Below, piece after piece: positions 1 through 64,000 of a stretch of DNA of 64,000 bases (position 1 is the stretch's first letter; each line of letters begins with the position of its first letter). The position numbers and the translations under genes are program-made. Under the pieces are notes generated by a model. The model saw only the letters and a list, made by a program, of their open reading frames with translations, searched no databases and was not told the DNA's origin. Source of the DNA: Acidobacteriota bacterium (GTDB lineage: Bacteria; Acidobacteriota; Holophagae; Holophagales; Holophagaceae); assembly GCA_005788175.1 (NCBI GenBank), contig SXYX01000012.1, positions 124,001 to 188,000 of the forward strand, in the 5' to 3' direction.

Positions 1-169
1 ATTCATACATTCTAATGACTCCTCGTAAGGATTGAAAACGAATAGGCTCAATGTATCAGTGATGTCCAAGAAACCCAAGGTGAAAAAGATCTTTCTAAGC
101 CCTATTCAGGTCTTAGGCTTTGAAATTTACCTATTTTTAAGCCACCCTTAACCTTGAAGAGTCTCATTT
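1..169. other. Upstream region, nothing recognised
   Basis: No coding frame of note and no strong promoter. A loose inverted repeat (GAATAGG near 41, CCTATTC near 103) has a loop of over 50 nt and is not convincing. Confidence 0.3.
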
Positions 170-1630
170 TTGTGGGGGCTATCCGTGGTTAACAATTGGT
201 CAGAACGAATTCAATCCCGACGTTCAGAATGGGTTGATTTATTGAGAGGTCTGGCTGTAGTTGTCATGATCGAGGTTCACGTTACAAACGTTTGGTATAG
301 CGGAGTAGTTCCAGCTTGGCTAAATTTTGTAAATGGTCTAGTCGCGCCCAGTTTTCTTATGTGTGCAGGTTTCGGCATGACACTCTCCACCTTTCAGCCG
401 GATGGATCCCTTCGTCCATTCAAAGAGGTGATCCCAAGGTATGGTTTTATTCTTTTGTGCGCTTACCTTCTCCATGCGCCTGGGCTTTCGTTAGCCCAAT
501 GGACAGTCCTTAGTACACCCCAACTTTTCAGAGAACTTTTTAAGGTTGATGTGTTGCAATGTGTGATCTTTTCCTTGCTGATTCTTCAATGTCTCGCCCG
601 GTCTATTCGCCATCGTGGCTTTTTTGGTCTCGTCGCTCTTATATTAGGTATTGCAATTGCTTGGCTTTCTCCTTATTTATGGATCACTGACTTTGGTGAA
701 TGGATCAGCCTACCGCTTCGAGGTATCTTCAACGGGCTGCCTGATCGTGGCGTGACAGCACTCTTTCCTCTATTTCCCTGGTTTTCTTTTGTTGCTTTCG
801 GGAGTGCTTTGGGGGGTTTTTATATCCATCAGCGAACGGAAATCCATGAGGGTCAAGTACGGTGGAGTGAATCCACCTTCATCTATACCCTGATGGGCAT
901 GGGTTTAATGATTTGGTTTTGGGGTCAATGGCAAAAAGATACGTGGCTCTGGTCGGGCACTTGGGGCATTGATCCAGATGGTATTGAACGTTTAAATGGC
1001 TGGACACGCCAAGAGCTTTACGCACTTTATAATCAAACACTCCCAAGCGTCATGGAGCGATTAGGCTGGGTCTGTATGATTGGGGGCTTGCTAGGGTTTT
1101 TCAAATCACGCTGGGCTTCATTGCGACTATTTTCACTTCTTGATACTGTCAGTCGCGAGTCCCTATTGGTTTATATTTTGCATCTCCAAATTATTTTTGG
1201 AGTTTTACTTTATCCCTTTGTTACAAACCTCACTGGGTGGACTTGGTATTCTCAAGGCGCAATGGGAACACTAATTTTTATCGTGGTCATCACAGCTGTG
1301 AATCTAATGGCAGCCGTGCAATGGCAAAAAATCCGAAAACGACCCGAAGTAATGCGACGACTTCAATTGCAAGGATTATCACTCCTATTGGTCTGGTTTT
1401 TAGCGGGCCATTGGTGGACTTATATCTACTACCTTAAAAGTCCAGAGTTAGCGACAGAACCCTACCCCTTTCTCAATACTGCACGAATAAGAAAAGGGCT
1501 TATTCCCACCTCTGACGGTATGGCACTCAATGAACAAGAATTCTTGAAAGAAATGAACCGGCGTAAAAAAACCTATTCGGAGGCAACATTGCAAAAAAAG
1601 CTCGAGATTATTCGTCAACGTCAGCCCTAA
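170..1630 (+). CDS. Multi-pass membrane acyltransferase, HGSNAT/DUF1624-like
   Basis: Integral membrane protein of about 486 residues. Near the N-terminus (residues about 19-37) it has the pattern R-x-E-W-x-D-L-L-R-G-L-A followed by E-V-H, which matches the catalytic start of the DUF1624/heparan-alpha-glucosaminide N-acetyltransferase family, where a membrane histidine takes part in acyl transfer. About ten hydrophobic segments follow, and the C-terminal 70 residues are hydrophilic and basic. By family it probably moves acetyl groups across the membrane to a glycan; the substrate is unknown. The start is uncertain: TTG at 170, or GTG at 185, which has a GGGGG stretch 6 nt upstream. It is followed after 5 nt by a glycosidase-like gene, which suggests a joint role in envelope or secreted polysaccharide. 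The family is fairly secure, the exact reaction is inference. Confidence 0.75.
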   Translation: MWGLSVVNNWSERIQSRRSEWVDLLRGLAVVVMIEVHVTNVWYSGVVPAWLNFVNGLVAPSFLMCAGFGMTLSTFQPDGSLRPFKEVIPRYGFILLCAYLLHAPGLSLAQWTVLSTPQLFRELFKVDVLQCVIFSLLILQCLARSIRHRGFFGLVALILGIAIAWLSPYLWITDFGEWISLPLRGIFNGLPDRGVTALFPLFPWFSFVAFGSALGGFYIHQRTEIHEGQVRWSESTFIYTLMGMGLMIWFWGQWQKDTWLWSGTWGIDPDGIERLNGWTRQELYALYNQTLPSVMERLGWVCMIGGLLGFFKSRWASLRLFSLLDTVSRESLLVYILHLQIIFGVLLYPFVTNLTGWTWYSQGAMGTLIFIVVITAVNLMAAVQWQKIRKRPEVMRRLQLQGLSLLLVWFLAGHWWTYIYYLKSPELATEPYPFLNTARIRKGLIPTSDGMALNEQEFLKEMNRRKKTYSEATLQKKLEIIRQRQP

Positions 1631-1635
1631 TTTAA

Positions 1636-2940
1636 ATGCTGAATTTGATGAGACGTTTTGCTGCGACCCTGAGTCTTTTGGGGCTACTACTCGTAGTTAT
1701 GACTACTACGTGTCTAGTACTTAAAAAAATTGATAACTACAAACCCCAAGCTCGAGGAATGGTTCTTGGCCTTTATGCCAATGACCCTAAATTTAATTAT
1801 GGAGAAGCGCTGAGGCGTATGGCGTCTCTCGGTGTTCAGGCAGCAAGTCTCCAATTTATATATTTCATGGATGAATTCTCAAGCCTAGAAATCAAACCAC
1901 ACCCTGTCAATACCCCCACTGATGAGAATCTACGACGTACCATTCGTCAAGCGCGATCGCTCGGTATGCGAGTGATGATTTTCCCTACAATCAATATCCG
2001 TGATGAAGCTCAAAACGAAAAATATTGGCGGGGCAATATAGAGCCTAAGGATTGGAATCCGTGGTGGAATAATTATGAGAAATTTAATCTGCACTTTGCT
2101 CAAATCGCACAAGATGAAGGGGCTGAGTGGTACTCGGTAGGAACCGAGATGGAGAGTTCCCAAAGATTTAAAGAAAATTGGATTCGTATTATCCAATCTG
2201 TGAGAGAAGTTTTCAAAGGAAAAATTACCTATAGCGTTAATTTCGACGCCCAGGACTCTTTTGATTTTGGCGAAGCACTCGATGTCATTGGAATGAATAC
2301 CTACGATCCCATCAGTAAAGATAAAGAGTTCCCCTCTCGAGAAACGATTTATCAACATTGGTGGTGGATTCTATACAAAGCACGAACCTTAGAGGTTCGT
2401 TTTAATAAACCGGTCATGATCACTGAGATTGGGTACGCATCTTCTGAATCAGCGCACCGAGACCCCTGGGATTTTCGAAGCCCTTCCCCTCCATATCCCG
2501 AACGCCAAGCTATTTTAATGGAAGAAGCACTTAATGTTCTCCAACACTGGACAGAAGGAGAGGCAATTTTTTATTATCTTTACGGAGAGGATCTTAAATT
2601 AGGTCTTCGACCCGGGGGTCCCCTCGATACTTCTTTCAGCCCCCTAGGAAAGCCTACCGAGGAAATTTTGAGGTATTTTTTCTCAATGCCTAGATGGAAC
2701 TATGAATTTTGGATAGGCCGATACCCGGTTCCCTCGTCAGCTAAAAATTATGCCATGAACCAAACTGTCCTCAGCAATCTTCGCAGATTAAAGACGGGCA
2801 CACTGCAGGTTCTCCCCCCCTGGATCCTGTTTTGGAGTCAAAAGCATCCCGAAACTTTTAAATCCCTTGAGGAACAGGTAAAAAAAGAGTCCTTAGAAAA
2901 AATTAAGGAAGGACTTCCAAAATTATCTGACACTAAATAG
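1636..2940 (+). CDS. Membrane-anchored glycoside hydrolase, GH113-like
   Basis: Predicted TIM-barrel glycosidase of 434 residues with one N-terminal hydrophobic segment (residues about 9-29), so probably anchored in or exported across the inner membrane. Two acidic motifs fit the GH113 (beta-mannanase type) clan: V-G-T-E-M with Glu about 171 as candidate acid/base, and I-T-E-I-G-Y with Glu about 264 as candidate nucleophile. The tail after residue about 350 is not recognisable. No good Shine-Dalgarno precedes the ATG at 1636; with only 5 nt from the upstream gene it is likely translationally coupled. The upstream membrane acyltransferase suggests that both act on the same glycan, which is inference. 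Substrate (mannan or other) cannot be told from sequence. Confidence 0.7.
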   Translation: MLNLMRRFAATLSLLGLLLVVMTTTCLVLKKIDNYKPQARGMVLGLYANDPKFNYGEALRRMASLGVQAASLQFIYFMDEFSSLEIKPHPVNTPTDENLRRTIRQARSLGMRVMIFPTINIRDEAQNEKYWRGNIEPKDWNPWWNNYEKFNLHFAQIAQDEGAEWYSVGTEMESSQRFKENWIRIIQSVREVFKGKITYSVNFDAQDSFDFGEALDVIGMNTYDPISKDKEFPSRETIYQHWWWILYKARTLEVRFNKPVMITEIGYASSESAHRDPWDFRSPSPPYPERQAILMEEALNVLQHWTEGEAIFYYLYGEDLKLGLRPGGPLDTSFSPLGKPTEEILRYFFSMPRWNYEFWIGRYPVPSSAKNYAMNQTVLSNLRRLKTGTLQVLPPWILFWSQKHPETFKSLEEQVKKESLEKIKEGLPKLSDTK

Positions 2941-4086
2941 ATGACGCAGCTTCGATTGATGACCCCAGGGCCAGCGGTTCTTCTTCCTGAATCTTTAATA
3001 GCCGAAGGAGCTGCTAATTTTCACCATCGCGGATCCGAATTCAAAGATCTTATGGTGCATTGCCAATCCCGACTCCGTCCATTCTTCGGTCTGGGTCCAA
3101 AAGATTGGCCCATTATTGTGACTGCGAGTGGAACGGGTGCTATGGAAGCTGCGTTTATCAATGCAGTAGGTCCGGGAAGTTCCATTGCCGTCTTTCATGC
3201 GGGGCGTTACGGGGAGCGATGGATGAATTTTGCCAGAGCTCACCAAGTGAGTACATTTGAAATGATAGCTCCCGACGGACACACCTTCGACTTATCTAAA
3301 GTAGATCATTTGCTATCCCACGCGCCCTCATTAAAAGCTATTTTCTTTCAAGATAATGAATCCTCAACGGGAACGCGACATCAGACCCATGAATTAATCA
3401 AATTAATACAATATCGTCAACCTCAAGCCCTAATTATTGTTGATGCAATGACTGGATTTGGCGTCCATCCTCTTTCCATACAAGACGGAATTGATGTCTT
3501 AATAACGGGAAGTCAGAAATCTATGGGAATTCATCCAGGCTTAGGATTTTTAGGACTCTCGGAACGATACCTCAATCAACTTGATGATCCCCATCTCCCT
3601 CGTGTATATTTCGATTTACGTCGAGAAGTAGAAGCCCAAAAAAGGCAGGTAACCGCATGGACTCCTGCTATCGGATTAATTGGTGCTCTTGGGAGTTCGC
3701 TCGACCGTATTCATAGTTTGGGAGGCATCAAAACTCTCCAATCCAATGCGCATCTTCTCGCAGAAGCTCTCCGATCAGCATTGACCCATTGGGGTATTCC
3801 ATTATTCTCTCAAAATCCTGGAGATGGGGTAACCGCGTTCCCACTCCCAGAGGCAGGAGATTTCGTTCAACTTCTCAAGAAAGAGGAAAGACTTGTTGTG
3901 GGTTCGGGCCAAGGCGAGCTCGAAGGTAAGATTATTCGTATCGGTCACCTAGGTTTTATTTCGTCGAAGGATATGGTAGCTACGATTGAGGGTATCGAGC
4001 GAACCTTCACTAAAATTGGCGCTCCGTATCACACCGGAGCCCTTCTCAAGGCACAGTTTTTTTTAGAGCAGGCTCCTAAGCTTTAA
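2941..4086 (+). CDS. Class V aminotransferase (alanine/serine-glyoxylate type)
   Basis: PLP-dependent fold-type I aminotransferase of 381 residues, cytosolic. The N-terminus L-M-T-P-G-P and the PLP lysine motif G-S-Q-K-S at about residue 193 are typical of the alanine-glyoxylate/serine-pyruvate aminotransferase group, which also holds PucG and the 'soluble hydrogenase small subunit' homologues. It probably moves an amino group between serine or alanine and glyoxylate or pyruvate. It begins directly after the stop of the GH113-like gene, so it is co-transcribed, but no functional link is obvious. Its 3' end overlaps the convergent SulP gene by 4 nt. Family confident, substrate not. Confidence 0.8.
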   Translation: MTQLRLMTPGPAVLLPESLIAEGAANFHHRGSEFKDLMVHCQSRLRPFFGLGPKDWPIIVTASGTGAMEAAFINAVGPGSSIAVFHAGRYGERWMNFARAHQVSTFEMIAPDGHTFDLSKVDHLLSHAPSLKAIFFQDNESSTGTRHQTHELIKLIQYRQPQALIIVDAMTGFGVHPLSIQDGIDVLITGSQKSMGIHPGLGFLGLSERYLNQLDDPHLPRVYFDLRREVEAQKRQVTAWTPAIGLIGALGSSLDRIHSLGGIKTLQSNAHLLAEALRSALTHWGIPLFSQNPGDGVTAFPLPEAGDFVQLLKKEERLVVGSGQGELEGKIIRIGHLGFISSKDMVATIEGIERTFTKIGAPYHTGALLKAQFFLEQAPKL

Positions 4087-5312
4087 TTTGATGCCGTAAA
4101 TTTACGTTCAATCAAAAAAGTAACAATTAATCCGATCAAGACCCCATTCAATAGTCCGGTTATCAGCACTCCGAGGACTGTCGCTACAAAAGGAGCAAAG
4201 GATTTCCATCCTTGATGCCATAGATCTCGATATATAGAGGGAAGTGTCAAGTTATAGCCAGTAAAAATAAGTACGATAGCTAAAGTAGCCTGAGGAATAT
4301 AGTTGAGCGCCCAAGGAAATAATAAAATGGCTAGGAGTAAGAGCAATCCTTCGGTAAAAAAAGAAAGACGAGTACGGGCTCCTGCATCAACATTGACAGC
4401 GCTTCTTACAATGACCGCTGTAAGTGGAATTGCTCCTAAAATGCCGCAGAAAATATTACCAACACCCTGGGCAACTAATTCACGATCTAAAGGTGTTTTA
4501 CGATTCAATATGTCGCGTTTATCAATCGCTTTCACACATAGTAAAGCTTCCAAGGATGCAAAAATCCCTAGGGGCACTCCTACTTGCCAAATTTTAAGTT
4601 CGGTCAATCGTGACCATTCGGGAAACTTAATACCAGAAAATATATTGGGGGGAATCTGAACCCTTACGATGGCTTCTGAAGAGATCGAGGAAAACTTTAA
4701 AATAACAACTGACAGTAGGGATCCTAAAAAGACTACCCATAGCGAGAGTGGAAGCCCTAGAGGCGCCGATGATTTCTTTTTTAGAATCAGATAAAACGCA
4801 AAACAACAGAGAGAAAGAATGACTGCAGGGATAGAAATATTTACTAAGGTCAGATTCTGAATGGCCACTAAAGCGCTCGCGCCTAATGCAACAGGAATCT
4901 GTTTACCAATTAAAATTAAGCCAAGGCCTGCAATCATGCCTTTCATAACAGTTAAAGGGACATAATTGATCCATGACCCTAATTTAAAAATACCTAAACT
5001 AATTTGAATAAGACCAGCCGCTATGATCGACAAAAGAAACGATTCAAAACTTCCAAGGGTGGCAATACCCGCCGCGGTTATGGCTACTAAACCTGCTTCA
5101 GGTCCAGAGATAGCCAAAGACGAACGACTAAGGCTCGCAACAACGAAGCCTCCTATAACACCCGTTAGAAGGCCTGCCTGAGGGGGTGCTCCCGAGGCAA
5201 TCGCTAAGCCTAAGCACAGAGGTATAGCGACAAGAAAAACAGATAGTCCTGAAAAAAAATCATGGTCTCGCCATGTTTGAAAGACCGTTTTACCTGGAAT
5301 TGAAAGTGACAT
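4083..5312 (-). CDS. SulP-family anion transporter lacking a STAS domain
   Basis: Polytopic inner-membrane protein of 409 residues with 10-12 hydrophobic segments. The early run F-L-V-A-I-P-L-C-L-G-L-A-I-A-S-G and the motif S-G-P-E-A-G-L (usually S-G-P-A-A-G-L) place it in the SulP family, which carries sulfate, bicarbonate or other anions. It ends right after the last membrane segments, so the usual cytosolic STAS domain is absent; such short forms are often annotated as bicarbonate transporters. No carbonic anhydrase gene is nearby to support that. It converges on the class V aminotransferase gene with a 4-nt overlap, and its promoter side faces a tRNA-Ser gene. Family sure, substrate open. 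Confidence 0.85.
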   Translation of the reverse strand: MSLSIPGKTVFQTWRDHDFFSGLSVFLVAIPLCLGLAIASGAPPQAGLLTGVIGGFVVASLSRSSLAISGPEAGLVAITAAGIATLGSFESFLLSIIAAGLIQISLGIFKLGSWINYVPLTVMKGMIAGLGLILIGKQIPVALGASALVAIQNLTLVNISIPAVILSLCCFAFYLILKKKSSAPLGLPLSLWVVFLGSLLSVVILKFSSISSEAIVRVQIPPNIFSGIKFPEWSRLTELKIWQVGVPLGIFASLEALLCVKAIDKRDILNRKTPLDRELVAQGVGNIFCGILGAIPLTAVIVRSAVNVDAGARTRLSFFTEGLLLLLAILLFPWALNYIPQATLAIVLIFTGYNLTLPSIYRDLWHQGWKSFAPFVATVLGVLITGLLNGVLIGLIVTFLIERKFTASN

Positions 5313-5328
5313 AGATTCCTCGATCTAT

Positions 5329-5417
5329 TGGCGGTGGGTGTGAGATTCGAACTCACGGACGGCATAACCGTCGCCGGTTTTCAAGACCGGTGCCTTAGAC
5401 CGCTCGACCAACCCACC
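5329..5417 (-). tRNA. tRNA-Ser (anticodon TGA)
   Basis: Read on the minus strand, the sequence folds as a class II tRNA with a long variable arm. The acceptor stem GGTGGGT pairs perfectly with ACCCACC, followed by discriminator G and an encoded CCA. The anticodon loop CTTGAAA gives anticodon TGA (UCA codons). The T-loop is TTCGAAT. The gene lies between the SulP start and a second tRNA-Ser on the other strand. Confidence 0.95.
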
Positions 5418-5519
5418 TTGAATGAAATAGTTTATCGCCTGAATGGCATTTTCACACTAGAACAGTGGGTTTGGCCTTGTAGAGTCGGCTCATCAAAGTT
5501 AATCTAACTATTCCCCTAA

Positions 5520-5612
5520 GGAGAGTTGCCGGAGTGGCCGAACGGGTTCGCCTGCTAAGCGAATGTTCAGGGTAAACCTGGACCGGGGGTTCGAATCCCC
5601 CACTCTCCGCCA
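5520..5612 (+). tRNA. tRNA-Ser (anticodon GCT)
   Basis: Class II tRNA with a long variable arm. The acceptor stem GGAGAGT pairs with ACTCTCC, the discriminator is G and CCA is encoded. The anticodon loop CTGCTAA gives anticodon GCT (AGC/AGU codons). The T-loop is TTCGAAT. Short frames read on either strand through this gene are not real proteins. Confidence 0.95.
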
Positions 5613-5943
5613 TCCAAATAAAATCTCTTTCGCGATCAAACTCGCGAGGAGCGGGAGCATAGAAATTAAGTTGGTCTCCCAAAATAATTACGAGATTTCG
5701 AATTCCCTTAGCTATATAAAGTTATATACCTTGCAATTATCATTTTTTCTTTTGACAAGCATTAGAGCAATATAATATCTGCTCCCAATTTTTGGCCCAT
5801 GACTTTCTCCAAACCATTTCTCGATGACAAACCTTGCACCGTTTTGAGGGTAAAAAACTTTTATTTCCTTTGAATGAGTTCATGATAGGAAGTTCCAGAA
5901 CCCCTCACTCTCAGCCAAGAATTAGGGGTTTTCGGTTCAAGGA
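5613..5943. other. AT-rich intergenic region, no gene recognised
   Basis: The 331-bp stretch between tRNA-Ser(GCT) and the end of katG is AT-rich. It contains TTGACA at 5752 and TATAAT at 5771, but only 13 bp apart, too close for a normal sigma-70 promoter. A 24-codon ATG frame begins near 5800 but has no ribosome binding site. An inverted repeat near the right end (5899-5930) is listed separately. I see no convincing protein gene. Confidence 0.5.
5899..5930 (+). terminator. Possible plus-strand terminator
   Basis: AACCCCT at 5899-5905 pairs with AGGGGTT at 5924-5930, and four T residues follow within the arm and tail on the plus strand. The 18-nt loop is long. Orientation would end transcription coming from tRNA-Ser(GCT); on the minus strand (katG) there is no T run. 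Confidence 0.3.
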
Positions 5944-8145
<2,202 letters not shown>

Positions 8146-8171
8146 TTACTTCTCCTTGTGGGTGTATTTAA

Positions 8172-8185
8172 GCACTAATGAGTGC
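8172..8185. promoter_or_regulatory. Small palindrome upstream of katG
   Basis: GCACT at 8172-8176 and AGTGC at 8181-8185 form a perfect inverted repeat around AATG, 27-40 bp upstream of the katG start. It could be an operator for a dimeric regulator of peroxide defence or the start of a 5' hairpin. It does not match the classical PerR/Fur or OxyR patterns that I know. Confidence 0.25.
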
Positions 8186-8375
8186 ACTTAGATTATTGCA
8201 TATTGCCGACGGGGTGTTAAAGGGTGGAACCTAGACGGTCAACCGTCACAAAACCCTCATAAAAATCGCTATAGGACTGCTCATTTTTATGGGCATCGCC
8301 ATTCCCATGAGCATCAAGGTAGCGGAATCGGGAGTCCTTTCAAAAGCGACCTCTAAAGTAGGAGAAAATGAACAC

Positions 8376-11300
8376 ATGTCCTTCGTTCATCTTCACCTTC
8401 ATACTGAACATAGTTTATTGGACGGACTCACTCGTATTCCCGATCTCGTCAAGAAAACTCAGGAATCAGGAATGCCAGCCGTTGCTGTCACAGATCACGG
8501 CAATATGTTTGGTATGATGAAACTAATTGATGCTTGCGAGAACACGACTGACGCAAGCGGAGTGATGGCTGTTAAGCCAATCCTAGGAAGTGAGGTATAT
8601 GTTGCCCCTCGATCGCGTTTCGATAAAAAATTAGATGCAAAAAATATTGGCACTGCCGAAGAAGGATTGGAAGATTGCATTGACCCTAGCGGTAGTCGAG
8701 ATGCCGGGTATCATCTCGTTCTACTGGCTAAAAATGCAGTAGGTTTCGCTAATTTATCTAAATTAGTTAGTCGAGGCTATACCGAGGGATTCTATTACAA
8801 ACCACGCGTAGATAAAGAGATTCTTAAAGAGTATTCTGAAGGACTAATTGCCATGTCGGCCTGCCTGGGAGGCGAGGTGCAGGCACGCATTCTTCAGAAT
8901 CGACTTGAGCAAGCAAGCAAAGTGGCGGATGAATATCGAGGAATTTTCGGGGATGATTTTTATTTGGAAATTCAAAATCAAGGTTTGTCATTTAAGAAGG
9001 AACAGGAGTGCATACCCTACCAAATAGAATTAGCTAAAAAACTAGGTATTAAAATGGTCGCTACGAATGATTCGCACTATTTGAATCATGAAGATGCAGA
9101 TCTCCATGACACTATTCTCTGCATCGGTACTCGGGCACAAAAAGCCCAAGATCGTCGTATGCGCTTTATCAATGATCAATTCTATGTGAAAACTCCAGCC
9201 GAGATGGCGGCCATGTTTCCAGACCACCCCGGGTTTCTGGAGCAAACCTTAGAGATTGCCAAAAAGATCGATGTATTCCCAATCAAGCGTAATGCGGCTA
9301 CACCGAGTTTCCCGGTACCAACAGGAATGACCCTCGAGAGCTACTTTGTAGCCACGGCTAAAGAATGGTTTGAGCGACGCGTTAAAGACTGTCGTCCGCT
9401 ATGGGAGGCCAAAAAATTAAAGTATCCTGAGGCAGACTATCGCAAACGACTTCAGCACGAAATTGATACGATTCTAAAAGTTGGATTTCCAGGCTACTTC
9501 CTTATGGTGTGGGATTTTATTTGTAAGGCAAGAGAAATGGCTGTACCTGTGGGTCCCGGACGAGGATCTGCTGCGGGAAGTATCGTCGCATGGGCACTCC
9601 GTATTACTGATATTGATCCTATGGAATATGATCTACTCTTCGAGCGCTTTCTGAATTCTGAACGTGTCTCCATGCCCGATATGGATATAGACTTTTGTCG
9701 TGATGGACGCAGTAAGGTCATTGACTATGTTACAGATAAATACGGGAAGGATCGTGTATCTAATATCATTACTATTAATCAACTCAAAACTAAGGCGGTG
9801 ATCAAAGATGTTTCACGCGTCTATGACAAGGATTTTAATTGGGCTAATAATCTTACAAAATTAATACCTCAAGAACCTGGTAAGCCCATCACTGTCCTAG
9901 AAGCCCTAGAGCGCTCTGATAAATTAAGAGAACGTTATGATAACGACCCCGATGTTAAAAAGATCTTAGATATTTCATCAAAATTAGAGGGGTTGGCTCG
10001 TAATTCAGGAGTACACGCGGCAGGGGTCATCATTGCGCCGGACGAACTGACTAAATTTGCTCCATTATGTATTGATAAAGATAAAAAAGTGATGGTGCAA
10101 TACACCAAAGATGAGGCCGAAAAAGCAGGTCTACTCAAAATGGACTTCCTGGGACTTGAAACCCTAACTCAAATCACTAAAATCCAAAACTACATTGACC
10201 GTCGCCACGGGCAAATAGTGAGTGAAGCCATTCTTCATAACTTTGAAGATCCTAAGACGTTTAAGTTGTTCTCTGAGGCCAATACAGATGGTATTTTCCA
10301 GTTTGAATCTAGCGGTATGAAATCACTCTTAAGACAACTTCAACCTACGCGCTTCGACGATCTGATTGCCCTGAATGCTCTATTTCGACCCGGTCCACTC
10401 GAGGGAGGTGTCGTCGATAGTTTTGTAAAACGTCGCCACGGGCAAGAGCCAATTGAATATCTGATCCCTGAACTCCAGGGGATCCTTGGAAACACCTACG
10501 GGGTAATCGTTTATCAAGAGCAGGTTATGCAGATCGCTAATCTGATTGGTGGATTTTCAATGAGCGAAGCCGATATGCTTCGCAAAGCTATGGGCAAAAA
10601 AGATAAATCCATCATGCGTAAGTTGAGACTTGATTTTCTCAAGAGATCTGTGGAGAAAGGCTTTAATCGAGATAAGATTGGTGAGCTATTCGATTTGATG
10701 GAACATTTTGGCGCCTATGGATTCAATAAAAGCCATTCGGCAGCCTACGCAATGCTAGCCTATCAAACGGCTTATCTTAAAGCTCATTATCCAACTGAAT
10801 TTATGTCAGGCCTCCTCAGTACTAAAGCCGAGCGCACTGATGATATTGTGAAGTATATTCAGGATTGTCGAAGTCAAGGTATCGATATTCTGGGTCCCGA
10901 TATTAATGATTCTGAAAAAGATTTTTCGATTACGCCCTCCGGTCAGATACGTTTTGGACTTGCAGCTATCAAAGGCCTAGGCGAGGCTGCACTCAAGGCT
11001 ATTTTGGAGGCTCGACAACGCGAAAAAGGTTTTAAAGATTTTTCTCACGCCATTCAATCCACAGATTTAGGTAAGGCCAATAAGAAAGTTTGGGAGTCTC
11101 TCATCAAAGCAGGTTGTTTCGAATCACTAGAGTCTCATCGCGCTGCTCTACTCTCCAGTCTTCCAGCTGTTTTAGACTCGGCCTCACGTGCCTCCAAAAG
11201 TCTCCAGGGGATGACTAGCCTGTTTGATGACGTTGAATTGGCCACTATGAGCGAGGGTTTTCGACTGCAGAACGATATTCCTATGTGGTCACGTCGAGAA

Positions 11301-12005
11301 CGCCTCAAATACGAGCGTGAATCACTTGGTCTTTACGTATCAGGCCATCCTCTAGAGGAATACCAAGATGCTGTCATGATTCATACTCAAGGTCCCATTA
11401 CCCGACTGACGGAGAGAGCGGGTTCGGGCAGCCTCCATGACCGAGATGTTGTTTCCGTTGCAGGTATGATTAGCCTTGTTCAAACGAAGACCAACAACAA
11501 ACAGGAGCCTTGGGCCATTTTGACTCTCGAAGACCTCACAGGAAAAATGGAGATTTTACTCTTCCCTTCTTATTTCGATAGCCAAACCCGTAAACGCACT
11601 CGACCCTACGATATGTATCGCGATCTCGCGGTAACTGACAATTTAGTGCGAATCACCGGTGAGATCAAAGTTGAAACAATTACTAATTTTGCCACTGGAG
11701 AAGACGCAGAAGAAGATACTACGGTCATTAAAATGAGCGCCATTCAAATCGAACAACTTGATACCTTTCAAGGTAGAGGCTTGATCGCGGGGGTTATTTC
11801 TCTTCCTCCTGGAGATCCGCTCCCAGAACTCATTGATTTTCTCAAAAAACAAAGGGGAAGCATTCCGATAGATTTCGAATACCTAAGTAAAGGAGGTATC
11901 AAGACTCAAGTGAAGGCAGGACCTGAGTTTCGATTGAAACATTCTCCCGAACTTGCAGATCAATTATTTAAACAATTCGGTTGTAAATTAGTTTGGCGTT
12001 ACTAG
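8376..12005 (+). CDS. dnaE: DNA polymerase III alpha subunit DnaE
   Basis: Replicative polymerase catalytic subunit of 1209 residues. The N-terminal PHP domain begins H-L-H-L-H-T-E-H-S-L-L-D-G and has a later N-D-S-H motif. The C-family polymerase core includes G-P-G-R-G-S-A-A-G-S and the catalytic acidic motif P-D-M-D-I-D-F. A helix-hairpin-helix region and a C-terminal OB fold follow. I chose the ATG at 8376 because AGGAGA lies 10 nt upstream and DnaE proteins start just before the PHP motif; the frame is open from an ATG at 8289, which would add 29 unlike residues. The stop is directly followed by the ATG of a small membrane protein gene. Confidence 0.96.
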   Translation: MSFVHLHLHTEHSLLDGLTRIPDLVKKTQESGMPAVAVTDHGNMFGMMKLIDACENTTDASGVMAVKPILGSEVYVAPRSRFDKKLDAKNIGTAEEGLEDCIDPSGSRDAGYHLVLLAKNAVGFANLSKLVSRGYTEGFYYKPRVDKEILKEYSEGLIAMSACLGGEVQARILQNRLEQASKVADEYRGIFGDDFYLEIQNQGLSFKKEQECIPYQIELAKKLGIKMVATNDSHYLNHEDADLHDTILCIGTRAQKAQDRRMRFINDQFYVKTPAEMAAMFPDHPGFLEQTLEIAKKIDVFPIKRNAATPSFPVPTGMTLESYFVATAKEWFERRVKDCRPLWEAKKLKYPEADYRKRLQHEIDTILKVGFPGYFLMVWDFICKAREMAVPVGPGRGSAAGSIVAWALRITDIDPMEYDLLFERFLNSERVSMPDMDIDFCRDGRSKVIDYVTDKYGKDRVSNIITINQLKTKAVIKDVSRVYDKDFNWANNLTKLIPQEPGKPITVLEALERSDKLRERYDNDPDVKKILDISSKLEGLARNSGVHAAGVIIAPDELTKFAPLCIDKDKKVMVQYTKDEAEKAGLLKMDFLGLETLTQITKIQNYIDRRHGQIVSEAILHNFEDPKTFKLFSEANTDGIFQFESSGMKSLLRQLQPTRFDDLIALNALFRPGPLEGGVVDSFVKRRHGQEPIEYLIPELQGILGNTYGVIVYQEQVMQIANLIGGFSMSEADMLRKAMGKKDKSIMRKLRLDFLKRSVEKGFNRDKIGELFDLMEHFGAYGFNKSHSAAYAMLAYQTAYLKAHYPTEFMSGLLSTKAERTDDIVKYIQDCRSQGIDILGPDINDSEKDFSITPSGQIRFGLAAIKGLGEAALKAILEARQREKGFKDFSHAIQSTDLGKANKKVWESLIKAGCFESLESHRAALLSSLPAVLDSASRASKSLQGMTSLFDDVELATMSEGFRLQNDIPMWSRRERLKYERESLGLYVSGHPLEEYQDAVMIHTQGPITRLTERAGSGSLHDRDVVSVAGMISLVQTKTNNKQEPWAILTLEDLTGKMEILLFPSYFDSQTRKRTRPYDMYRDLAVTDNLVRITGEIKVETITNFATGEDAEEDTTVIKMSAIQIEQLDTFQGRGLIAGVISLPPGDPLPELIDFLKKQRGSIPIDFEYLSKGGIKTQVKAGPEFRLKHSPELADQLFKQFGCKLVWRY

Positions 12006-12374
12006 ATGGTTAACCTTTTTCTTCGTTTTATCTTTATAGCGCTGGGTCTTCAAGGATCTGCCTATGTGGTGCCTGGCATTATAGTGCCCGGCTTTCTTGA
12101 GCTATTCCAGGTCGCAATGATTCTTTGGCTAGCGAATGAGTCCTTCGGACGCCTCATTAAATTTTTAGCCTTTATTCCTATTTTTCTATCCCTTGGTTGT
12201 CTTTCATGGTTAATTAATGGGGTTATTTTTCTTTGGGTTGGAGAAATGGCAAATCATTGGGGATTAGGTTTTGAAGTTGAAGGATTTTGGTCTGCTTGTG
12301 CCGGTGCTCTTGTGACCTCCCTAGTCTCAGGACTGCTAGGTTGGATCTTTATCCGACCATCAAATCCCAAATGA
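12006..12374 (+). CDS. Small four-helix membrane protein, phage holin superfamily IV (PF04020-like)
   Basis: Protein of 122 residues with four hydrophobic segments (about 4-22, 27-44, 48-75, 93-116). It resembles the 'Mycobacterial 4 TMS phage holin, superfamily IV' family, common in bacterial chromosomes without any phage link and of unknown function. It starts immediately after the dnaE stop, and its own stop overlaps the pabBC start as ATGA. The three genes are therefore probably one transcript, but the neighbours do not reveal a role. Nothing else suggests a prophage here. Confidence 0.75.
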   Translation: MVNLFLRFIFIALGLQGSAYVVPGIIVPGFLELFQVAMILWLANESFGRLIKFLAFIPIFLSLGCLSWLINGVIFLWVGEMANHWGLGFEVEGFWSACAGALVTSLVSGLLGWIFIRPSNPK

Positions 12375-14158
12375 GCTCCCCATATACGAGACAGCCCCGT
12401 TTTTTAATAGAGGACACGGGAGGTATTGGCTATTTTTTTGATTCGCCCTCGTCTTATTGGGAAGCACGGAGTGCAGATCAGATTTCAAAGGCTTTACTTC
12501 AAATCGAAGAGTCGTGCAGCCAAGGCCAACATGTCCTTGGGCTTTTTCCCTATGAACTCGGATTAGCTTTTCAGGATCTTTCAAGCCGCCATCCCTCAAA
12601 TGACGTTCTCTTGCGAGCTTGGGCATTTCCTCAGATTAGGATCTGGAGTTCTGGGGATATTGAAAAATTTTTAATGGAGGCAACGTCAAGCGAACCTCCT
12701 TCGGGATTTGAGAGTCTTCAACCTCAAATTGATATGACAACATATTGCCAAGTCGCAGATCAAATTCGCCACGCCATCCGCCGGGGAGAGACATACCAAT
12801 TAAATTTCACTTTCCCTTGGAGAGGCTCTCTCTACGGATCCCCCCTTTCAGTCTATCGAAGGTTGCGTAACCGCCAACCTGGACCCTACAGCGCCTATCT
12901 CGAATGGGAATCAGGATGGGTCTTGTCTCATTCCCCTGAATCGTTCATAGAACATCATGCAGGCATACTCACGTGCAGGCCTATGAAAGGAACATCCGAC
13001 CGCGAGGGAGGCTCCGTATTATCCCAGGATCCTAAGAATCAATCTGAGAACGTCATGATCGTTGATTTGATTCGTAATGACCTAAGTCGTATCGCCCTCC
13101 CTGACTCCGTGGAAGTCTCCGATCTTTTTAAGGTTCATACGTATGGAGAGGTCACTCAAATGACTTCAACAATCACCGCTCGCCTAGGTCTTGAACAGTC
13201 CTTAGAATCCATTCTCCGGGCGATGTTTCCCTGCGGGTCAGTGACCGGTGCCCCCAAACGCAGAACGATGGAATGGATCGATCGCTTTGAAGAGCATTCC
13301 CGCGGCTTATATTGTGGATCTATCGGATGGTTTAAACCCTGTGGGGAAAAAACTCTACCTGATTTTCATCTTAATGTAGCGATTCGAACGCTCGAAATTA
13401 ATTCCGAACACCAAGTTACTCTCGGGGTTGGCTCAGGTATTACCATTGAATCTCAATCTGACCAAGAATGGAGTGAATGCCATCTGAAAGCTTCGTTTGC
13501 GACACATCTGCCTAGTTCAGTTGGCCTCATTGAGACGATGCGTTGTGAAAGAGGTCGGATTAAACTTGGAAGCGCCCATCTGAGGCGCCTCGAAGGATCG
13601 GCTCGTGCGCTAGGTATTCCCCTCCAGTCGCACCAAATCGAAAAAGATCTAGAGATCTATTTAAAGACCTTAGACGCGGCTCATACTTTTCGTGTGCGGC
13701 TTGAACTTCATCCCAATGGAAAATTCGAAATCTACTCCGAAATCCTTGCTCCTCTAGAGGGTCCGGTCGACTTGATGTGGGCCTCGACATTGGGATACCC
13801 TTGCATGTCCTCTAAGAATCCCTTATTGGGTCATAAAACAACTGATCGTCAAATTTACGATCAGGCTGCCGATCAGGCGATCCAACGGGGCGCTTTCGAT
13901 GCTCTGTTTCTCAACGAACATGGTTTTGTTACCGAAGGCGGCCGATCGAACCTCTTCGTGCGCCTTGGTCAAAAATGGAAAACACCTCCCCTTTCTGATG
14001 GCGTACTTCCTGGGATCCAGCGTGAACTCTTAATAAAAGATTCCACATATTTAGTCCAAGAAATCTCGCTTACTATTCAAGACGTTCTCGCGGCAGATGA
14101 AATATGGGTTACCAATTCTCTGAGAGGAAGATTAGTCGTCAAGGATTTTCGCTCTTAA
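12371..14158 (+). CDS. pabB: Aminodeoxychorismate synthase component I fused to aminodeoxychorismate lyase (PabB-PabC)
   Basis: Bifunctional enzyme of about 595 residues for p-aminobenzoate, a folate precursor. The N-terminal part (about 1-380) is a chorismate-binding domain. It carries M-K-G-T-S-D-R-E-G-G, where the lysine marks PabB rather than anthranilate synthase, plus D-L-I-R-N-D-L and G-S-V-T-G-A-P-K. The C-terminal part (about 385-595) is a class IV PLP enzyme: it starts L-I-E-T-M, has L-L-G-H-K with the likely PLP lysine, and T-E-G-G-R-S-N-L-F. PabB makes aminodeoxychorismate with ammonia from PabA, and PabC releases pyruvate to give PABA. I start at 12371 (ATGA overlap with the previous stop); the frame also opens at 12287 inside the upstream gene. 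It overlaps convergent pabA by 20 nt. Confidence 0.92.
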   Translation: MSSPYTRQPRFLIEDTGGIGYFFDSPSSYWEARSADQISKALLQIEESCSQGQHVLGLFPYELGLAFQDLSSRHPSNDVLLRAWAFPQIRIWSSGDIEKFLMEATSSEPPSGFESLQPQIDMTTYCQVADQIRHAIRRGETYQLNFTFPWRGSLYGSPLSVYRRLRNRQPGPYSAYLEWESGWVLSHSPESFIEHHAGILTCRPMKGTSDREGGSVLSQDPKNQSENVMIVDLIRNDLSRIALPDSVEVSDLFKVHTYGEVTQMTSTITARLGLEQSLESILRAMFPCGSVTGAPKRRTMEWIDRFEEHSRGLYCGSIGWFKPCGEKTLPDFHLNVAIRTLEINSEHQVTLGVGSGITIESQSDQEWSECHLKASFATHLPSSVGLIETMRCERGRIKLGSAHLRRLEGSARALGIPLQSHQIEKDLEIYLKTLDAAHTFRVRLELHPNGKFEIYSEILAPLEGPVDLMWASTLGYPCMSSKNPLLGHKTTDRQIYDQAADQAIQRGAFDALFLNEHGFVTEGGRSNLFVRLGQKWKTPPLSDGVLPGIQRELLIKDSTYLVQEISLTIQDVLAADEIWVTNSLRGRLVVKDFRS

Positions 14159-14720
14159 TGAAATTTTCAAGTAGCACAGATCCATACTCCGTCAGAATAG
14201 ATTCAGGATGAAATTGAATACCTACAGATGGAAAGATTCGATGCCGCAGAGCCATGATTTCATCTGAATCCTGTACCGTGGCAATAATTTTCAAATCCTT
14301 GGGAAAAACATGAGGATCGACGGACAGGGAATGATAGCGCCCAACGCGAAAAGAGCCAGGAAGCCCTTCAAAGAGTGGATCGGGGACTTTACTTACTATG
14401 GATGTTTTTCCATGATGAATCTTGGGTGATGAAATAATTTTTCCTCCAAACACCTGGGCGAGACATTGATGTCCTAGACAGACCCCCAATATAGGCAAAC
14501 GCGTATAAGCCAGTTCGATCATGCGAATCGAATGAGGTACCGACAAGGGGGAGCCAGGCCCTGGTCCAACACAGAGATGGGTCCATGTAGGAGGTATGTC
14601 AAGGAGTGCATTCAGATCACTGCTTTGACGAAAGTCCACAGTCACGCCCAGTAATTTAAAGTAACGCGCCAAGTTGTCACTAAAGGAATCATGATGATCA
14701 ATCAAGCCGACAATCTTCAT
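14139..14720 (-). CDS. pabA: Aminodeoxychorismate synthase component II, glutamine amidotransferase PabA
   Basis: Class I glutamine amidotransferase of 193 residues supplying ammonia to PabB. The nucleophile is the cysteine in G-V-C-L-G-H-Q; the His and Glu of the triad are in Q-F-H-P-E-S. The N-terminus I-D-H-H-D-S-F-S-D-N-L is typical of PabA/TrpG. In many bacteria one protein serves both PabB and TrpE; the position facing pabBC argues for PABA synthesis, though a dual role cannot be excluded. Unusually, the two subunits of one complex are encoded convergently with overlapping 3' ends instead of in one operon. Confidence 0.9.
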   Translation of the reverse strand: MKIVGLIDHHDSFSDNLARYFKLLGVTVDFRQSSDLNALLDIPPTWTHLCVGPGPGSPLSVPHSIRMIELAYTRLPILGVCLGHQCLAQVFGGKIISSPKIHHGKTSIVSKVPDPLFEGLPGSFRVGRYHSLSVDPHVFPKDLKIIATVQDSDEIMALRHRIFPSVGIQFHPESILTEYGSVLLENFIKSENP

Positions 14721-14758
14721 GGTTTCAGTCTTTTCAAGATCAACTTGCTAAGGTAAAT

Positions 14759-14786
14759 ACAAAAACGCCCAAAGGGCGCTTTTGTA
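14759..14786 (-). terminator. Intrinsic terminator of the lipase-like lipoprotein gene
   Basis: On the minus strand a GC-rich hairpin (arms GCGCCC and GGGCG around TTT) is followed by five T residues, G and more T-rich sequence, about 22 nt after the stop of the lipoprotein gene. The plus strand also has T residues after the hairpin, but pabA is on the minus strand, so the main user is the gene ending at 14808. Confidence 0.8.
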
Positions 14787-14807
14787 TAACAAACCCGAAA
14801 CTACGGA

Positions 14808-17324
14808 TTATCGATTACCGTACCAACGGAGGCTATCACGCGTCATCCAAGGCATCTGAATGGGACCAATTTGGATGGGTGGGAGGGTGTAAGTGCCTAA
14901 CTCTTGTATATCAGGCATCGATAAACGATGCTGCTTCCCGTCTCGAGAGGTAATCAGGAGCGTAGTCCAGCCCACAGGATCAATGGCCGCTCTAGTATTA
15001 GTTAAACCATCAAGATCGTAACCCAAGAACCAAGCCGCCTGTCTTTGGGCTAAAGCATTCGCAGGATCAGTGGGGCTCAAGATCGCTCCATGGCCTGATC
15101 CTGTTTGATCAAATTGGAAATAACCTTCTGTGTTGATGTTGGTGCCTGATGAAAGATCAGTGTTGGTGGTAGCCACGGAAGTCTTAAGGGCCACATTGGT
15201 ATTGGCAGAGTTCCGTTGATAAATTACAGGCGATACGATACGACTACCTACGCTATAGGAAAGCTGTTTGAAGTTAGGGGCAATCGCATCAAGAGCCCCT
15301 TGAGTAGCTGTGCTCTGACCCAATCCCAAAATACTTCGGCCTCCTAGGGCATTCACTAAATAACGGGTTGCCGTGTTCGGAACCACCGTATCGTTAAGAA
15401 CCTCTTGAATCAAGATTCTATTGCTGAGTCGAGACGGTTGCCCTGCGGCTAGAGGTGAAGTCACTGAAGCTGGATCAACCGTGTCGGCAACTGTTTGAGT
15501 GCCCCAATAGAATTGGTGCCAGGTGAGTGATCCCTTGAGAATGCCCACGGCAGCAAGTTGTGTATCGACAATAGGTCCAAAGGACACGCTATCTCTAATC
15601 AGATAACCCAAGCGTCCTCCAGGAACCGAAAGTGCTGCCTTCATGGTTCCAAGGGGAAGTCCTGGATAAGGCATGCCCGCCATGGTGTAAATTCCCGTAA
15701 TACCGCCCAACGACATGCCAATATATCCGACATTGGTTGTACTGAACGGGGCATCTTTATTGCCAGAGGTGATGGCCGTATTAATTGCAGAGAGAGAGGC
15801 GATTAAGCGGTAAGTGTTGAGAGCTGAATTTTCGACGCTCGTACGGGCTGCTAAAGGAGCGCCTACTGCTAGAAAATCATTTGACCAAACAGATGCGCTT
15901 CTTCCTGGTGCAGCCAAGGCTCCATGAAGCGGTTGATCAATGGCAATTACCCCACGACCACTCCACATTAGGGCATTGGCTAGGGTTGCGACTTGTTCTT
16001 TTTGACCACCGATCCCGTGCTGAAAAATAGCTAGTGGCCATTCTGAAGGAGTGCTCGAACCAGTCGTGGCAGAGTCCGGTTCCATGTAAATGAAGGGAAC
16101 TAAATTAGGAACATGATAAAAACCAGCAAAATTATTTCCGGATCTAAAGACTTGACGAACTCCCGAAGCGGGGCTCCATAGGGTTGCGGGAACAGAGCCC
16201 GTGGCTGTAATTGAAGATGAACTTGCAGCTCGGAGGGCATCAAGAGAGGCAATATCTACGTGAAGTAATCCACTGTTGAACGTTCCGGTGATAATTCGTT
16301 TAATGTGTGTATTGGGAAGACCGGTTAGCCCAAGTGCAGCCCAGTAAGCATTGACACTAGTCGTTGCCGATCCTTTAGTGTAAACGGCAGTCACAGTAGC
16401 TGAATTGGTGAAGGCAGCGCCATTCGCCCATGCGCGGAGTAAAAACTCTACTGGAGCAACCGAAGAAGATGCCGTTCGATCAGTGCGGATATATCCTGCC
16501 CCTGTGGTGATGAAGCGTCCCATTAAAGCAATTTGCTGCCTTGAGGTAATACCGGTAGTTGAACTTGCTGCGATTAGATCGTTCATCACGCTGGCATAGC
16601 CACGAAGAGCAATAGCACCAGGAGCGGCTAGCTGATCGCCACGAATGGCCTCAAGGGAGTTGAGATGAGTTCCAGCCAAACTAGTCGTAGATTTGAGTTG
16701 ACGAAAATAATAGGAGGAAGAAACCGGTAAGCTAGAGGCGGCGTCTTTTAGACCATTCGTCAGAACATAGAGATACCGCGTACCCGGTTGAAGGGGAAAA
16801 TTAGGGAAAATAGACCCGATTTTATTGGTCGAATCCAACTCATACGTAAAGCTGGCAGAGATGTTCGCAAAGCCTAGGGGATTATTTTCAAGACCACTAG
16901 TATCAGGTGTCAGTTGAAAGACTTTGACCGTCGTTGCATTAAAAGTTGAAGGAACAATTGCTTTACCAAACGAAACTAAGATAGGGGCATTCAAACCTGA
17001 CACGGCATGCGTGGAAGTAATTCCGGTTAAACCCTGTTCCGTTCCACCCATTTCCCTTTGAGCAATAAAGTTAAGGGCTCTCGAAGGATCTAGGGGAACG
17101 CCCGCAGCAACTGCAACTGCTGAGGTAGCGCTTGCCGTGGCTAAAATATTAGGGAGAGGAATGTTACCAGTAGAGGGATCAAAGGCTGCAGAGTTATCCG
17201 ATTCAATGGGGGCAGGATCAGATGCGAGACCAAGGGTCACGTTACCCGTTCCTGAACCTGAACCACAACTGATTAGAAAGCCTAGAGATAAACCGAGGAA
17301 GGACAAACGATAAAAAGCACGCAT
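14808..17324 (-). CDS. Lipase-like lipoprotein (bacterial virulence factor lipase N-terminal type)
   Basis: Secreted lipoprotein of 838 residues. The signal peptide ends in a lipobox L-I-S-C with Cys20 as the lipidated residue, followed by a Ser/Gly/Thr-rich linker. The region from about residue 85 to 250 resembles the 'virulence factor lipase N-terminal' domain of the Pla-1/cef group. The middle region has an alpha/beta-hydrolase part with Q-H-G-I-G-G (oxyanion side) and the nucleophile elbow G-M-S-L-G-G with Ser near 538; the histidine may be in G-S-G-H-G-A. It probably hydrolyses esters or lipids at the outer membrane or cell surface. It is a single-gene unit with its own terminator. Family good; substrate and lipase activity inferred. 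Confidence 0.75.
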   Translation of the reverse strand: MRAFYRLSFLGLSLGFLISCGSGSGTGNVTLGLASDPAPIESDNSAAFDPSTGNIPLPNILATASATSAVAVAAGVPLDPSRALNFIAQREMGGTEQGLTGITSTHAVSGLNAPILVSFGKAIVPSTFNATTVKVFQLTPDTSGLENNPLGFANISASFTYELDSTNKIGSIFPNFPLQPGTRYLYVLTNGLKDAASSLPVSSSYYFRQLKSTTSLAGTHLNSLEAIRGDQLAAPGAIALRGYASVMNDLIAASSTTGITSRQQIALMGRFITTGAGYIRTDRTASSSVAPVEFLLRAWANGAAFTNSATVTAVYTKGSATTSVNAYWAALGLTGLPNTHIKRIITGTFNSGLLHVDIASLDALRAASSSSITATGSVPATLWSPASGVRQVFRSGNNFAGFYHVPNLVPFIYMEPDSATTGSSTPSEWPLAIFQHGIGGQKEQVATLANALMWSGRGVIAIDQPLHGALAAPGRSASVWSNDFLAVGAPLAARTSVENSALNTYRLIASLSAINTAITSGNKDAPFSTTNVGYIGMSLGGITGIYTMAGMPYPGLPLGTMKAALSVPGGRLGYLIRDSVSFGPIVDTQLAAVGILKGSLTWHQFYWGTQTVADTVDPASVTSPLAAGQPSRLSNRILIQEVLNDTVVPNTATRYLVNALGGRSILGLGQSTATQGALDAIAPNFKQLSYSVGSRIVSPVIYQRNSANTNVALKTSVATTNTDLSSGTNINTEGYFQFDQTGSGHGAILSPTDPANALAQRQAAWFLGYDLDGLTNTRAAIDPVGWTTLLITSRDGKQHRLSMPDIQELGTYTLPPIQIGPIQMPWMTRDSLRWYGNR

Positions 17325-17506
17325 GAAGAACTCCTTGTAGATGTGAAGTTTAGATTAAGACAATATTACACCTTTGTTCCAAAGAAAGTATTATTAACCA
17401 CTTTAGGTTAGGCCGATAAAACGGGGTTTTTCAATGAAATTTAAGGTTTTCTTTCATTTGTTGGAAATCTACCCTCTAATTACTCTTAAGTCCTCAGTTT
17501 AAATGT

Positions 17507-17703
17507 CTGTGAATCTGCACTCTTTTAGGGGCATTCACAGGATTTCTATGGTCGTTAGACGGGGTCATGCTGTCCGTAGGTAGTAAGATGAAAGATGTAT
17601 GAAAATGACCTCTAAAACTTAGAGGCTGCCAACCGAGCAAGAGCCGCGGTGGTTGAATCTCGTTGAGCTTCCATACGTTGGATCAACCAAAAACGTGGAG
17701 TAT
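17507..17703 (+). promoter_or_regulatory. Long structured 5' leader of metK, candidate cis-regulatory RNA
   Basis: The 380-bp gap between the divergent lipoprotein gene and metK holds several stems on the metK side. CTGTGAAT (17507-17514) pairs with ATTCACAG (17533-17540). CCTCTAA (17609-17615) pairs with TTAGAGG (17619-17625) around AAC. GGTTG(A) at 17651 can pair either with CAACC at 17630 or with TCAACC at 17683, which would be mutually exclusive. A weak promoter-like pair, TTGTTG at 17458 and TACTCT at 17481 with a 17-bp spacer, lies upstream. MetK genes are often SAM-controlled. The leader does not match the SAM-I consensus that is clear at 47181 in this window, and I cannot assign it to another class. 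Confidence 0.4.
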
Positions 17704-18843
17704 ATGAAAAAAGAACGTTACTTATTTACCTCTGAAAGTGTTACGGAAGGTCACCCTGACAAAATTGCGGATCAAATTTCTGATGCTGTTTTAGATGCTG
17801 CCCTTGAACAAGATCCCATGTCACGTGTTGCGTGCGAAACGCTGATCACGACGGGGCTCGTTGTGGTTTCGGGTGAGATTACGACGAAAGCTTATATACC
17901 CGTCAACGAATTAGTTCGAAAAGTGATTAATGACATCGGGTATAACGACAGTCGTAAAGGTTTTGATGCAAACACATGTGGGATCATGGTGACCTTAGAC
18001 CGCCAAAGCCCCGATATTGCCATGGGTGTTAATACAGGGGGAGCAGGTGATCAAGGACTGATGTTTGGTTATGCCACCAATGAAACTCCGGAGCTTATGC
18101 CTGCAGCGATCTATTACGCTCATCAACTTACCCAAGCGCTTTCATTAATTAGAAAAAAGAATAAACTTCCTTGGCTGCTTCCAGATGGAAAGAGTCAGGT
18201 CACTGTTGAATATGAGGGAAACAAAGTTGTGCGAATCGACACGGTAGTCATTTCTGCCCAACATACGGATGAGATTAAAACCCCAGATTTACGTCGTGCC
18301 ATTATCAAAGAGATTATTTTGAAAACTCTACCTAAAAACTTAATTGATTCCAAAACTAAATTTCATATCAATCCAACAGGTCGCTTTCTCATTGGGGGAC
18401 CCATGGGAGATACAGGGCTGACTGGGCGAAAAATTATTGTGGATAGTTATGGTGGTGCCGGTCGTCATGGGGGAGGAGCTTTTAGCGGAAAAGATCCCAG
18501 CAAAGTCGATCGTTCTGCGGCATACATGGCTCGCTATATTGCCAAGAATGTTGTGGCGGCTAAATGGGCAGATCGTTGCGAAGTCCAATTGGCGTATGCT
18601 ATTGGCGTAGCCGAACCGGTTTCTATTCGCATAGATACTTTCGGTTCAGGCATCATAGCGGATGGCGAAATTTCGGCTGCAGTTAGAAAAGTTTTCGGGT
18701 GTACACCTATGGCGATGATTGAAGCTCTCGATCTTAGAAAACCCATCTACCGATCAACTGTTAATTACGGACATTTTGGACGCAGGGGTTTCACATGGGA
18801 AAAAACAGATAGAGTTAGTGCCCTCAAGAAAGCCCTAAAATAA
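17704..18843 (+). CDS. metK: S-adenosylmethionine synthetase MetK
   Basis: Makes S-adenosylmethionine from methionine and ATP; cytosolic tetramer by family. It has [12 protein letters not shown] at the N-terminus, [11 protein letters not shown] (ATP site), [13 protein letters not shown] and G-G-G-A-F-S-G-K-D. Length from ATG 17704 is 379 residues, normal for the family. That ATG fits the conserved start, though the GGAG is only 3 nt away; a GTG at 17695 is another option. The frame remains open back to a TTG at 17653, but that part is unlike MetK. Its end lies 3 nt from the convergent nagZ end. It links to the SAM-controlled methionine genes at 47-53 kb. Confidence 0.96.
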
Positions 18844-18846
18844 ATT

Positions 18847-19869
18847 TCAAAACTTTCTAGCTGTCACTTGAACACGCTGTGTCCAATCTTTCCAGCCGCT
18901 AGCGTTGAAAGTTGTTCCGCCTAAATCAGATAGAGTTCTCCGATAAGCCCATGCGCGTTCACGAGCGGGAGACCATAGTGTTTCTGGAAGGGATTCAAGG
19001 GTATCGGCACATTGCTCTACCCCGGAGTCGGTTTGACATACTAGCATCCAATCATGGCCTGCCTTGAGGCAGTACGTGATTCGATCTTCCCAGGACCACA
19101 TTTGACAACCTCCCATTTCGAGATCATCCGGGAGAAAAATTCCCTGCACTCCATATTTGTTCTTATGAGCGCCAGAGGGATGCATGGATAAAGGTAGTGG
19201 GGTACTGTCGGGGGTTTTCAAGTGCGCGACCATCACCAAACGATTAGCCTGAGATAGTTTTTGGAAGGGAATAGCATTAAGTGTAAGGGTTTCATCATCT
19301 TCAATGCTTGGGAGTCCCTTGTGGCTATCAACGAGTGTCCCGCCAAGGCCAGGAAAATGTTTGAGACATCCTTGAACTTTATGAGATTCCATGCCACAAA
19401 GATAAGCATCAACCGCTACGATGACCTCTTGCGGATTTTGGCTGACACAGCGATCGCCCATTCCTGTACCCGTATGTCCATCCCAGCGATCTGCAACTGG
19501 AGCAAAATCAATATTTATACCTAGCAGCGAACAACCTTCACCCCATAGTGAACCCCATTCGTAACAAGCATCAACTCCTCCTGATTGAAATATTTTTCTG
19601 AACGATGGGGTTTCTCCGACCCATGGGCGAAGTCGAGAAACAGCGCCGCCTTCTTGGTCAATGGCGATCGGCAATGGCGCATGTTGTCCCCAGCGATTTT
19701 TTAGGCCTTGGAGCATTTGAAAACATTGATTAGGTCCATTTATCGGGTCGGGATTTAAATTACGTCCAAAGAGAATTAGAGCGCCGGGTTGTATGTGATC
19801 TGCAACTTGTTCAAGAGTTTGACCTTGAAAGCCCACCCATAAAATATCTTGAGAAGGATGTGAAATCAT
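18847..19869 (-). CDS. nagZ: Beta-N-acetylhexosaminidase NagZ (GH3)
   Basis: Cytosolic glycoside hydrolase family 3 enzyme of 340 residues, matching NagZ in length. It removes N-acetylglucosamine from GlcNAc-anhydromuropeptides in peptidoglycan recycling. The loop K-H-F-P-G-L-G-G-T-x-x-D-S-H holds the NagZ Asp-His pair, and P-D-D-L-E-M holds the nucleophile aspartate. I-D-Q-E-G-G and R-L-R-P are the substrate-binding signature. No signal peptide. No other cell wall recycling gene is next to it; it is convergent with metK. Confidence 0.88.
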   Translation of the reverse strand: MISHPSQDILWVGFQGQTLEQVADHIQPGALILFGRNLNPDPINGPNQCFQMLQGLKNRWGQHAPLPIAIDQEGGAVSRLRPWVGETPSFRKIFQSGGVDACYEWGSLWGEGCSLLGINIDFAPVADRWDGHTGTGMGDRCVSQNPQEVIVAVDAYLCGMESHKVQGCLKHFPGLGGTLVDSHKGLPSIEDDETLTLNAIPFQKLSQANRLVMVAHLKTPDSTPLPLSMHPSGAHKNKYGVQGIFLPDDLEMGGCQMWSWEDRITYCLKAGHDWMLVCQTDSGVEQCADTLESLPETLWSPARERAWAYRRTLSDLGGTTFNASGWKDWTQRVQVTARKF

Positions 19870-19960
19870 AAAGACCCAGGGTTTCCTTGAATTAGACTAT
19901 CTTAATCCGTCTGACGGCGTAGTAAATTAAAGGACCAAGGGGATTCGTTACACTTAAACT

Positions 19961-21241
19961 ATGGCTATTCACCCTGAAGCACAGTTATTGAATCAACTGA
20001 TCGATCAAGAACATCCTCAATTAGGCAGTGCTTTATCTTCTTTCGGCCGTCGCGTTTACGCCCCGAAGGGGATCCCTTTTCAAGCCCAACAAGCTTCTGG
20101 GTGTAAAGTCAATGCCACTATAGGGCAAATTACTGACGGCAAGGGGCAACCTTTGCCTCTCGATCGGTTAGCAGATCTTTTAAAAGGGCTTCCTGCGAAA
20201 GAAGCCTTTCTTTACTCGCCTATTCAAGGTCGAGATCGATGTCGTACCCTTTGGAAAAAAAAATTAGTTGCCGAGGATGATCGCTTTTCGGCCCTCTCCC
20301 TTCCTGCGGTAAGTTTAGGGATATGCCATGCAATATCCATGGCTACCGATCTTTTTTTTGAACCTGGCGATACATTAGTGGTCCCAGATCTTTATTGGGA
20401 CAATTACGATCAAATTTTTGAGGTTCGCCATGAAGCACGCATGATTCACTACCCTTTTTATGAAGGATCATCTTTCAACATCAGGGGTTTACAGCAGGCC
20501 ATTGGCCAAGTTACTGGCAAAGTCCACGTTCTGCTAAATTTTCCGAATAACCCAACTGGATTCTCACCAACACTAAGCGAAATCAAACAAATCTCTGAAA
20601 TTCTTGTATCGGAAGCGGCTCATAGAATCGTAGTAGTGTATTGCGATGACGCCTATCATGGTTTAGTATTCGAACCCACGGCTACATCACAAAGTCTATT
20701 TTATGAATTAATAGATCGTCATCCAAATTTAATAGCATTGAAGGCTGATGGTGTTACCAAGGAATTAAGTTTCTTTGGTGGACGAGTAGGATTTTTATCG
20801 TTGGGATTTTCAGGAACGATTGGTCAATATTTAAATGAAAAGATTTGTGGTCTTATCCGAGGTAGTGTCGGCTCTCCGGTGGGTATAAGTCAGTACCTCT
20901 CAGAGGAAGAATTGTTAGATCCTCGCCATGAGTCCTCTTTTCGGAATCTCAAATCTATCTTAGAGAAACGTTATTATTTATTACAAGAGGGCCTAAGTAA
21001 AGAATCCCCATTTTGGACAGCTTTACCTTTCAATTCAGGTTGCTTCTGTCTTCTCAGGCTCAAATCGGGCCTTCAAGCTGAAAAAGTGCGCCAACAATTA
21101 ATTCAAGATGAGAGTGTCGGCGTAGTCAGTCACAAAGAACACTATCTAAGAATTGCTTTTTGCTCAATGACCGAGAGCGATATTTCAATACTGTTAAAAG
21201 CACTTCATAGAACTTGTGAGAAAATATTATTAACCCATTAA
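19961..21241 (+). CDS. Class I/II PLP-dependent aminotransferase
   Basis: Fold-type I aminotransferase of 426 residues. Visible motifs are N-F-P-N-N-P-T-G, Y-C-D-D-A-Y-H-G (PLP-binding Asp and Tyr), the Schiff-base lysine in V-T-K-E-L-S, and R-I-A-F-C near the C-terminus (substrate carboxylate arginine). It belongs to the aspartate/aromatic aminotransferase superfamily. The active site sequence around the lysine (F-F-G-G-R-V-G-F) is less common, so I do not assign a substrate. It is followed after 16 nt by methylmalonyl-CoA epimerase, probably in one transcript. Confidence 0.8.
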   Translation: MAIHPEAQLLNQLIDQEHPQLGSALSSFGRRVYAPKGIPFQAQQASGCKVNATIGQITDGKGQPLPLDRLADLLKGLPAKEAFLYSPIQGRDRCRTLWKKKLVAEDDRFSALSLPAVSLGICHAISMATDLFFEPGDTLVVPDLYWDNYDQIFEVRHEARMIHYPFYEGSSFNIRGLQQAIGQVTGKVHVLLNFPNNPTGFSPTLSEIKQISEILVSEAAHRIVVVYCDDAYHGLVFEPTATSQSLFYELIDRHPNLIALKADGVTKELSFFGGRVGFLSLGFSGTIGQYLNEKICGLIRGSVGSPVGISQYLSEEELLDPRHESSFRNLKSILEKRYYLLQEGLSKESPFWTALPFNSGCFCLLRLKSGLQAEKVRQQLIQDESVGVVSHKEHYLRIAFCSMTESDISILLKALHRTCEKILLTH

Positions 21242-21257
21242 TGAAAGAATTCACGTT

Positions 21258-21674
21258 ATGAAATTTGTACGTATTAATCACATTGGAATTGCTTCTAAAG
21301 ATCTTGGTGAGGCGATGGCGAGAATGGCCAATCTATTTGATCAAACACCAACGCATCAGGAGCTCGTTGAGGACCAAAAAGTTAAAACTGCTTTTTATTC
21401 TGCTGGCGAATCCCATCTCGAATTTTTAGAAAGCACAGATCCCGAGGGCCCAATCGGGAAATTTATTTCAAAAAGAGGACAGGGGATACATCACATCTGT
21501 CTCGAGGTAGACAATATCCATGAAGCGCTCGCTCATCTTAAAAGCAAAGGTGTGCGTTTGATCGATGAACAGCCTCGAAAAGGAGCTCAGGATTGCTGGG
21601 TCGCTTTTATACACCCCTCAGAAACAGGCGGTGTATTAATGGAACTATCCCAAGAATCTGAGCCTAAGAAATAA
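21258..21674 (+). CDS. mce: Methylmalonyl-CoA epimerase
   Basis: Small vicinal-oxygen-chelate (glyoxalase-fold) protein of 138 residues. Metal ligand histidines appear in I-N-H-I-G-I-A near the start and G-I-H-H-I-C-L-E in the middle, with the glutamate in L-M-E-L near the end. H-P-S-E-T-G-G-V-L is typical of methylmalonyl-CoA epimerase, which interconverts the R and S forms in propionyl-CoA breakdown or succinyl-CoA conversion. The mutase and carboxylase are not in this window. The 3' end overlaps the convergent prepilin peptidase gene by 11 nt. Confidence 0.85.
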   Translation: MKFVRINHIGIASKDLGEAMARMANLFDQTPTHQELVEDQKVKTAFYSAGESHLEFLESTDPEGPIGKFISKRGQGIHHICLEVDNIHEALAHLKSKGVRLIDEQPRKGAQDCWVAFIHPSETGGVLMELSQESEPKK

Positions 21675-22464
21675 CGCTTTCTAGATAGAAGCGCCCCAAG
21701 CGATCACCCCAAAGTGCCATAATTGCTGCAGATACGGCCAAGAGGGATCCGAATGGTAATTCCATATTCCAAGGGCCTTTTCTTTGAATCTTGAGAAGAA
21801 TCCCCCATAAGGTTCCTAGGATAGTGGCTAGAAAAAAAATGCCGAGCATCGATCTCCATTCATAAAAAACACCGATCCAGGCCAACATTTTCCCATCCCC
21901 TCCGCCAAAACCTTCTTGATGTCTGAATATGAAATAAAGTCTGCTTAAAAACCATATTAAACACCAACCTAGGACAGCCGATATCAATCCAGTTGACATT
22001 CTGGAAAACGGGTAAGGGTCGATCCAGGCGGTTCCAATCCAAAAAAATAGGAATAGAGGTATCTGAATCATATCGGGTAATAAACCCTTCTCGTAATCAG
22101 TAAAAAAGAGTGTTACCAAACCCATTGATAGAGTCATCCACAGAACAAACCCTATGGCGTCACCAAATAACACCAGGGGATATAACTGCATAGACACTAA
22201 TCCAAGAATAAGTTCTACGATCCAGTATCGTCCTGTAAGGGTGTGGCCACATGATCGACATCGTCCTCGCAAAATTAAAAAGCTTATTAAAGGAATGAGA
22301 TCCTTGGGATTAATGAAGTAACCACAATGGGGACATCGACTGCGACCCAAAATTGATTGATCCTTAGGGTTTTCAGACGTTGATCGGTGAATGAGAACAT
22401 TACAAAATGAACCCAAACATGACCCAAGAATAAATAAGAAACTTTTAATATAAAAGGCCGTCAT
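21664..22464 (-). CDS. pilD: Prepilin peptidase / N-methyltransferase PilD (GspO type)
   Basis: Inner-membrane aspartic protease of 266 residues that cleaves and N-methylates type IV pilins and pseudopilins. Both cysteine pairs of the N-terminal cytosolic domain are present (C-P-H-C-G and C-R-S-C-G). The two catalytic aspartates are in F-T-D-Y-E (L-L-P-D after it) and G-G-G-D-G-K, and about seven membrane segments are visible. A possible substrate, a G-F-T-L-L-E-L pseudopilin, is encoded at 61076. It overlaps convergent mce by 11 nt. Confidence 0.92.
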   Translation of the reverse strand: MTAFYIKSFLFILGSCLGSFCNVLIHRSTSENPKDQSILGRSRCPHCGYFINPKDLIPLISFLILRGRCRSCGHTLTGRYWIVELILGLVSMQLYPLVLFGDAIGFVLWMTLSMGLVTLFFTDYEKGLLPDMIQIPLFLFFWIGTAWIDPYPFSRMSTGLISAVLGWCLIWFLSRLYFIFRHQEGFGGGDGKMLAWIGVFYEWRSMLGIFFLATILGTLWGILLKIQRKGPWNMELPFGSLLAVSAAIMALWGDRLGRFYLESVIS

Positions 22465-22554
22465 GTTCTTATGTTCTCATCCTCAATGGTTTCGGGGGGT
22501 TTCAGGACTTAAATTTAGGGCAAAATAGAGGGTACGAACAAGATAAGGACGAAG

Positions 22555-23139
22555 ATGAGCAAACTAAAACTACTAACAACTATTCTCTTTTCAGCCGCTC
22601 TTCTATGGAGTCAATCCAAACCCCAGGTCAAGATTGTAACCAACTATGGATCTATGATTGTTGAGCTTGAACCCACCTTGGCTCCCAAGACGGTTGCCAA
22701 TTTCCTTCGATATGTTCAAGAGGGTCATTTTGTAGGAACTATTTTTCATCGTGTTGTGGAAGGATTTGTAATTCAAGGTGGTGGACATCTAGAAGATCTA
22801 ACCGAGAAGCCAACTCATGACCCTATTATTAATGAATCTGGGCAGTCTTTTAAGGGTGGTCTGAAAAATATCCGGGGGACAATTGCAATGGCTCGAGATG
22901 CATCTCCTGATAGTGCAAATTCCCAATTCTATATCAATACTGCCGACAATACGCGACTAGACTACAAGGACTCTTCAGATGAAGGAATAGGCTACTGCGC
23001 TTTTGGTCGAGTAGTCGGAGGTATGGAGATCGTGGATCGTATCAGTAAAGTTCGTGTTGAATGGAGAAGGGGAATGCAAAACGTTCCTGAATATCCTGTT
23101 CGAATTCGGCAGGTTGAAGTTGTTTTGGGTAGCAAGTGA
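22555..23139 (+). CDS. Exported cyclophilin-type peptidyl-prolyl isomerase
   Basis: Protein of 194 residues with a likely signal peptide (about residues 1-20) and then a cyclophilin domain: F-H-R-V-V, F-V-I-Q-G-G, A-N-S-Q-F-Y-I-N and F-G-R-V-V-G-G. It should catalyse proline isomerisation during protein folding, probably in the periplasm. AAGGA lies 5 nt before the ATG. Its TGA overlaps the GTG start of rlmN by 4 nt. Confidence 0.88.
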   Translation: MSKLKLLTTILFSAALLWSQSKPQVKIVTNYGSMIVELEPTLAPKTVANFLRYVQEGHFVGTIFHRVVEGFVIQGGGHLEDLTEKPTHDPIINESGQSFKGGLKNIRGTIAMARDASPDSANSQFYINTADNTRLDYKDSSDEGIGYCAFGRVVGGMEIVDRISKVRVEWRRGMQNVPEYPVRIRQVEVVLGSK

Positions 23140-24200
23140 CTTTTGCCTGGGATCAACCTGCACCGGAACGAAAAGCGAAACCTAGTGCTTTTGGGTTAAT
23201 GCCAAAAGATTTCGAATTACTCGGTTGTCCAGGTCGTCCTGAACATGTCTTCAGTCAACTTCAACGACAATGGTTATGGATAGACAACCACCCTTTTTTA
23301 TCTAAAGAAGTACGAAATTGGCTAGAGATTCATACCGACTTATCTCTTCCGATAGTCACCCAAATTTTCAATTCAGAGGATGGCTCTTCTAAATGTATTC
23401 TCAAATTAGTTGACGGAGAACATATTGAGGTCGTACATATGCCTCGAGAGGTGAGAACTTCGAGGGTTACTCTGTGTATATCAAGCCAAGTAGGTTGTGC
23501 GATGGGTTGTACTTTTTGTGCGACAGGAGCAATGGGGATCAAGCGGAATTTGGAGAGTGGGGAAATTGTTACGCAGGTATCACTGCTTATGAAAACGCTA
23601 GGACCCAAGGCCCCCGACCATCTAACGCTCGTTTTTATGGGAATGGGAGAACCACTCCACAATTTAGACCATGTGCACAAAGCTATTCATATTTTATCCA
23701 ATCCTTTGGGTTTGAATATCAGTTCCAAACGTATTACTGTTTCAACGAGTGGTCTAGTCTCAGGTATCGAGCGACTCGCCGAAATGACACCTAGGCCTTT
23801 ATTGGCCATTTCGCTCAATGCCACAACTGACGAAATGCGATCAGCATCCATGCCTATTAATCGAGTTTATAATTTGTCTCGACTGAGGCAAGCACTAGAT
23901 AGATGGGTCCTTAAACCCAATGAAAAACTCACATTCGAGTATGTTTTAATGAGCGGAATTAATGATAATTATGAGGATGCGAAGCGTTTATGTGAATGGC
24001 TAGGTGATTTGAGACATCGGCATAATGTCAATTTGATTCCCATGAATGAACATGAGGCGAGTGATCAGAAACAACCGACAGATGAGAGCCTACAAAGCTT
24101 CAGTCGTAATTTAAGAGATCTCGGATGTTTTGTGACTGTGAGAAAATCAAGAGGTCGAGACATTCAGGCTGCATGTGGACAACTAATAAGGAATTTATGA
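23136..24200 (+). CDS. rlmN: 23S rRNA/tRNA adenine-C2 methyltransferase RlmN
   Basis: Radical-SAM methyltransferase of 354 residues that methylates A2503 of 23S rRNA and A37 of some tRNAs. The cluster motif is C-A-M-G-C-T-F-C in G-C-A-M-G-C-T-F-C-A-T-G, and G-M-G-E-P-L is present. The C-terminal cysteine needed for the methyl shuttle is in A-A-C-G-Q-L. Start is GTG within GTGA, overlapping the cyclophilin stop; it is translationally coupled. Its own stop overlaps the dut start (ATGA). Confidence 0.95.
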   Translation: MTFAWDQPAPERKAKPSAFGLMPKDFELLGCPGRPEHVFSQLQRQWLWIDNHPFLSKEVRNWLEIHTDLSLPIVTQIFNSEDGSSKCILKLVDGEHIEVVHMPREVRTSRVTLCISSQVGCAMGCTFCATGAMGIKRNLESGEIVTQVSLLMKTLGPKAPDHLTLVFMGMGEPLHNLDHVHKAIHILSNPLGLNISSKRITVSTSGLVSGIERLAEMTPRPLLAISLNATTDEMRSASMPINRVYNLSRLRQALDRWVLKPNEKLTFEYVLMSGINDNYEDAKRLCEWLGDLRHRHNVNLIPMNEHEASDQKQPTDESLQSFSRNLRDLGCFVTVRKSRGRDIQAACGQLIRNL

Positions 24201-24661
24201 CCCTATCTATTTCGATTTTTCAATTACCCCATGGCGAGGGCCTACCCCTCCCTCAGCAAGGTAGTTCTCTTGCTGCAGGGTTCGATTTGAGAGCTGCCAT
24301 ACAGGAAGGATGTCCGGTAATCATAAATCCGGGCGAACGTCGATTAATCCCCTCGGGTTTCATTATGGCGATACCTGCGGGCTATGAGGGACAAGTTAGA
24401 CCCCGCTCTGGATTAGCTTTGAAGTACGGTGTCACCGTTTTGAACGCACCAGGAACAATCGATGCAGATTATCGCGGTGAGATTCAAGTCCTTCTCGTGC
24501 ATCATGGTCAAGAGGCCTTCAAAATCGAAAGAGGTGACCGTATCGCACAATTGGTAATTGCCTCGCTCAATATTATTCAATGGAATCCAGTGTCTTCAGC
24601 GGAGGCCCTGAGTGGAACACGCCGGGGGATTCAAGGCTACGGCTCTACAGGAAAAGATTAG
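24197..24661 (+). CDS. dut: dUTP pyrophosphatase Dut
   Basis: Trimeric dUTPase of 154 residues that turns dUTP into dUMP and keeps uracil out of DNA. The five motifs are seen: A-G-F-D-L-R-A; P-R-S-G-L-A; G-T-I-D-A-D-Y-R-G-E; R-G-D-R-I-A-Q-L-V; and R-G-I-Q-G-Y-G-S-T-G. The last motif has Gln where most have Gly (R-G-x-G-G-F-G-S-T-G). I start at ATG 24197, overlapping the rlmN stop as ATGA, with AAGG upstream; a longer frame from 24125 lies within rlmN. A strong terminator follows. Confidence 0.93.
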   Translation: MTLSISIFQLPHGEGLPLPQQGSSLAAGFDLRAAIQEGCPVIINPGERRLIPSGFIMAIPAGYEGQVRPRSGLALKYGVTVLNAPGTIDADYRGEIQVLLVHHGQEAFKIERGDRIAQLVIASLNIIQWNPVSSAEALSGTRRGIQGYGSTGKD

Positions 24662-24673
24662 ATTTAGGAGATG

Positions 24674-24716
24674 ATTCTATAAAAAAGGCTCCCTGTAGGA
24701 GCCTTTTTTATAGAAT
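24674..24716. terminator. Bidirectional intrinsic terminator between dut and ompH
   Basis: A perfect 19-bp inverted repeat (24674-24692 and 24698-24716) with a 5-nt loop CTGTA. The core GGCTCC/GGAGCC is flanked by A6 on one side and T6 on the other, so it works as an intrinsic terminator for dut on the plus strand and ompH on the minus strand. Confidence 0.92.
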
Positions 24717-24731
24717 ATCAACAAAGATTAA

Positions 24732-25307
24732 TTATTTTTTCTTAGCAGGCGCTGGTATTACCTTAGTAGCAGCTGGTTTATCCACAGAAGTAGGGGCATC
24801 ATAGCGCTTAGATACTTCATTGGTGAAGTCTAGGCCCCATGCCGAATCAAAAATAGTATAGAGCCCCTGTTGGTAATTGAGAACCATTTGAAGTTTTCGC
24901 TCCTTAGCTACGGTTTCAACAATTGGTGTTATTTCATTATTAAATTGAACTTGTATTTTTTGTTGAGCTTTACCAACTTCGCTCTGTGCATCTTCCTGCA
25001 TTTTTTTGAAATCAAACTCGATATCACGCAATTGTCGATTAATTTTTTCTTTTGCAGCATCATCAACTGAAGCTGAACTTAATTGTTTCTGGAGATCAAG
25101 GCCCTCTTTCTGCTTCGCATCTAGTTTGTCAGACCAGTTTTTTTCGACTACCTGGAATTCGGAAAGTAATTTCTTGCCTCGAGTAGTTGACTGCAAGACC
25201 TGTTGCGGAATGAACATGGCAAGACGAGGATTTGCATCGGATGTCACATCTTGGGCGATCGAAATCGCCGACAAAAAGGCAACGAGTAACATGGTTTTGA
25301 ATTTCAT
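24732..25307 (-). CDS. OmpH/Skp-family periplasmic chaperone
   Basis: Periplasmic protein of 191 residues: signal peptide to about residue 18, then a long coiled-coil rich in Lys, Glu and Gln (residues about 45-140), then a Pro/Ala/Lys tail. This is the layout of Skp/OmpH, the trimeric chaperone that holds unfolded outer-membrane proteins. Location directly downstream of bamA (60-nt gap), as in many Gram-negative bacteria, supports it. The primary sequence is diverged as usual for this family. Confidence 0.82.
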   Translation of the reverse strand: MKFKTMLLVAFLSAISIAQDVTSDANPRLAMFIPQQVLQSTTRGKKLLSEFQVVEKNWSDKLDAKQKEGLDLQKQLSSASVDDAAKEKINRQLRDIEFDFKKMQEDAQSEVGKAQQKIQVQFNNEITPIVETVAKERKLQMVLNYQQGLYTIFDSAWGLDFTNEVSKRYDAPTSVDKPAATKVIPAPAKKK

Positions 25308-25367
25308 AAATCTCCTAAATAATAGTTCTCCATTTTATACAATAAATGGTAATTTTACATAAAAAGT

Positions 25368-27851
25368 CTAAAAGGTGCTTCCGATAGAGAACTGAAAGTC
25401 ATTTTTACCATATATATCAAAGCCATAGGGGTTCAATTTAGATGACCATATCAATCGCATAGGGGCTGGACTAATGGGTAGGAAAAATCTCAGTTCTGCT
25501 CCATATGATTGTCGTAATGCCTCTGAGAATACTTTCTTTCCTGGTCCCCATGCATTTCCCGCATCATAGAAGAGTACAAATCTAAATGCATCTGCAATCT
25601 TAAATTGATATTCAAAATTAGAAATAAATTGTTTATTACCACCTACTATGACGGGGAACCCATTGGGATCGAACTCGAGAGAACCAACCTGCCCGAATCG
25701 GTAACCACGTATTGAATTTTCTCCGCCGGGTCGAAAGAAGTTGAAAAGTAATAATCCCTTTTTACTCAAATCTTGAATATAGCTATAGGAAACATTTACG
25801 CCAAATATATTTCTTTCACCAATACTAACAAATTGAGCCAATTCGAAGCTACTTCTCTGGCTACCTCGATCGCCTCCGAACTGCCATCCCCCGTAGGCAT
25901 ATGAGTAAGAAAGCCTTGTGCCTTGTGTAGGCTTAAAACGATTATCCACAGTATCGTAACCGAGGGTTATATTTACATCGGAGGTTAATTCATCATTGGC
26001 ATTTCGAAAATAATAATTTTGACCTCCATCAATTGCAACAACACGCCAAGAATAGCCTATAGATAATTCGGTAAAGTAAGCCCATGTTTGGGTTTTAAAG
26101 AAGTTACTTAAACGGGCACCAGTCCCAATTGCAACGCCCTTAGTAGATTGTGAATAAGCGTTGGATTTACCCACTCGAGAGGCATCATAATCTGTACTGT
26201 TACTAAAGATACTCGTTTGTAAACTATATGGAAGATCGGCGATAAAGGGTTGGCTTAATCCTAAACTCGCAGATTTATTGAACTCCCCAGTATTCACTTG
26301 AACTTGAAGTGTATCGCCGTTGCCTCCAAGATTTTTGGTAGCAAAAGATACTCCGAGAGAGAATCCATAGAGTTCGCCGTAACCTCCGTTGAATAAGAAT
26401 TCATTTACACCTGATTCAACACCTTTAATGGTGAGGTCGACCTGACTTTTATCTGGAACGATGTCTACTTTAGGTTCAGATTCCTTAATATCAAAAAAAG
26501 TTAATTGACTAAGTCGCAACATCGAATCCTTGAATCCATCTCGGCTAAACGTATCACCTTCCCGTAACAAAAAGGCTCGCCTAAGGACTTTATCTTTTGT
26601 TTCAAGATTGCCCTCAAAAGTAATATTTCTGATCGTATACTTTTCGCCCTCTTCTGCTTTAATCGTGATATCAACAAAAGTTTTCCCTTCAATCAATCGT
26701 GTTGTGAAGATGGGTTCAGAGCGGAAGAAGATATATCCAGCATTACTATATTCTTCTCTTATTTTATCGAGAGCTTCATTTAAAGAGCCTAGATCAAAAT
26801 AACTGGGTGATAAAGATAAGGGCGTTGGTTTAAGATCGAAAAATTTAGCCACCATTGACTTGTTATCACGCTTAATCATATTGTATTTATCAAAGTACAG
26901 ATCGTCGGTAAAAACCACATTACCTTCAATTTTAAAATCACCTTCATAGAAAGACATTCCTTCGACAATCTGAAAGTTCAAAGTGGCCCTCAGGTCATAT
27001 GCGGGTGAACGACCCTGACTAATCAGGTCGAGGTTCTTTTTCTTCTTTTTTTCCGTCGTGAAGTCCTCTATCCTAATATCTGGTTTACTAATAAAAACGT
27101 CTTTATAGCCCTTAAGCCAGTAGGCTTTTTTTAAAAGCTCTATATCGTCATCGATAGTTTTATCAATAAGAAGATCCTTAGAAGTTAAGGGGCTTAGAAG
27201 CCAATTGTATTCACTTGTTTTCATAATGGATTTCAACTGCTTCTCTGTGAAGACCTCATTGCCTTTAAATCCAATGCGATAAATACGATTCTTACCCCCT
27301 TCTTTGATAACGAAAGTGAGGCGCGCTAAGCCTGGCGCTATTGGTTCAAGATTTATTTGGACGTCAGGAGATCTAAAGCCTTTTTCTGCGGCAAGGTCCA
27401 CAATAATATTTTTAGCTTTACGCGCAGCATCAGGATCATAGGGCGCATCAATTCGTATGTCAGCCTTTTTATCCTTAATCTTATCCTTGATAGAAGTAAG
27501 ACCAATTTCAGTTCCACCGCTAAAATCTACTTCTTTAATGATGGGGCGCTCTACCACAGTAATTACGATTTTTTTTCCCTTGGTAGCGTCCTGAACCATA
27601 ATTTTGATATCGTCAAATGCCTTCATTTCCCAGAGAACCTGAAGAGCTTTTGTAAAATCGATCGTTTTAAGTTCGTCTCCGATCTTGAGTCCTGTTCGAA
27701 AAAGAATTGTTTCCCTCGATACCTTGGAAATTCCATTAATTTCAATTACAGCGATGGATTCTAAATCTTGGGCTTTCAAACAAATGCTGGCTATTAACCC
27801 CAACACAACAAAAGTCGTCCTGAGAGTTGATCTCAATAGCCTGGAGATCAT
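25368..27851 (-). CDS. bamA: Outer membrane assembly factor BamA
   Basis: Outer-membrane protein of 827 residues that inserts beta-barrel proteins. Signal peptide about residues 1-27; about five POTRA repeats from 30 to 470 with the usual I-x-G-N pattern (for example G-F-K-G-N-E-V-F, I-T-F-E-G-N); then a C-terminal 16-strand barrel with G-G-x-x-S-I-R-G-Y-R, the conserved lid-lock motif. It ends in an aromatic residue (Phe), as outer-membrane proteins do. Start ATG overlaps the clpC stop (ATGA), so it is translationally coupled to clpC. ompH follows. Confidence 0.94.
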   Translation of the reverse strand: MISRLLRSTLRTTFVVLGLIASICLKAQDLESIAVIEINGISKVSRETILFRTGLKIGDELKTIDFTKALQVLWEMKAFDDIKIMVQDATKGKKIVITVVERPIIKEVDFSGGTEIGLTSIKDKIKDKKADIRIDAPYDPDAARKAKNIIVDLAAEKGFRSPDVQINLEPIAPGLARLTFVIKEGGKNRIYRIGFKGNEVFTEKQLKSIMKTSEYNWLLSPLTSKDLLIDKTIDDDIELLKKAYWLKGYKDVFISKPDIRIEDFTTEKKKKKNLDLISQGRSPAYDLRATLNFQIVEGMSFYEGDFKIEGNVVFTDDLYFDKYNMIKRDNKSMVAKFFDLKPTPLSLSPSYFDLGSLNEALDKIREEYSNAGYIFFRSEPIFTTRLIEGKTFVDITIKAEEGEKYTIRNITFEGNLETKDKVLRRAFLLREGDTFSRDGFKDSMLRLSQLTFFDIKESEPKVDIVPDKSQVDLTIKGVESGVNEFLFNGGYGELYGFSLGVSFATKNLGGNGDTLQVQVNTGEFNKSASLGLSQPFIADLPYSLQTSIFSNSTDYDASRVGKSNAYSQSTKGVAIGTGARLSNFFKTQTWAYFTELSIGYSWRVVAIDGGQNYYFRNANDELTSDVNITLGYDTVDNRFKPTQGTRLSYSYAYGGWQFGGDRGSQRSSFELAQFVSIGERNIFGVNVSYSYIQDLSKKGLLLFNFFRPGGENSIRGYRFGQVGSLEFDPNGFPVIVGGNKQFISNFEYQFKIADAFRFVLFYDAGNAWGPGKKVFSEALRQSYGAELRFFLPISPAPMRLIWSSKLNPYGFDIYGKNDFQFSIGSTF

Positions 27852-30292
27852 TCACTAATTCCGATTAGAGATCTAGATTCAACTAGGATAGGGACCAATT
27901 TGTCTCCGGAGCAATCAAAATTAACCTCTCCGGCAGGCACTGTTTCATAGCCGAGCATAAGTTCAGCCAATGGATCCTCCACCATTTTTTGTATGGCCCG
28001 ACGAAGGGGTCGTGCGCCATATGTACGATCTTTTGCTGTATTTTTAACCAATAAATCTACAGCATCTTGTGTGAGCGTGATGTGAAGTTTATGTTTAGAT
28101 AGCGTAGTGTTGACATCTTCAATCAAGAGTCGAACAATCTGGTTTAATTCTGACTCGCCTAGGCGATTGAATAGAACAGTTTCATCAATACGATTTAAAA
28201 ATTCAGGAGGAAATGTTCTCTTCAAAACTTTGAGGACATCGCTATGGCGTGCAGAATCTTTTGATGTATTTTCGAGAAATCCAACATTTTTGTCATTCAT
28301 CAATTCTTTTGAACCAATATTCGACGTAAGAATGATGATGGTGTTTTTAAAATCAACAATGTTGCCAAAAGCATCTGTAGCCTGTCCGTCGTCAAAAATC
28401 TGAAGAAGAATATGAACTAAATCTGGATGTGCTTTTTCAACTTCATCGAAAAGAATCACTGAATAAGGATTACGTCGAACGCGATCAGTCAGTAGGCCCC
28501 CTTCTTCGTAGCCGACATATCCTGGAGGGGCACCCAATAATTTGCTAACCTCAAATTTTTCCATGAACTCACTCATGTCAAATCTAATAACTTTTTTAGG
28601 ATCACCAAAAAGGAACCCAGCGAGTGTCTTTGCGAGTTCTGTTTTTCCAACTCCTGTGGGTCCTAGGAATAAGAAAGAGCCCATGGGTCGATTAGGATTC
28701 TTAAGACCTGTGCGGGCACGACGGACAGCACGCGCTACTGCACTAACCGCTGCCTCTTGGCCGATGACGCGTTGATTAATATGCTCTTCCATATGAACTA
28801 AATTACTTTTTTCTTCATTTTTCAGAGCCTTTACAGGCACGCCGGTCCACGAAGCAACCACTTCTTCGATGTCTTCCCCGGTGACAATTGGAAAGCTTTC
28901 ATACTCCGTCTTGATTGATGAAGATCGCTCTTTTTGGATAACTTCACGTAATTGTAGTTCTTTTTGACGGAGCAAGACAGCCTTTTCAAAATCTCGATTT
29001 AAGACGGCATCGTTCATATCATTGATAACTTTGTGCAGTTCCTGTTCGGGATTTTGCTCGCTGTTGGGTTGCTGATCCATTCTCAATTTGACTCGTGCAC
29101 CTGCTTCATCTAAGAGATCAATGGCTTTATCGGGTAAAAATCGATCAGCAATATATCTATTAGATAAATATACAGAGGCTTCGATAGCTTGGTTGTTATA
29201 GCGAACTCGATGGAAAAGTTCATAACGGTTTTTTATGCCAGTCAAAATAGTTAAAGATTCGGTTTCGTCGGGTGGATTGACTGTAACGGGCTGGAAACGG
29301 CGAACTAAACTGCGATCCTTATCGATATATTTTGCATATTCCTTGTGGGTCGTTGCACCGATACATTGAACTTCACCCCGGCTTAACGCAGGCTTGAGAA
29401 TATTCGCCGCATCAAGACTTCCCTCGGCAGCTCCCGTACCAATGAGCGAATGAATCTCGTCTATAAAGAGAACTACAGTAGGATCTTTTGTAGCTTCTGA
29501 AATAATGCTCTTGAGTCGCTCTTCAAACTGTCCGCGATATTTCGTACCCGCTACGACTAGGCTAAGATCAAGGGCAAAAATTCGTTTATCTTGAAGACTA
29601 AAAGGGACAGCACCTTCGTGTATTTTTTGAGCAAGGCCTTCCACGATTGCTGTTTTACCAACCCCGGCTTCACCAAGAAGAATGGGATTATTTTTTCGTC
29701 GTCGACTAAGGATCTGTATGATCCTTTCGATTTCTGTATCTCGGCCAACCAAATTATCAAAAATACCCTTTTCCGCCATCTCGCTTAAATTTCGGGCGAA
29801 CTCGGATAACAATGGGTGCTCTTTGCGTTTTTTAGTGCTTTTCTCCTCTTTTGTGGACTCAAGTAAAATTTCTCGAGCTTTACCTAAATCTGCACCCGAC
29901 TCCTTCAAGAGTTTTGCCGCCATTGACTCTTCTTCTTTGAGCATTCCTAATAAAAGATGTTCTGCACCGATGTGTTTATGATTTAGTTTGGAACTCTCAC
30001 TGGCTGCATGCTTGAGAATATTTTTAACTTCTTCTTCCATGGGGATATCAATTGAACTTGAATTCATTGACGATGTAATTTCCTTGGGTGTTAAAGCCGC
30101 AATTAATCGGTCTCTTAGTGAACTGATCTGAACACCCATTCGTTCTAGAAGATAGGTTGATGTTTTTTCGCTCTCCCTCATCAAACCTAAGAGTAAATGG
30201 CCGCTTGCAATTGTCTCTGAGCCAAATTGACTTGCTTCATAGCGTGCAAAGAACATTACGCGTCTTGCTTTTTCTGTGAATTTCTCGAACAA
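27848..30292 (-). CDS. clpC: ATP-dependent Clp protease ATPase subunit ClpC
   Basis: AAA+ unfoldase of 814 residues that feeds proteins to ClpP. Two Clp-N repeats (about 1-145), first AAA+ domain with Walker A G-E-A-G-V-G-K-T, a middle region with a UVR-like segment (about 415-450), and a second AAA+ domain with G-P-T-G-V-G-K-T and a C-terminal D2-small domain. This is the ClpC type rather than ClpA or ClpB. Start codon is TTG at 30292, with AAGGAG 7 nt upstream. The coupling clpC-bamA-ompH is unusual and noted below; clpP is not in this window. Confidence 0.93.
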   Translation of the reverse strand: MFEKFTEKARRVMFFARYEASQFGSETIASGHLLLGLMRESEKTSTYLLERMGVQISSLRDRLIAALTPKEITSSMNSSSIDIPMEEEVKNILKHAASESSKLNHKHIGAEHLLLGMLKEEESMAAKLLKESGADLGKAREILLESTKEEKSTKKRKEHPLLSEFARNLSEMAEKGIFDNLVGRDTEIERIIQILSRRRKNNPILLGEAGVGKTAIVEGLAQKIHEGAVPFSLQDKRIFALDLSLVVAGTKYRGQFEERLKSIISEATKDPTVVLFIDEIHSLIGTGAAEGSLDAANILKPALSRGEVQCIGATTHKEYAKYIDKDRSLVRRFQPVTVNPPDETESLTILTGIKNRYELFHRVRYNNQAIEASVYLSNRYIADRFLPDKAIDLLDEAGARVKLRMDQQPNSEQNPEQELHKVINDMNDAVLNRDFEKAVLLRQKELQLREVIQKERSSSIKTEYESFPIVTGEDIEEVVASWTGVPVKALKNEEKSNLVHMEEHINQRVIGQEAAVSAVARAVRRARTGLKNPNRPMGSFLFLGPTGVGKTELAKTLAGFLFGDPKKVIRFDMSEFMEKFEVSKLLGAPPGYVGYEEGGLLTDRVRRNPYSVILFDEVEKAHPDLVHILLQIFDDGQATDAFGNIVDFKNTIIILTSNIGSKELMNDKNVGFLENTSKDSARHSDVLKVLKRTFPPEFLNRIDETVLFNRLGESELNQIVRLLIEDVNTTLSKHKLHITLTQDAVDLLVKNTAKDRTYGARPLRRAIQKMVEDPLAELMLGYETVPAGEVNFDCSGDKLVPILVESRSLIGISE

Positions 30293-30469
30293 GCGAGGAC
30301 TCCTTCCCCAAAAAGGTGGGCTTGATGTGCCATACCCCCCTTCCCTGATTATCCCCTAAAATCTAACTTCCTCCTAAGTCGAAACGACCTGCTAAAATCA
30401 GACTGAGATTATTGAATTTTAATGGGCACTAATCTCACGATTATTACACTCTATAAATTTTGGAGTTAT

Positions 30470-31777
30470 ATGAGATCAGGCTCAAAAAACCTTGTGATTC
30501 TAGGTATGCAGTGGGGGGATGAGGGTAAGGGAAAAATTATCGATCTCCTGAGTCGAAATTTCTCATATGTTGTCCGCTTTCAAGGGGGCAATAATGCTGG
30601 ACATACGATTGTAGTTAACGGAGAAACCCTAGCCCTCCATCAGGTTCCTAGTGGAACCCTCCACCCAAAATGTTTTTTGGTAGTTGCGAATGGCGTAGTT
30701 CTAAATCTTGAGGTTTTCAATCAAGAGATAGACCGACTGAAGCAACGAGGAGTAGATGTTCTATCGCGACTAATGCTTAGCGAAAAGGCTCATGTAATTC
30801 TTCCTCACCACATCCTACTAGATCAATGGCGCGAAGGAGGCGCGGGACGTATCGGGACAACTGGACGAGGTATCGGTCCAGCATATGAGATGAAAAGCTC
30901 TCGGATGGGTGTTCGACTGGGTGATTTTTTACATCCCGAGACCCTACATACACGCATGGAATTGGGCTACCGAGAAGTAGCAGCAAGGTTAGGATCACAA
31001 TCGGCTTTACCCTCGCTTGAAGAGATAATCGAACGGACACAATCTTGGGTTGCCCCTTTAAAAAGATGCATTGGAAATACGCAAACACTTCTTTATGATG
31101 CCTGGGAACAAAAGTCGCCAATTCTTTTTGAAGGTGCACAAGCTTCTTTATTAGATATTGATCATGGGACATATCCGTATGTCACTTCTTCCAATTGCTC
31201 TGTTGGTGGTCTCCTCGCTGGAACCGGTCTATCGCATCATGCGATTGACATGGTATGTGGAGTGACAAAGGCTTATGCCACTCGCGTAGGAGATGGTCCC
31301 TTCCCTAGCGAAATAGATGGAAGCTTAGGGGAAACAATCCGAACTCGGGGTAAGGAATTCGGAACGACCACGGGTCGACCCCGTCGATGTGGTTGGTTTG
31401 ATATTCCTGTCGTTCGACACGGAGTTCAAATCAATGGTGCTGGTGGGTTAGCCATTATGAAACTTGATGTACTCGATGGACTTGAAGAGATCAAAATCAT
31501 CCTTGGCTACTCTGATGGATCTGGAGGTTTCACTCGTCATCTACCCGGGCATGAATCCGATTGGAAAGAAGTTAGCCCTATTGAAAAAACATTCAGAGGT
31601 TGGGGAAAAACGGCCGCATGTAAACAATGGTCAGATTTACCTAAAGAGGCTCAGACCTACCTCAAATTTATTGAGGACAATATGGGTTGCCCTATTGCTT
31701 ACGTCAGTACAGGAGCCGATCGGCGAGAGGGTTTCTTTATGTCGGACATTTTGAGCTCATTCATGGAACCATCCTGA
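30470..31777 (+). CDS. purA: Adenylosuccinate synthetase PurA
   Basis: GTP-dependent enzyme of 435 residues that joins IMP and aspartate on the way to AMP. Visible are G-M-Q-W-G-D-E-G-K-G-K (P-loop with catalytic Asp), N-N-A-G-H-T, G-T-T-G-R-G-I-G-P, and T-T-G-R-P-R-R-C-G-W. I start at ATG 30470, which has GGAG 4 nt upstream and fits the normal length; an ATG at 30422 in the same frame would add 16 unlike residues. Divergent from clpC across about 180 bp. Confidence 0.95.
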   Translation: MRSGSKNLVILGMQWGDEGKGKIIDLLSRNFSYVVRFQGGNNAGHTIVVNGETLALHQVPSGTLHPKCFLVVANGVVLNLEVFNQEIDRLKQRGVDVLSRLMLSEKAHVILPHHILLDQWREGGAGRIGTTGRGIGPAYEMKSSRMGVRLGDFLHPETLHTRMELGYREVAARLGSQSALPSLEEIIERTQSWVAPLKRCIGNTQTLLYDAWEQKSPILFEGAQASLLDIDHGTYPYVTSSNCSVGGLLAGTGLSHHAIDMVCGVTKAYATRVGDGPFPSEIDGSLGETIRTRGKEFGTTTGRPRRCGWFDIPVVRHGVQINGAGGLAIMKLDVLDGLEEIKIILGYSDGSGGFTRHLPGHESDWKEVSPIEKTFRGWGKTAACKQWSDLPKEAQTYLKFIEDNMGCPIAYVSTGADRREGFFMSDILSSFMEPS

Positions 31778-31801
31778 ATAAGATCTTGAAGTCTTACTTG
31801 A

Positions 31802-31831
31802 TTGAACCCGTAAGTTGGGAGAAACTAGTAA
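31802..31831 (+). promoter_or_regulatory. Candidate promoter of the tRNA-Lys/tRNA-Glu pair
   Basis: TTGAAC at 31802 and TAGTAA at 31826 are separated by 18 bp. The predicted start of transcription is near 31838, about 16 nt before tRNA-Lys. Consensus match is partial. Confidence 0.35.
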
Positions 31832-31853
31832 ATCTTGATGTACCAATACCTCA

Positions 31854-31928
31854 GGGTCTGTAGCTCAGCGGTAGAGCAGGAGCCTTTTAAGCTCTTGGTC
31901 GTGGGTTCGATCCCCACCGGACCCACCA
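31854..31928 (+). tRNA. tRNA-Lys (anticodon TTT)
   Basis: Cloverleaf with acceptor GGGTCTG pairing with CGGACCC (one G-U), discriminator A and encoded CCA. Anticodon loop CTTTTAA gives TTT. T-loop TTCGATC. It is followed 27 nt later by tRNA-Glu, likely on one precursor. Confidence 0.95.
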
Positions 31929-31955
31929 GTCAGTAGTATTCTTTGAGAACGGAAT

Positions 31956-32030
31956 GGAGCTATCGTCTAACGGTTAGGACAGCGCCCTTTCAAGGCGCTT
32001 GTACGGGTTCGAATCCCGTTAGCTCTACCA
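31956..32030 (+). tRNA. tRNA-Glu (anticodon TTC)
   Basis: Cloverleaf with anticodon loop CTTTCAA (anticodon TTC), T-loop TTCGAAT, discriminator A and encoded CCA. The acceptor stem GGAGCTA pairs with TAGCTCT, with a G-U at the first pair. A T-rich tail (TTTTTT) follows 5 nt later. Confidence 0.95.
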
Positions 32031-32069
32031 ATCTTTTTTGTCGATTTCATGTATAGCAAACCTCTAATC

Positions 32070-33149
32070 TTAGGATTGCTCTTCAGTATTTTGGATAGTA
32101 GGTTGCCCTTCCATTAATTGGTCCATTTTCTTCAGCTGAGAATCGAGGCCTCCACGACCTATAAGTTTTGTTCGAGCCCTTTCCCAGGCCTCCGACGCCT
32201 TTGTCAAGCGCTGTTGAATTTCTTCGAAATCTTCAGTGAAACCCTCAAATTTTTTGAGGGCATTCTGAGCCAAAGAGAGAATATGACTTATATTTTTGAT
32301 TTGAGATTGACTCTTATGGAAATCCATAATGATACGAACGAGTCCAACAATGTTACCCGGGCAAACTACGATTACATTCTTCTTGTAGGCTTCCTCTACA
32401 ATCCCATTACGATAGGCCAAGAAATAGACATCTTCAATCGGGATAAACATGATCACTGCAGAAATATTTTTTCCTGGATACAGTCGGCTATAGTCTTTAT
32501 TGGCGAGCTGTTGAACATGAGTTTTGACCCCATCGCAGACAGCACCTTCAAGTTCAGCCATACGTTCAGCATCCTTAATCTTCTCGTCCTGATATTTCAG
32601 TAACTCCAAATAAGGTAGTAGGGTGACCTTGGAATCCAGAACTAATTGATGATCATCGGGCAAAAAAAGAAGGATATCTAGGCGCATTCGATTACCGTCA
32701 CTGCTAGCTTCAGCCTGCACTTCAAAATGAAGTTTTGGTTGCATACCACAAGCTAATAAGATTGATTCAAGAACTTTTTCACCCCAAGCACCTCTGACAG
32801 CACTCTTGCCCTTGAGGGCTTCGGTTAAAAGTTGGGTATCCTCTGAAATTTTAACTTGCGCATCATTCATTAATTTGATTTCCGTTGTAAGAGCAGTTCT
32901 TTGTTCTGTTTCATTAGTATGAATTTGATCTAAGCGCTTTCTTAAATCAGAGATCGTATCCTTGAATGGATCGAGTACGCTTTTTATTTCCTGCTGTTGT
33001 ATCAATCTGAGATCAGAAGATTGTTCCTTCAGAGTGGATTCTGCAACCTGTTTGAATTCCTTCTGTAGTTTCTCGTGATTTTGTAGGCGATTTGATGCCC
33101 AAAAATACCCCAAAATGAAGCCTAATAAGATGCCTAAACCCATCATCAT
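32070..33149 (-). CDS. rmuC: DNA recombination protein RmuC homologue
   Basis: Protein of 359 residues. One N-terminal hydrophobic segment (about 1-19), then a coiled coil (about 20-110), then the RmuC domain with G-A-W-G-E-x-x-L-E-x-I-L and D-S-K-V (nuclease-like fold). RmuC limits recombination at inverted repeats in E. coli, by an unclear mechanism. Single gene between tRNA-Glu and ilvE. Family call is good; molecular role poorly known. Confidence 0.88.
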   Translation of the reverse strand: MMMGLGILLGFILGYFWASNRLQNHEKLQKEFKQVAESTLKEQSSDLRLIQQQEIKSVLDPFKDTISDLRKRLDQIHTNETEQRTALTTEIKLMNDAQVKISEDTQLLTEALKGKSAVRGAWGEKVLESILLACGMQPKLHFEVQAEASSDGNRMRLDILLFLPDDHQLVLDSKVTLLPYLELLKYQDEKIKDAERMAELEGAVCDGVKTHVQQLANKDYSRLYPGKNISAVIMFIPIEDVYFLAYRNGIVEEAYKKNVIVVCPGNIVGLVRIIMDFHKSQSQIKNISHILSLAQNALKKFEGFTEDFEEIQQRLTKASEAWERARTKLIGRGGLDSQLKKMDQLMEGQPTIQNTEEQS

Positions 33150-33225
33150 CGAAATACCTCCAAGATCAACATATTGGTGGGAGATTAGTAAAACAGATTT
33201 AAAAAAAAAGAAAAGAGGATGATTT

Positions 33226-34359
33226 TTAAGGGATTAGATGCAACCATCCATAAGAATCTTGTATGACACCATGCTGAATGTCTAAAAGGTAATCCCTCAG
33301 TCGAACTGCTATTGGGCCGGGTTCACCTTGATTGATAAGCCACGAATCAGATTTTGATTTAACCTCACGAATTGGTGTGATTACAGCAGCCGTTCCACAA
33401 GCGAATGATTCACTGAATTCTCCAGAAATAGATTTGTCTTTCCACTCTTGTACAGAGATAGTGCGTTCAGAAAAATCCCAACCTAAATCTTTAGAAATTT
33501 GCATCAAGCTTGAACGAGTAATTCCGCTAAGAATGGTACCGGTAAGATTGGGTGTTACTAGGCAGATCTTGTTATTATTTGTTTCCACGAGGCATATGTT
33601 CATCCCACTCATTTCTTCTAAATATTGGTGCTCATTGGCATCGAGCCAAACTACTTGATCACATCCATTATCGATAGCTTGTTTCTGTCCGATCAAACTT
33701 GCACCATAATTTCCGGCAAATTTTGCTGCTCCTGTTCCACCTGGAGCAGCACGAATATAATCTTCGCTAAGCCATACATTGAAAGATTTACCTTTAGGAA
33801 AATAGGATCCGCTAGGTGAAGCAAATAAAACAAATTGATATGTTGAAGAGGGACGAACGCCTAAAGCTGCCTCTGTAGCAAACATTAAGGGTCTTACATA
33901 TAGGCTCTCACCTCGAATCTGAGGGACCCATGAGCGATCTTGACTAACAAGGGCTTGGGCAGCGCTCACGAAGAGATCTTCAGGAATGGAAGGCATTGCC
34001 AAGCGAGCAGCACTTTGATTCATTCGTTTAGCATTTTCGAGCGGACGAAACAAAGCAATAGTCCCATTTTGCTGATAATAGGCCTTGAATCCCTCGAAAA
34101 TGGATTGCCCATAATGAAGAACACTTGCAGCAGGATCTAGCGAGAGGGGTCCATAAGGCTGAAGCACTGGTGTAGACCAACCTGAAGAGGAGTCATATTG
34201 ACTCATGATCATATGTTCAGTGAAAATTTTTCCAAAGCCTGGATTCGTCATGACTTTTTCACGTTCAGATTTTGATAAGACTTCACCAAGGGGCTTTAAT
34301 TCAATTTTCATGCCATCTTTCACAAAATGGGCCCGCATACTCGGACCAATATCACTCAA
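33226..34359 (-). CDS. ilvE: Branched-chain amino acid aminotransferase IlvE (BCAT type)
   Basis: Fold-type IV PLP enzyme of 377 residues for the last step of Leu, Ile and Val synthesis or the first of their breakdown. It is the longer BCAT form: L-H-Y-G-Q-S-I-F-E-G-F-K-A-Y, R-P-L-x-N, and the PLP lysine in G-T-G-A-A-K-F-A-G-N-Y-G. F-A-C-G-T-A-A near the C-terminus binds cofactor phosphate. The start is probably TTG at 34359, with GGAGG 4 nt upstream; ATG at 34338 is another option. It is downstream of engB on the same strand after 38 nt. Confidence 0.93.
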   Translation of the reverse strand: MSDIGPSMRAHFVKDGMKIELKPLGEVLSKSEREKVMTNPGFGKIFTEHMIMSQYDSSSGWSTPVLQPYGPLSLDPAASVLHYGQSIFEGFKAYYQQNGTIALFRPLENAKRMNQSAARLAMPSIPEDLFVSAAQALVSQDRSWVPQIRGESLYVRPLMFATEAALGVRPSSTYQFVLFASPSGSYFPKGKSFNVWLSEDYIRAAPGGTGAAKFAGNYGASLIGQKQAIDNGCDQVVWLDANEHQYLEEMSGMNICLVETNNNKICLVTPNLTGTILSGITRSSLMQISKDLGWDFSERTISVQEWKDKSISGEFSESFACGTAAVITPIREVKSKSDSWLINQGEPGPIAVRLRDYLLDIQHGVIQDSYGWLHLIP

Positions 34360-34397
34360 TCATCCTCCAATAAGAGGCTGAGATCAAGAGAAGTTCT

Positions 34398-35012
34398 TCA
34401 GAGTTCTAGATGTTTTTGCATATCGAGAACTAGGCGATCTATTCCAAGGGATTCACGAGAACTGACCCACAAAACTGCTTCAAGATCGATGGATAAAACC
34501 TCACAAAGTTTTTTTTGTTTACCCGATCGTTCGGAGGGACGTAATTGATCATATTTAGTAGCAACGATGGTGTAAGGAATATGTTTCTGGAATAGCCAAG
34601 CCTGCATATCAATATCCCGATCAGTAGGACCCACATAGGCGTCGACGCATAAATAAACCATTTTTATGGTCGCTCGAGAACTCAAATAAGATTCAATTAA
34701 TAAATTCCAACGATCTTTGTCCTCAATCGGTCCCCGCGCAAAACCATATCCAGGACAGTCGATTAATAATCGCTCGCGGGGAGCTTGATAGACATTTAAA
34801 TTTCTTGTTCGACCCGGCGTTTTACTCGTTTGTGCAATATTTTTTTGTTGAGCTACCGCATTGATCAGCGAGGATTTTCCAACGTTACTTCTACCCACGA
34901 TGACAATTTCACACTCGCAGAATCCAATTTGATCTACTGCGCTAGCACTCTTTACAAAAGATAAAGTCAATCGAGCAGGGTTCATGGCTATAGATTCCGG
35001 TAGATTCTTCAT
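34398..35012 (-). CDS. engB: Ribosome biogenesis GTPase EngB (YsxC/YihA)
   Basis: Single-domain GTPase of about 204 residues needed for large ribosomal subunit assembly. G1 is G-R-S-N-V-G-K-S-S, G3 is D-C-P-G-Y-G, and G4 is T-K-Y-D (normally T-K-x-D). Two starts are possible, ATG 35012 or ATG 34985; both leave the GTPase core whole. Confidence 0.93.
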   Translation of the reverse strand: MKNLPESIAMNPARLTLSFVKSASAVDQIGFCECEIVIVGRSNVGKSSLINAVAQQKNIAQTSKTPGRTRNLNVYQAPRERLLIDCPGYGFARGPIEDKDRWNLLIESYLSSRATIKMVYLCVDAYVGPTDRDIDMQAWLFQKHIPYTIVATKYDQLRPSERSGKQKKLCEVLSIDLEAVLWVSSRESLGIDRLVLDMQKHLEL

Positions 35013-35053
35013 TGTAAGGGATGACCGATGGGACTCTAAATTCGTCCGTTTAG

Positions 35054-35302
35054 ACTAAACTGGAAGTTGATCAAGGAATTCATAAAAGTCCTATCCCCAA
35101 GACGATAAATGGACCGGTTCGCCTGTCGTTAGGATCAGCTACGGGATCTGTGCATCTTGAAAACGTCTCAGGAAAAATGTCTTTTACCGATGACAGGGGG
35201 TTCGTTTTTCAAGGACGTCGATTATTCACTGCTAACGTCCCTGGCTCTAACCAAAAAATTAAAGTTTCAACGGACATCGGATCAATCGAAGTTGTTCAAT
35301 AA
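35054..35302 (+). pseudogene. Fragment of an adhesin-like (DUF4097-type) gene
   Basis: A plus-strand frame of 82 codons runs from just after a TAG at 35051 to TAA at 35300. It reads like the C-terminal end of a repetitive beta-strand protein: P-V-R-L-S-L-G-S-A-T-G-S-V-H-L-E-N-V-S-G, then K-V-S-T-D-I-G-S-I-E-V-V-Q and stop. This resembles DUF4097 / putative adhesin proteins. No ATG or GTG with a binding site sits at its left end; the first internal starts would leave under 51 residues. It looks like a remnant whose 5' part is gone; a short ATG frame (34984-35058) lies upstream in another frame. Its end overlaps the end of purC by 7 nt. Confidence 0.45.
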
Positions 35303-36192
35303 ACGCTAATCTTGATGTCTAACTTTTCAGCTAGGGCAAAATATCTACGTTGAATTTCTTCCACAATGCGATCGGGGAGAAAAGGTGCGGGAGAGGTTTT
35401 ATTCCATGTAACTTGTTTTTCGAGATAGTCACGGAGGTATTGCTTATCAAGGCTAGGAGGTTGAGAGCCTGGAGACCATTGATCTTGAAACCAGTACCGA
35501 CTAGAATCGGGGGTCAGCGCTTCATCGATCAGTATGAGATCTCCATTAAAAAGCTCCCCAAATTCAAATTTAGTATCCGCCAGTATGATACCCTTGGCCT
35601 CAACCAAAGCCTGGCCATGTTGATATAAAATCAAAGATTTTTCTTTCAGTTGAGATGCTTTAGCGGAGCCCAATATCTTTTGCATGTGATCAAAAGTAAT
35701 GTTTTCATCGTGGCCCGACTGAGCCTTAATGGCTGGCGTAAATAGGGGCTCCGGCAGACGGGAACCAAGGAAAAGACCCTCAGGTAATTGATATCCTGCC
35801 ACCTGACCAGAGGCTTGGTATTCCTTCCAGGCTGAGCCAGCCAAATAACCACGCACGACACATTCGACGGGAATGGGTTCTGTTTTCAGCACACGCATAA
35901 CCCGCCCTTCAAGGTTGTTCTTTTGCTGACGCACTGATGCGGGAAGACCATCAAAATCTATGGGTCTAACATGATGAGGCATAAACGGTGTTAGGGAATC
36001 AAACCAAAAATGGGTAATGGCGGTGAGGATTTTCCCTTTATTGGGAATTCCATTGGGCATAATACAATCAAACGCGCTAATACGGTCTGTAGCGACAATC
36101 AATAATTCAGATCCTAAATCATAAACATCTCTGACCTTCCCTTTTCTGAATATAGGAAGAGGTAACGAGGTATATAATAATGCAGAACTCAC
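35296..36192 (-). CDS. purC: SAICAR synthetase PurC
   Basis: Phosphoribosylaminoimidazole-succinocarboxamide synthase, 298 residues, joining CAIR and aspartate in purine synthesis. Motifs G-K-V-R-D-V-Y, D-R-I-S-A-F-D, V-E-C-V-V-R-G-Y and S-G-H-D-E-N-I-T-F are clear. It is the longer form (about 300 residues) rather than the 240-residue E. coli type. Start overlaps the stop of the upstream 348-residue gene by 4 nt. Confidence 0.95.
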   Translation of the reverse strand: MSSALLYTSLPLPIFRKGKVRDVYDLGSELLIVATDRISAFDCIMPNGIPNKGKILTAITHFWFDSLTPFMPHHVRPIDFDGLPASVRQQKNNLEGRVMRVLKTEPIPVECVVRGYLAGSAWKEYQASGQVAGYQLPEGLFLGSRLPEPLFTPAIKAQSGHDENITFDHMQKILGSAKASQLKEKSLILYQHGQALVEAKGIILADTKFEFGELFNGDLILIDEALTPDSSRYWFQDQWSPGSQPPSLDKQYLRDYLEKQVTWNKTSPAPFLPDRIVEEIQRRYFALAEKLDIKISVY

Positions 36193-37235
36193 GAGGTTAG
36201 CCCCTCGATCTTTTTAGGAGTGGGTGCATTCCAAGGAATTGCCTCGGGTAGAAGTCGATAGCGATTCATCACCGTGATCCATTGAGTTAATTCTTTTTCA
36301 TGGAGTGGTTGAGTAGAGTTTAAAGGATCCCTCGACATAAATTTACTGATTTCTGCTGAACTGAGACCCAATTGATCAGGTAAGTTCTCATAGTCATAAT
36401 AGGGACCTTTAGAAGGTCGCTCATGAAGTCGATAATTAAAAGTTGATTTGAGCACTTCTCCAGAAAAAGTGCGATCGAGTTCGGTAGCTGCATCCATATA
36501 CGGTATGGGGTCTTTTCCCCTGAGCGAATTCGTTTGGGCAAGACCTAAATAGTATTTAGCATTGATTCGATTTCGAGACATCAGGCTCTCGAACGAGACT
36601 TGTGCCTTTTCAATTTTACCAAGTGCAATTTGTAATTCTGCTTTGGTACAAAGTGCCTCCTCTGAATCAGGGTTTACCAATAGCCAGCGCTTCGTCAATT
36701 CATAGGCGTCTACTATTTGATGAGTTTGTTTAAGATAATGAACCATGCGACGAAGTAAGGCTGGATCTTGGGGAGCCATAATTAGACCCCGTGATAAAAA
36801 TTCGATATATTGGATTTCATCTTGTTCTTCTTCCATTTGAAAGATCCATTCCTTCAGGATTTCAACCTGCCTAGACATTTCGAAACGAAGTGTGCTGCGA
36901 TTTGGATCAACAGGATGAAAACACTGTACACCGACCCACCATAGGTTAGGTTTCTCATTCATTTTCATTTTCTTGAGTTCGAGATCCAAGGCATGAATAA
37001 CTAACTTAAGATAGTCAAACCACAGGGGAGGCATGGGGTTTTTTACTACCCGTCGGAACTCGCGTTGAAAATTTTCGAGTGGAAGAGTATCGCTAATCTT
37101 AATGGACTGTCTGAGAATCTGAAATCCAGCCTGAATCGTTCCATCTCTACCATCGTGATACGCTACGCGAAGGTAGAGTTGATTGGTCAGTGGATCAAAT
37201 TCATCCAAAAACATGAAGCGCAAAGCGAAGCCCAT
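36189..37235 (-). CDS. Unrecognised protein with TPR-like repeats
   Basis: Protein of 348 residues with no signal peptide. The N-terminal half (to about 140) is not recognised. Residues about 155-265 contain helical repeats resembling tetratricopeptide units (for example A-Y-E-L-T-K-R-W-L-L-V-N-P-D-S-E-E-A, then A-L-G-K-I-E-K-A-Q-V-S-F-E-S-L), which usually bind other proteins. The C-terminus is not recognised. It lies between atpC and purC on the same strand and overlaps purC (ATGA). A second ATG, 7 codons in, is a possible start. Function unknown. Confidence 0.6.
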   Translation of the reverse strand: MGFALRFMFLDEFDPLTNQLYLRVAYHDGRDGTIQAGFQILRQSIKISDTLPLENFQREFRRVVKNPMPPLWFDYLKLVIHALDLELKKMKMNEKPNLWWVGVQCFHPVDPNRSTLRFEMSRQVEILKEWIFQMEEEQDEIQYIEFLSRGLIMAPQDPALLRRMVHYLKQTHQIVDAYELTKRWLLVNPDSEEALCTKAELQIALGKIEKAQVSFESLMSRNRINAKYYLGLAQTNSLRGKDPIPYMDAATELDRTFSGEVLKSTFNYRLHERPSKGPYYDYENLPDQLGLSSAEISKFMSRDPLNSTQPLHEKELTQWITVMNRYRLLPEAIPWNAPTPKKIEGLTS

Positions 37236-37281
37236 AACCTACAGATTACAAGGGCTTGAAGGAGGTGGGTAGTGACCTTGT

Positions 37282-37701
37282 TCAGCGTGGGGGAGTTTTG
37301 GCGGAACATTCCATTCGAATGCGGGCGCGCTCAAGACGCGCTTGCGCTTCTCTTAAGGAATCCTCAGTGAAGGCACTTTGCAGTAGCTTAAGGGCTTGCT
37401 GGTGTTCAACCTCAGCTTCTTCATAATTAATCTGATCTTGAGTCTCGCTATCTTGCGCAAGAATCGTAACGCGATCAGGTCTCACTTCAGCAAACCCCCC
37501 AAAAACTGTAGCCATACGCTTTTGATTTCCTTCTGAGAAATAGATAACTCCATTATTCAAGGGCGTCATAGTGGGTGTATGAGCGGGAAGAATTCCATAA
37601 TATCCCTTGGTGAGAGAGGGAAATTGGAGATCCGACACTTGAACAGACAGAACCGTGCGCTGCGGCGTTATGACTTCAAGATGGAGGGTTGTTGTTGACA
37701 T
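37282..37701 (-). CDS. atpC: ATP synthase epsilon subunit AtpC
   Basis: F1 epsilon subunit of 139 residues: N-terminal beta-sandwich (L-H-L-E-V-I-T-P-Q-R) and C-terminal helical hairpin (about 85-139). It links rotor to F1 and can inhibit ATP hydrolysis. I prefer ATG 37701 over TTG 37707. It is the last gene of the atp set and is 22 nt after atpD. Confidence 0.92.
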   Translation of the reverse strand: MSTTTLHLEVITPQRTVLSVQVSDLQFPSLTKGYYGILPAHTPTMTPLNNGVIYFSEGNQKRMATVFGGFAEVRPDRVTILAQDSETQDQINYEEAEVEHQQALKLLQSAFTEDSLREAQARLERARIRMECSAKTPPR

Positions 37702-37723
37702 GATCAAGAAATCCGTTCTTTCT

Positions 37724-39172
<1,449 letters not shown>

Positions 39173-39192
39173 TCAAAAAGTAGATGAAGAAA

Positions 39193-40068
39193 TTAGGCGT
39201 TTGCTCCAGAAACGATTTCAATGATTTGATTAGTAATACTTGCTTGGCGAATTTTATTCATCGTCAACGTGAGTTTATTGATGACGTCGCCCGCATTATT
39301 CGTTGATTTATCCATAGCTGCCATACGCGCTCCGTGCTCAGAGGCTGAGGATTCTATAAGTTTTGCGAGAATTTCTGTCTCCACAAATTTAGGCAATAAT
39401 GCTTCGAGTGCAATGATGGGGTCTGGTTCTAAAAGGGGGGCGACTTCGTCGAATGAGACAACTTCGAGTTCCATGGGAAATAGTCTGACGACGCGAGGCT
39501 CCTGATTCACTGCGGAATAAAAATGATTATAGATCATATAAAGCCCATCGATTTTGCCCTCTTGATAAGCCTTGGCGGCATAATGACTGACCTCAGCGGC
39601 CACACGCTCTAAACCCTGAAGAGGAATCTGTATATAGTTTTCTCTTACATTGAGTTGGCGTTTTCGTGCCCAATCAGCTGAACGTTTTCCCGCTACATCA
39701 AATGATACTTTTTTAGAGCCAAGTGTCTCAACAAACTGATTGGCTTTCTTAAGAAGATTGGCATTGAATCCTCCGCACAGACCCTTGTCAGAGGCCACAA
39801 GCAAAACGTGAATGGATTTTTCTTCTCGAGGAAATAGAAAGGCTTGTACAAGAGGATGCTCAAGATTTGAGAGATTGTTCATCCCTTTTAATCGATTCAC
39901 AATAGATCCTGATACTTCCCTCATTTTTTGGGCAAATGGACGAAGAGCTAAAAGTCTCTCTTGGGATTTTCGCAATTTAACAGCGGAAATCATTTTCATA
40001 GCTTTCGTCACCTGCTGCGTATTTTTTACGGAGCGAATGCGTCTGCGTATATCTTGAAAACTTGCCAT
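39193..40068 (-). CDS. atpG: ATP synthase gamma subunit AtpG
   Basis: Central rotor stalk subunit of 291 residues. N-terminal helix I-R-R-R-I-R-S-V-K-N-T-Q-Q-V-T-K-A-M-K-M and C-terminal helix T-L-T-M-N-K-I-R-Q-A-S-I-T are conserved, as is S-D-K-G-L-C-G-G-F-N. Starts 3 nt after atpA. Confidence 0.96.
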   Translation of the reverse strand: MASFQDIRRRIRSVKNTQQVTKAMKMISAVKLRKSQERLLALRPFAQKMREVSGSIVNRLKGMNNLSNLEHPLVQAFLFPREEKSIHVLLVASDKGLCGGFNANLLKKANQFVETLGSKKVSFDVAGKRSADWARKRQLNVRENYIQIPLQGLERVAAEVSHYAAKAYQEGKIDGLYMIYNHFYSAVNQEPRVVRLFPMELEVVSFDEVAPLLEPDPIIALEALLPKFVETEILAKLIESSASEHGARMAAMDKSTNNAGDVINKLTLTMNKIRQASITNQIIEIVSGANA

Positions 40069-40071
40069 GTA

Positions 40072-41667
<1,596 letters not shown>

Positions 41668-42213
41668 TTACGATTGAGTGAGTAATTTTGACTTCATTTG
41701 ATGCAACAATCCCACGATTGAAGCGTCGATAATTGTGGAATTGACTTGTATCTTGAGACCACCAATTAAAAGGGGGTCAAGCGCCCAAGCCAAGCGAACC
41801 TTCTTACCTGTTCGCTTCGACAGAAGTACTATCAAGGATTCCTTTTGACTCTCACTTAAAGGATGGGCGGATGAAACCTGCGCCTCTAAGCGTCCCTCAC
41901 GCTCATCGACGAGATGATTAAAACGAGTTTGTATCTGGCTCAATAAGCGTAAACGGCCAGACTCTGTAACGACACGAATAAAATTACGGAAAGTTGTCCC
42001 AAACTCACTATTTGCAAGAATGAGGTCCACAATATCAGCTTTTTTCTTTGGATGAATAATAGAGACTTCAATCAGATGGGATAGATCTGGCTGAGAGTTT
42101 TTCATCTCAGTGAAGCGATGAAGTGCTTTGGATATTTCTGTGACAGATTCTTCCTTGAGCGCAATCTGAAGCAATGCTTTTGCATAACGATTAGCAACTA
42201 AACCCAGGCTCAT
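41668..42213 (-). CDS. atpH: ATP synthase delta subunit AtpH
   Basis: Peripheral stalk subunit of 181 residues (OSCP/delta family): starts with the typical A-x-R-Y-A-K-A-L-L and ends with G-G-L-K-I-Q-V-N-S-T-I-I-D-A-S. It binds the N-termini of alpha and the b dimer. Start ATGA overlaps the stop of atpF. Confidence 0.92.
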   Translation of the reverse strand: MSLGLVANRYAKALLQIALKEESVTEISKALHRFTEMKNSQPDLSHLIEVSIIHPKKKADIVDLILANSEFGTTFRNFIRVVTESGRLRLLSQIQTRFNHLVDEREGRLEAQVSSAHPLSESQKESLIVLLSKRTGKKVRLAWALDPLLIGGLKIQVNSTIIDASIVGLLHQMKSKLLTQS

Positions 42214-42743
42214 CGGAGATCCCCTAGATTAGTTATTGCGCGATCAATGGTATCGGACTGACCTCCGGCCTTAAGTTGTTGCTTGATTTTTTCTTGAGCA
42301 AGACCTAACGCAAGTTCAGCTGCTACAGCCTTAATTTCCTCCTGGGCTTGCTGAGTCCGTTCGGCAATTTCGCGTTCTGATTGTGCGAATATTTTTTCGG
42401 CTTCAGCTCGTGCCGATGAAATGATCATTTCTTTTTCTCGGTTTGCATCAAATTCAGCTTGGGTCAATACTTGAGCTAATTCTGATTGGAGTCCTTGCAT
42501 TTTCATTTGAAGTTCTTGGATTTGTTTTTCCCCATCTATGCGGTCTTTTTCAGACTGTGCAAGTAAACGGCAGAGTTCTTCTTGTCGATTTCTAAAAAAT
42601 TCAGCTGCTGGAACTTTCAGGAAGAAGATTAAGAGGCCTAAGAAAATTGAGAAATTTAAAATCTGAACGGCAAACTGAGCAACATCTGTTAGCGCATACC
42701 CAAATAAATTGATTCCTCCTGGAGCGAACGCTAAAAAAAACAT
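42210..42743 (-). CDS. atpF: ATP synthase b subunit AtpF
   Basis: Peripheral stalk b subunit of 177 residues: N-terminal membrane helix (about 25-45) ending in K-V-P-A-A-E-F-F-R-N-R, then a long Gln/Glu/Lys coiled coil (about 50-165). A second, different b-type subunit is directly upstream with a 1-nt overlap, so the stalk is likely a b/b' heterodimer. Confidence 0.9.
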   Translation of the reverse strand: MFFLAFAPGGINLFGYALTDVAQFAVQILNFSIFLGLLIFFLKVPAAEFFRNRQEELCRLLAQSEKDRIDGEKQIQELQMKMQGLQSELAQVLTQAEFDANREKEMIISSARAEAEKIFAQSEREIAERTQQAQEEIKAVAAELALGLAQEKIKQQLKAGGQSDTIDRAITNLGDLR

Positions 42744-43291
42744 TACTGATTTCCCTTTAGGAGAATGCGCTTGACCATGGCATCTGCAATAACATGGATG
42801 TCCGATTTTAGGCTCTCACGAGCTTCTGCACTCGCCTTCTCGAGGACTTTTTGTGCTTGCCCACGAAGTAGGCTGACCTCTCTCTGCGCTTGCTCAAGCA
42901 GTTGTACTTTTTCTGAAATCGCCAATGTAGTTAGTTCTTTTTTTCTTTCGAAGGCTTTTGCTCGAAGGAATTTCATCTGTTCTTGATATTTTTTTTGCTC
43001 GGATGCGATCTGTTGTGCAGCAATTTGTTTGGTATCAGAGCCTTTCTGAATCTCGGCGGTTCTGTCAGACATCATTTGAGTCAAGGGCTTGAAAAAAAAC
43101 AGGCTCAAATAAAAATACATGATCGTAACGAGAACCATCACAAAAATAATTTGATACAAATAGGGCCTCATAGGGTCAGGCATGGAGGCCAATATATCAG
43201 CTGGACCCTTCTGAATATCGACGAATGCAAGTGTGAGTATAGTGATCATAAACAGAACGGGAGGCCTCAATATAAAGACGAGATTTAGCAA
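42743..43291 (-). CDS. ATP synthase b' subunit (AtpF'/AtpX)
   Basis: Second b-type subunit, 182 residues: one strong membrane helix (about 48-68, I-F-V-M-V-L-V-T-I-M-Y-F) followed by M-S-D-R-T-A-E-I and a coiled coil. The first gene of this atp set; genes for a and c are not here. The track from TTG 43291 is open, but an ATG at 43249 would give 168 residues; neither has a good ribosome binding site, so the start is uncertain. A promoter-like sequence lies about 75 nt upstream. Confidence 0.85.
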   Translation of the reverse strand: MLNLVFILRPPVLFMITILTLAFVDIQKGPADILASMPDPMRPYLYQIIFVMVLVTIMYFYLSLFFFKPLTQMMSDRTAEIQKGSDTKQIAAQQIASEQKKYQEQMKFLRAKAFERKKELTTLAISEKVQLLEQAQREVSLLRGQAQKVLEKASAEARESLKSDIHVIADAMVKRILLKGNQ

Positions 43292-43366
43292 TTCTTTGAA
43301 GTTGACGATTGTGAGGGAAATCGAGCCCTCGTGACCCCAATAGATGAGGGTTTTAGAAGTCTTAAT

Positions 43367-43395
43367 ATTTTATCATTTTGAAGCCAATGGCTCAA
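43367..43395 (-). promoter_or_regulatory. Candidate promoter of the atp operon
   Basis: On the minus strand TTGAGC (plus positions 43390-43395) and TAAAAT (43367-43372) are separated by exactly 17 bp, a good sigma-70 layout. The predicted transcript starts near 43360, about 70-110 nt before the b' start, and carries a small GAGGG/CCCTC hairpin (43313-43330). Confidence 0.55.
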
Positions 43396-43455
43396 TGAGG
43401 GGTTTAAGATTTGACTCGTAGCCTTGCTCATGAGAGCCTAAAAAACTTAAGATAA

Positions 43456-43531
43456 GGGCTGTTAGCTCAGTTGGTAGAGCGGCTGCTTTACATGCAGCGG
43501 GTCGGGGGTTCGAGTCCCTCATCGCCCACCA
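43456..43531 (+). tRNA. tRNA-Val (anticodon TAC)
   Basis: Cloverleaf with anticodon loop TTTACAT (anticodon TAC), T-loop TTCGAGT, discriminator A and encoded CCA. The acceptor stem GGGCTGT against ATCGCCC has a T-C mismatch at pair 5-68 and a G-U at 6-67, unlike the usual GGGCGAT. Confidence 0.92.
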
Positions 43532-43549
43532 CTCAAACTTTGAAAATTT

Positions 43550-43626
43550 GGGGTCGTAGCTCAGTCGGTTAGAGTGCCAGCCTGTCACGCTGGAAGTCGC
43601 GGGTTCGAGTCCCGTCGGCCCCGCCA
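43550..43626 (+). tRNA. tRNA-Asp (anticodon GTC)
   Basis: Cloverleaf with acceptor GGGGTCG pairing with CGGCCCC, anticodon loop CTGTCAC (anticodon GTC), T-loop TTCGAGT, discriminator G and encoded CCA. It follows tRNA-Val by 18 nt. Minus-strand frames read across these two genes are not real. Confidence 0.95.
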
Positions 43627-43695
43627 AATGGATACACTCAAGACGTAGCGTACTTCTAGACTTTACTGCGTCTATAGGGTGTTCTTCATCAGCTT

Positions 43696-45228
43696 ATGAA
43701 ACTGCCTCTTGTTGCATTATGTGGACGGCCTAATGTGGGCAAATCCACACTTTTTAATCGACTCACTCGAAGCCGAGAGGCCCTGGTCCATGATTTACCG
43801 GGCATGACAAGAGATCGTAGTTATGGCTTTGTAGAAATTTTAAGTCAGGAAGGCAAGATCGCCGAAATATTTGAATGCGTCGATACAGGCGGTTTAGATT
43901 TCGAAGGAGCCGACGTAATCACCAAAGGAATCACTCGTATGGCTGATCAAGCCCTAGAGGAAGCTCAGGTCATTTGTTTTTTAGTTGATGGTCATGATGG
44001 GTGTACTTCCTCTGACGAAGAAATAGCTCAACGGCTTCAGAAAATAGGCAAGCCCATTCTCCTTGTCATCAACAAAGTTGACGGAATGAAGGGTGGAAGT
44101 CCAGATGGAGCCTTTTATCGATTTGGATTTGATGCCATTTTGCCCATTAGTGCTTCTCACGGCGAAGGGGTTGCAAATTTACTCCAAGCTATTCAAATTA
44201 GATTGCCTTATCATCGGAGGCCAGAAGAGATTGACATCACCCCTCTCGATGATGAACTCCGAATTGCTATCATTGGTCGACCCAACGTTGGGAAAAGTTC
44301 TTTAACCAACCGAATTCTGGGTTATGAACGCTCTCTAGTGAGCGAACTTGCAGGGACAACGAGAGATACCGTCGATACTGTTTTTAAGCGAGGCAGCCAA
44401 ACCTATCGACTTATTGACACAGCAGGAATACGACGAAAAGGAAAAACATTTGAGGGGGCTGAAAAACTTTCCATTGTCAAAGCTCGCCAAGCAATGGCTC
44501 GTGCAGACGTCTCTTTACTTTTGATTGACGCCCCAGAGGGGGCTACACACCAGGAAGCAGTTGTTGCGGGTTACGCTCAGGACGCTGGAGCCGCAATCAT
44601 CTTAGTGGTTAATAAATGGGATCTCATAGAGAAAGACGGCTTTACTACGCTAGCGATGGAAGATAAATTGAGACGACAACTTGGATTTTTACATCATGCA
44701 CCTCTGATCTTTATTTCTTCTCTAACGGGACAAAGAGTCAGCTCTCTTTTTCCAATGATCGATAGTGTAGCTAAAGCCCATCGTCAGCGCATTAGCACGG
44801 CTGAATTAAATCGTTTTCTTCGTTCATCTGTTAATGCAATGAACCCTCCGACCAAAAAAACAGGGCAATTAACCAAACTCTACTTCATGACTCAAGTAGG
44901 TGTTCGCCCTCCCAGTTTTGTCATTAAAGCCAATGCAAGTGGAGTTTTACACTTTAGCTACATACGTTTTCTTGAGAATCGTCTTAGAGAACAATTCGGA
45001 TTCCAAGGAACGCCTCTGCGCATTGCTGTGAAGAAAAAACAATCTAGCGATATCGAAGAAAAACATATTGCCAAGGTCCGTAAAGTGATCTCTTCCAAAC
45101 TCGGAATCAAGCCTAGCAAGAAAACCTTATCTGACCAGCGAAGAAAATTCATAAAAGACAAACAACAAGGTGGACGAACTAGCCCGTCTAGGCGATCGTC
45201 TAACCTAAAGTACAAAAAGAAAACATAA
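43696..45228 (+). CDS. der: Ribosome biogenesis GTPase Der (EngA)
   Basis: Double GTPase of 510 residues needed for 50S assembly. Two G domains: G-R-P-N-V-G-K-S-T at the start and G-R-P-N-V-G-K-S-S near residue 200; each has N-K-x-D (N-K-V-D, N-K-W-D) and D-T-x-G. A C-terminal KH-like domain follows (about 360-450), then a basic tail (about 455-510) longer than usual. TTG or ATG ambiguity is absent: ATG 43696 fits the family start. Confidence 0.95.
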   Translation: MKLPLVALCGRPNVGKSTLFNRLTRSREALVHDLPGMTRDRSYGFVEILSQEGKIAEIFECVDTGGLDFEGADVITKGITRMADQALEEAQVICFLVDGHDGCTSSDEEIAQRLQKIGKPILLVINKVDGMKGGSPDGAFYRFGFDAILPISASHGEGVANLLQAIQIRLPYHRRPEEIDITPLDDELRIAIIGRPNVGKSSLTNRILGYERSLVSELAGTTRDTVDTVFKRGSQTYRLIDTAGIRRKGKTFEGAEKLSIVKARQAMARADVSLLLIDAPEGATHQEAVVAGYAQDAGAAIILVVNKWDLIEKDGFTTLAMEDKLRRQLGFLHHAPLIFISSLTGQRVSSLFPMIDSVAKAHRQRISTAELNRFLRSSVNAMNPPTKKTGQLTKLYFMTQVGVRPPSFVIKANASGVLHFSYIRFLENRLREQFGFQGTPLRIAVKKKQSSDIEEKHIAKVRKVISSKLGIKPSKKTLSDQRRKFIKDKQQGGRTSPSRRSSNLKYKKKT

Positions 45229-45300
45229 GTTTCGTAGAAATTACATATTTTTCATCAGTTGATCACTAGCAACTGAGACCTTAATCAGGAGGGGTAAAAT

Positions 45301-45435
45301 ATGATAAGTTTTCTCACAGCATTGATTATAGGACTCACCGCAAAAATCGTTTGGATATCACTACCCATGCAGGTTGAGGAAGTTATGTCCTCTCCCCTTC
45401 AATTAAGTGAAGACGATCTAGGGGATCTTCAATAA
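45301..45435 (+). CDS. Small hypothetical protein with a strong ribosome binding site
   Basis: A 44-codon ORF, too short for ordinary gene finding. AGGAGGGG at 45287-45294 lies 6 nt before the ATG, the best binding site in this region. The first 22 residues are hydrophobic (M-I-S-F-L-T-A-L-I-I-G-L-T-A), like a membrane anchor, and the rest is acidic. It follows der after 72 nt and overlaps the end of recN by 18 nt in antisense. No known family. Small membrane protein or chance; only the binding site and the hydrophobic start support it. Confidence 0.45.
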   Translation: MISFLTALIIGLTAKIVWISLPMQVEEVMSSPLQLSEDDLGDLQ

Positions 45436-47106
45436 AGATTTGGCAAGAGTTAAAGTTTCTTTCTTCTGGCTATCTCCGGAAAGAAGTCTGGCTATTTCCC
45501 GGACTCGACCTTCGCCTTCAAGTCTTTCACAGCGACTTCTAGTTCGACCCGAATTTGTTTCTTTAGATAAAAATAGATGGTGCGTTGCTCGGGCAGCTAC
45601 TTGAGCTAAATGGGTCACCGATAATACTTGATGGTGACCTCCTAGCGTTTCGATCGCTTCTCCGACACGAATAGCTGTTTGACCTCCCACGCCTGCATCA
45701 ACCTCATCAAGGACAAGCGTGAGGGGTCGACCTTTATGATTTGGGCGGTGAAGCCCGGCGCCCAAAAGGGATAACATTAAGCGAGATAGTTCTCCCCCCG
45801 AAGCAATTTTAGATAGCGGCCGAAAACCCTCGCCCATATTCGATTCAATCCAAATGGAAAGTTCGCTAACTCCCAGAAGATCAATACGTAGACCTTGGTT
45901 CTCATGTATGAATGGGCTTTGGGGGTCGATACCGAAATTCAATCGAAATTGAACCCGCGCTTGATTCATACCCAAATGCTGAAGGCGCTCATGTAGTTGC
46001 TGCTCAAGTTGCGGAAGAGATAATTCGCGTTTTTGGTGCAGGATAAGAGCCGCTTCGCCATAGGCTTTAGCGGATCCTTTAAGTGCTTTTTTATACACCT
46101 CGATCGAGCCTTCACTTCCTTGGAGAAGTTTTTGCTCCTGCTTAAGATTTAAATGAACACTAGATAGATCATCTGGTTCACAGCGATGAACTCTTGCTAG
46201 TTTTTCATACAAAGCTAGGCGATTCTCAACCTCCTCAATTCGATGAGTCCCAGTTCCAACCCATTTTTGAGTTGCGTCTTCAGTTAAAGCTTTCAAATCT
46301 TCCAATTCAAGAAGCGCTTGTTTGAGCCGGTCCTGGGTTGGGACGCTCTCGCTCCAAAGACTGCTAGCGCGATATCCGGCTCGAAGGATGGCATCTAAAC
46401 TTGGAGAGATTTGCCCAAATTCACGACTCATTTCCTCATACAACTTAGCTAGTTGAGCTGCGTGACGCAAGGGTTCTCGCTCTTCCTTCAATTGAGACCA
46501 TTCGCCGGGTTGAGGTCCAAGTTGATCTAACGCCTCAAAGTAAGATGAGAGCTCAATGAGTCTTCCTTCTCGATCAGCCTCGCTTCTTTGTCTGGAACGG
46601 AGAGCTAGTTGATCCTGTTGAACTTGGCTTACTAATAAAGCAAGAGAAGGCTCGATTCCAATAACTTCATCTAAAAGAGATAGGTGGCGATCTTCATTTA
46701 AAAGATTCTGATGATCGTGCTGACTTGTCAATCGCATCCATAGGCGGCCTGCCTCCTTCAAATCACCTACCGAGCAAATACTTTGGTTAATCCAGGCTTT
46801 AGATCGACCTGCCGAGGATACCTCCCGGCGAAGTTGAATTGGAAATTCTAATTTGAATCCTTTCGCTTGGAGAAAATTTGTCCACGGTTCACGAGTCACT
46901 TCAAGTGTCCCTTCGACAATAGCTCGGTCTTCACCGCGGCGAACAGTATCTGAGTCCCCACGTGATCCCACCAAAAGACTCAGGGCGTCGACTAGTAATG
47001 ATTTGCCCGCACCTGTCTCACCAGTCAGAACCGTAAACCCAGATCCGAGATCCAAAATAAGATCCTCAACGAGTGCCAAATTTTGGATTCGAAGACGGGT
47101 GAGCAT
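45418..47106 (-). CDS. recN: DNA repair protein RecN
   Basis: SMC-like ATPase of 562 residues that acts in double-strand break repair. Walker A is G-E-T-G-A-G-K-S, then long coiled coils (about 150-370), then the C-terminal half with I-A-S-G-G-E-L-S-R (ABC signature) and L-D-E-V-D-A-G-V-G-G (Walker B). I use ATG 47106; TTG 47109 is also possible. A short frame at its 3' end overlaps on the other strand. Confidence 0.94.
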   Translation of the reverse strand: MLTRLRIQNLALVEDLILDLGSGFTVLTGETGAGKSLLVDALSLLVGSRGDSDTVRRGEDRAIVEGTLEVTREPWTNFLQAKGFKLEFPIQLRREVSSAGRSKAWINQSICSVGDLKEAGRLWMRLTSQHDHQNLLNEDRHLSLLDEVIGIEPSLALLVSQVQQDQLALRSRQRSEADREGRLIELSSYFEALDQLGPQPGEWSQLKEEREPLRHAAQLAKLYEEMSREFGQISPSLDAILRAGYRASSLWSESVPTQDRLKQALLELEDLKALTEDATQKWVGTGTHRIEEVENRLALYEKLARVHRCEPDDLSSVHLNLKQEQKLLQGSEGSIEVYKKALKGSAKAYGEAALILHQKRELSLPQLEQQLHERLQHLGMNQARVQFRLNFGIDPQSPFIHENQGLRIDLLGVSELSIWIESNMGEGFRPLSKIASGGELSRLMLSLLGAGLHRPNHKGRPLTLVLDEVDAGVGGQTAIRVGEAIETLGGHHQVLSVTHLAQVAARATHHLFLSKETNSGRTRSRCERLEGEGRVREIARLLSGDSQKKETLTLAKSLLKIP

Positions 47107-47138
47107 CAACTAGAGCATAGCGAAAGGGAGGCCAATTC

Positions 47139-47167
47139 TTGACGGATTCTATAAAAAAATGCATACT
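47139..47167 (+). promoter_or_regulatory. Candidate promoter of the SAM-riboswitch methionine operon
   Basis: TTGACG at 47139 and CATACT at 47162 are 17 bp apart. The predicted start of transcription, near 47174, is just before the riboswitch begins at 47181. Weak -10 match but good placement. Confidence 0.45.
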
Positions 47168-47180
47168 AATTGTAGTTCTT

Positions 47181-47320
47181 TCTCAGTCCCTAGGAGCGTT
47201 ATCCAGAAAGGTGGAGGGTTCAGGCCCTGCGAAACCTTGGCAACCTGCCCTATAAGGCAAGGTGCTACATCCTGCCCTCATTTTTACCAAAAAAAGGGAA
47301 AGATACCGAGCATTCTGAGA
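47181..47320 (+). promoter_or_regulatory. SAM-I (S-box) riboswitch
   Basis: Clear S-box core: T-T-A-T-C-C-A-G-A-A-A-G-G-T-G-G-A-G-G-G, then G-G-C-C-C-x-x-C-G-A-A-A-C-C-x-x-G-G-C-A-A-C-C, then A-A-G-G-T-G-C-T-A-C-A-T-C-C, then a closing G-A-T-A. P1 (about C-G-T-T-A-T-C with G-A-T-A-C-C-G, one mismatch) is present; TCTCAG at 47181 and CTGAGA at 47315 could extend it. SAM binding should turn off the genes that follow. No T-run terminator follows, so control is probably at translation (see the hairpin at 47350). Confidence 0.93.
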
Positions 47321-47349
47321 CTGCTTGATTGTAAAAGTTCTGAACAACC

Positions 47350-47370
47350 CCTAAAGACTTTATCTTAAGG
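47350..47370 (+). promoter_or_regulatory. Hairpin that could hide the ribosome binding site of the metF fusion gene
   Basis: CCTAAAGA (47350-47357) pairs with TCTTAAGG (47363-47370) over seven of eight positions with a 5-nt loop. The right arm contains the AAGG that precedes the GTG start at 47377, so the hairpin would block initiation. This would be the output part of the SAM riboswitch. Confidence 0.5.
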
Positions 47371-47376
47371 TGTTAT

Positions 47377-49245
47377 GTGATCACTTCTATTCTTCCTTTT
47401 CGTGATGTCCTACGGGAAGGTAAAAAAATTCTTTTTGATGGCTCAACCTCGAGCGCACTCTTCGAAAAAGGATTGGGGACCAATAGAAATTTTGACGAAG
47501 CAAGTTTAAAGCATCCCGATTGGGTTCAATCTATCCATCTTGAATTCTTAAAGGCTGGATCTCAAGTATTAACTACTAATACATGGGGGGCCAATCGCTT
47601 TCGACTTGCTTCCTATGGTCTTGAACATCAAGTGGAGGCAATCAATTTAGCTTCCGTAAAACTTGCTCAGTCAGCCCGATCTGAAAATGATAGTTCTGCT
47701 TGGATCGGAGGATGTCTTGGACCTTTGGGTCTGCGCATTGAGCCATGGGGGCCTACCTCCTTTGATGAGGCTAAAGCCTGTTTTAGAGAGCAGGCTTTAG
47801 TTTTACAAAAGGCAGGAATCGATTGCTTCATCCTGGAATCTTTTGAAGATATTCAGGAAATCCATCAAGCCATCTTGGCCATTCAGGAAATCGGTTCAAC
47901 CCCTATTGTGGCTATGATGAACACCAACGATGAAGGCTCTGCTCTCTTCGGATGTTCAGCCGAACAAATCGGTCAATCCCTAACCGAGTGGGGAGTGGAT
48001 GTTCTAGGAGTTAACGGAGGCAATGGTCCAGCGGTCCATCTTAGAATTTTGGAGCGTTTAAGAAGAGTGACCTCACTTCCTCTAATTTCTCAACCAAGTC
48101 CGGGTCTACCCAATGTAGTTGATGGACGTGTATTCTTCATGGCCTCCCCTCAATACTTGGGAGAATTTGCAAATAAAGCTCTCGCACTCGGAGCTCAGTG
48201 CTTAGGGGGATGCAGCGGTACCAGCCCTGATCACATCCGGGCTATGGGGGGCTCGTTCAGACAAGCTCGTGCGTTTCATCACTCTGTATCTCCAGTAGTT
48301 GAAATCAAACGAACAGAAAGTATCAAAGAGGCGATACCCCAAGCCAAACGAAGTTTATGGGCCAAAAAAGTTGTTAATGGAGACTTCGTTACGTCTGTAG
48401 AACTAGTTCCTCCTAATGGGATGGAATTGGAGAAAATGATTGAAAAGGCCCGTCATTGTCAGTCTTTAGGGGTGGATGCGATCAACATTCCCGATGGCCC
48501 CCGAGCTATGGCTCGTATCAGCGCTCTTGCGACCGCCGTCATTGTGGAGCGAGAAGTGGGGATCGAAACTGTCCTCCATTATGCGTGTCGCGACCGTAAT
48601 CTTTTAGGAATGCAAAGCGATCTTCTTGGAGCGGCTGCGCTGAAACTAAAAAATATTTTAGCCGTTACAGGCGATCCGCCCAAACTCGGCCCCTATCCGA
48701 ATGCTACGGGTGTCTTCGATGTAGATGCCATTGGCCTTGTTCATATTCTAAGAAATTTGAATATTGGAATTGATATCGGGGGTGGAGGCATCGGCAGTCC
48801 GACCGCTTTTAGCATTGGCGTAGGAGCGAATCCTGTGGCTCCCGATATACACAAAGAAGAGTCGAGGTTTAAGTGGAAAGTAGAAGCAGGTGCGGAATGG
48901 GCTATCACCCAACCTATTTTTGATGCCACGGCCCTGTTTAAGTTTCTTGATTTTGCCCAACCCCTAGGTATTCCCATCGTGGCTGGCATTTGGCCATTCA
49001 AACATCTCAAGAATGCAGAGTTTATGGCTAACGAAGTTCCTGGAGTATTTGTCCCACCGTCTCTTTTAGAGAGAATGGGGCGATTTTCCTCTCAGGCCGA
49101 TCAACTCAAAGAGGGACAATCTATTGCCAGAGAATTAATGGAGAAAGTTGCCTCTCGGGTAGCGGGTTTTCAAATCAGTGCACCCTTCGGACAGGTTGAA
49201 AATATCGCTCCCCTTCTCGAAGACCGCAAGACGGGGAGAATTTGA
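47377..49245 (+). CDS. metF: Homocysteine methyltransferase-like domain fused to methylenetetrahydrofolate reductase (YitJ/MetF type)
   Basis: Two-domain protein of 622 residues. The N-terminal domain (about 10-310) is like the homocysteine-binding domain of MetH and BhmT. The C-terminal domain (about 340-610) is MetF-like: Y-A-C-R-D-R-N-L, A-V-T-G-D-P-P, and Q-P-I-F-D near the end; it should reduce methylene-THF to methyl-THF with FAD. Same layout as B. subtilis YitJ, also SAM-riboswitch-controlled. In the N-terminal domain two of the three zinc-binding cysteines are missing: V-N-G-G (residue 214, normally N-C) and G-G-C-S-G (Ser280, normally C-C). That half may not be an active methyltransferase. 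GTG start; the next gene overlaps its stop by 4 nt. Confidence 0.9.
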   Translation: MITSILPFRDVLREGKKILFDGSTSSALFEKGLGTNRNFDEASLKHPDWVQSIHLEFLKAGSQVLTTNTWGANRFRLASYGLEHQVEAINLASVKLAQSARSENDSSAWIGGCLGPLGLRIEPWGPTSFDEAKACFREQALVLQKAGIDCFILESFEDIQEIHQAILAIQEIGSTPIVAMMNTNDEGSALFGCSAEQIGQSLTEWGVDVLGVNGGNGPAVHLRILERLRRVTSLPLISQPSPGLPNVVDGRVFFMASPQYLGEFANKALALGAQCLGGCSGTSPDHIRAMGGSFRQARAFHHSVSPVVEIKRTESIKEAIPQAKRSLWAKKVVNGDFVTSVELVPPNGMELEKMIEKARHCQSLGVDAINIPDGPRAMARISALATAVIVEREVGIETVLHYACRDRNLLGMQSDLLGAAALKLKNILAVTGDPPKLGPYPNATGVFDVDAIGLVHILRNLNIGIDIGGGGIGSPTAFSIGVGANPVAPDIHKEESRFKWKVEAGAEWAITQPIFDATALFKFLDFAQPLGIPIVAGIWPFKHLKNAEFMANEVPGVFVPPSLLERMGRFSSQADQLKEGQSIARELMEKVASRVAGFQISAPFGQVENIAPLLEDRKTGRI

Positions 49246-49535
49246 TGAAGCCTTGTCGTATTCATTTTATTCTTGAGGGCATGGTCGTCGAGGCCCCATC
49301 GGGGATTTCCCTGGAAGAAGTAGCGACTTTTTCCCATGCCGATATTACTTTTGGTTGCAAATCAGGATCGTGTGGTACGTGTCGAGTTTCGATTCCTAAC
49401 CAGCACACTCAGTGCATTCCTCCTTCGGCAGAAGAGGCTTCGTTTATTAAACAATTAGGCGGTTCGCCAAATGAACGATTAGCTTGCCAAGTAAAAATTC
49501 TTGGGGACATTAATGTGGAATATTTGGGTCTATGA
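49242..49535 (+). CDS. Plant-type [2Fe-2S] ferredoxin
   Basis: Small electron-transfer protein of 97 residues. The cluster motif G-C-K-S-G-S-C-G-T-C is the classical C-x4-C-x2-C, with the fourth cysteine in L-A-C-Q near residue 85. It begins with ATGATG overlapping the metF-fusion stop and its stop overlaps the metH start (ATGA), so all three are translationally coupled. The likely job, by inference, is to give electrons for reductive reactivation of cobalamin in MetH or to serve MetF. MetH of E. coli uses flavodoxin for this. Confidence 0.85.
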   Translation: MMKPCRIHFILEGMVVEAPSGISLEEVATFSHADITFGCKSGSCGTCRVSIPNQHTQCIPPSAEEASFIKQLGGSPNERLACQVKILGDINVEYLGL

Positions 49536-52500
49536 AAACACTAGAATCGATTCTACAAGAACGAACTTTTCTGCTCGATGGGGGTATGGGAACGCAAATA
49601 TTTGCCCACAAGCCAACAGTCGACGATTATGGAGGTCCTCAGTGGGAGGGTTGTCCTGAAATACTCAACCGTCGTCGTCCCTCATGGATCCGGGATATAC
49701 ATCAAAGTTATTTCGAGGCCGGTTCAGACGGAGTGGAGACTAATACCTTCGGATGCAACGAACTAGTTCTATCGGACTTTGGGCTTGAAAAAGAAGCTTA
49801 TCAATTAAATGTTGAAGCGGCGCAACTTGCTCAAGAAGTGGCGCGATCCTTTACTACCCCAAAATTTGTCATTGGGTCCGTAGGCCCTGGGACTAGGCTC
49901 TTAACGTTAGGTCACACCCATTACGATGTCATGCTTCGCTCCTACATGAATCAGATTGAAGGTTTAATGGAAGGGGGCGTCGATGCTCTACTCTTTGAGA
50001 CATGCCAAGATTTAGCACAAATTAAATTAGTGGTTCGCGCTGCCAAGTCTGTCATGTTGCGACGTCAGAAAAAAGTTCCTATTTGGGTTCAAGCCACTAT
50101 AGAAACGACTGGAACCCTCTTGGTGGGTAGCGAGATGGCCTCCGTTCTGACCACCATTGAACCCTTAGGCGTTGATGTTCTAGGCATGAATTGCGCTACA
50201 GGACCCAACGAAATGCATGCACACCTCCAAGTTCTTGCGGAACAAAGTCCTTTTATGATTAGTTGTGTACCGAATGCAGGAATACCTGAAAACAAAGGGG
50301 GGCATGTTCATTACCCCTTAGATTCGGAAGCCTTTGCAGCCGATGTGCTAAAACTTGGACAAGAATTTGGAATTAATATTTTGGGTGGATGCTGCGGAAC
50401 CACGCCTGAACACATAAAAGCCTTGTCCAAAGTGATTGGGTCTGTGACTCCCAAGCCTCGTGCGCGAACGTCCGAGCGCAGTATTTCAAGCCTTTATAGT
50501 TCGCTCAATCTTGCTCAACTTCCTCCGCCGATTATTGTGGGAGAGCGGACAAATGCCAATGGATCAAGAAAATTCAAGGATCTCCTAGCCTCTGAGGACT
50601 GGGAAGGCCTTGTTTCAATCGCCAAAGATCAACAAAAGGAAGGCGCTCATCTACTCGATGTATGCGTCGCCTATGTCGGCCGCGATGAAGTAAGAGACAT
50701 GGAGGAGGTCTTAAAGCGGGTAGTCGTCCAAACCACTCTCCCCCTGATGATTGATTCAACAGAAGTCCCCGTAATCGAAAGAGCCCTTCAAGTAGCTCCG
50801 GGTAAATGCATTGTAAATTCTATTAACTTTGAAGATGGCGATGAGCGTGCACGACAAGTCATTGAGCTATGCAAGACTTACGGAGCAGGCCTGGTTGCGC
50901 TAACAATCGATGAGCGTGGTATGGCTAAAACACGTCAACAAAAGTTTGAGGTTGCTCGTCGACTCATTCAGTTAGCCGAATCCTATGGGCTCCCCCAAGG
51001 TGATCTCATCATTGACCCTCTCACCTTTACCCTGGGAAGCGGAGATGAAGAGTTCCGCGGGAGTGCGGTAGAAACCCTTGAGGCCATTGCTCTCATTAAA
51101 GAAAATTACCCCGAGGTTAGAACCATCCTCGGGGTTAGTAATGTCAGTTTTGGATTAATGCCCCAGGCACGACATAGTCTGAATGCCCTCATGTTGTATC
51201 ACGGGGTTAAAAAAGGTCTGGACTTCGCCATTTTTAATTCAGCTAAAGTGATTCCGGTAGCCAAAATCGAATTAAACGAACGAACAATGATTGAGGATCT
51301 CATTTTTGATCGTCGACGAGAAGGTTACGATCCTCTCAAAAGTATCTTGGCTCATTTCTCGACCAAGCCACAGATTGTTAAAACAGAAATGGATCAATCA
51401 GTTCCTTTAAAAGAGAGAATTGCATTGGGAATTATTGACGGAGAAAAACAACGAATTGTTATCGATGTTCAGAAAGCTCTCGACCAAGGCGATGACCCTC
51501 TTTGGCTGATTAACGAAGTTTTATTGGGAGCGATGAAGGTTGTAGGGGAACGTTTTGGCTCAGGGGAAATGCAATTGCCTTTTGTCTTAGAGAGTGCGGA
51601 AGCTATGAAAGTAGCGATTGCCGTCATTGAACCGCGACTTCCCAAGGAAAGTAATACAACCAAAGGTCGGATCATCTTGGCAACCGTTAAGGGCGATGTT
51701 CACGATATTGGAAAAAATTTAGTGGATATCATTCTGTCGAATAATGGTTTTGAAGTAAAAAATATCGGAATCAAGAAACCCATAGAGGATATTCTTCAAA
51801 CCTATTCGGAATGGCCCGCAGACGCGATTGGGCTTTCAGGATTATTGGTAAAATCTACAGTTATTATGAAAGAAAATTTAACTTATATGCAGCAAAGAGG
51901 CTTTGATATCCCAGTAATTTTAGGAGGGGCAGCGTTGACACGACAATACGTAGAAACTACGTGTCGGGAGTGTTACCAGGGTCCCGTGTACTATGCTTCC
52001 GATGCTTTCGAAGGCTTGCGGTTAATGCAGGAACTGAAAGAGGGTTCGCTATCCCCAACTTCCAAGGCCGCTCTTGCAGCTGAAGAAGCACCTTCACTGA
52101 AGATCATTGAGAAAGGCCATCAAGCGGTCGACCTAACCCCAGCCGGACAGAGTTCGTGGGTCCGACGAATGGACGTAACTCCCACCCCTCCCTTTTGGGG
52201 GGTAAAAACTCACAGAGCCAGCCTTGAAGAATTGTGGTCTTATCTCGATACTTGGGTTTTGATTCATCATCGATGGGGCTATTCACAAGGATCACTAAGT
52301 TCCGAAGCGTTCACTAAACTCCAAAGAGAAAAAGTAGAGCCTCAACTTCAAGAGTGGAAGGAACGGCTTCTTCAACTTAATTTCATTCAGCCCCAGGCTT
52401 GCTATGGTTACTTTCCCGTTCGCGCAGAGAGAGAAAATCTTCAATGGTTCGATCCCGAAGCCAAGAAGATTTTATCTACCATGTCTTTTCCCCGACAAAA

Positions 52501-52963
52501 TAAAGGGAGGCGCCTAAGTATTCCGGACTTTTTTAGCTCCTCCAGTGAAAGATTAGATGTGGGAGCCTGTCAATTGGTGACGCTAGGACAGGAGCCCGCA
52601 GAATTCACCCAGAAACTATACAGTACAGGTCAGTTTTCAGAATACTTTTTAGCCCATGGACTCATGACCGAACTCACTGAGGCTTATGCCGAACTTCTTC
52701 ATGCTCACATTCGAAAAGAATTGGGTATCGATGGTAAGGATGCACCTCATCGCCGTCAACTTTACGCGCAAGGATATCAGGGGTCTCGGTTTTCTTTTGG
52801 CTATCCTGCCTGTCCAGATCTCGAAGGCAACCAACCTCTGCTTCATCTTTTAGACGCCTCTCAAATTGGTGTTGAGTTGACCGAATCTTTTCAGATGGAT
52901 CCCGAGTTTTCAACGAGCGCATTAATTGCTTGGCATCCTCAAGCCCGTTATTTTTCTGTTTAG
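49532..52963 (+). CDS. metH: Cobalamin-dependent methionine synthase MetH
   Basis: Four-module enzyme of 1143 residues moving a methyl group from methyl-THF to homocysteine through cobalamin. Modules in order: homocysteine domain (about 1-310) with all zinc ligands (M-N-C-A-T-G and G-G-C-C-G-T); pterin-binding domain (about 335-610); cobalamin-binding domain (about 640-880) with G-D-V-H-D-I-G-K-N, the D-x-H-x-x-G motif near residue 725; and the SAM-dependent activation domain (about 890-1143) with G-Y-P-A-C-P-D. The activation domain implies a need for one-electron reduction, which fits the ferredoxin gene just before. Start overlaps the ferredoxin stop (ATGA). Confidence 0.97.
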   Translation: MKTLESILQERTFLLDGGMGTQIFAHKPTVDDYGGPQWEGCPEILNRRRPSWIRDIHQSYFEAGSDGVETNTFGCNELVLSDFGLEKEAYQLNVEAAQLAQEVARSFTTPKFVIGSVGPGTRLLTLGHTHYDVMLRSYMNQIEGLMEGGVDALLFETCQDLAQIKLVVRAAKSVMLRRQKKVPIWVQATIETTGTLLVGSEMASVLTTIEPLGVDVLGMNCATGPNEMHAHLQVLAEQSPFMISCVPNAGIPENKGGHVHYPLDSEAFAADVLKLGQEFGINILGGCCGTTPEHIKALSKVIGSVTPKPRARTSERSISSLYSSLNLAQLPPPIIVGERTNANGSRKFKDLLASEDWEGLVSIAKDQQKEGAHLLDVCVAYVGRDEVRDMEEVLKRVVVQTTLPLMIDSTEVPVIERALQVAPGKCIVNSINFEDGDERARQVIELCKTYGAGLVALTIDERGMAKTRQQKFEVARRLIQLAESYGLPQGDLIIDPLTFTLGSGDEEFRGSAVETLEAIALIKENYPEVRTILGVSNVSFGLMPQARHSLNALMLYHGVKKGLDFAIFNSAKVIPVAKIELNERTMIEDLIFDRRREGYDPLKSILAHFSTKPQIVKTEMDQSVPLKERIALGIIDGEKQRIVIDVQKALDQGDDPLWLINEVLLGAMKVVGERFGSGEMQLPFVLESAEAMKVAIAVIEPRLPKESNTTKGRIILATVKGDVHDIGKNLVDIILSNNGFEVKNIGIKKPIEDILQTYSEWPADAIGLSGLLVKSTVIMKENLTYMQQRGFDIPVILGGAALTRQYVETTCRECYQGPVYYASDAFEGLRLMQELKEGSLSPTSKAALAAEEAPSLKIIEKGHQAVDLTPAGQSSWVRRMDVTPTPPFWGVKTHRASLEELWSYLDTWVLIHHRWGYSQGSLSSEAFTKLQREKVEPQLQEWKERLLQLNFIQPQACYGYFPVRAERENLQWFDPEAKKILSTMSFPRQNKGRRLSIPDFFSSSSERLDVGACQLVTLGQEPAEFTQKLYSTGQFSEYFLAHGLMTELTEAYAELLHAHIRKELGIDGKDAPHRRQLYAQGYQGSRFSFGYPACPDLEGNQPLLHLLDASQIGVELTESFQMDPEFSTSALIAWHPQARYFSV

Positions 52964-53050
52964 TAGGTTAAAAAAGTATCTTTATGATCAAAAGAATGGT
53001 CTCATTAATTTCCACCCAGCGTTTACAGGACGCTTAGTGAGTGAGAACCT

Positions 53051-54244
53051 ATGGCACGTTTAAAAAAACAATGGTCAGCCACCGAATCAATTGCCTTAGC
53101 GGCCGAAATAAAAAAAACATTATCCATTAGTCACCGGCAAGCCAAAGGCCTAATCGATGGGCGATGCGTCTTGGTGGATGAAGAGATCATTCAAAAACAT
53201 GGTCATCGATTGATTGTAGGCCAGGTAATCCGTGTTGATTATGACCCTGAAAGAGTTTATGAATTAATTCCAACCCGATCGAAAATAGATGCCACTCCCT
53301 TTGAGACGCTCTTTGAAGACAAGCACTTACTTTTTGTAAATAAACCAGCAGGTCTCCTCACGGTTCCGAGTGATAATGCGAAAGATTCTTCGTTAGCCGA
53401 ACAAATTTCTAATCATTACCGTCAGCGGGGCTTTCGTCGCTTCGAACTCTATATTGTTCACCGACTCGATAAATTTACGAGTGGCGTAATGGTGTTCGCT
53501 AAAACGCCCGAAGGGCTCAACGGTCTTAAAAAACTCTTTAACCTTCACAAGATTCAGCGCATCTATAAAGCAATTTTAGTAGGAGAACTCCCAGAAAATA
53601 GCGGGACCCTTAGAGATCAATTAATGGAACAGGCTAAGACGCTCCGAATGAAGGTAATTAAGGGCAAAAGTCCAACCATGGGAGTGAAAGAAGCCATAAC
53701 ACATTACCGCGTCATTGAGCGATTACCGAACCATACTGTTTTGGAGATTCGCCTTGAGACTGGACGACGTAATCAAATCCGAGTTCAATTTGCAGATCGA
53801 GGCTATCCACTCTTAGGAGACCAGGTCTATGGGCAAGAAAGTCCTCTCATCAATCGCCAAGCCCTCCATGCTGAACTCCTCGGATTTACCCATCCTGTAA
53901 CTGGTCAACAAATCACTGTGATCTCAAAAAGTCCATATGATATTAATCGAGTTTTAGAATTACTTCGAAACCAAAGAAGACTTCACCGAGCTGAGATAGG
54001 TATTCAAGGAGACACCGGTATATATAAACCCCACATCACAGATACTCAAAAAAAGAAGCGGGTCGATCGAATGAAGAAGTTTCAGGAACAAACCACACTT
54101 CTTCCCAAAACGTATAAGAAAAATGTACGATCTTTGAGCCAATCGAAACAGGGTTCCAAGCAAAGAGAACAAAAAAACTCAAAGATAACTAAAAGTCCAT
54201 CAATAACTCGAACCTGGAAAAGAAAATCTGATCGAAATAAATAG
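53051..54244 (+). CDS. RluA-family pseudouridine synthase with S4 domain
   Basis: RNA-modifying enzyme of 397 residues. An S4-like RNA-binding segment is near the N-terminus (R-Q-A-K-G-L-I-D-G-R-C-V-L-V); the catalytic motif H-R-L-D-K-F-T-S-G holds the aspartate, and R-R-N-Q-I-R-V-Q-F is also present. The last 90 residues are Lys/Arg/Ser/Thr-rich, longer than usual, and probably add RNA binding. It is most like RluC/RluD/RluA-type enzymes; the target uridine cannot be told. Its end is 4 nt from that of folD. Confidence 0.88.
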   Translation: MARLKKQWSATESIALAAEIKKTLSISHRQAKGLIDGRCVLVDEEIIQKHGHRLIVGQVIRVDYDPERVYELIPTRSKIDATPFETLFEDKHLLFVNKPAGLLTVPSDNAKDSSLAEQISNHYRQRGFRRFELYIVHRLDKFTSGVMVFAKTPEGLNGLKKLFNLHKIQRIYKAILVGELPENSGTLRDQLMEQAKTLRMKVIKGKSPTMGVKEAITHYRVIERLPNHTVLEIRLETGRRNQIRVQFADRGYPLLGDQVYGQESPLINRQALHAELLGFTHPVTGQQITVISKSPYDINRVLELLRNQRRLHRAEIGIQGDTGIYKPHITDTQKKKRVDRMKKFQEQTTLLPKTYKKNVRSLSQSKQGSKQREQKNSKITKSPSITRTWKRKSDRNK

Positions 54245-54248
54245 AGTT

Positions 54249-55166
54249 TTATTTTTTTCTCATTCGATAGGCATCAAGCGTATTACTCATCAGCATGGCA
54301 ACCGTAAGGGGCCCAACCCCACCAGGTACAGGCGTGATGAAGGACGCTACTTGCTCTGCCTCTCCGAAACGAACATCTCCAACCAAAAGAGATCCTTTAT
54401 TGATTAATTGGCTATAGCGTTCCGGTTCAGACAACTTGAGATACGGAGCTGCAGAGGGGTTGGTAATGCGATTAATACCTACGTCTACAACGACAGCTCC
54501 TGGCTTAATCCATGATCCATGGACAAAGCCTGGGCGTCCAACGGCAGCCACTAAAATATCCGCTTTTTGACATATTTCTTTGAGATGTTCGGTATGAGAA
54601 TGTGTAACAGTCACCGTTGCATTAGATTCAAGCATCATAGTGGAAAGAGGTTTACCTACAATTATCGACCGACCTAAAATGACTGCATGTTTGCCTCGTA
54701 CGGTAACGTTATTGATTTCTAAAAGACGCATTATACCTAGTGGCGTGCATGGGAATAGGCCCTTTCGTCCTTGTAATAAACGAATCTGATTGTGAGGTGT
54801 AAAACCATCGACATCTTTAGAGGGATCAATACGATTTACAAGATTAATCGCGTCTAGATGAGATGGAAGAGGCATTTGGACCAGAATTCCATCAATATTC
54901 TGGGATCGATTTAGCTCGTCAATAGCCAATGTGACTTCTTCCATCGCGGCTGAGGAAGGTAATCGATATTCCTTACTAAAAATTCCAACTGACTCGCAAG
55001 CCTTGAGTTTATGACCAACGTAAACTTGGCTTGCCGGGTTATCTCCTACGACAATGACGGCTAATCCAGGTTTCCTGAAATTATATTGCGTCGACGTTAC
55101 AACGCCTTCTCGGACTGTATCGAGAATCTTTTGAGCGGCGATTTTCCCGTCAAGAATTTGAGCCAT
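54249..55166 (-). CDS. folD: Methylenetetrahydrofolate dehydrogenase/cyclohydrolase FolD
   Basis: Bifunctional one-carbon enzyme of 305 residues interconverting methylene-THF, methenyl-THF and formyl-THF. Y-V-G-H-K (Tyr and Lys of the active site), Q-M-P-L-P, P-C-T-P-L-G, G-R-S-I-I-V-G-K-P and P-V-P-G-G-V-G-P are conserved. It supplies methylene-THF for MetF. Convergent with the pseudouridine synthase gene; divergent from the rimP leader. Confidence 0.95.
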   Translation of the reverse strand: MAQILDGKIAAQKILDTVREGVVTSTQYNFRKPGLAVIVVGDNPASQVYVGHKLKACESVGIFSKEYRLPSSAAMEEVTLAIDELNRSQNIDGILVQMPLPSHLDAINLVNRIDPSKDVDGFTPHNQIRLLQGRKGLFPCTPLGIMRLLEINNVTVRGKHAVILGRSIIVGKPLSTMMLESNATVTVTHSHTEHLKEICQKADILVAAVGRPGFVHGSWIKPGAVVVDVGINRITNPSAAPYLKLSEPERYSQLINKGSLLVGDVRFGEAEQVASFITPVPGGVGPLTVAMLMSNTLDAYRMRKK

Positions 55167-55264
55167 TAACTCTATTATCGAATGAGACTCTAAATATAGG
55201 GTTCTTAATTTGTCAATCGTTTGTAAAATCCCTTAGAATATAGGGGCTCCTACACTTTTCCTGC

Positions 55265-55293
55265 TTGAGTTTATTGCACGCTAGGGATACAAT
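55265..55293 (+). promoter_or_regulatory. Candidate promoter of rimP-nusA-infB
   Basis: TTGAGT at 55265 and TACAAT at 55288 with exactly 17 bp between. Predicted transcript start is near 55300. The layout is close to the atp promoter in this window (TTGAGC-17-TAAAAT). Confidence 0.55.
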
Positions 55294-55312
55294 AATTATT
55301 ACAATTCGACTC

Positions 55313-55361
55313 GATGCGCTCAGCATCAGACGGATGGGTGCTCTACCCATCCTTTTTTTTT
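55313..55361 (+). terminator. Leader terminator/attenuator upstream of rimP-nusA-infB
   Basis: Two stems in tandem. The first is GATGC (55313) with GCATC (55323). The second is GGATGGGT (55332-55339) with ACCCATCC (55345-55352), followed by nine T residues (55353-55361). The second is a textbook intrinsic terminator lying 10 nt before the rimP ATG. Nothing upstream on this strand needs terminating, so it is most likely an attenuator. Confidence 0.7.
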
Positions 55362-55370
55362 GATTTTTTT

Positions 55371-55931
55371 ATGATTAATCTCCCCCTACTCCAACCTCGC
55401 CTCGAAACTCAAATAACCCTTTTGGGTTATGAGTTATTAGCTCTCGAGAGAGCAAATCAGAACGGACAAGATATTTTGCGACTTTATATTGACCATGCCA
55501 CATCTAATGACCCTAAAAAAAAGGTGAATATAGATGATTGCGTGAAAGTTCATGAATCGCTGATGGCTTGGATTGATATCGAGTTTCCCAATATTCGGGA
55601 TCAATGGGGGCTAGAGATCTCAAGTCCAGGTATGGAACGACCGTTAGTGAAGCCGGCTCATTTTTCTCGTTTTACTGGTCGTCTTATACGCGTCCAAACC
55701 ACACGTCCCATTAATGGTCAAAAGAAATTTAAAGGCTGGATTGGCTCGCTTACTCCTACAGAATTCTTAATTGAAGAAGATGGTCAAATTAAAACGATTC
55801 CTTTTGATTTAATTGATAAAGCTAAACTTGCTCCTTTTGATGAAGCAAGTACCCCCCCACCAAAACATTTCCAAGGGCGCATAACCGCTCTTCCTCAAGC
55901 CGAGACGGAGACAAGTCTCGGGGAAGCCTAA
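55371..55931 (+). CDS. rimP: Ribosome maturation factor RimP
   Basis: Protein of 186 residues for 30S subunit maturation, first gene of the nusA operon. Visible: L-G-Y-E-L-L-A-L-E, V-N-I-D-D-C, E-I-S-S-P-G-M-E-R-P-L and R-F-T-G. I chose the ATG at 55371 because RimP begins near here; the frame is also open from an ATG at 55314, which would place the terminator hairpin inside the coding sequence (a Phe-rich stretch). No Shine-Dalgarno sequence precedes 55371 (only T-rich sequence). nusA starts 14 nt after its stop. Confidence 0.9.
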   Translation: MINLPLLQPRLETQITLLGYELLALERANQNGQDILRLYIDHATSNDPKKKVNIDDCVKVHESLMAWIDIEFPNIRDQWGLEISSPGMERPLVKPAHFSRFTGRLIRVQTTRPINGQKKFKGWIGSLTPTEFLIEEDGQIKTIPFDLIDKAKLAPFDEASTPPPKHFQGRITALPQAETETSLGEA

Positions 55932-55945
55932 ACACAGGAGGATAT

Positions 55946-57073
55946 ATGGGCAACGTAGAAAAGAATTTTTTTGAACTTATCCGCATCATTGCGGCTGAGA
56001 AAGGTATTAGCGAAGAGCAGGTTTTAACTGCCGTCGAAGACTCGATCTCGCGCGCGGCAGAGAAATACTATAATGGACAAGATTTCTATGGAAATTTCAA
56101 AACGGAAATGGATAGAAATTCTGGCGAATTTATTGTCTATGCCCTCAAAATAGTTGTCCAAGACGTCGAAGAAGAAGATCTAGAAATTAGCCTTGAAGAA
56201 GCCAAAGTCAGTAATTCTGATGTAGAAGAAGGTGATACAGTTTGGCTCCCACAAGACACAACGGCGCTAGGTCGTATCGCTTCGACAGCTGCAAAGCAAG
56301 TTCTGATTCATGGCTTGCGCGAATCGGAGAGAGAACATATCTATAATGAATTTATTCAACGCATTGGACAGGTTGTAGTTGGCGAAGTAAAGCGCTTTGA
56401 GAAAAATAATGTTTTTCTAGAGGTAGATCGAGTTGAGGCTATCTTGCGACGAACAGATACGCTTAGAGGTGATCGTTTTGATAAAGGTCAGCGTATCAAA
56501 GTAGTTATCATTGCTGTAGACCGAAATGCTAAAGATGCACAAGTGCAGGTCAGCCGAACAGATCCGAGATTATTGGTTCAACTTTTCGAAAACGAAGTTC
56601 CTGAGATACACGACGGAACTGTTTTGATTACCAATTGTGTCCGTGAAGCAGGTGACCGTGCCAAAGTGGCTGTCCGTTCACTAGATCCAGATGTAGATCC
56701 CGTAGGAGCCTGTGTTGGCCTTAAGGGTTCACGAGTGCAGGCCATCATCCGGGAACTCCAGAAAGAGAAAATTGATATCGTTCGTTATGATGAAGATCCA
56801 ACTGTATTTATTGCCCACGCACTGAATCCAGCCAAAGTAATTCGTGTGAATATTATGAGCGAAGAAGAAAGACGGGTTGAAGTAATTGTCAATGATGATC
56901 AATTGAGTGTTGCTATTGGTAAACGCGGACAAAATGTTCGCTTAGCCGCAAAACTAACCGGGTGGAATATTGATGTACGGTCTCACGCTGATCAACAACG
57001 TGCCATCGCTCAAAATGCGGCTGAAACCAACGGCGATAATATAGTTCCGGTGACCCAAGAAGATCTTTCTTAA
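55946..57073 (+). CDS. nusA: Transcription termination/antitermination factor NusA
   Basis: RNA polymerase-associated factor of 375 residues. N-terminal polymerase-binding domain (about 1-125), S1 domain (about 135-200, V-V-G-E-V-K-R-F), KH1 and KH2 (about 205-345, with V-G-A-C-V-G-L-K-G-S-R and A-I-G-K-R-G-Q-N-V-R-L-A). It ends after KH2, so the acidic C-terminal repeats of E. coli NusA are missing; the short form is like that of B. subtilis. AGGAGG lies before the ATG. Because a terminator sits at the front of its own operon, autoregulation is possible. Confidence 0.95.
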   Translation: MGNVEKNFFELIRIIAAEKGISEEQVLTAVEDSISRAAEKYYNGQDFYGNFKTEMDRNSGEFIVYALKIVVQDVEEEDLEISLEEAKVSNSDVEEGDTVWLPQDTTALGRIASTAAKQVLIHGLRESEREHIYNEFIQRIGQVVVGEVKRFEKNNVFLEVDRVEAILRRTDTLRGDRFDKGQRIKVVIIAVDRNAKDAQVQVSRTDPRLLVQLFENEVPEIHDGTVLITNCVREAGDRAKVAVRSLDPDVDPVGACVGLKGSRVQAIIRELQKEKIDIVRYDEDPTVFIAHALNPAKVIRVNIMSEEERRVEVIVNDDQLSVAIGKRGQNVRLAAKLTGWNIDVRSHADQQRAIAQNAAETNGDNIVPVTQEDLS

Positions 57074-57108
57074 AACTCCCAATAACAACCTTTACCGTGA
57101 GGTAGCCC

Positions 57109-59868
57109 ATTTCCACAACTCGTATTAGCCAATTATCCAAAGAACTAGGAATACCCAGCGCAGAACTTATTGATTTGCTAAAAAAGCGAATGGGCCTACC
57201 TGATAAAAAAACTGCTAGTTCGGGTCTTTCGGATGAACAAGTCGCTGAAGTAAAAAAAATACTTAAGTCGGGTAGCCCTAGTCAGGACGGGAAGCCTTCG
57301 GTTAAACCCGCAATCAAAGTGACTAAAAAGACCGTAGTTCCTTCCGCAGATACTCCTGTGGAGACAACACCATCGAATGTTATTGAACCAAAACTTACAA
57401 CAAACGACCCTGAAAACTTGTCCCAACCTAATATTCCGATCTCTGGACCAGTCGCAAAAACTCCGACTCCTTCAGTCAAACCACTCCCCCCTCGTCTCAT
57501 TGCTCATCAGCCACCCAAGACCCAACCTCATTCGACTGCAACCGTTAAACTGCAAACAGCAACTAATACTTCTAAGGGCGAAGTCAAGCATGGCTCAACT
57601 CCGGGTCGCACCCGATATGTTCCTCCTCCACGTGGAGAAATTAGAGTTTACAAACCCGATAATCAAAGCATTATTAAAATCAGCCGAGAAAACTACGGCG
57701 CCACTCCCAGGCAAGATTTGGGTTCAATAACACTACCACCCACAGGTTCCGGTCGTCCCGGCATGGGCTCCGGTGGTCGTTCCGGTGGTCGCCCAAGCAC
57801 AGGCTCCAGTGGTCGTCCAAGTGGTCGTCCAGGCATGGGCTCCAGTCGTCCCGGTGGTCGCCCAGGCATGGGCTCCGGTCGTCCCGGTGGTCGCCCAGGC
57901 ATGGGCTCCGGTCGTCCCGGCATCAATCTACCGACAGGGCCTGTAGATCCCGCAACACTTAAGGGCCCCGGACGCGCTCTAACAATTGGTGGACGGAAGA
58001 AAAAGAAGGAAATTCAAGAAGCTGAGGAAATGGAGCTGAAGCTTCGTCAGCCTCATTCACGCGTAAAAGAGATTGCTGAAGAATATATCCAAGAGGAAAT
58101 CGGAATTGTCATGTTATCTGAAGGAGTGACAGTTAAAGAATTGGCTGATAAATGTAAACGTCCCGCAAAAGATGTAATGGCAAAACTTTTTCACCGCGGT
58201 ATTTTGGCCACTATCAATCAACCGCTAGATACCGAGTTAGCTAAGGATATTGCACGAGAATTTGGATATCTTTCCGATATTGTTTCATTCGAAGAAGATG
58301 TACAAATCATTGCTGAAGAATCTGACATACAGGGAGAAAAGAGTCCACGCGCTCCAGTAGTCACCATCATGGGCCATGTTGATCATGGTAAGACATCGTT
58401 ACTCGATGCTATTCGTGAATCAAAAATCGCTTCAGGAGAAAAAGGTGGGATTACCCAAAATATAGGCGCTTATCATGTGGAAGTTCGCGACAAAAATACG
58501 AATAAATTGCGTCGCATCGTGTTCATTGACACACCTGGTCATGAGGCTTTTACTAAAATGAGGGCGCGAGGAGCCAAAGTAACTGATATTGCCGTTCTTG
58601 TCGTGGCAGCAGACGACGGGGTTATGCCGCAAACCATTGAATCCATCAATCATGTTAAAGCCGCTAATGTACCAATCATTATAGCGATCAATAAAATGGA
58701 TAAGCCAGGTGCCAATCCCGATAAAGTACAACAGGGTCTTTTACAGCATTCTATTCAAACTGAAAGCTATGGTGGTGATGTTCCATCTGTGTCAGTCAGT
58801 GCGAAAACCAAACTAGGTCTAGATGAGCTTTTGGAAACAATCCTACTCGTAGCCGACTTGAAAGAATTGAAAGCCGTAGTCGATGCCGCAGCTAGCGGAA
58901 GTATCCTCGAAGGTCGTCTAGATAAAGGACGGGGAGCTGTGGCAACTGTCCTCATTCAACAAGGAACACTTCGGGAGGGGAGTATTTTCATCGCAGGTTC
59001 AACTATGGGTCGCGTCCGAGCCATGTTTGATGATCGGGGGAAGAGGCTTAAAGAAGCAGGGCCCTCTAGTGCGGTTCAAATTTTAGGCTTTGAAGAAGTT
59101 CCATCAGCAGGTGACAAATTTCAGATAGTTGAAAGTGAAGATAAAGCACGCAGTATGGTGGGCTTCCGCCAAGAAAAAGCCAAACAAGACAGTCTTCGCA
59201 AACAGCGCGTGACCCTAGAAAATATATTCAGCACGCTCAAAGAGGGTCAGATCAAAGAACTACCTTTAATAATCAAAGCAGATACTCAAGGTTCAGTTGA
59301 ATCTTTGTCGGGTCAACTCAAAGCGCTTTCGACTGAGAAGATACGCGTGCGCCTTCTGCATACTGCGGTTGGAACAGTTAACGAAAATGATATTCTATTA
59401 GCCGAGGCTTCGAAAGCTATCGTTATTGGATTTAATACCGAAGCTGAACGTAAAGCGGCAGAGTTAGCCAAAAAAGAAGGTATTGATTTGCGATTTCATG
59501 AAATTATTTATCGAGTTACTGAAGAAATACAAGCTGCCATGATCGGTATGCTTGATACTACGGAAAAAGAAAGTTCCCTAGGCCGAGCTGAGGTTCGTCA
59601 ATTATTTAAATCTGGTAAGTTAGTAATTGCTGGATCTTTTGTAACAGAAGGAAAGGTCAATCGTACGGCGCAAGTCAGAGTAATTCGCGGGACAGAAATA
59701 ATTTTTACTGGAAAACTGACTAGTCTAAAACGATTCAAGGAGGATGTGAGCGAAGTTAAGAATGGCTTAGACTGCGGTATTAGTATCGATGGCTACAGCC
59801 AACTGAGCGAGGGTGATGTCTTGGAATTCTTTACGACAGAAAAAGTAGTCGCTACTAGTCTTAACTAA
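57109..59868 (+). CDS. infB: Translation initiation factor IF-2, with an ATT start codon
   Basis: GTPase of 919 residues that brings initiator tRNA to the 30S subunit. N-terminal IF2-N motif I-S-Q-L-S-K-E-L-G-I-P (about 6-16), a Pro/Thr-rich linker, a Gly-Arg-Pro repeat region (about 215-272), a second IF2-N unit (about 310-360), then the G domain with G-H-V-D-H-G-K-T, D-T-P-G-H-E and N-K-M-D, then domains II-IV. The usual ATG/GTG start is absent. An in-frame TAG ends at 57105, and the only codons before the conserved IF2-N are C-C-C and ATT at 57109. GAGG (57099-57102) lies 6 nt before ATT. The first standard start, TTG 57175, would cut the conserved N-terminus and has no binding site. Confidence 0.93.
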   Translation: MSTTRISQLSKELGIPSAELIDLLKKRMGLPDKKTASSGLSDEQVAEVKKILKSGSPSQDGKPSVKPAIKVTKKTVVPSADTPVETTPSNVIEPKLTTNDPENLSQPNIPISGPVAKTPTPSVKPLPPRLIAHQPPKTQPHSTATVKLQTATNTSKGEVKHGSTPGRTRYVPPPRGEIRVYKPDNQSIIKISRENYGATPRQDLGSITLPPTGSGRPGMGSGGRSGGRPSTGSSGRPSGRPGMGSSRPGGRPGMGSGRPGGRPGMGSGRPGINLPTGPVDPATLKGPGRALTIGGRKKKKEIQEAEEMELKLRQPHSRVKEIAEEYIQEEIGIVMLSEGVTVKELADKCKRPAKDVMAKLFHRGILATINQPLDTELAKDIAREFGYLSDIVSFEEDVQIIAEESDIQGEKSPRAPVVTIMGHVDHGKTSLLDAIRESKIASGEKGGITQNIGAYHVEVRDKNTNKLRRIVFIDTPGHEAFTKMRARGAKVTDIAVLVVAADDGVMPQTIESINHVKAANVPIIIAINKMDKPGANPDKVQQGLLQHSIQTESYGGDVPSVSVSAKTKLGLDELLETILLVADLKELKAVVDAAASGSILEGRLDKGRGAVATVLIQQGTLREGSIFIAGSTMGRVRAMFDDRGKRLKEAGPSSAVQILGFEEVPSAGDKFQIVESEDKARSMVGFRQEKAKQDSLRKQRVTLENIFSTLKEGQIKELPLIIKADTQGSVESLSGQLKALSTEKIRVRLLHTAVGTVNENDILLAEASKAIVIGFNTEAERKAAELAKKEGIDLRFHEIIYRVTEEIQAAMIGMLDTTEKESSLGRAEVRQLFKSGKLVIAGSFVTEGKVNRTAQVRVIRGTEIIFTGKLTSLKRFKEDVSEVKNGLDCGISIDGYSQLSEGDVLEFFTTEKVVATSLN
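57745..57922 (+). repeat. In-gene tandem repeat in infB (33-nt unit)
   Basis: About five imperfect copies of an 11-codon unit, G-M-G-S-G-R-P-G-G-R-P, make a Gly/Arg/Pro-rich linker in IF-2. The most regular copies are near 57830-57910. Such low-complexity linkers vary in length between strains. Minus-strand Pro/Gly reading frames here are shadows. Confidence 0.85.
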
Positions 59869-59969
59869 ATTGAAGCTCGGCAAGGAGTACATTCAGATTT
59901 AAGGACGGACCATAAGGCTTAGAGTTATCCTAAACTTACTGAACCCCAATTAATTGAGGTTATCTAAAA

Positions 59970-61076
59970 ATGACAAATCCATCTTATGACTTACAGAGAG
60001 GATCAGCATCCGGAGCTGCTAATCCCCTCCAACTAACTAGAATTGATCACATCCAATTAACTGGTTCAATTGAAAAACTAGAACCTCTCTATCGGAGGTT
60101 GGGTTTTGCCCGCGTGGCTAGTCAACGAACATCATGGGGTCAACAAGTACACCTACGCCAAGAACGAATGGATATTTTAATTTTTGATGCTAGCGAGGAA
60201 CACCGAGCAGGACAATACTTCAAAAAACACGGAGAAGGAGTCTGGGCTCTGAATTTTCAAGTAGCTTCTCTCAATCATGCCCTCAGTGAAGCCCTGAGGC
60301 GAGGTGCTCAATTAGTAGTCCCTCCCGAAACTCACAATTTAAATGGAAACCGTATCCACTTTGCAGCGATTCAGGGCGTAGGCGATGTTCTGAATTACTT
60401 TATCGAACGTGAAGATCTTTGTGACCCTTTCTGGCCAGGCCTTTCTCCTGATCATCTCCCGGCTCTTTGTAATCCCGGCCTTGTTCGTATCGATCATCTT
60501 ACTAATAATGTGGGGCCGAATGAGATGGACCTATTAGTTAAATTTTACGAAGATATTTTTGGCTTTGTAGTCACTCGTACTTTTAATATTAGAGGACAAC
60601 TGGGTACGGGGCTTAATAGCAAGGTAGTTCAGAGTTCAGATAATCGAATCATGATTCCAATCAACGAGCCTATGGATCATAAAAGTCAGGTGCAGGAATA
60701 CGTTAACCGCCATAAAGGACAAGGTGTTCAACATATTGCCATGTCCACAAATGATATTTTTAAAACCTTAAGAGTTCTACGTGGTCAAGGCTTTCGTTTT
60801 CTTGAAATCCCTGATACTTACTATGATCTACTGCCTAATCGTATTGCTAAAGGTGGCTTCCAAGTCAAGGAAAGTCTTCAAACAGCGGCGGAATTAAGAG
60901 TACAAATTGATGGCGATGCCTCAGGGTATCTCTTGCAGATTTTCACCGAAGATCAAATTGGACCCCTCTTTTTTGAAATCATACAACGTAGAGGCAATAT
61001 GGGCTTTGGAGAGGGTAATTTTCAAGCCCTCTACGATTCCATTGAGATGGACCAGAAAAAAAGAGGCGTTTTGTGA
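59970..61076 (+). CDS. hpd: 4-hydroxyphenylpyruvate dioxygenase
   Basis: Two-domain vicinal-oxygen-chelate dioxygenase of 368 residues making homogentisate in tyrosine breakdown. The iron ligands are visible: H in V-R-I-D-H-L-T, H in Q-H-I-A-M, and Glu in F-F-E-I-I-Q-R-R (residue about 336). G-L-N-S-K-V and P-I-N-E-P are also typical of HPD. Homogentisate dioxygenase is not in this window. GAGG lies about 10 nt before the ATG. Its stop overlaps the pseudopilin start. Requires O2, so the organism is likely aerobic. Confidence 0.9.
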   Translation: MTNPSYDLQRGSASGAANPLQLTRIDHIQLTGSIEKLEPLYRRLGFARVASQRTSWGQQVHLRQERMDILIFDASEEHRAGQYFKKHGEGVWALNFQVASLNHALSEALRRGAQLVVPPETHNLNGNRIHFAAIQGVGDVLNYFIEREDLCDPFWPGLSPDHLPALCNPGLVRIDHLTNNVGPNEMDLLVKFYEDIFGFVVTRTFNIRGQLGTGLNSKVVQSSDNRIMIPINEPMDHKSQVQEYVNRHKGQGVQHIAMSTNDIFKTLRVLRGQGFRFLEIPDTYYDLLPNRIAKGGFQVKESLQTAAELRVQIDGDASGYLLQIFTEDQIGPLFFEIIQRRGNMGFGEGNFQALYDSIEMDQKKRGVL

Positions 61077-61474
61077 TGCGTAATTCTATAAAAGGATTCA
61101 CCCTTTTAGAGTTATTAACGGTCTTAACTATCATCGCCATTCTGAGCAGCATCGCTCTGGTTGGCTATCAGCAGAAAGTTAAAACAGCTCGAGAAGCTGT
61201 TCTCCGTGAAAATTTATTTCAAATCAATCATAGTTTAGAGCAACATCGATCTGATCGAGGTCGTTATCCAGGTTCGCTGAGCGCCTTAGTTGATTTGGGT
61301 TACCTCAGATCAATTCCAATAGATCCCATGACCAATTCGCGAGATACCTGGCAAACAGAAACTGAGCCCTCTGACCCCAATAGCCCTAATCAAGAACTAG
61401 GGATTTGGCGCGTCAGAAGCGGATCTTCTGAAATAGGGGAAAACGGTATTCCTTATAGCGAATGGGGCGGATAG
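61076..61474 (+). CDS. Type II secretion/type IV pilus pseudopilin (GspG-like)
   Basis: Small secreted protein of 132 residues with a class III prepilin leader: after a short basic head comes G-F-T-L-L-E-L, where PilD cuts before Phe, then a hydrophobic helix and a soluble domain with G-R-Y-P-G-S-L and L-G-Y-L-R-S-I-P-I-D-P. D-P-M-T-N-S near the end is like GspG. A likely substrate of the prepilin peptidase at 21664. ATG 61076 overlaps the hpd stop by 1 nt. A GTG at 61073 is also in frame. No other secretion genes are next to it. Confidence 0.82.
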   Translation: MRNSIKGFTLLELLTVLTIIAILSSIALVGYQQKVKTAREAVLRENLFQINHSLEQHRSDRGRYPGSLSALVDLGYLRSIPIDPMTNSRDTWQTETEPSDPNSPNQELGIWRVRSGSSEIGENGIPYSEWGG

Positions 61475-61998
61475 TGCATCCCCGCCAGGTCCTATTCGAT
61501 CGTTTGAGTTTTACGCTTCTAGTCCTCTGGTTGGGTATGAGCTTAGGCTTTGTTCTGACTTCCCCATTGCTATTCGCGAATCTTCCCAAAAATACCGCCG
61601 GAATCGTGGCGGGACATATGGTTGAACGTCTTGATTTATTGGCTTGGATAGCCTTCGGTGGGGCATGGATTTTGACTGGACTTCCGCACTGGATGTATCA
61701 AGAAAATAATTCACTCCCTATCACGCCAGGAAAATTATGGAATTTTACTATCTTAACTGCACTTATTTTCTGCCTAGGAAGTAGTTTTATACTGACCCCC
61801 AAATTAGATTCGATAATGTCTGCACTCTCTGTTATTCCACCACCTGAGATTTCTCAGCAGGAAGAATTGCTTCAAAGTAGAGATCGAGCCCATCGATTCA
61901 GCGTACAATTTTTTGCTATACGAATGGTGCTTGCGGTTACTTTATCCTGGGGACTAACAAGACTTCAAAAAGATTTGACTTCTACCAGGGTTCGCTGA
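61462..61998 (+). CDS. DUF4149-like membrane protein
   Basis: Protein of 178 residues with about four membrane segments (near 14-38, 55-75, 92-112, 150-168). The pattern F-A-N-L-P-K-x-x-A-G-x-V-A-G-x-M-V-E-R fits the DUF4149 / TMEM205-like family, function unknown. It overlaps the pseudopilin gene by 13 nt in another frame. GTG at 61474 is an alternative start. The C-terminus overlaps convergent hflX by 34 nt. Confidence 0.65.
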   Translation: MGRIVHPRQVLFDRLSFTLLVLWLGMSLGFVLTSPLLFANLPKNTAGIVAGHMVERLDLLAWIAFGGAWILTGLPHWMYQENNSLPITPGKLWNFTILTALIFCLGSSFILTPKLDSIMSALSVIPPPEISQQEELLQSRDRAHRFSVQFFAIRMVLAVTLSWGLTRLQKDLTSTRVR

Positions 61999-63194
61999 GG
62001 ATTTTTCATAACGATAGGCCTTGAATCTCCGAGCTCCCACCATTCAAGATCTCTTGGTTTAGGCGGGCCTGGCATTAGTTCTCGAAGCCAGTTTTTTAAC
62101 TCATCAATACCTAGGCCATCATGGGTGGACATTTGGATGGCGCCCGGGTAATGTCTCGCAAGATCTAGTCGTTGAGGTCGAGTTATTTTGTCTACTTGAT
62201 TGAGAATTAAAATACGCGGTTGGCTTTCGAAGTTATCCTCACATCCGATGGTTTTAAGCGTTTGAGTCACTGTTTTCAAGTGATCTCGCAAATCAAGACT
62301 CGATGCATCCAAAATGACCAATAGGGCATCAGAAGTTCTGACCTCGCTTAAGGTACTCCGAAAGGCAGCGACGAGTTGATGGGGTAGCTTTCGTATAAAT
62401 CCGACCGTATCGGAGACCAAGCATGTTTTGGGTTCGCCAGTTCCCCTCCCCGTAGCTTCATCATAATCAGGTCCTAACCAAGCACGTCGAGTCGTGGTGT
62501 CGAGCGTTGCGAAAAGTAAATCTTCCGGTTCACCAGCTCCAGTAAGTTGTTTTAATAGAGAGGTTTTACCTGCATTGGTATAGCCCACAAGAGCAACACG
62601 GGGGATGGCGGGCGACCTTCCGGATCTTTGCGTATCTCGGACACGCTGAACGTGCGACAGTTCTTTTTTAAGAGCAGATATTTTTTGACCATAGATTCGT
62701 CGTTCTACTTCAAGTTGGGTTTCTCCTGCTCCTCCTCTTAAGCCAAGCCCTCCTCCTTGCCGACTCAGATGACGCCAAACACCCTTTAATCGTGGGAGCT
62801 CGTATTGTAAGCGGGCGAGCTCCACTTGAGCCTTGGCTTCTTTGGTTTTAGCTCTCTGCTCGAAGATTTTGAGTATGAGACGAGTTCGGTCCATACATAT
62901 CATTTTGCTGAGCCGCTCTATTGCTACACTTTGACTACCTGAAAGTTCATCGTCACAAATAAGTATGCGTGCACCAACAGCACGCGCATCGAGAGTCAGT
63001 TCTTCAATCTGTCCAGGGCCGTAAAAGGTTTGTGATGAAATCTTAGGTCGCTTAAGTCTTTTTTGTCCTACAACCTGAAGCCCGCAGCTTACAGCCAACT
63101 GATAAAGTTCTGCTAAATGATCTTCGATGGGATCTTGACACTCGCGCGGCCCTTGATGCGCAATCAAAAAACAGCGGATTGGGATATCGTTCAT
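61965..63194 (-). CDS. hflX: Ribosome-associated GTPase HflX
   Basis: GTPase of 409 residues that splits or rescues stalled ribosomes. N-terminal HflX domain, Gly-rich linker with G-G-G-L-G-L-R-G-G-A-G-E-T-Q-L-E, G1 motif G-Y-T-N-A-G-K-T-S, D-T-V-G-F-I at switch II, and N-Q-V-D. Full length. Divergent from the lolC/E-like gene. Its end overlaps the DUF4149-like gene by 34 nt. Confidence 0.94.
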   Translation of the reverse strand: MNDIPIRCFLIAHQGPRECQDPIEDHLAELYQLAVSCGLQVVGQKRLKRPKISSQTFYGPGQIEELTLDARAVGARILICDDELSGSQSVAIERLSKMICMDRTRLILKIFEQRAKTKEAKAQVELARLQYELPRLKGVWRHLSRQGGGLGLRGGAGETQLEVERRIYGQKISALKKELSHVQRVRDTQRSGRSPAIPRVALVGYTNAGKTSLLKQLTGAGEPEDLLFATLDTTTRRAWLGPDYDEATGRGTGEPKTCLVSDTVGFIRKLPHQLVAAFRSTLSEVRTSDALLVILDASSLDLRDHLKTVTQTLKTIGCEDNFESQPRILILNQVDKITRPQRLDLARHYPGAIQMSTHDGLGIDELKNWLRELMPGPPKPRDLEWWELGDSRPIVMKNPQRTLVEVKSF

Positions 63195-63249
63195 GCGAAA
63201 ACTTTAGTTCTCCATCTTTGATCATATCTCTAGGTGATAATAGAATGAT

Positions 63250-64000
63250 ATGACTTCCTTCGAAAGCTTTTTAGCCCGCCGCTATTTAGATGCTACTGGT
63301 CGTGGTTCATTTGTTAAATTAATGCGTCAATTAGCTACTGGAGGGATTGGACTAGGCGTATCCGGAATGCTGCTTTGCATGGCATTAATGAATGGATTTC
63401 ACGATGAAATCCAAAAAAATATCTTCAGTGCCACTGCGCATTTCGCCGTGGCTCCTCTTGCAGGAGACGTTCAGGATCTCCCTACAATCCTGAATGAGAT
63501 TAGAAATACACCTGGCGTTATTGGAGCTAGTCCCATGCGTATGGAAAAGGGACTTATGCGGGTATCAGATCGCGATTTGCCTCCCGAGCCTCTGGTGATT
63601 AAAGGTATTGATCCGACTTCGGCGGGGATGACTTCCACTATTTTCGAAAGCCTGAAATCGGGCTCTGTGGTTGACCTAGAAGAAGGGGAAGTCCTAATTG
63701 GCCAGCAATTAGCAGAACGTTTAGGATTAGATGTTGGCTCTGATGTATCTGTAGCTTTTTTCCGATTGAATTTAGGACCCACCGGTAATCAGCCGAAGGT
63801 GGCTGCCTACCGCGTTGCTGGAATTTTCAAAAGTAATATTGGTGAATTTGATCGAGGTTGGTCTTTCATCCATCTCAATGACGCTATGAGATTAGCCCAG
63901 AGTCAGCAAGTTGAAATGATTGATGTAAGAACTCGATCTACAGATGAAATTAGTGCAATTAAATCTGACGTACTACGAAGAATTGGAGGACAGTATATTG
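63250..64000 (+). CDS. Lipoprotein-releasing ABC permease LolC/LolE (partial, cut by the window end)
   Basis: First 250 residues of an ABC permease. It begins with S-F-E-S-F-L-A-R-R-Y-L, then a membrane segment (G-I-G-L-G-V-S-G-M-L-L-C-M-A-L-M-N-G-F), then a periplasmic MacB/Lol-type domain. This is the LolC/LolE family that moves lipoproteins from the inner membrane to the LolA carrier; E. coli LolC and LolE cannot be told apart here. Consistent with the outer-membrane lipoprotein at 14808. The gene continues beyond 64000. Confidence 0.85.
   Translation, partial: MTSFESFLARRYLDATGRGSFVKLMRQLATGGIGLGVSGMLLCMALMNGFHDEIQKNIFSATAHFAVAPLAGDVQDLPTILNEIRNTPGVIGASPMRMEKGLMRVSDRDLPPEPLVIKGIDPTSAGMTSTIFESLKSGSVVDLEEGEVLIGQQLAERLGLDVGSDVSVAFFRLNLGPTGNQPKVAAYRVAGIFKSNIGEFDRGWSFIHLNDAMRLAQSQQVEMIDVRTRSTDEISAIKSDVLRRIGGQYI

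Follow-up and report, generated by a model that had tools for sequence, protein, structure and literature searches.

A methylenetetrahydrofolate reductase of Holophagaceae and Silvanigrellales with a zinc-less, probably non-catalytic homocysteine methyltransferase barrel

Organization of the locus

The window, i.e., the whole stretch of 64,000 nucleotides that was analysed, has a GC content of 44% and belongs to a small Holophagaceae genome of which 894 kb have been assembled (85% complete). The nearest named relative is "Holophagaceae bacterium HTM.8" (98% identity), and the genus appears to be the streamlined freshwater UBA12189/Acidiparvus (PMC11561045). The locus consists of a SAM-I riboswitch and three overlapping genes, which encode a fusion of a homocysteine methyltransferase barrel with methylenetetrahydrofolate reductase (MTHFR), a small ferredoxin, and the methionine synthase MetH (Table 1). 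Elsewhere in the window, an 84-aa open reading frame at 43373-43627 (-) runs antisense to tRNA-Val and tRNA-Asp and is artefactual.

Table 1. Features of the operon and of the fusion gene in the window
Feature	Position	Strand	Details
SAM-I (S-box) riboswitch heading the operon	47196..47309	+	Rfam RF00162, 70 bits (gathering score 44.4)
YitJ/PRK08645-type fusion, homocysteine methyltransferase barrel + MTHFR	47377..49245	+	622 aa, GTG start
Zinc-less homocysteine methyltransferase barrel, residues 19-290	47431..48246	+	Boundaries from Pfam PF02574 (172.6 bits, cut-off 22); Foldseek matches to T. maritima MetH and BHMT
Codon for Gly214, at the site of the first zinc Cys	48016..48018	+	Translation, alignments
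Codons for Cys279 and Ser280, at the sites of the second and third zinc Cys	48211..48216	+	Translation, alignments
MTHFR half, residues 333-588	48373..49140	+	PF02219 (110.8 bits); catalytic Glu342 and Asp433 present
2Fe-2S ferredoxin	49245..49535	+	97 aa, PF00111; ATG at 49245 overlaps the fusion stop (TGATG)
Full-length MetH, intact zinc cysteines and activation domain	49532..52963	+	ATG overlaps the ferredoxin stop (ATGA)

The fusion protein matched NF006396 over its full length, with both domains included (residues 15-618; 602.3 bits against a cut-off of 453). An AlphaFold2 model built from 63 sequences (mean pLDDT 91.3, pTM 0.57) predicted two confident barrels, the mutual placement of which is uncertain at this pTM. 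In the Foldseek search with the model, zinc- and homocysteine-bound T. maritima MetH ranked first, followed by BHMT and MTHFRs; the matches included 3bof, 1q7m, and 4m3p, as well as the eukaryotic MTHFRs 8qa6 and 8uy2. The MetH protein scored 1174.8 bits with TIGR02082 and contained the domains PF02574, PF00809, PF02607, PF02310, and PF02965.

The SAM-I riboswitch was also found directly 5' of the fusion gene at loci L073, L074, L075, L079, L103, and L142, and none was detected in the Silvanigrellales loci scanned or at the 15 zinc-bearing loci scanned. The lineage in which this riboswitch-led operon sits is amino-acid-auxotrophic and streamlined.

Zinc-binding residues of the fusion protein

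In the translation of positions 47377-49242 (+), the motif V-N-G-G-N-G carries Gly214, and the motif Q-C-L-G-G-C-S-G carries Cys275, Cys279, and Ser280. A phmmer alignment with T. maritima MetH (1q7m/3bof) placed residues 214, 279, and 280 opposite residues 207, 272, and 273, which are the zinc cysteines of that enzyme. The triad of the fusion thus reads G-C-S at the positions where NF006396-type fusions have C-C-C, and Cys279 is the only one left. The MetH of the window has the motifs NCATG and GGCCGT with all three zinc cysteines intact, and the triad was CCC in all MetH proteins of the family that were examined. The relative with 98% identity (L033/L073) carries identical residues at the zinc positions of the fusion, and chance or a sequencing error as the source of the ligand loss was ruled out, since the change is family-wide.

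These data bear out the preliminary description of this DNA, which had noted that Gly214 and Ser280 replace zinc cysteines in the fusion, with Cys279 as the sole survivor, and that the site in MetH is intact. It had also held that methyl transfer by the known mechanism is unlikely, and the clade-wide loss of the triad agrees with this. Thiol activation in the known mechanism of homocysteine methyltransferases requires zinc (PMC539065, PMC4516251), and the ligand residues for the catalytic zinc of PF02574 (PMC4516251) are missing from the fusion. Judging from these residues, zinc-dependent methyl transfer by the fusion is very probably absent. The suggestion of an altered metal site that uses Cys275 did not hold. 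The residue is located as had been reported; however, its importance was over-read, because it is conserved in the genus of the window only and is replaced by Ala, Leu, Val, Gly, or Ile elsewhere, and Cys279 itself gives way to Asp or Ser in several members.

The protein shares its two-domain architecture, length, and reductase catalytic residues with YitJ/PRK08645 (NF006396; B. subtilis YitJ is SamT), but it lacks the zinc triad, so bifunctionality is not expected. Homocysteine methyltransferase activity with (R,S)-AdoMet has been reported for B. subtilis SamT(YitJ) (PMC6302742); the fusion of the window should be unable to use this substrate. The barrel fold and residues Gly22, Asn68, Thr69, and Glu154 are common to the fusion and to the homocysteine domain of MetH and BHMT (PF02574), whereas the Cys-Cys-Cys zinc site of the latter proteins is lacking. 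A precedent for the loss of zinc ligands in methionine-synthase homologues is provided by the MesB-like and MesC relatives of MetE, and a different function has been suggested for the MesC of MSBL-1 (PMC7857596). Unlike the fusion, these proteins belong to an unrelated MetE-like family and stand alone, without a fused MTHFR.

Distribution and phylogeny of the zinc-less fusions

Both Cys1 and Cys3 were absent in all 52 Holophagaceae fusions of the locus survey (L073-L129 without six Silvanigrellales loci, plus L142). At the Cys1 position, the fusions had Gly, except those of the termite-gut genus with Glu or Asp; at the Cys3 position, they had Ser or Ala. The same two cysteines were missing from all fusions examined in Silvanigrellales (Bdellovibrionota; Fluviispira, Spirobacillus, Silvanigrella, and others), several of which had lost all three (Gly-Ser-Ser). 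Cys2 was lost repeatedly, with Cys279 replaced by Asp in L032 and by Ser in L049 and Silvanigrellaceae, and the ligand positions of the two groups taken together read Gly/Glu/Asp - Cys/Ser/Asp - Ser/Ala. Cys-Cys-Cys was intact in 58 of the 59 fusions taken from elsewhere in Acidobacteriota, which were open reading frames picked by homology, and in all 56 other tree representatives outside the zinc-less clades. The preliminary description had named, as the finding that would overturn it, Gly and Ser being common in YitJ-type enzymes; nearly all fusions outside the zinc-less groups proved to be Cys-Cys-Cys, and the view that these residues are normal for such enzymes was ruled out.

On the tree of the fusion proteins, the zinc-less state requires two changes. 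Holophagaceae and Silvanigrellales formed one zinc-less clade (100% SH-aLRT), which was nested inside the zinc-bearing fusions and had zinc-bearing Bdellovibrionota fusions as its sister (98%). The second zinc-less clade was formed by a family designated f3, probably Acanthopleuribacteraceae, with Gly-Ala-Ala/Ser at the ligand positions. Among the cases of zinc loss, the zinc-less fusion is the sole MTHFR only in the lineage of Holophagaceae and Silvanigrellales. We found no description of zinc-less YitJ-type fusions in the literature, in a search that was thin on subscription journals.

Several further observations were made during the survey. The zinc-less fusions of f3 (L059:2341-4161, L061:2508-4328, L063:2046-3875, and L066:2085-3905) are paralogous, their homocysteine-holding motifs are also eroded, and the gene coexists with another MTHFR in these four genomes. 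A fusion from another acidobacterial family (L269, genome G301), which was outside the tree, has Ser-Cys-Gln at the zinc positions and looks like a separate, third loss. The Holophagaceae genus g9 (G010, G018; L038, L045) lacks the operon and its type of MetH and has a divergent Cys-Cys-Cys fusion instead, together with several other MTHFR-like genes (four PF02219 matches in G010). The fusion and MetH are jointly absent in some relatives, e.g., G001 (97% complete). At locus L218 (G148 C144), the zinc-less fusion is split into two overlapping open reading frames at the linker between the barrels, through either a frameshift error or a real split.

Ferredoxin, MetH, and origin of the operon

The ferredoxin gene adjoins metH in Holophagaceae, Silvanigrellales, and the Bdellovibrionota genomes G143, G144, and G146. 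In the latter three, it lies directly upstream of metH, and the Cys-Cys-Cys fusion is on another contig. Within the locus survey, almost every zinc-less locus had the ferredoxin between the fusion and MetH, and no zinc-bearing locus did. In the termite-gut genus, the fusion is zinc-less but a close homologue of the ferredoxin is missing. A perfect link between the ferredoxin and zinc loss was therefore ruled out, by the three Bdellovibrionota genomes on the one hand and by the reverse case of the termite-gut genus on the other. At one locus of termite-gut Holophagaceae (L042:2074-3489), an uncharacterised 471-aa protein takes the place of the ferredoxin between the fusion and MetH.

Since G143, G144, and G146 pair the ferredoxin with MetH while their Cys-Cys-Cys fusion lies elsewhere, the ferredoxin most likely serves MetH, putatively in its reductive reactivation. 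A search of the assembled part (85% complete) of the genome of the window found no flavodoxin. The small 2Fe-2S ferredoxin is encoded directly 5' of MetH in two phyla (window 49245-49535; L193-L195, L200).

On the MetH tree, Holophagaceae were placed inside the Bdellovibrionota group that carries the ferredoxin-MetH pairs (100%). This position indicates that transfer of the operon from a Silvanigrellales-like donor would be its simplest history.

Reductase half and constraint on the barrel

Residues Glu342 and Asp433 did not vary among 27 zinc-less and 28 zinc-bearing fusions; they correspond to the catalytic Glu28 and Asp120 of E. coli MTHFR. The fusion is the only MTHFR in the complete Holophagaceae (Geothrix-type) genomes G005, G007, G022, and G034 and the single MTHFR match in the assembled part of the genome of the window. 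Because the catalytic residues are invariant and the protein is the sole MTHFR of the cell, the reductase half must, on sequence grounds, be active. In Geothrix campi SG10 (L056/L122), an in-frame deletion has fused the MTHFR half, cut at about residue 545, to the C-terminal residues of the ferredoxin (..SLRNIDYLGL*), just before MetH; the deletion may be genuine or may stem from misassembly.

The zinc-less barrel is not decaying, and its constraint is equal to that of the zinc-bearing barrels. The ratio of barrel to reductase divergence (mean -ln identity) was 1.42 in the zinc-less fusions, compared with 1.61 and 1.57 in two groups of zinc-bearing ones, and the corresponding ratio of tree lengths was 1.60 against 1.25 and 1.50. 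By the Nei-Gojobori method, dN/dS was 0.154 in the barrel and 0.132 in the reductase half (780 pairs, which are non-independent). The entropy of the barrel mouth was 0.71 in zinc-less and 0.70 in zinc-bearing fusions. Decay of the barrel under relaxed selection was thus ruled out by the rate, dN/dS, and entropy tests. Ten positions that are conserved in the Cys-Cys-Cys fusions were lost in the zinc-less clade; all ten lie in the barrel, chiefly in active-site motifs, and the reductase half has no such position. Cys113 (VAGC-GPLG) and Cys279 are both Cys in 20 of the 27 zinc-less representatives and were mostly lost together, although two members have only one of them; a disulphide, packing, or shared ancestry are possible reasons.

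Possible function of the zinc-less barrel

The best explanation of these results, to which we assign a probability of about 0.75, is that the fusion is a working MTHFR whose methyltransferase barrel, now a pseudoenzyme, persists as a structural or allosteric module, and that MetH would be the protein that transfers the methyl group. The reductase half would make CH3-THF, MetH would methylate homocysteine with its own intact zinc domain, and the small ferredoxin would give the electron for the SAM-dependent reactivation of MetH. Zinc in the barrel may no longer have been needed after the gene came to be expressed always together with a complete MetH. The dead barrel would be a fixed module of the reductase, which may act in folding or oligomerisation, or in regulation through binding of a homocysteine- or methionine-like ligand. 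The preliminary description had also proposed a binding, sensing, or structural role for an otherwise well-kept barrel, and under the purifying selection observed this is the best remaining reading; the extent of the loss over a family and a second phylum, the operon of riboswitch, ferredoxin, and MetH, and the status of the fusion as sole MTHFR were absent from it. Against the explanation, the residual Cys279 and Cys113 could in principle hold a weak metal, and the loss of Asp21 in Silvanigrellaceae weakens a strict role as a homocysteine sensor in that group. The barrel may also be kept for folding alone, and sequence cannot tell a scaffold from a sensor.

A purely structural role, in which this MTHFR lineage needs a ligand-free barrel in order to fold or oligomerise, is a reasonable possibility. 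The barrel is present in every zinc-less fusion examined, the constraint is uniform across barrel and reductase, and the reductase half is unchanged. However, such a role does not predict that the barrel mouth should be better conserved than the remainder of the domain, as was found in the zinc-less fusions (entropy 0.71 and 1.13, respectively; p = 6e-4).

The conserved mouth suggests, more tentatively, an allosteric sensor, in which the zinc-free barrel would bind homocysteine (or methionine, SAM, or SAH) and tune the MTHFR in the manner of the regulatory domain of eukaryotic MTHFRs. Gly22, Thr67, Asn68, Thr69, Gln139, Asp149, and Glu154 were invariant in the 27 zinc-less representatives, and the mouth is conserved as strongly as in the zinc-bearing fusions. 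The former zinc position has turned into a new conserved motif, NGGxGP, with Gly215 present in 27 of 27. The positions Asp21-Gly22, Asn68-Thr69, and Glu154 are presumably those that hold the amino-acid end of homocysteine in MetH and BHMT structures; Asp21 was kept in 23 of the 27 representatives, and its loss in Silvanigrellaceae counts against the sensor. Eukaryotic MTHFRs (8qa6, 8uy2), whose fold was matched by the model and which likewise combine an MTHFR barrel with an accessory domain, show that feedback at the MTHFR step is worthwhile. In those enzymes the SAM-binding regulatory domain lies at the C terminus and has a different fold, whereas the extra domain of the window protein is N-terminal and derived from a methyltransferase. 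On the other hand, a conserved mouth could equally serve folding or docking of a partner, and the Holophagaceae operon is already under the control of a SAM riboswitch. Between the two roles, we lean slightly to the scaffold, with the sensor close behind because the pocket is conserved. A fuller scenario, in which a zinc-free homocysteine/methionine sensor regulates the MTHFR, the operon with MetH and ferredoxin passed from a Silvanigrellales-like bacterium to Holophagaceae, and zinc was lost independently in other Acidobacteriota, would be more speculative still.

It is unlikely that the barrel is a docking site through which the ferredoxin of the operon feeds electrons to the MTHFR instead of NAD(P)H. 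The association of the ferredoxin with nearly all zinc-less and with no zinc-bearing loci would fit such a role, and ferredoxin-dependent MTHFRs exist, namely MetFV (PMC8515935), which in acetogens likewise has the gene of an iron-sulphur protein adjoining that of the MTHFR. However, the iron-sulphur partner of MetFV is unrelated: the neighbours of the window fusion are a Fer2 ferredoxin that tracks MetH and MetH itself, with no MetV beside the fusion. The pairing of ferredoxin and MetH apart from the fusion in G143, G144, and G146 and the retention of the zinc-less fusion without the ferredoxin in the termite-gut genus also argue against docking.

It appears very improbable that the barrel is still an active methyltransferase, be it through an altered metal site, as offered by the preliminary description, or through a metal-free mechanism. 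Cys279 and Cys113 in most members and Glu or Asp at the Cys1 position in the termite-gut genus could be taken in favour of such activity; against it stand the variability of Cys275 and Cys279, the lack of a constant three-ligand set across the clade, and the zinc requirement of the known mechanism. Finally, a vestigial barrel on its way out, made redundant by the same chemistry of MetH in the operon, can hardly be reconciled with a dN/dS of 0.15 without relaxation and with a domain that was never lost across a clade spanning two phyla and is retained even in a streamlined genus with genomes of about 1.2 Mb.

Significance

Since the fusion passes NF006396 (602 bits), annotation pipelines label it "bifunctional homocysteine S-methyltransferase/MTHFR" and thereby assign an activity that is very probably absent. 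This labelling concerns nearly an entire family, whose members live in soil, sediment, and freshwater. The cultured members Geothrix fermentans and Fluviispira make the proposed reading directly testable. The ferredoxin-MetH pair points to a possible dedicated reactivation partner for the B12-dependent methionine synthase in bacteria without flavodoxin. If the pocket of the barrel still binds homocysteine, the fusion would represent bacterial MTHFR feedback built from a retired enzyme.
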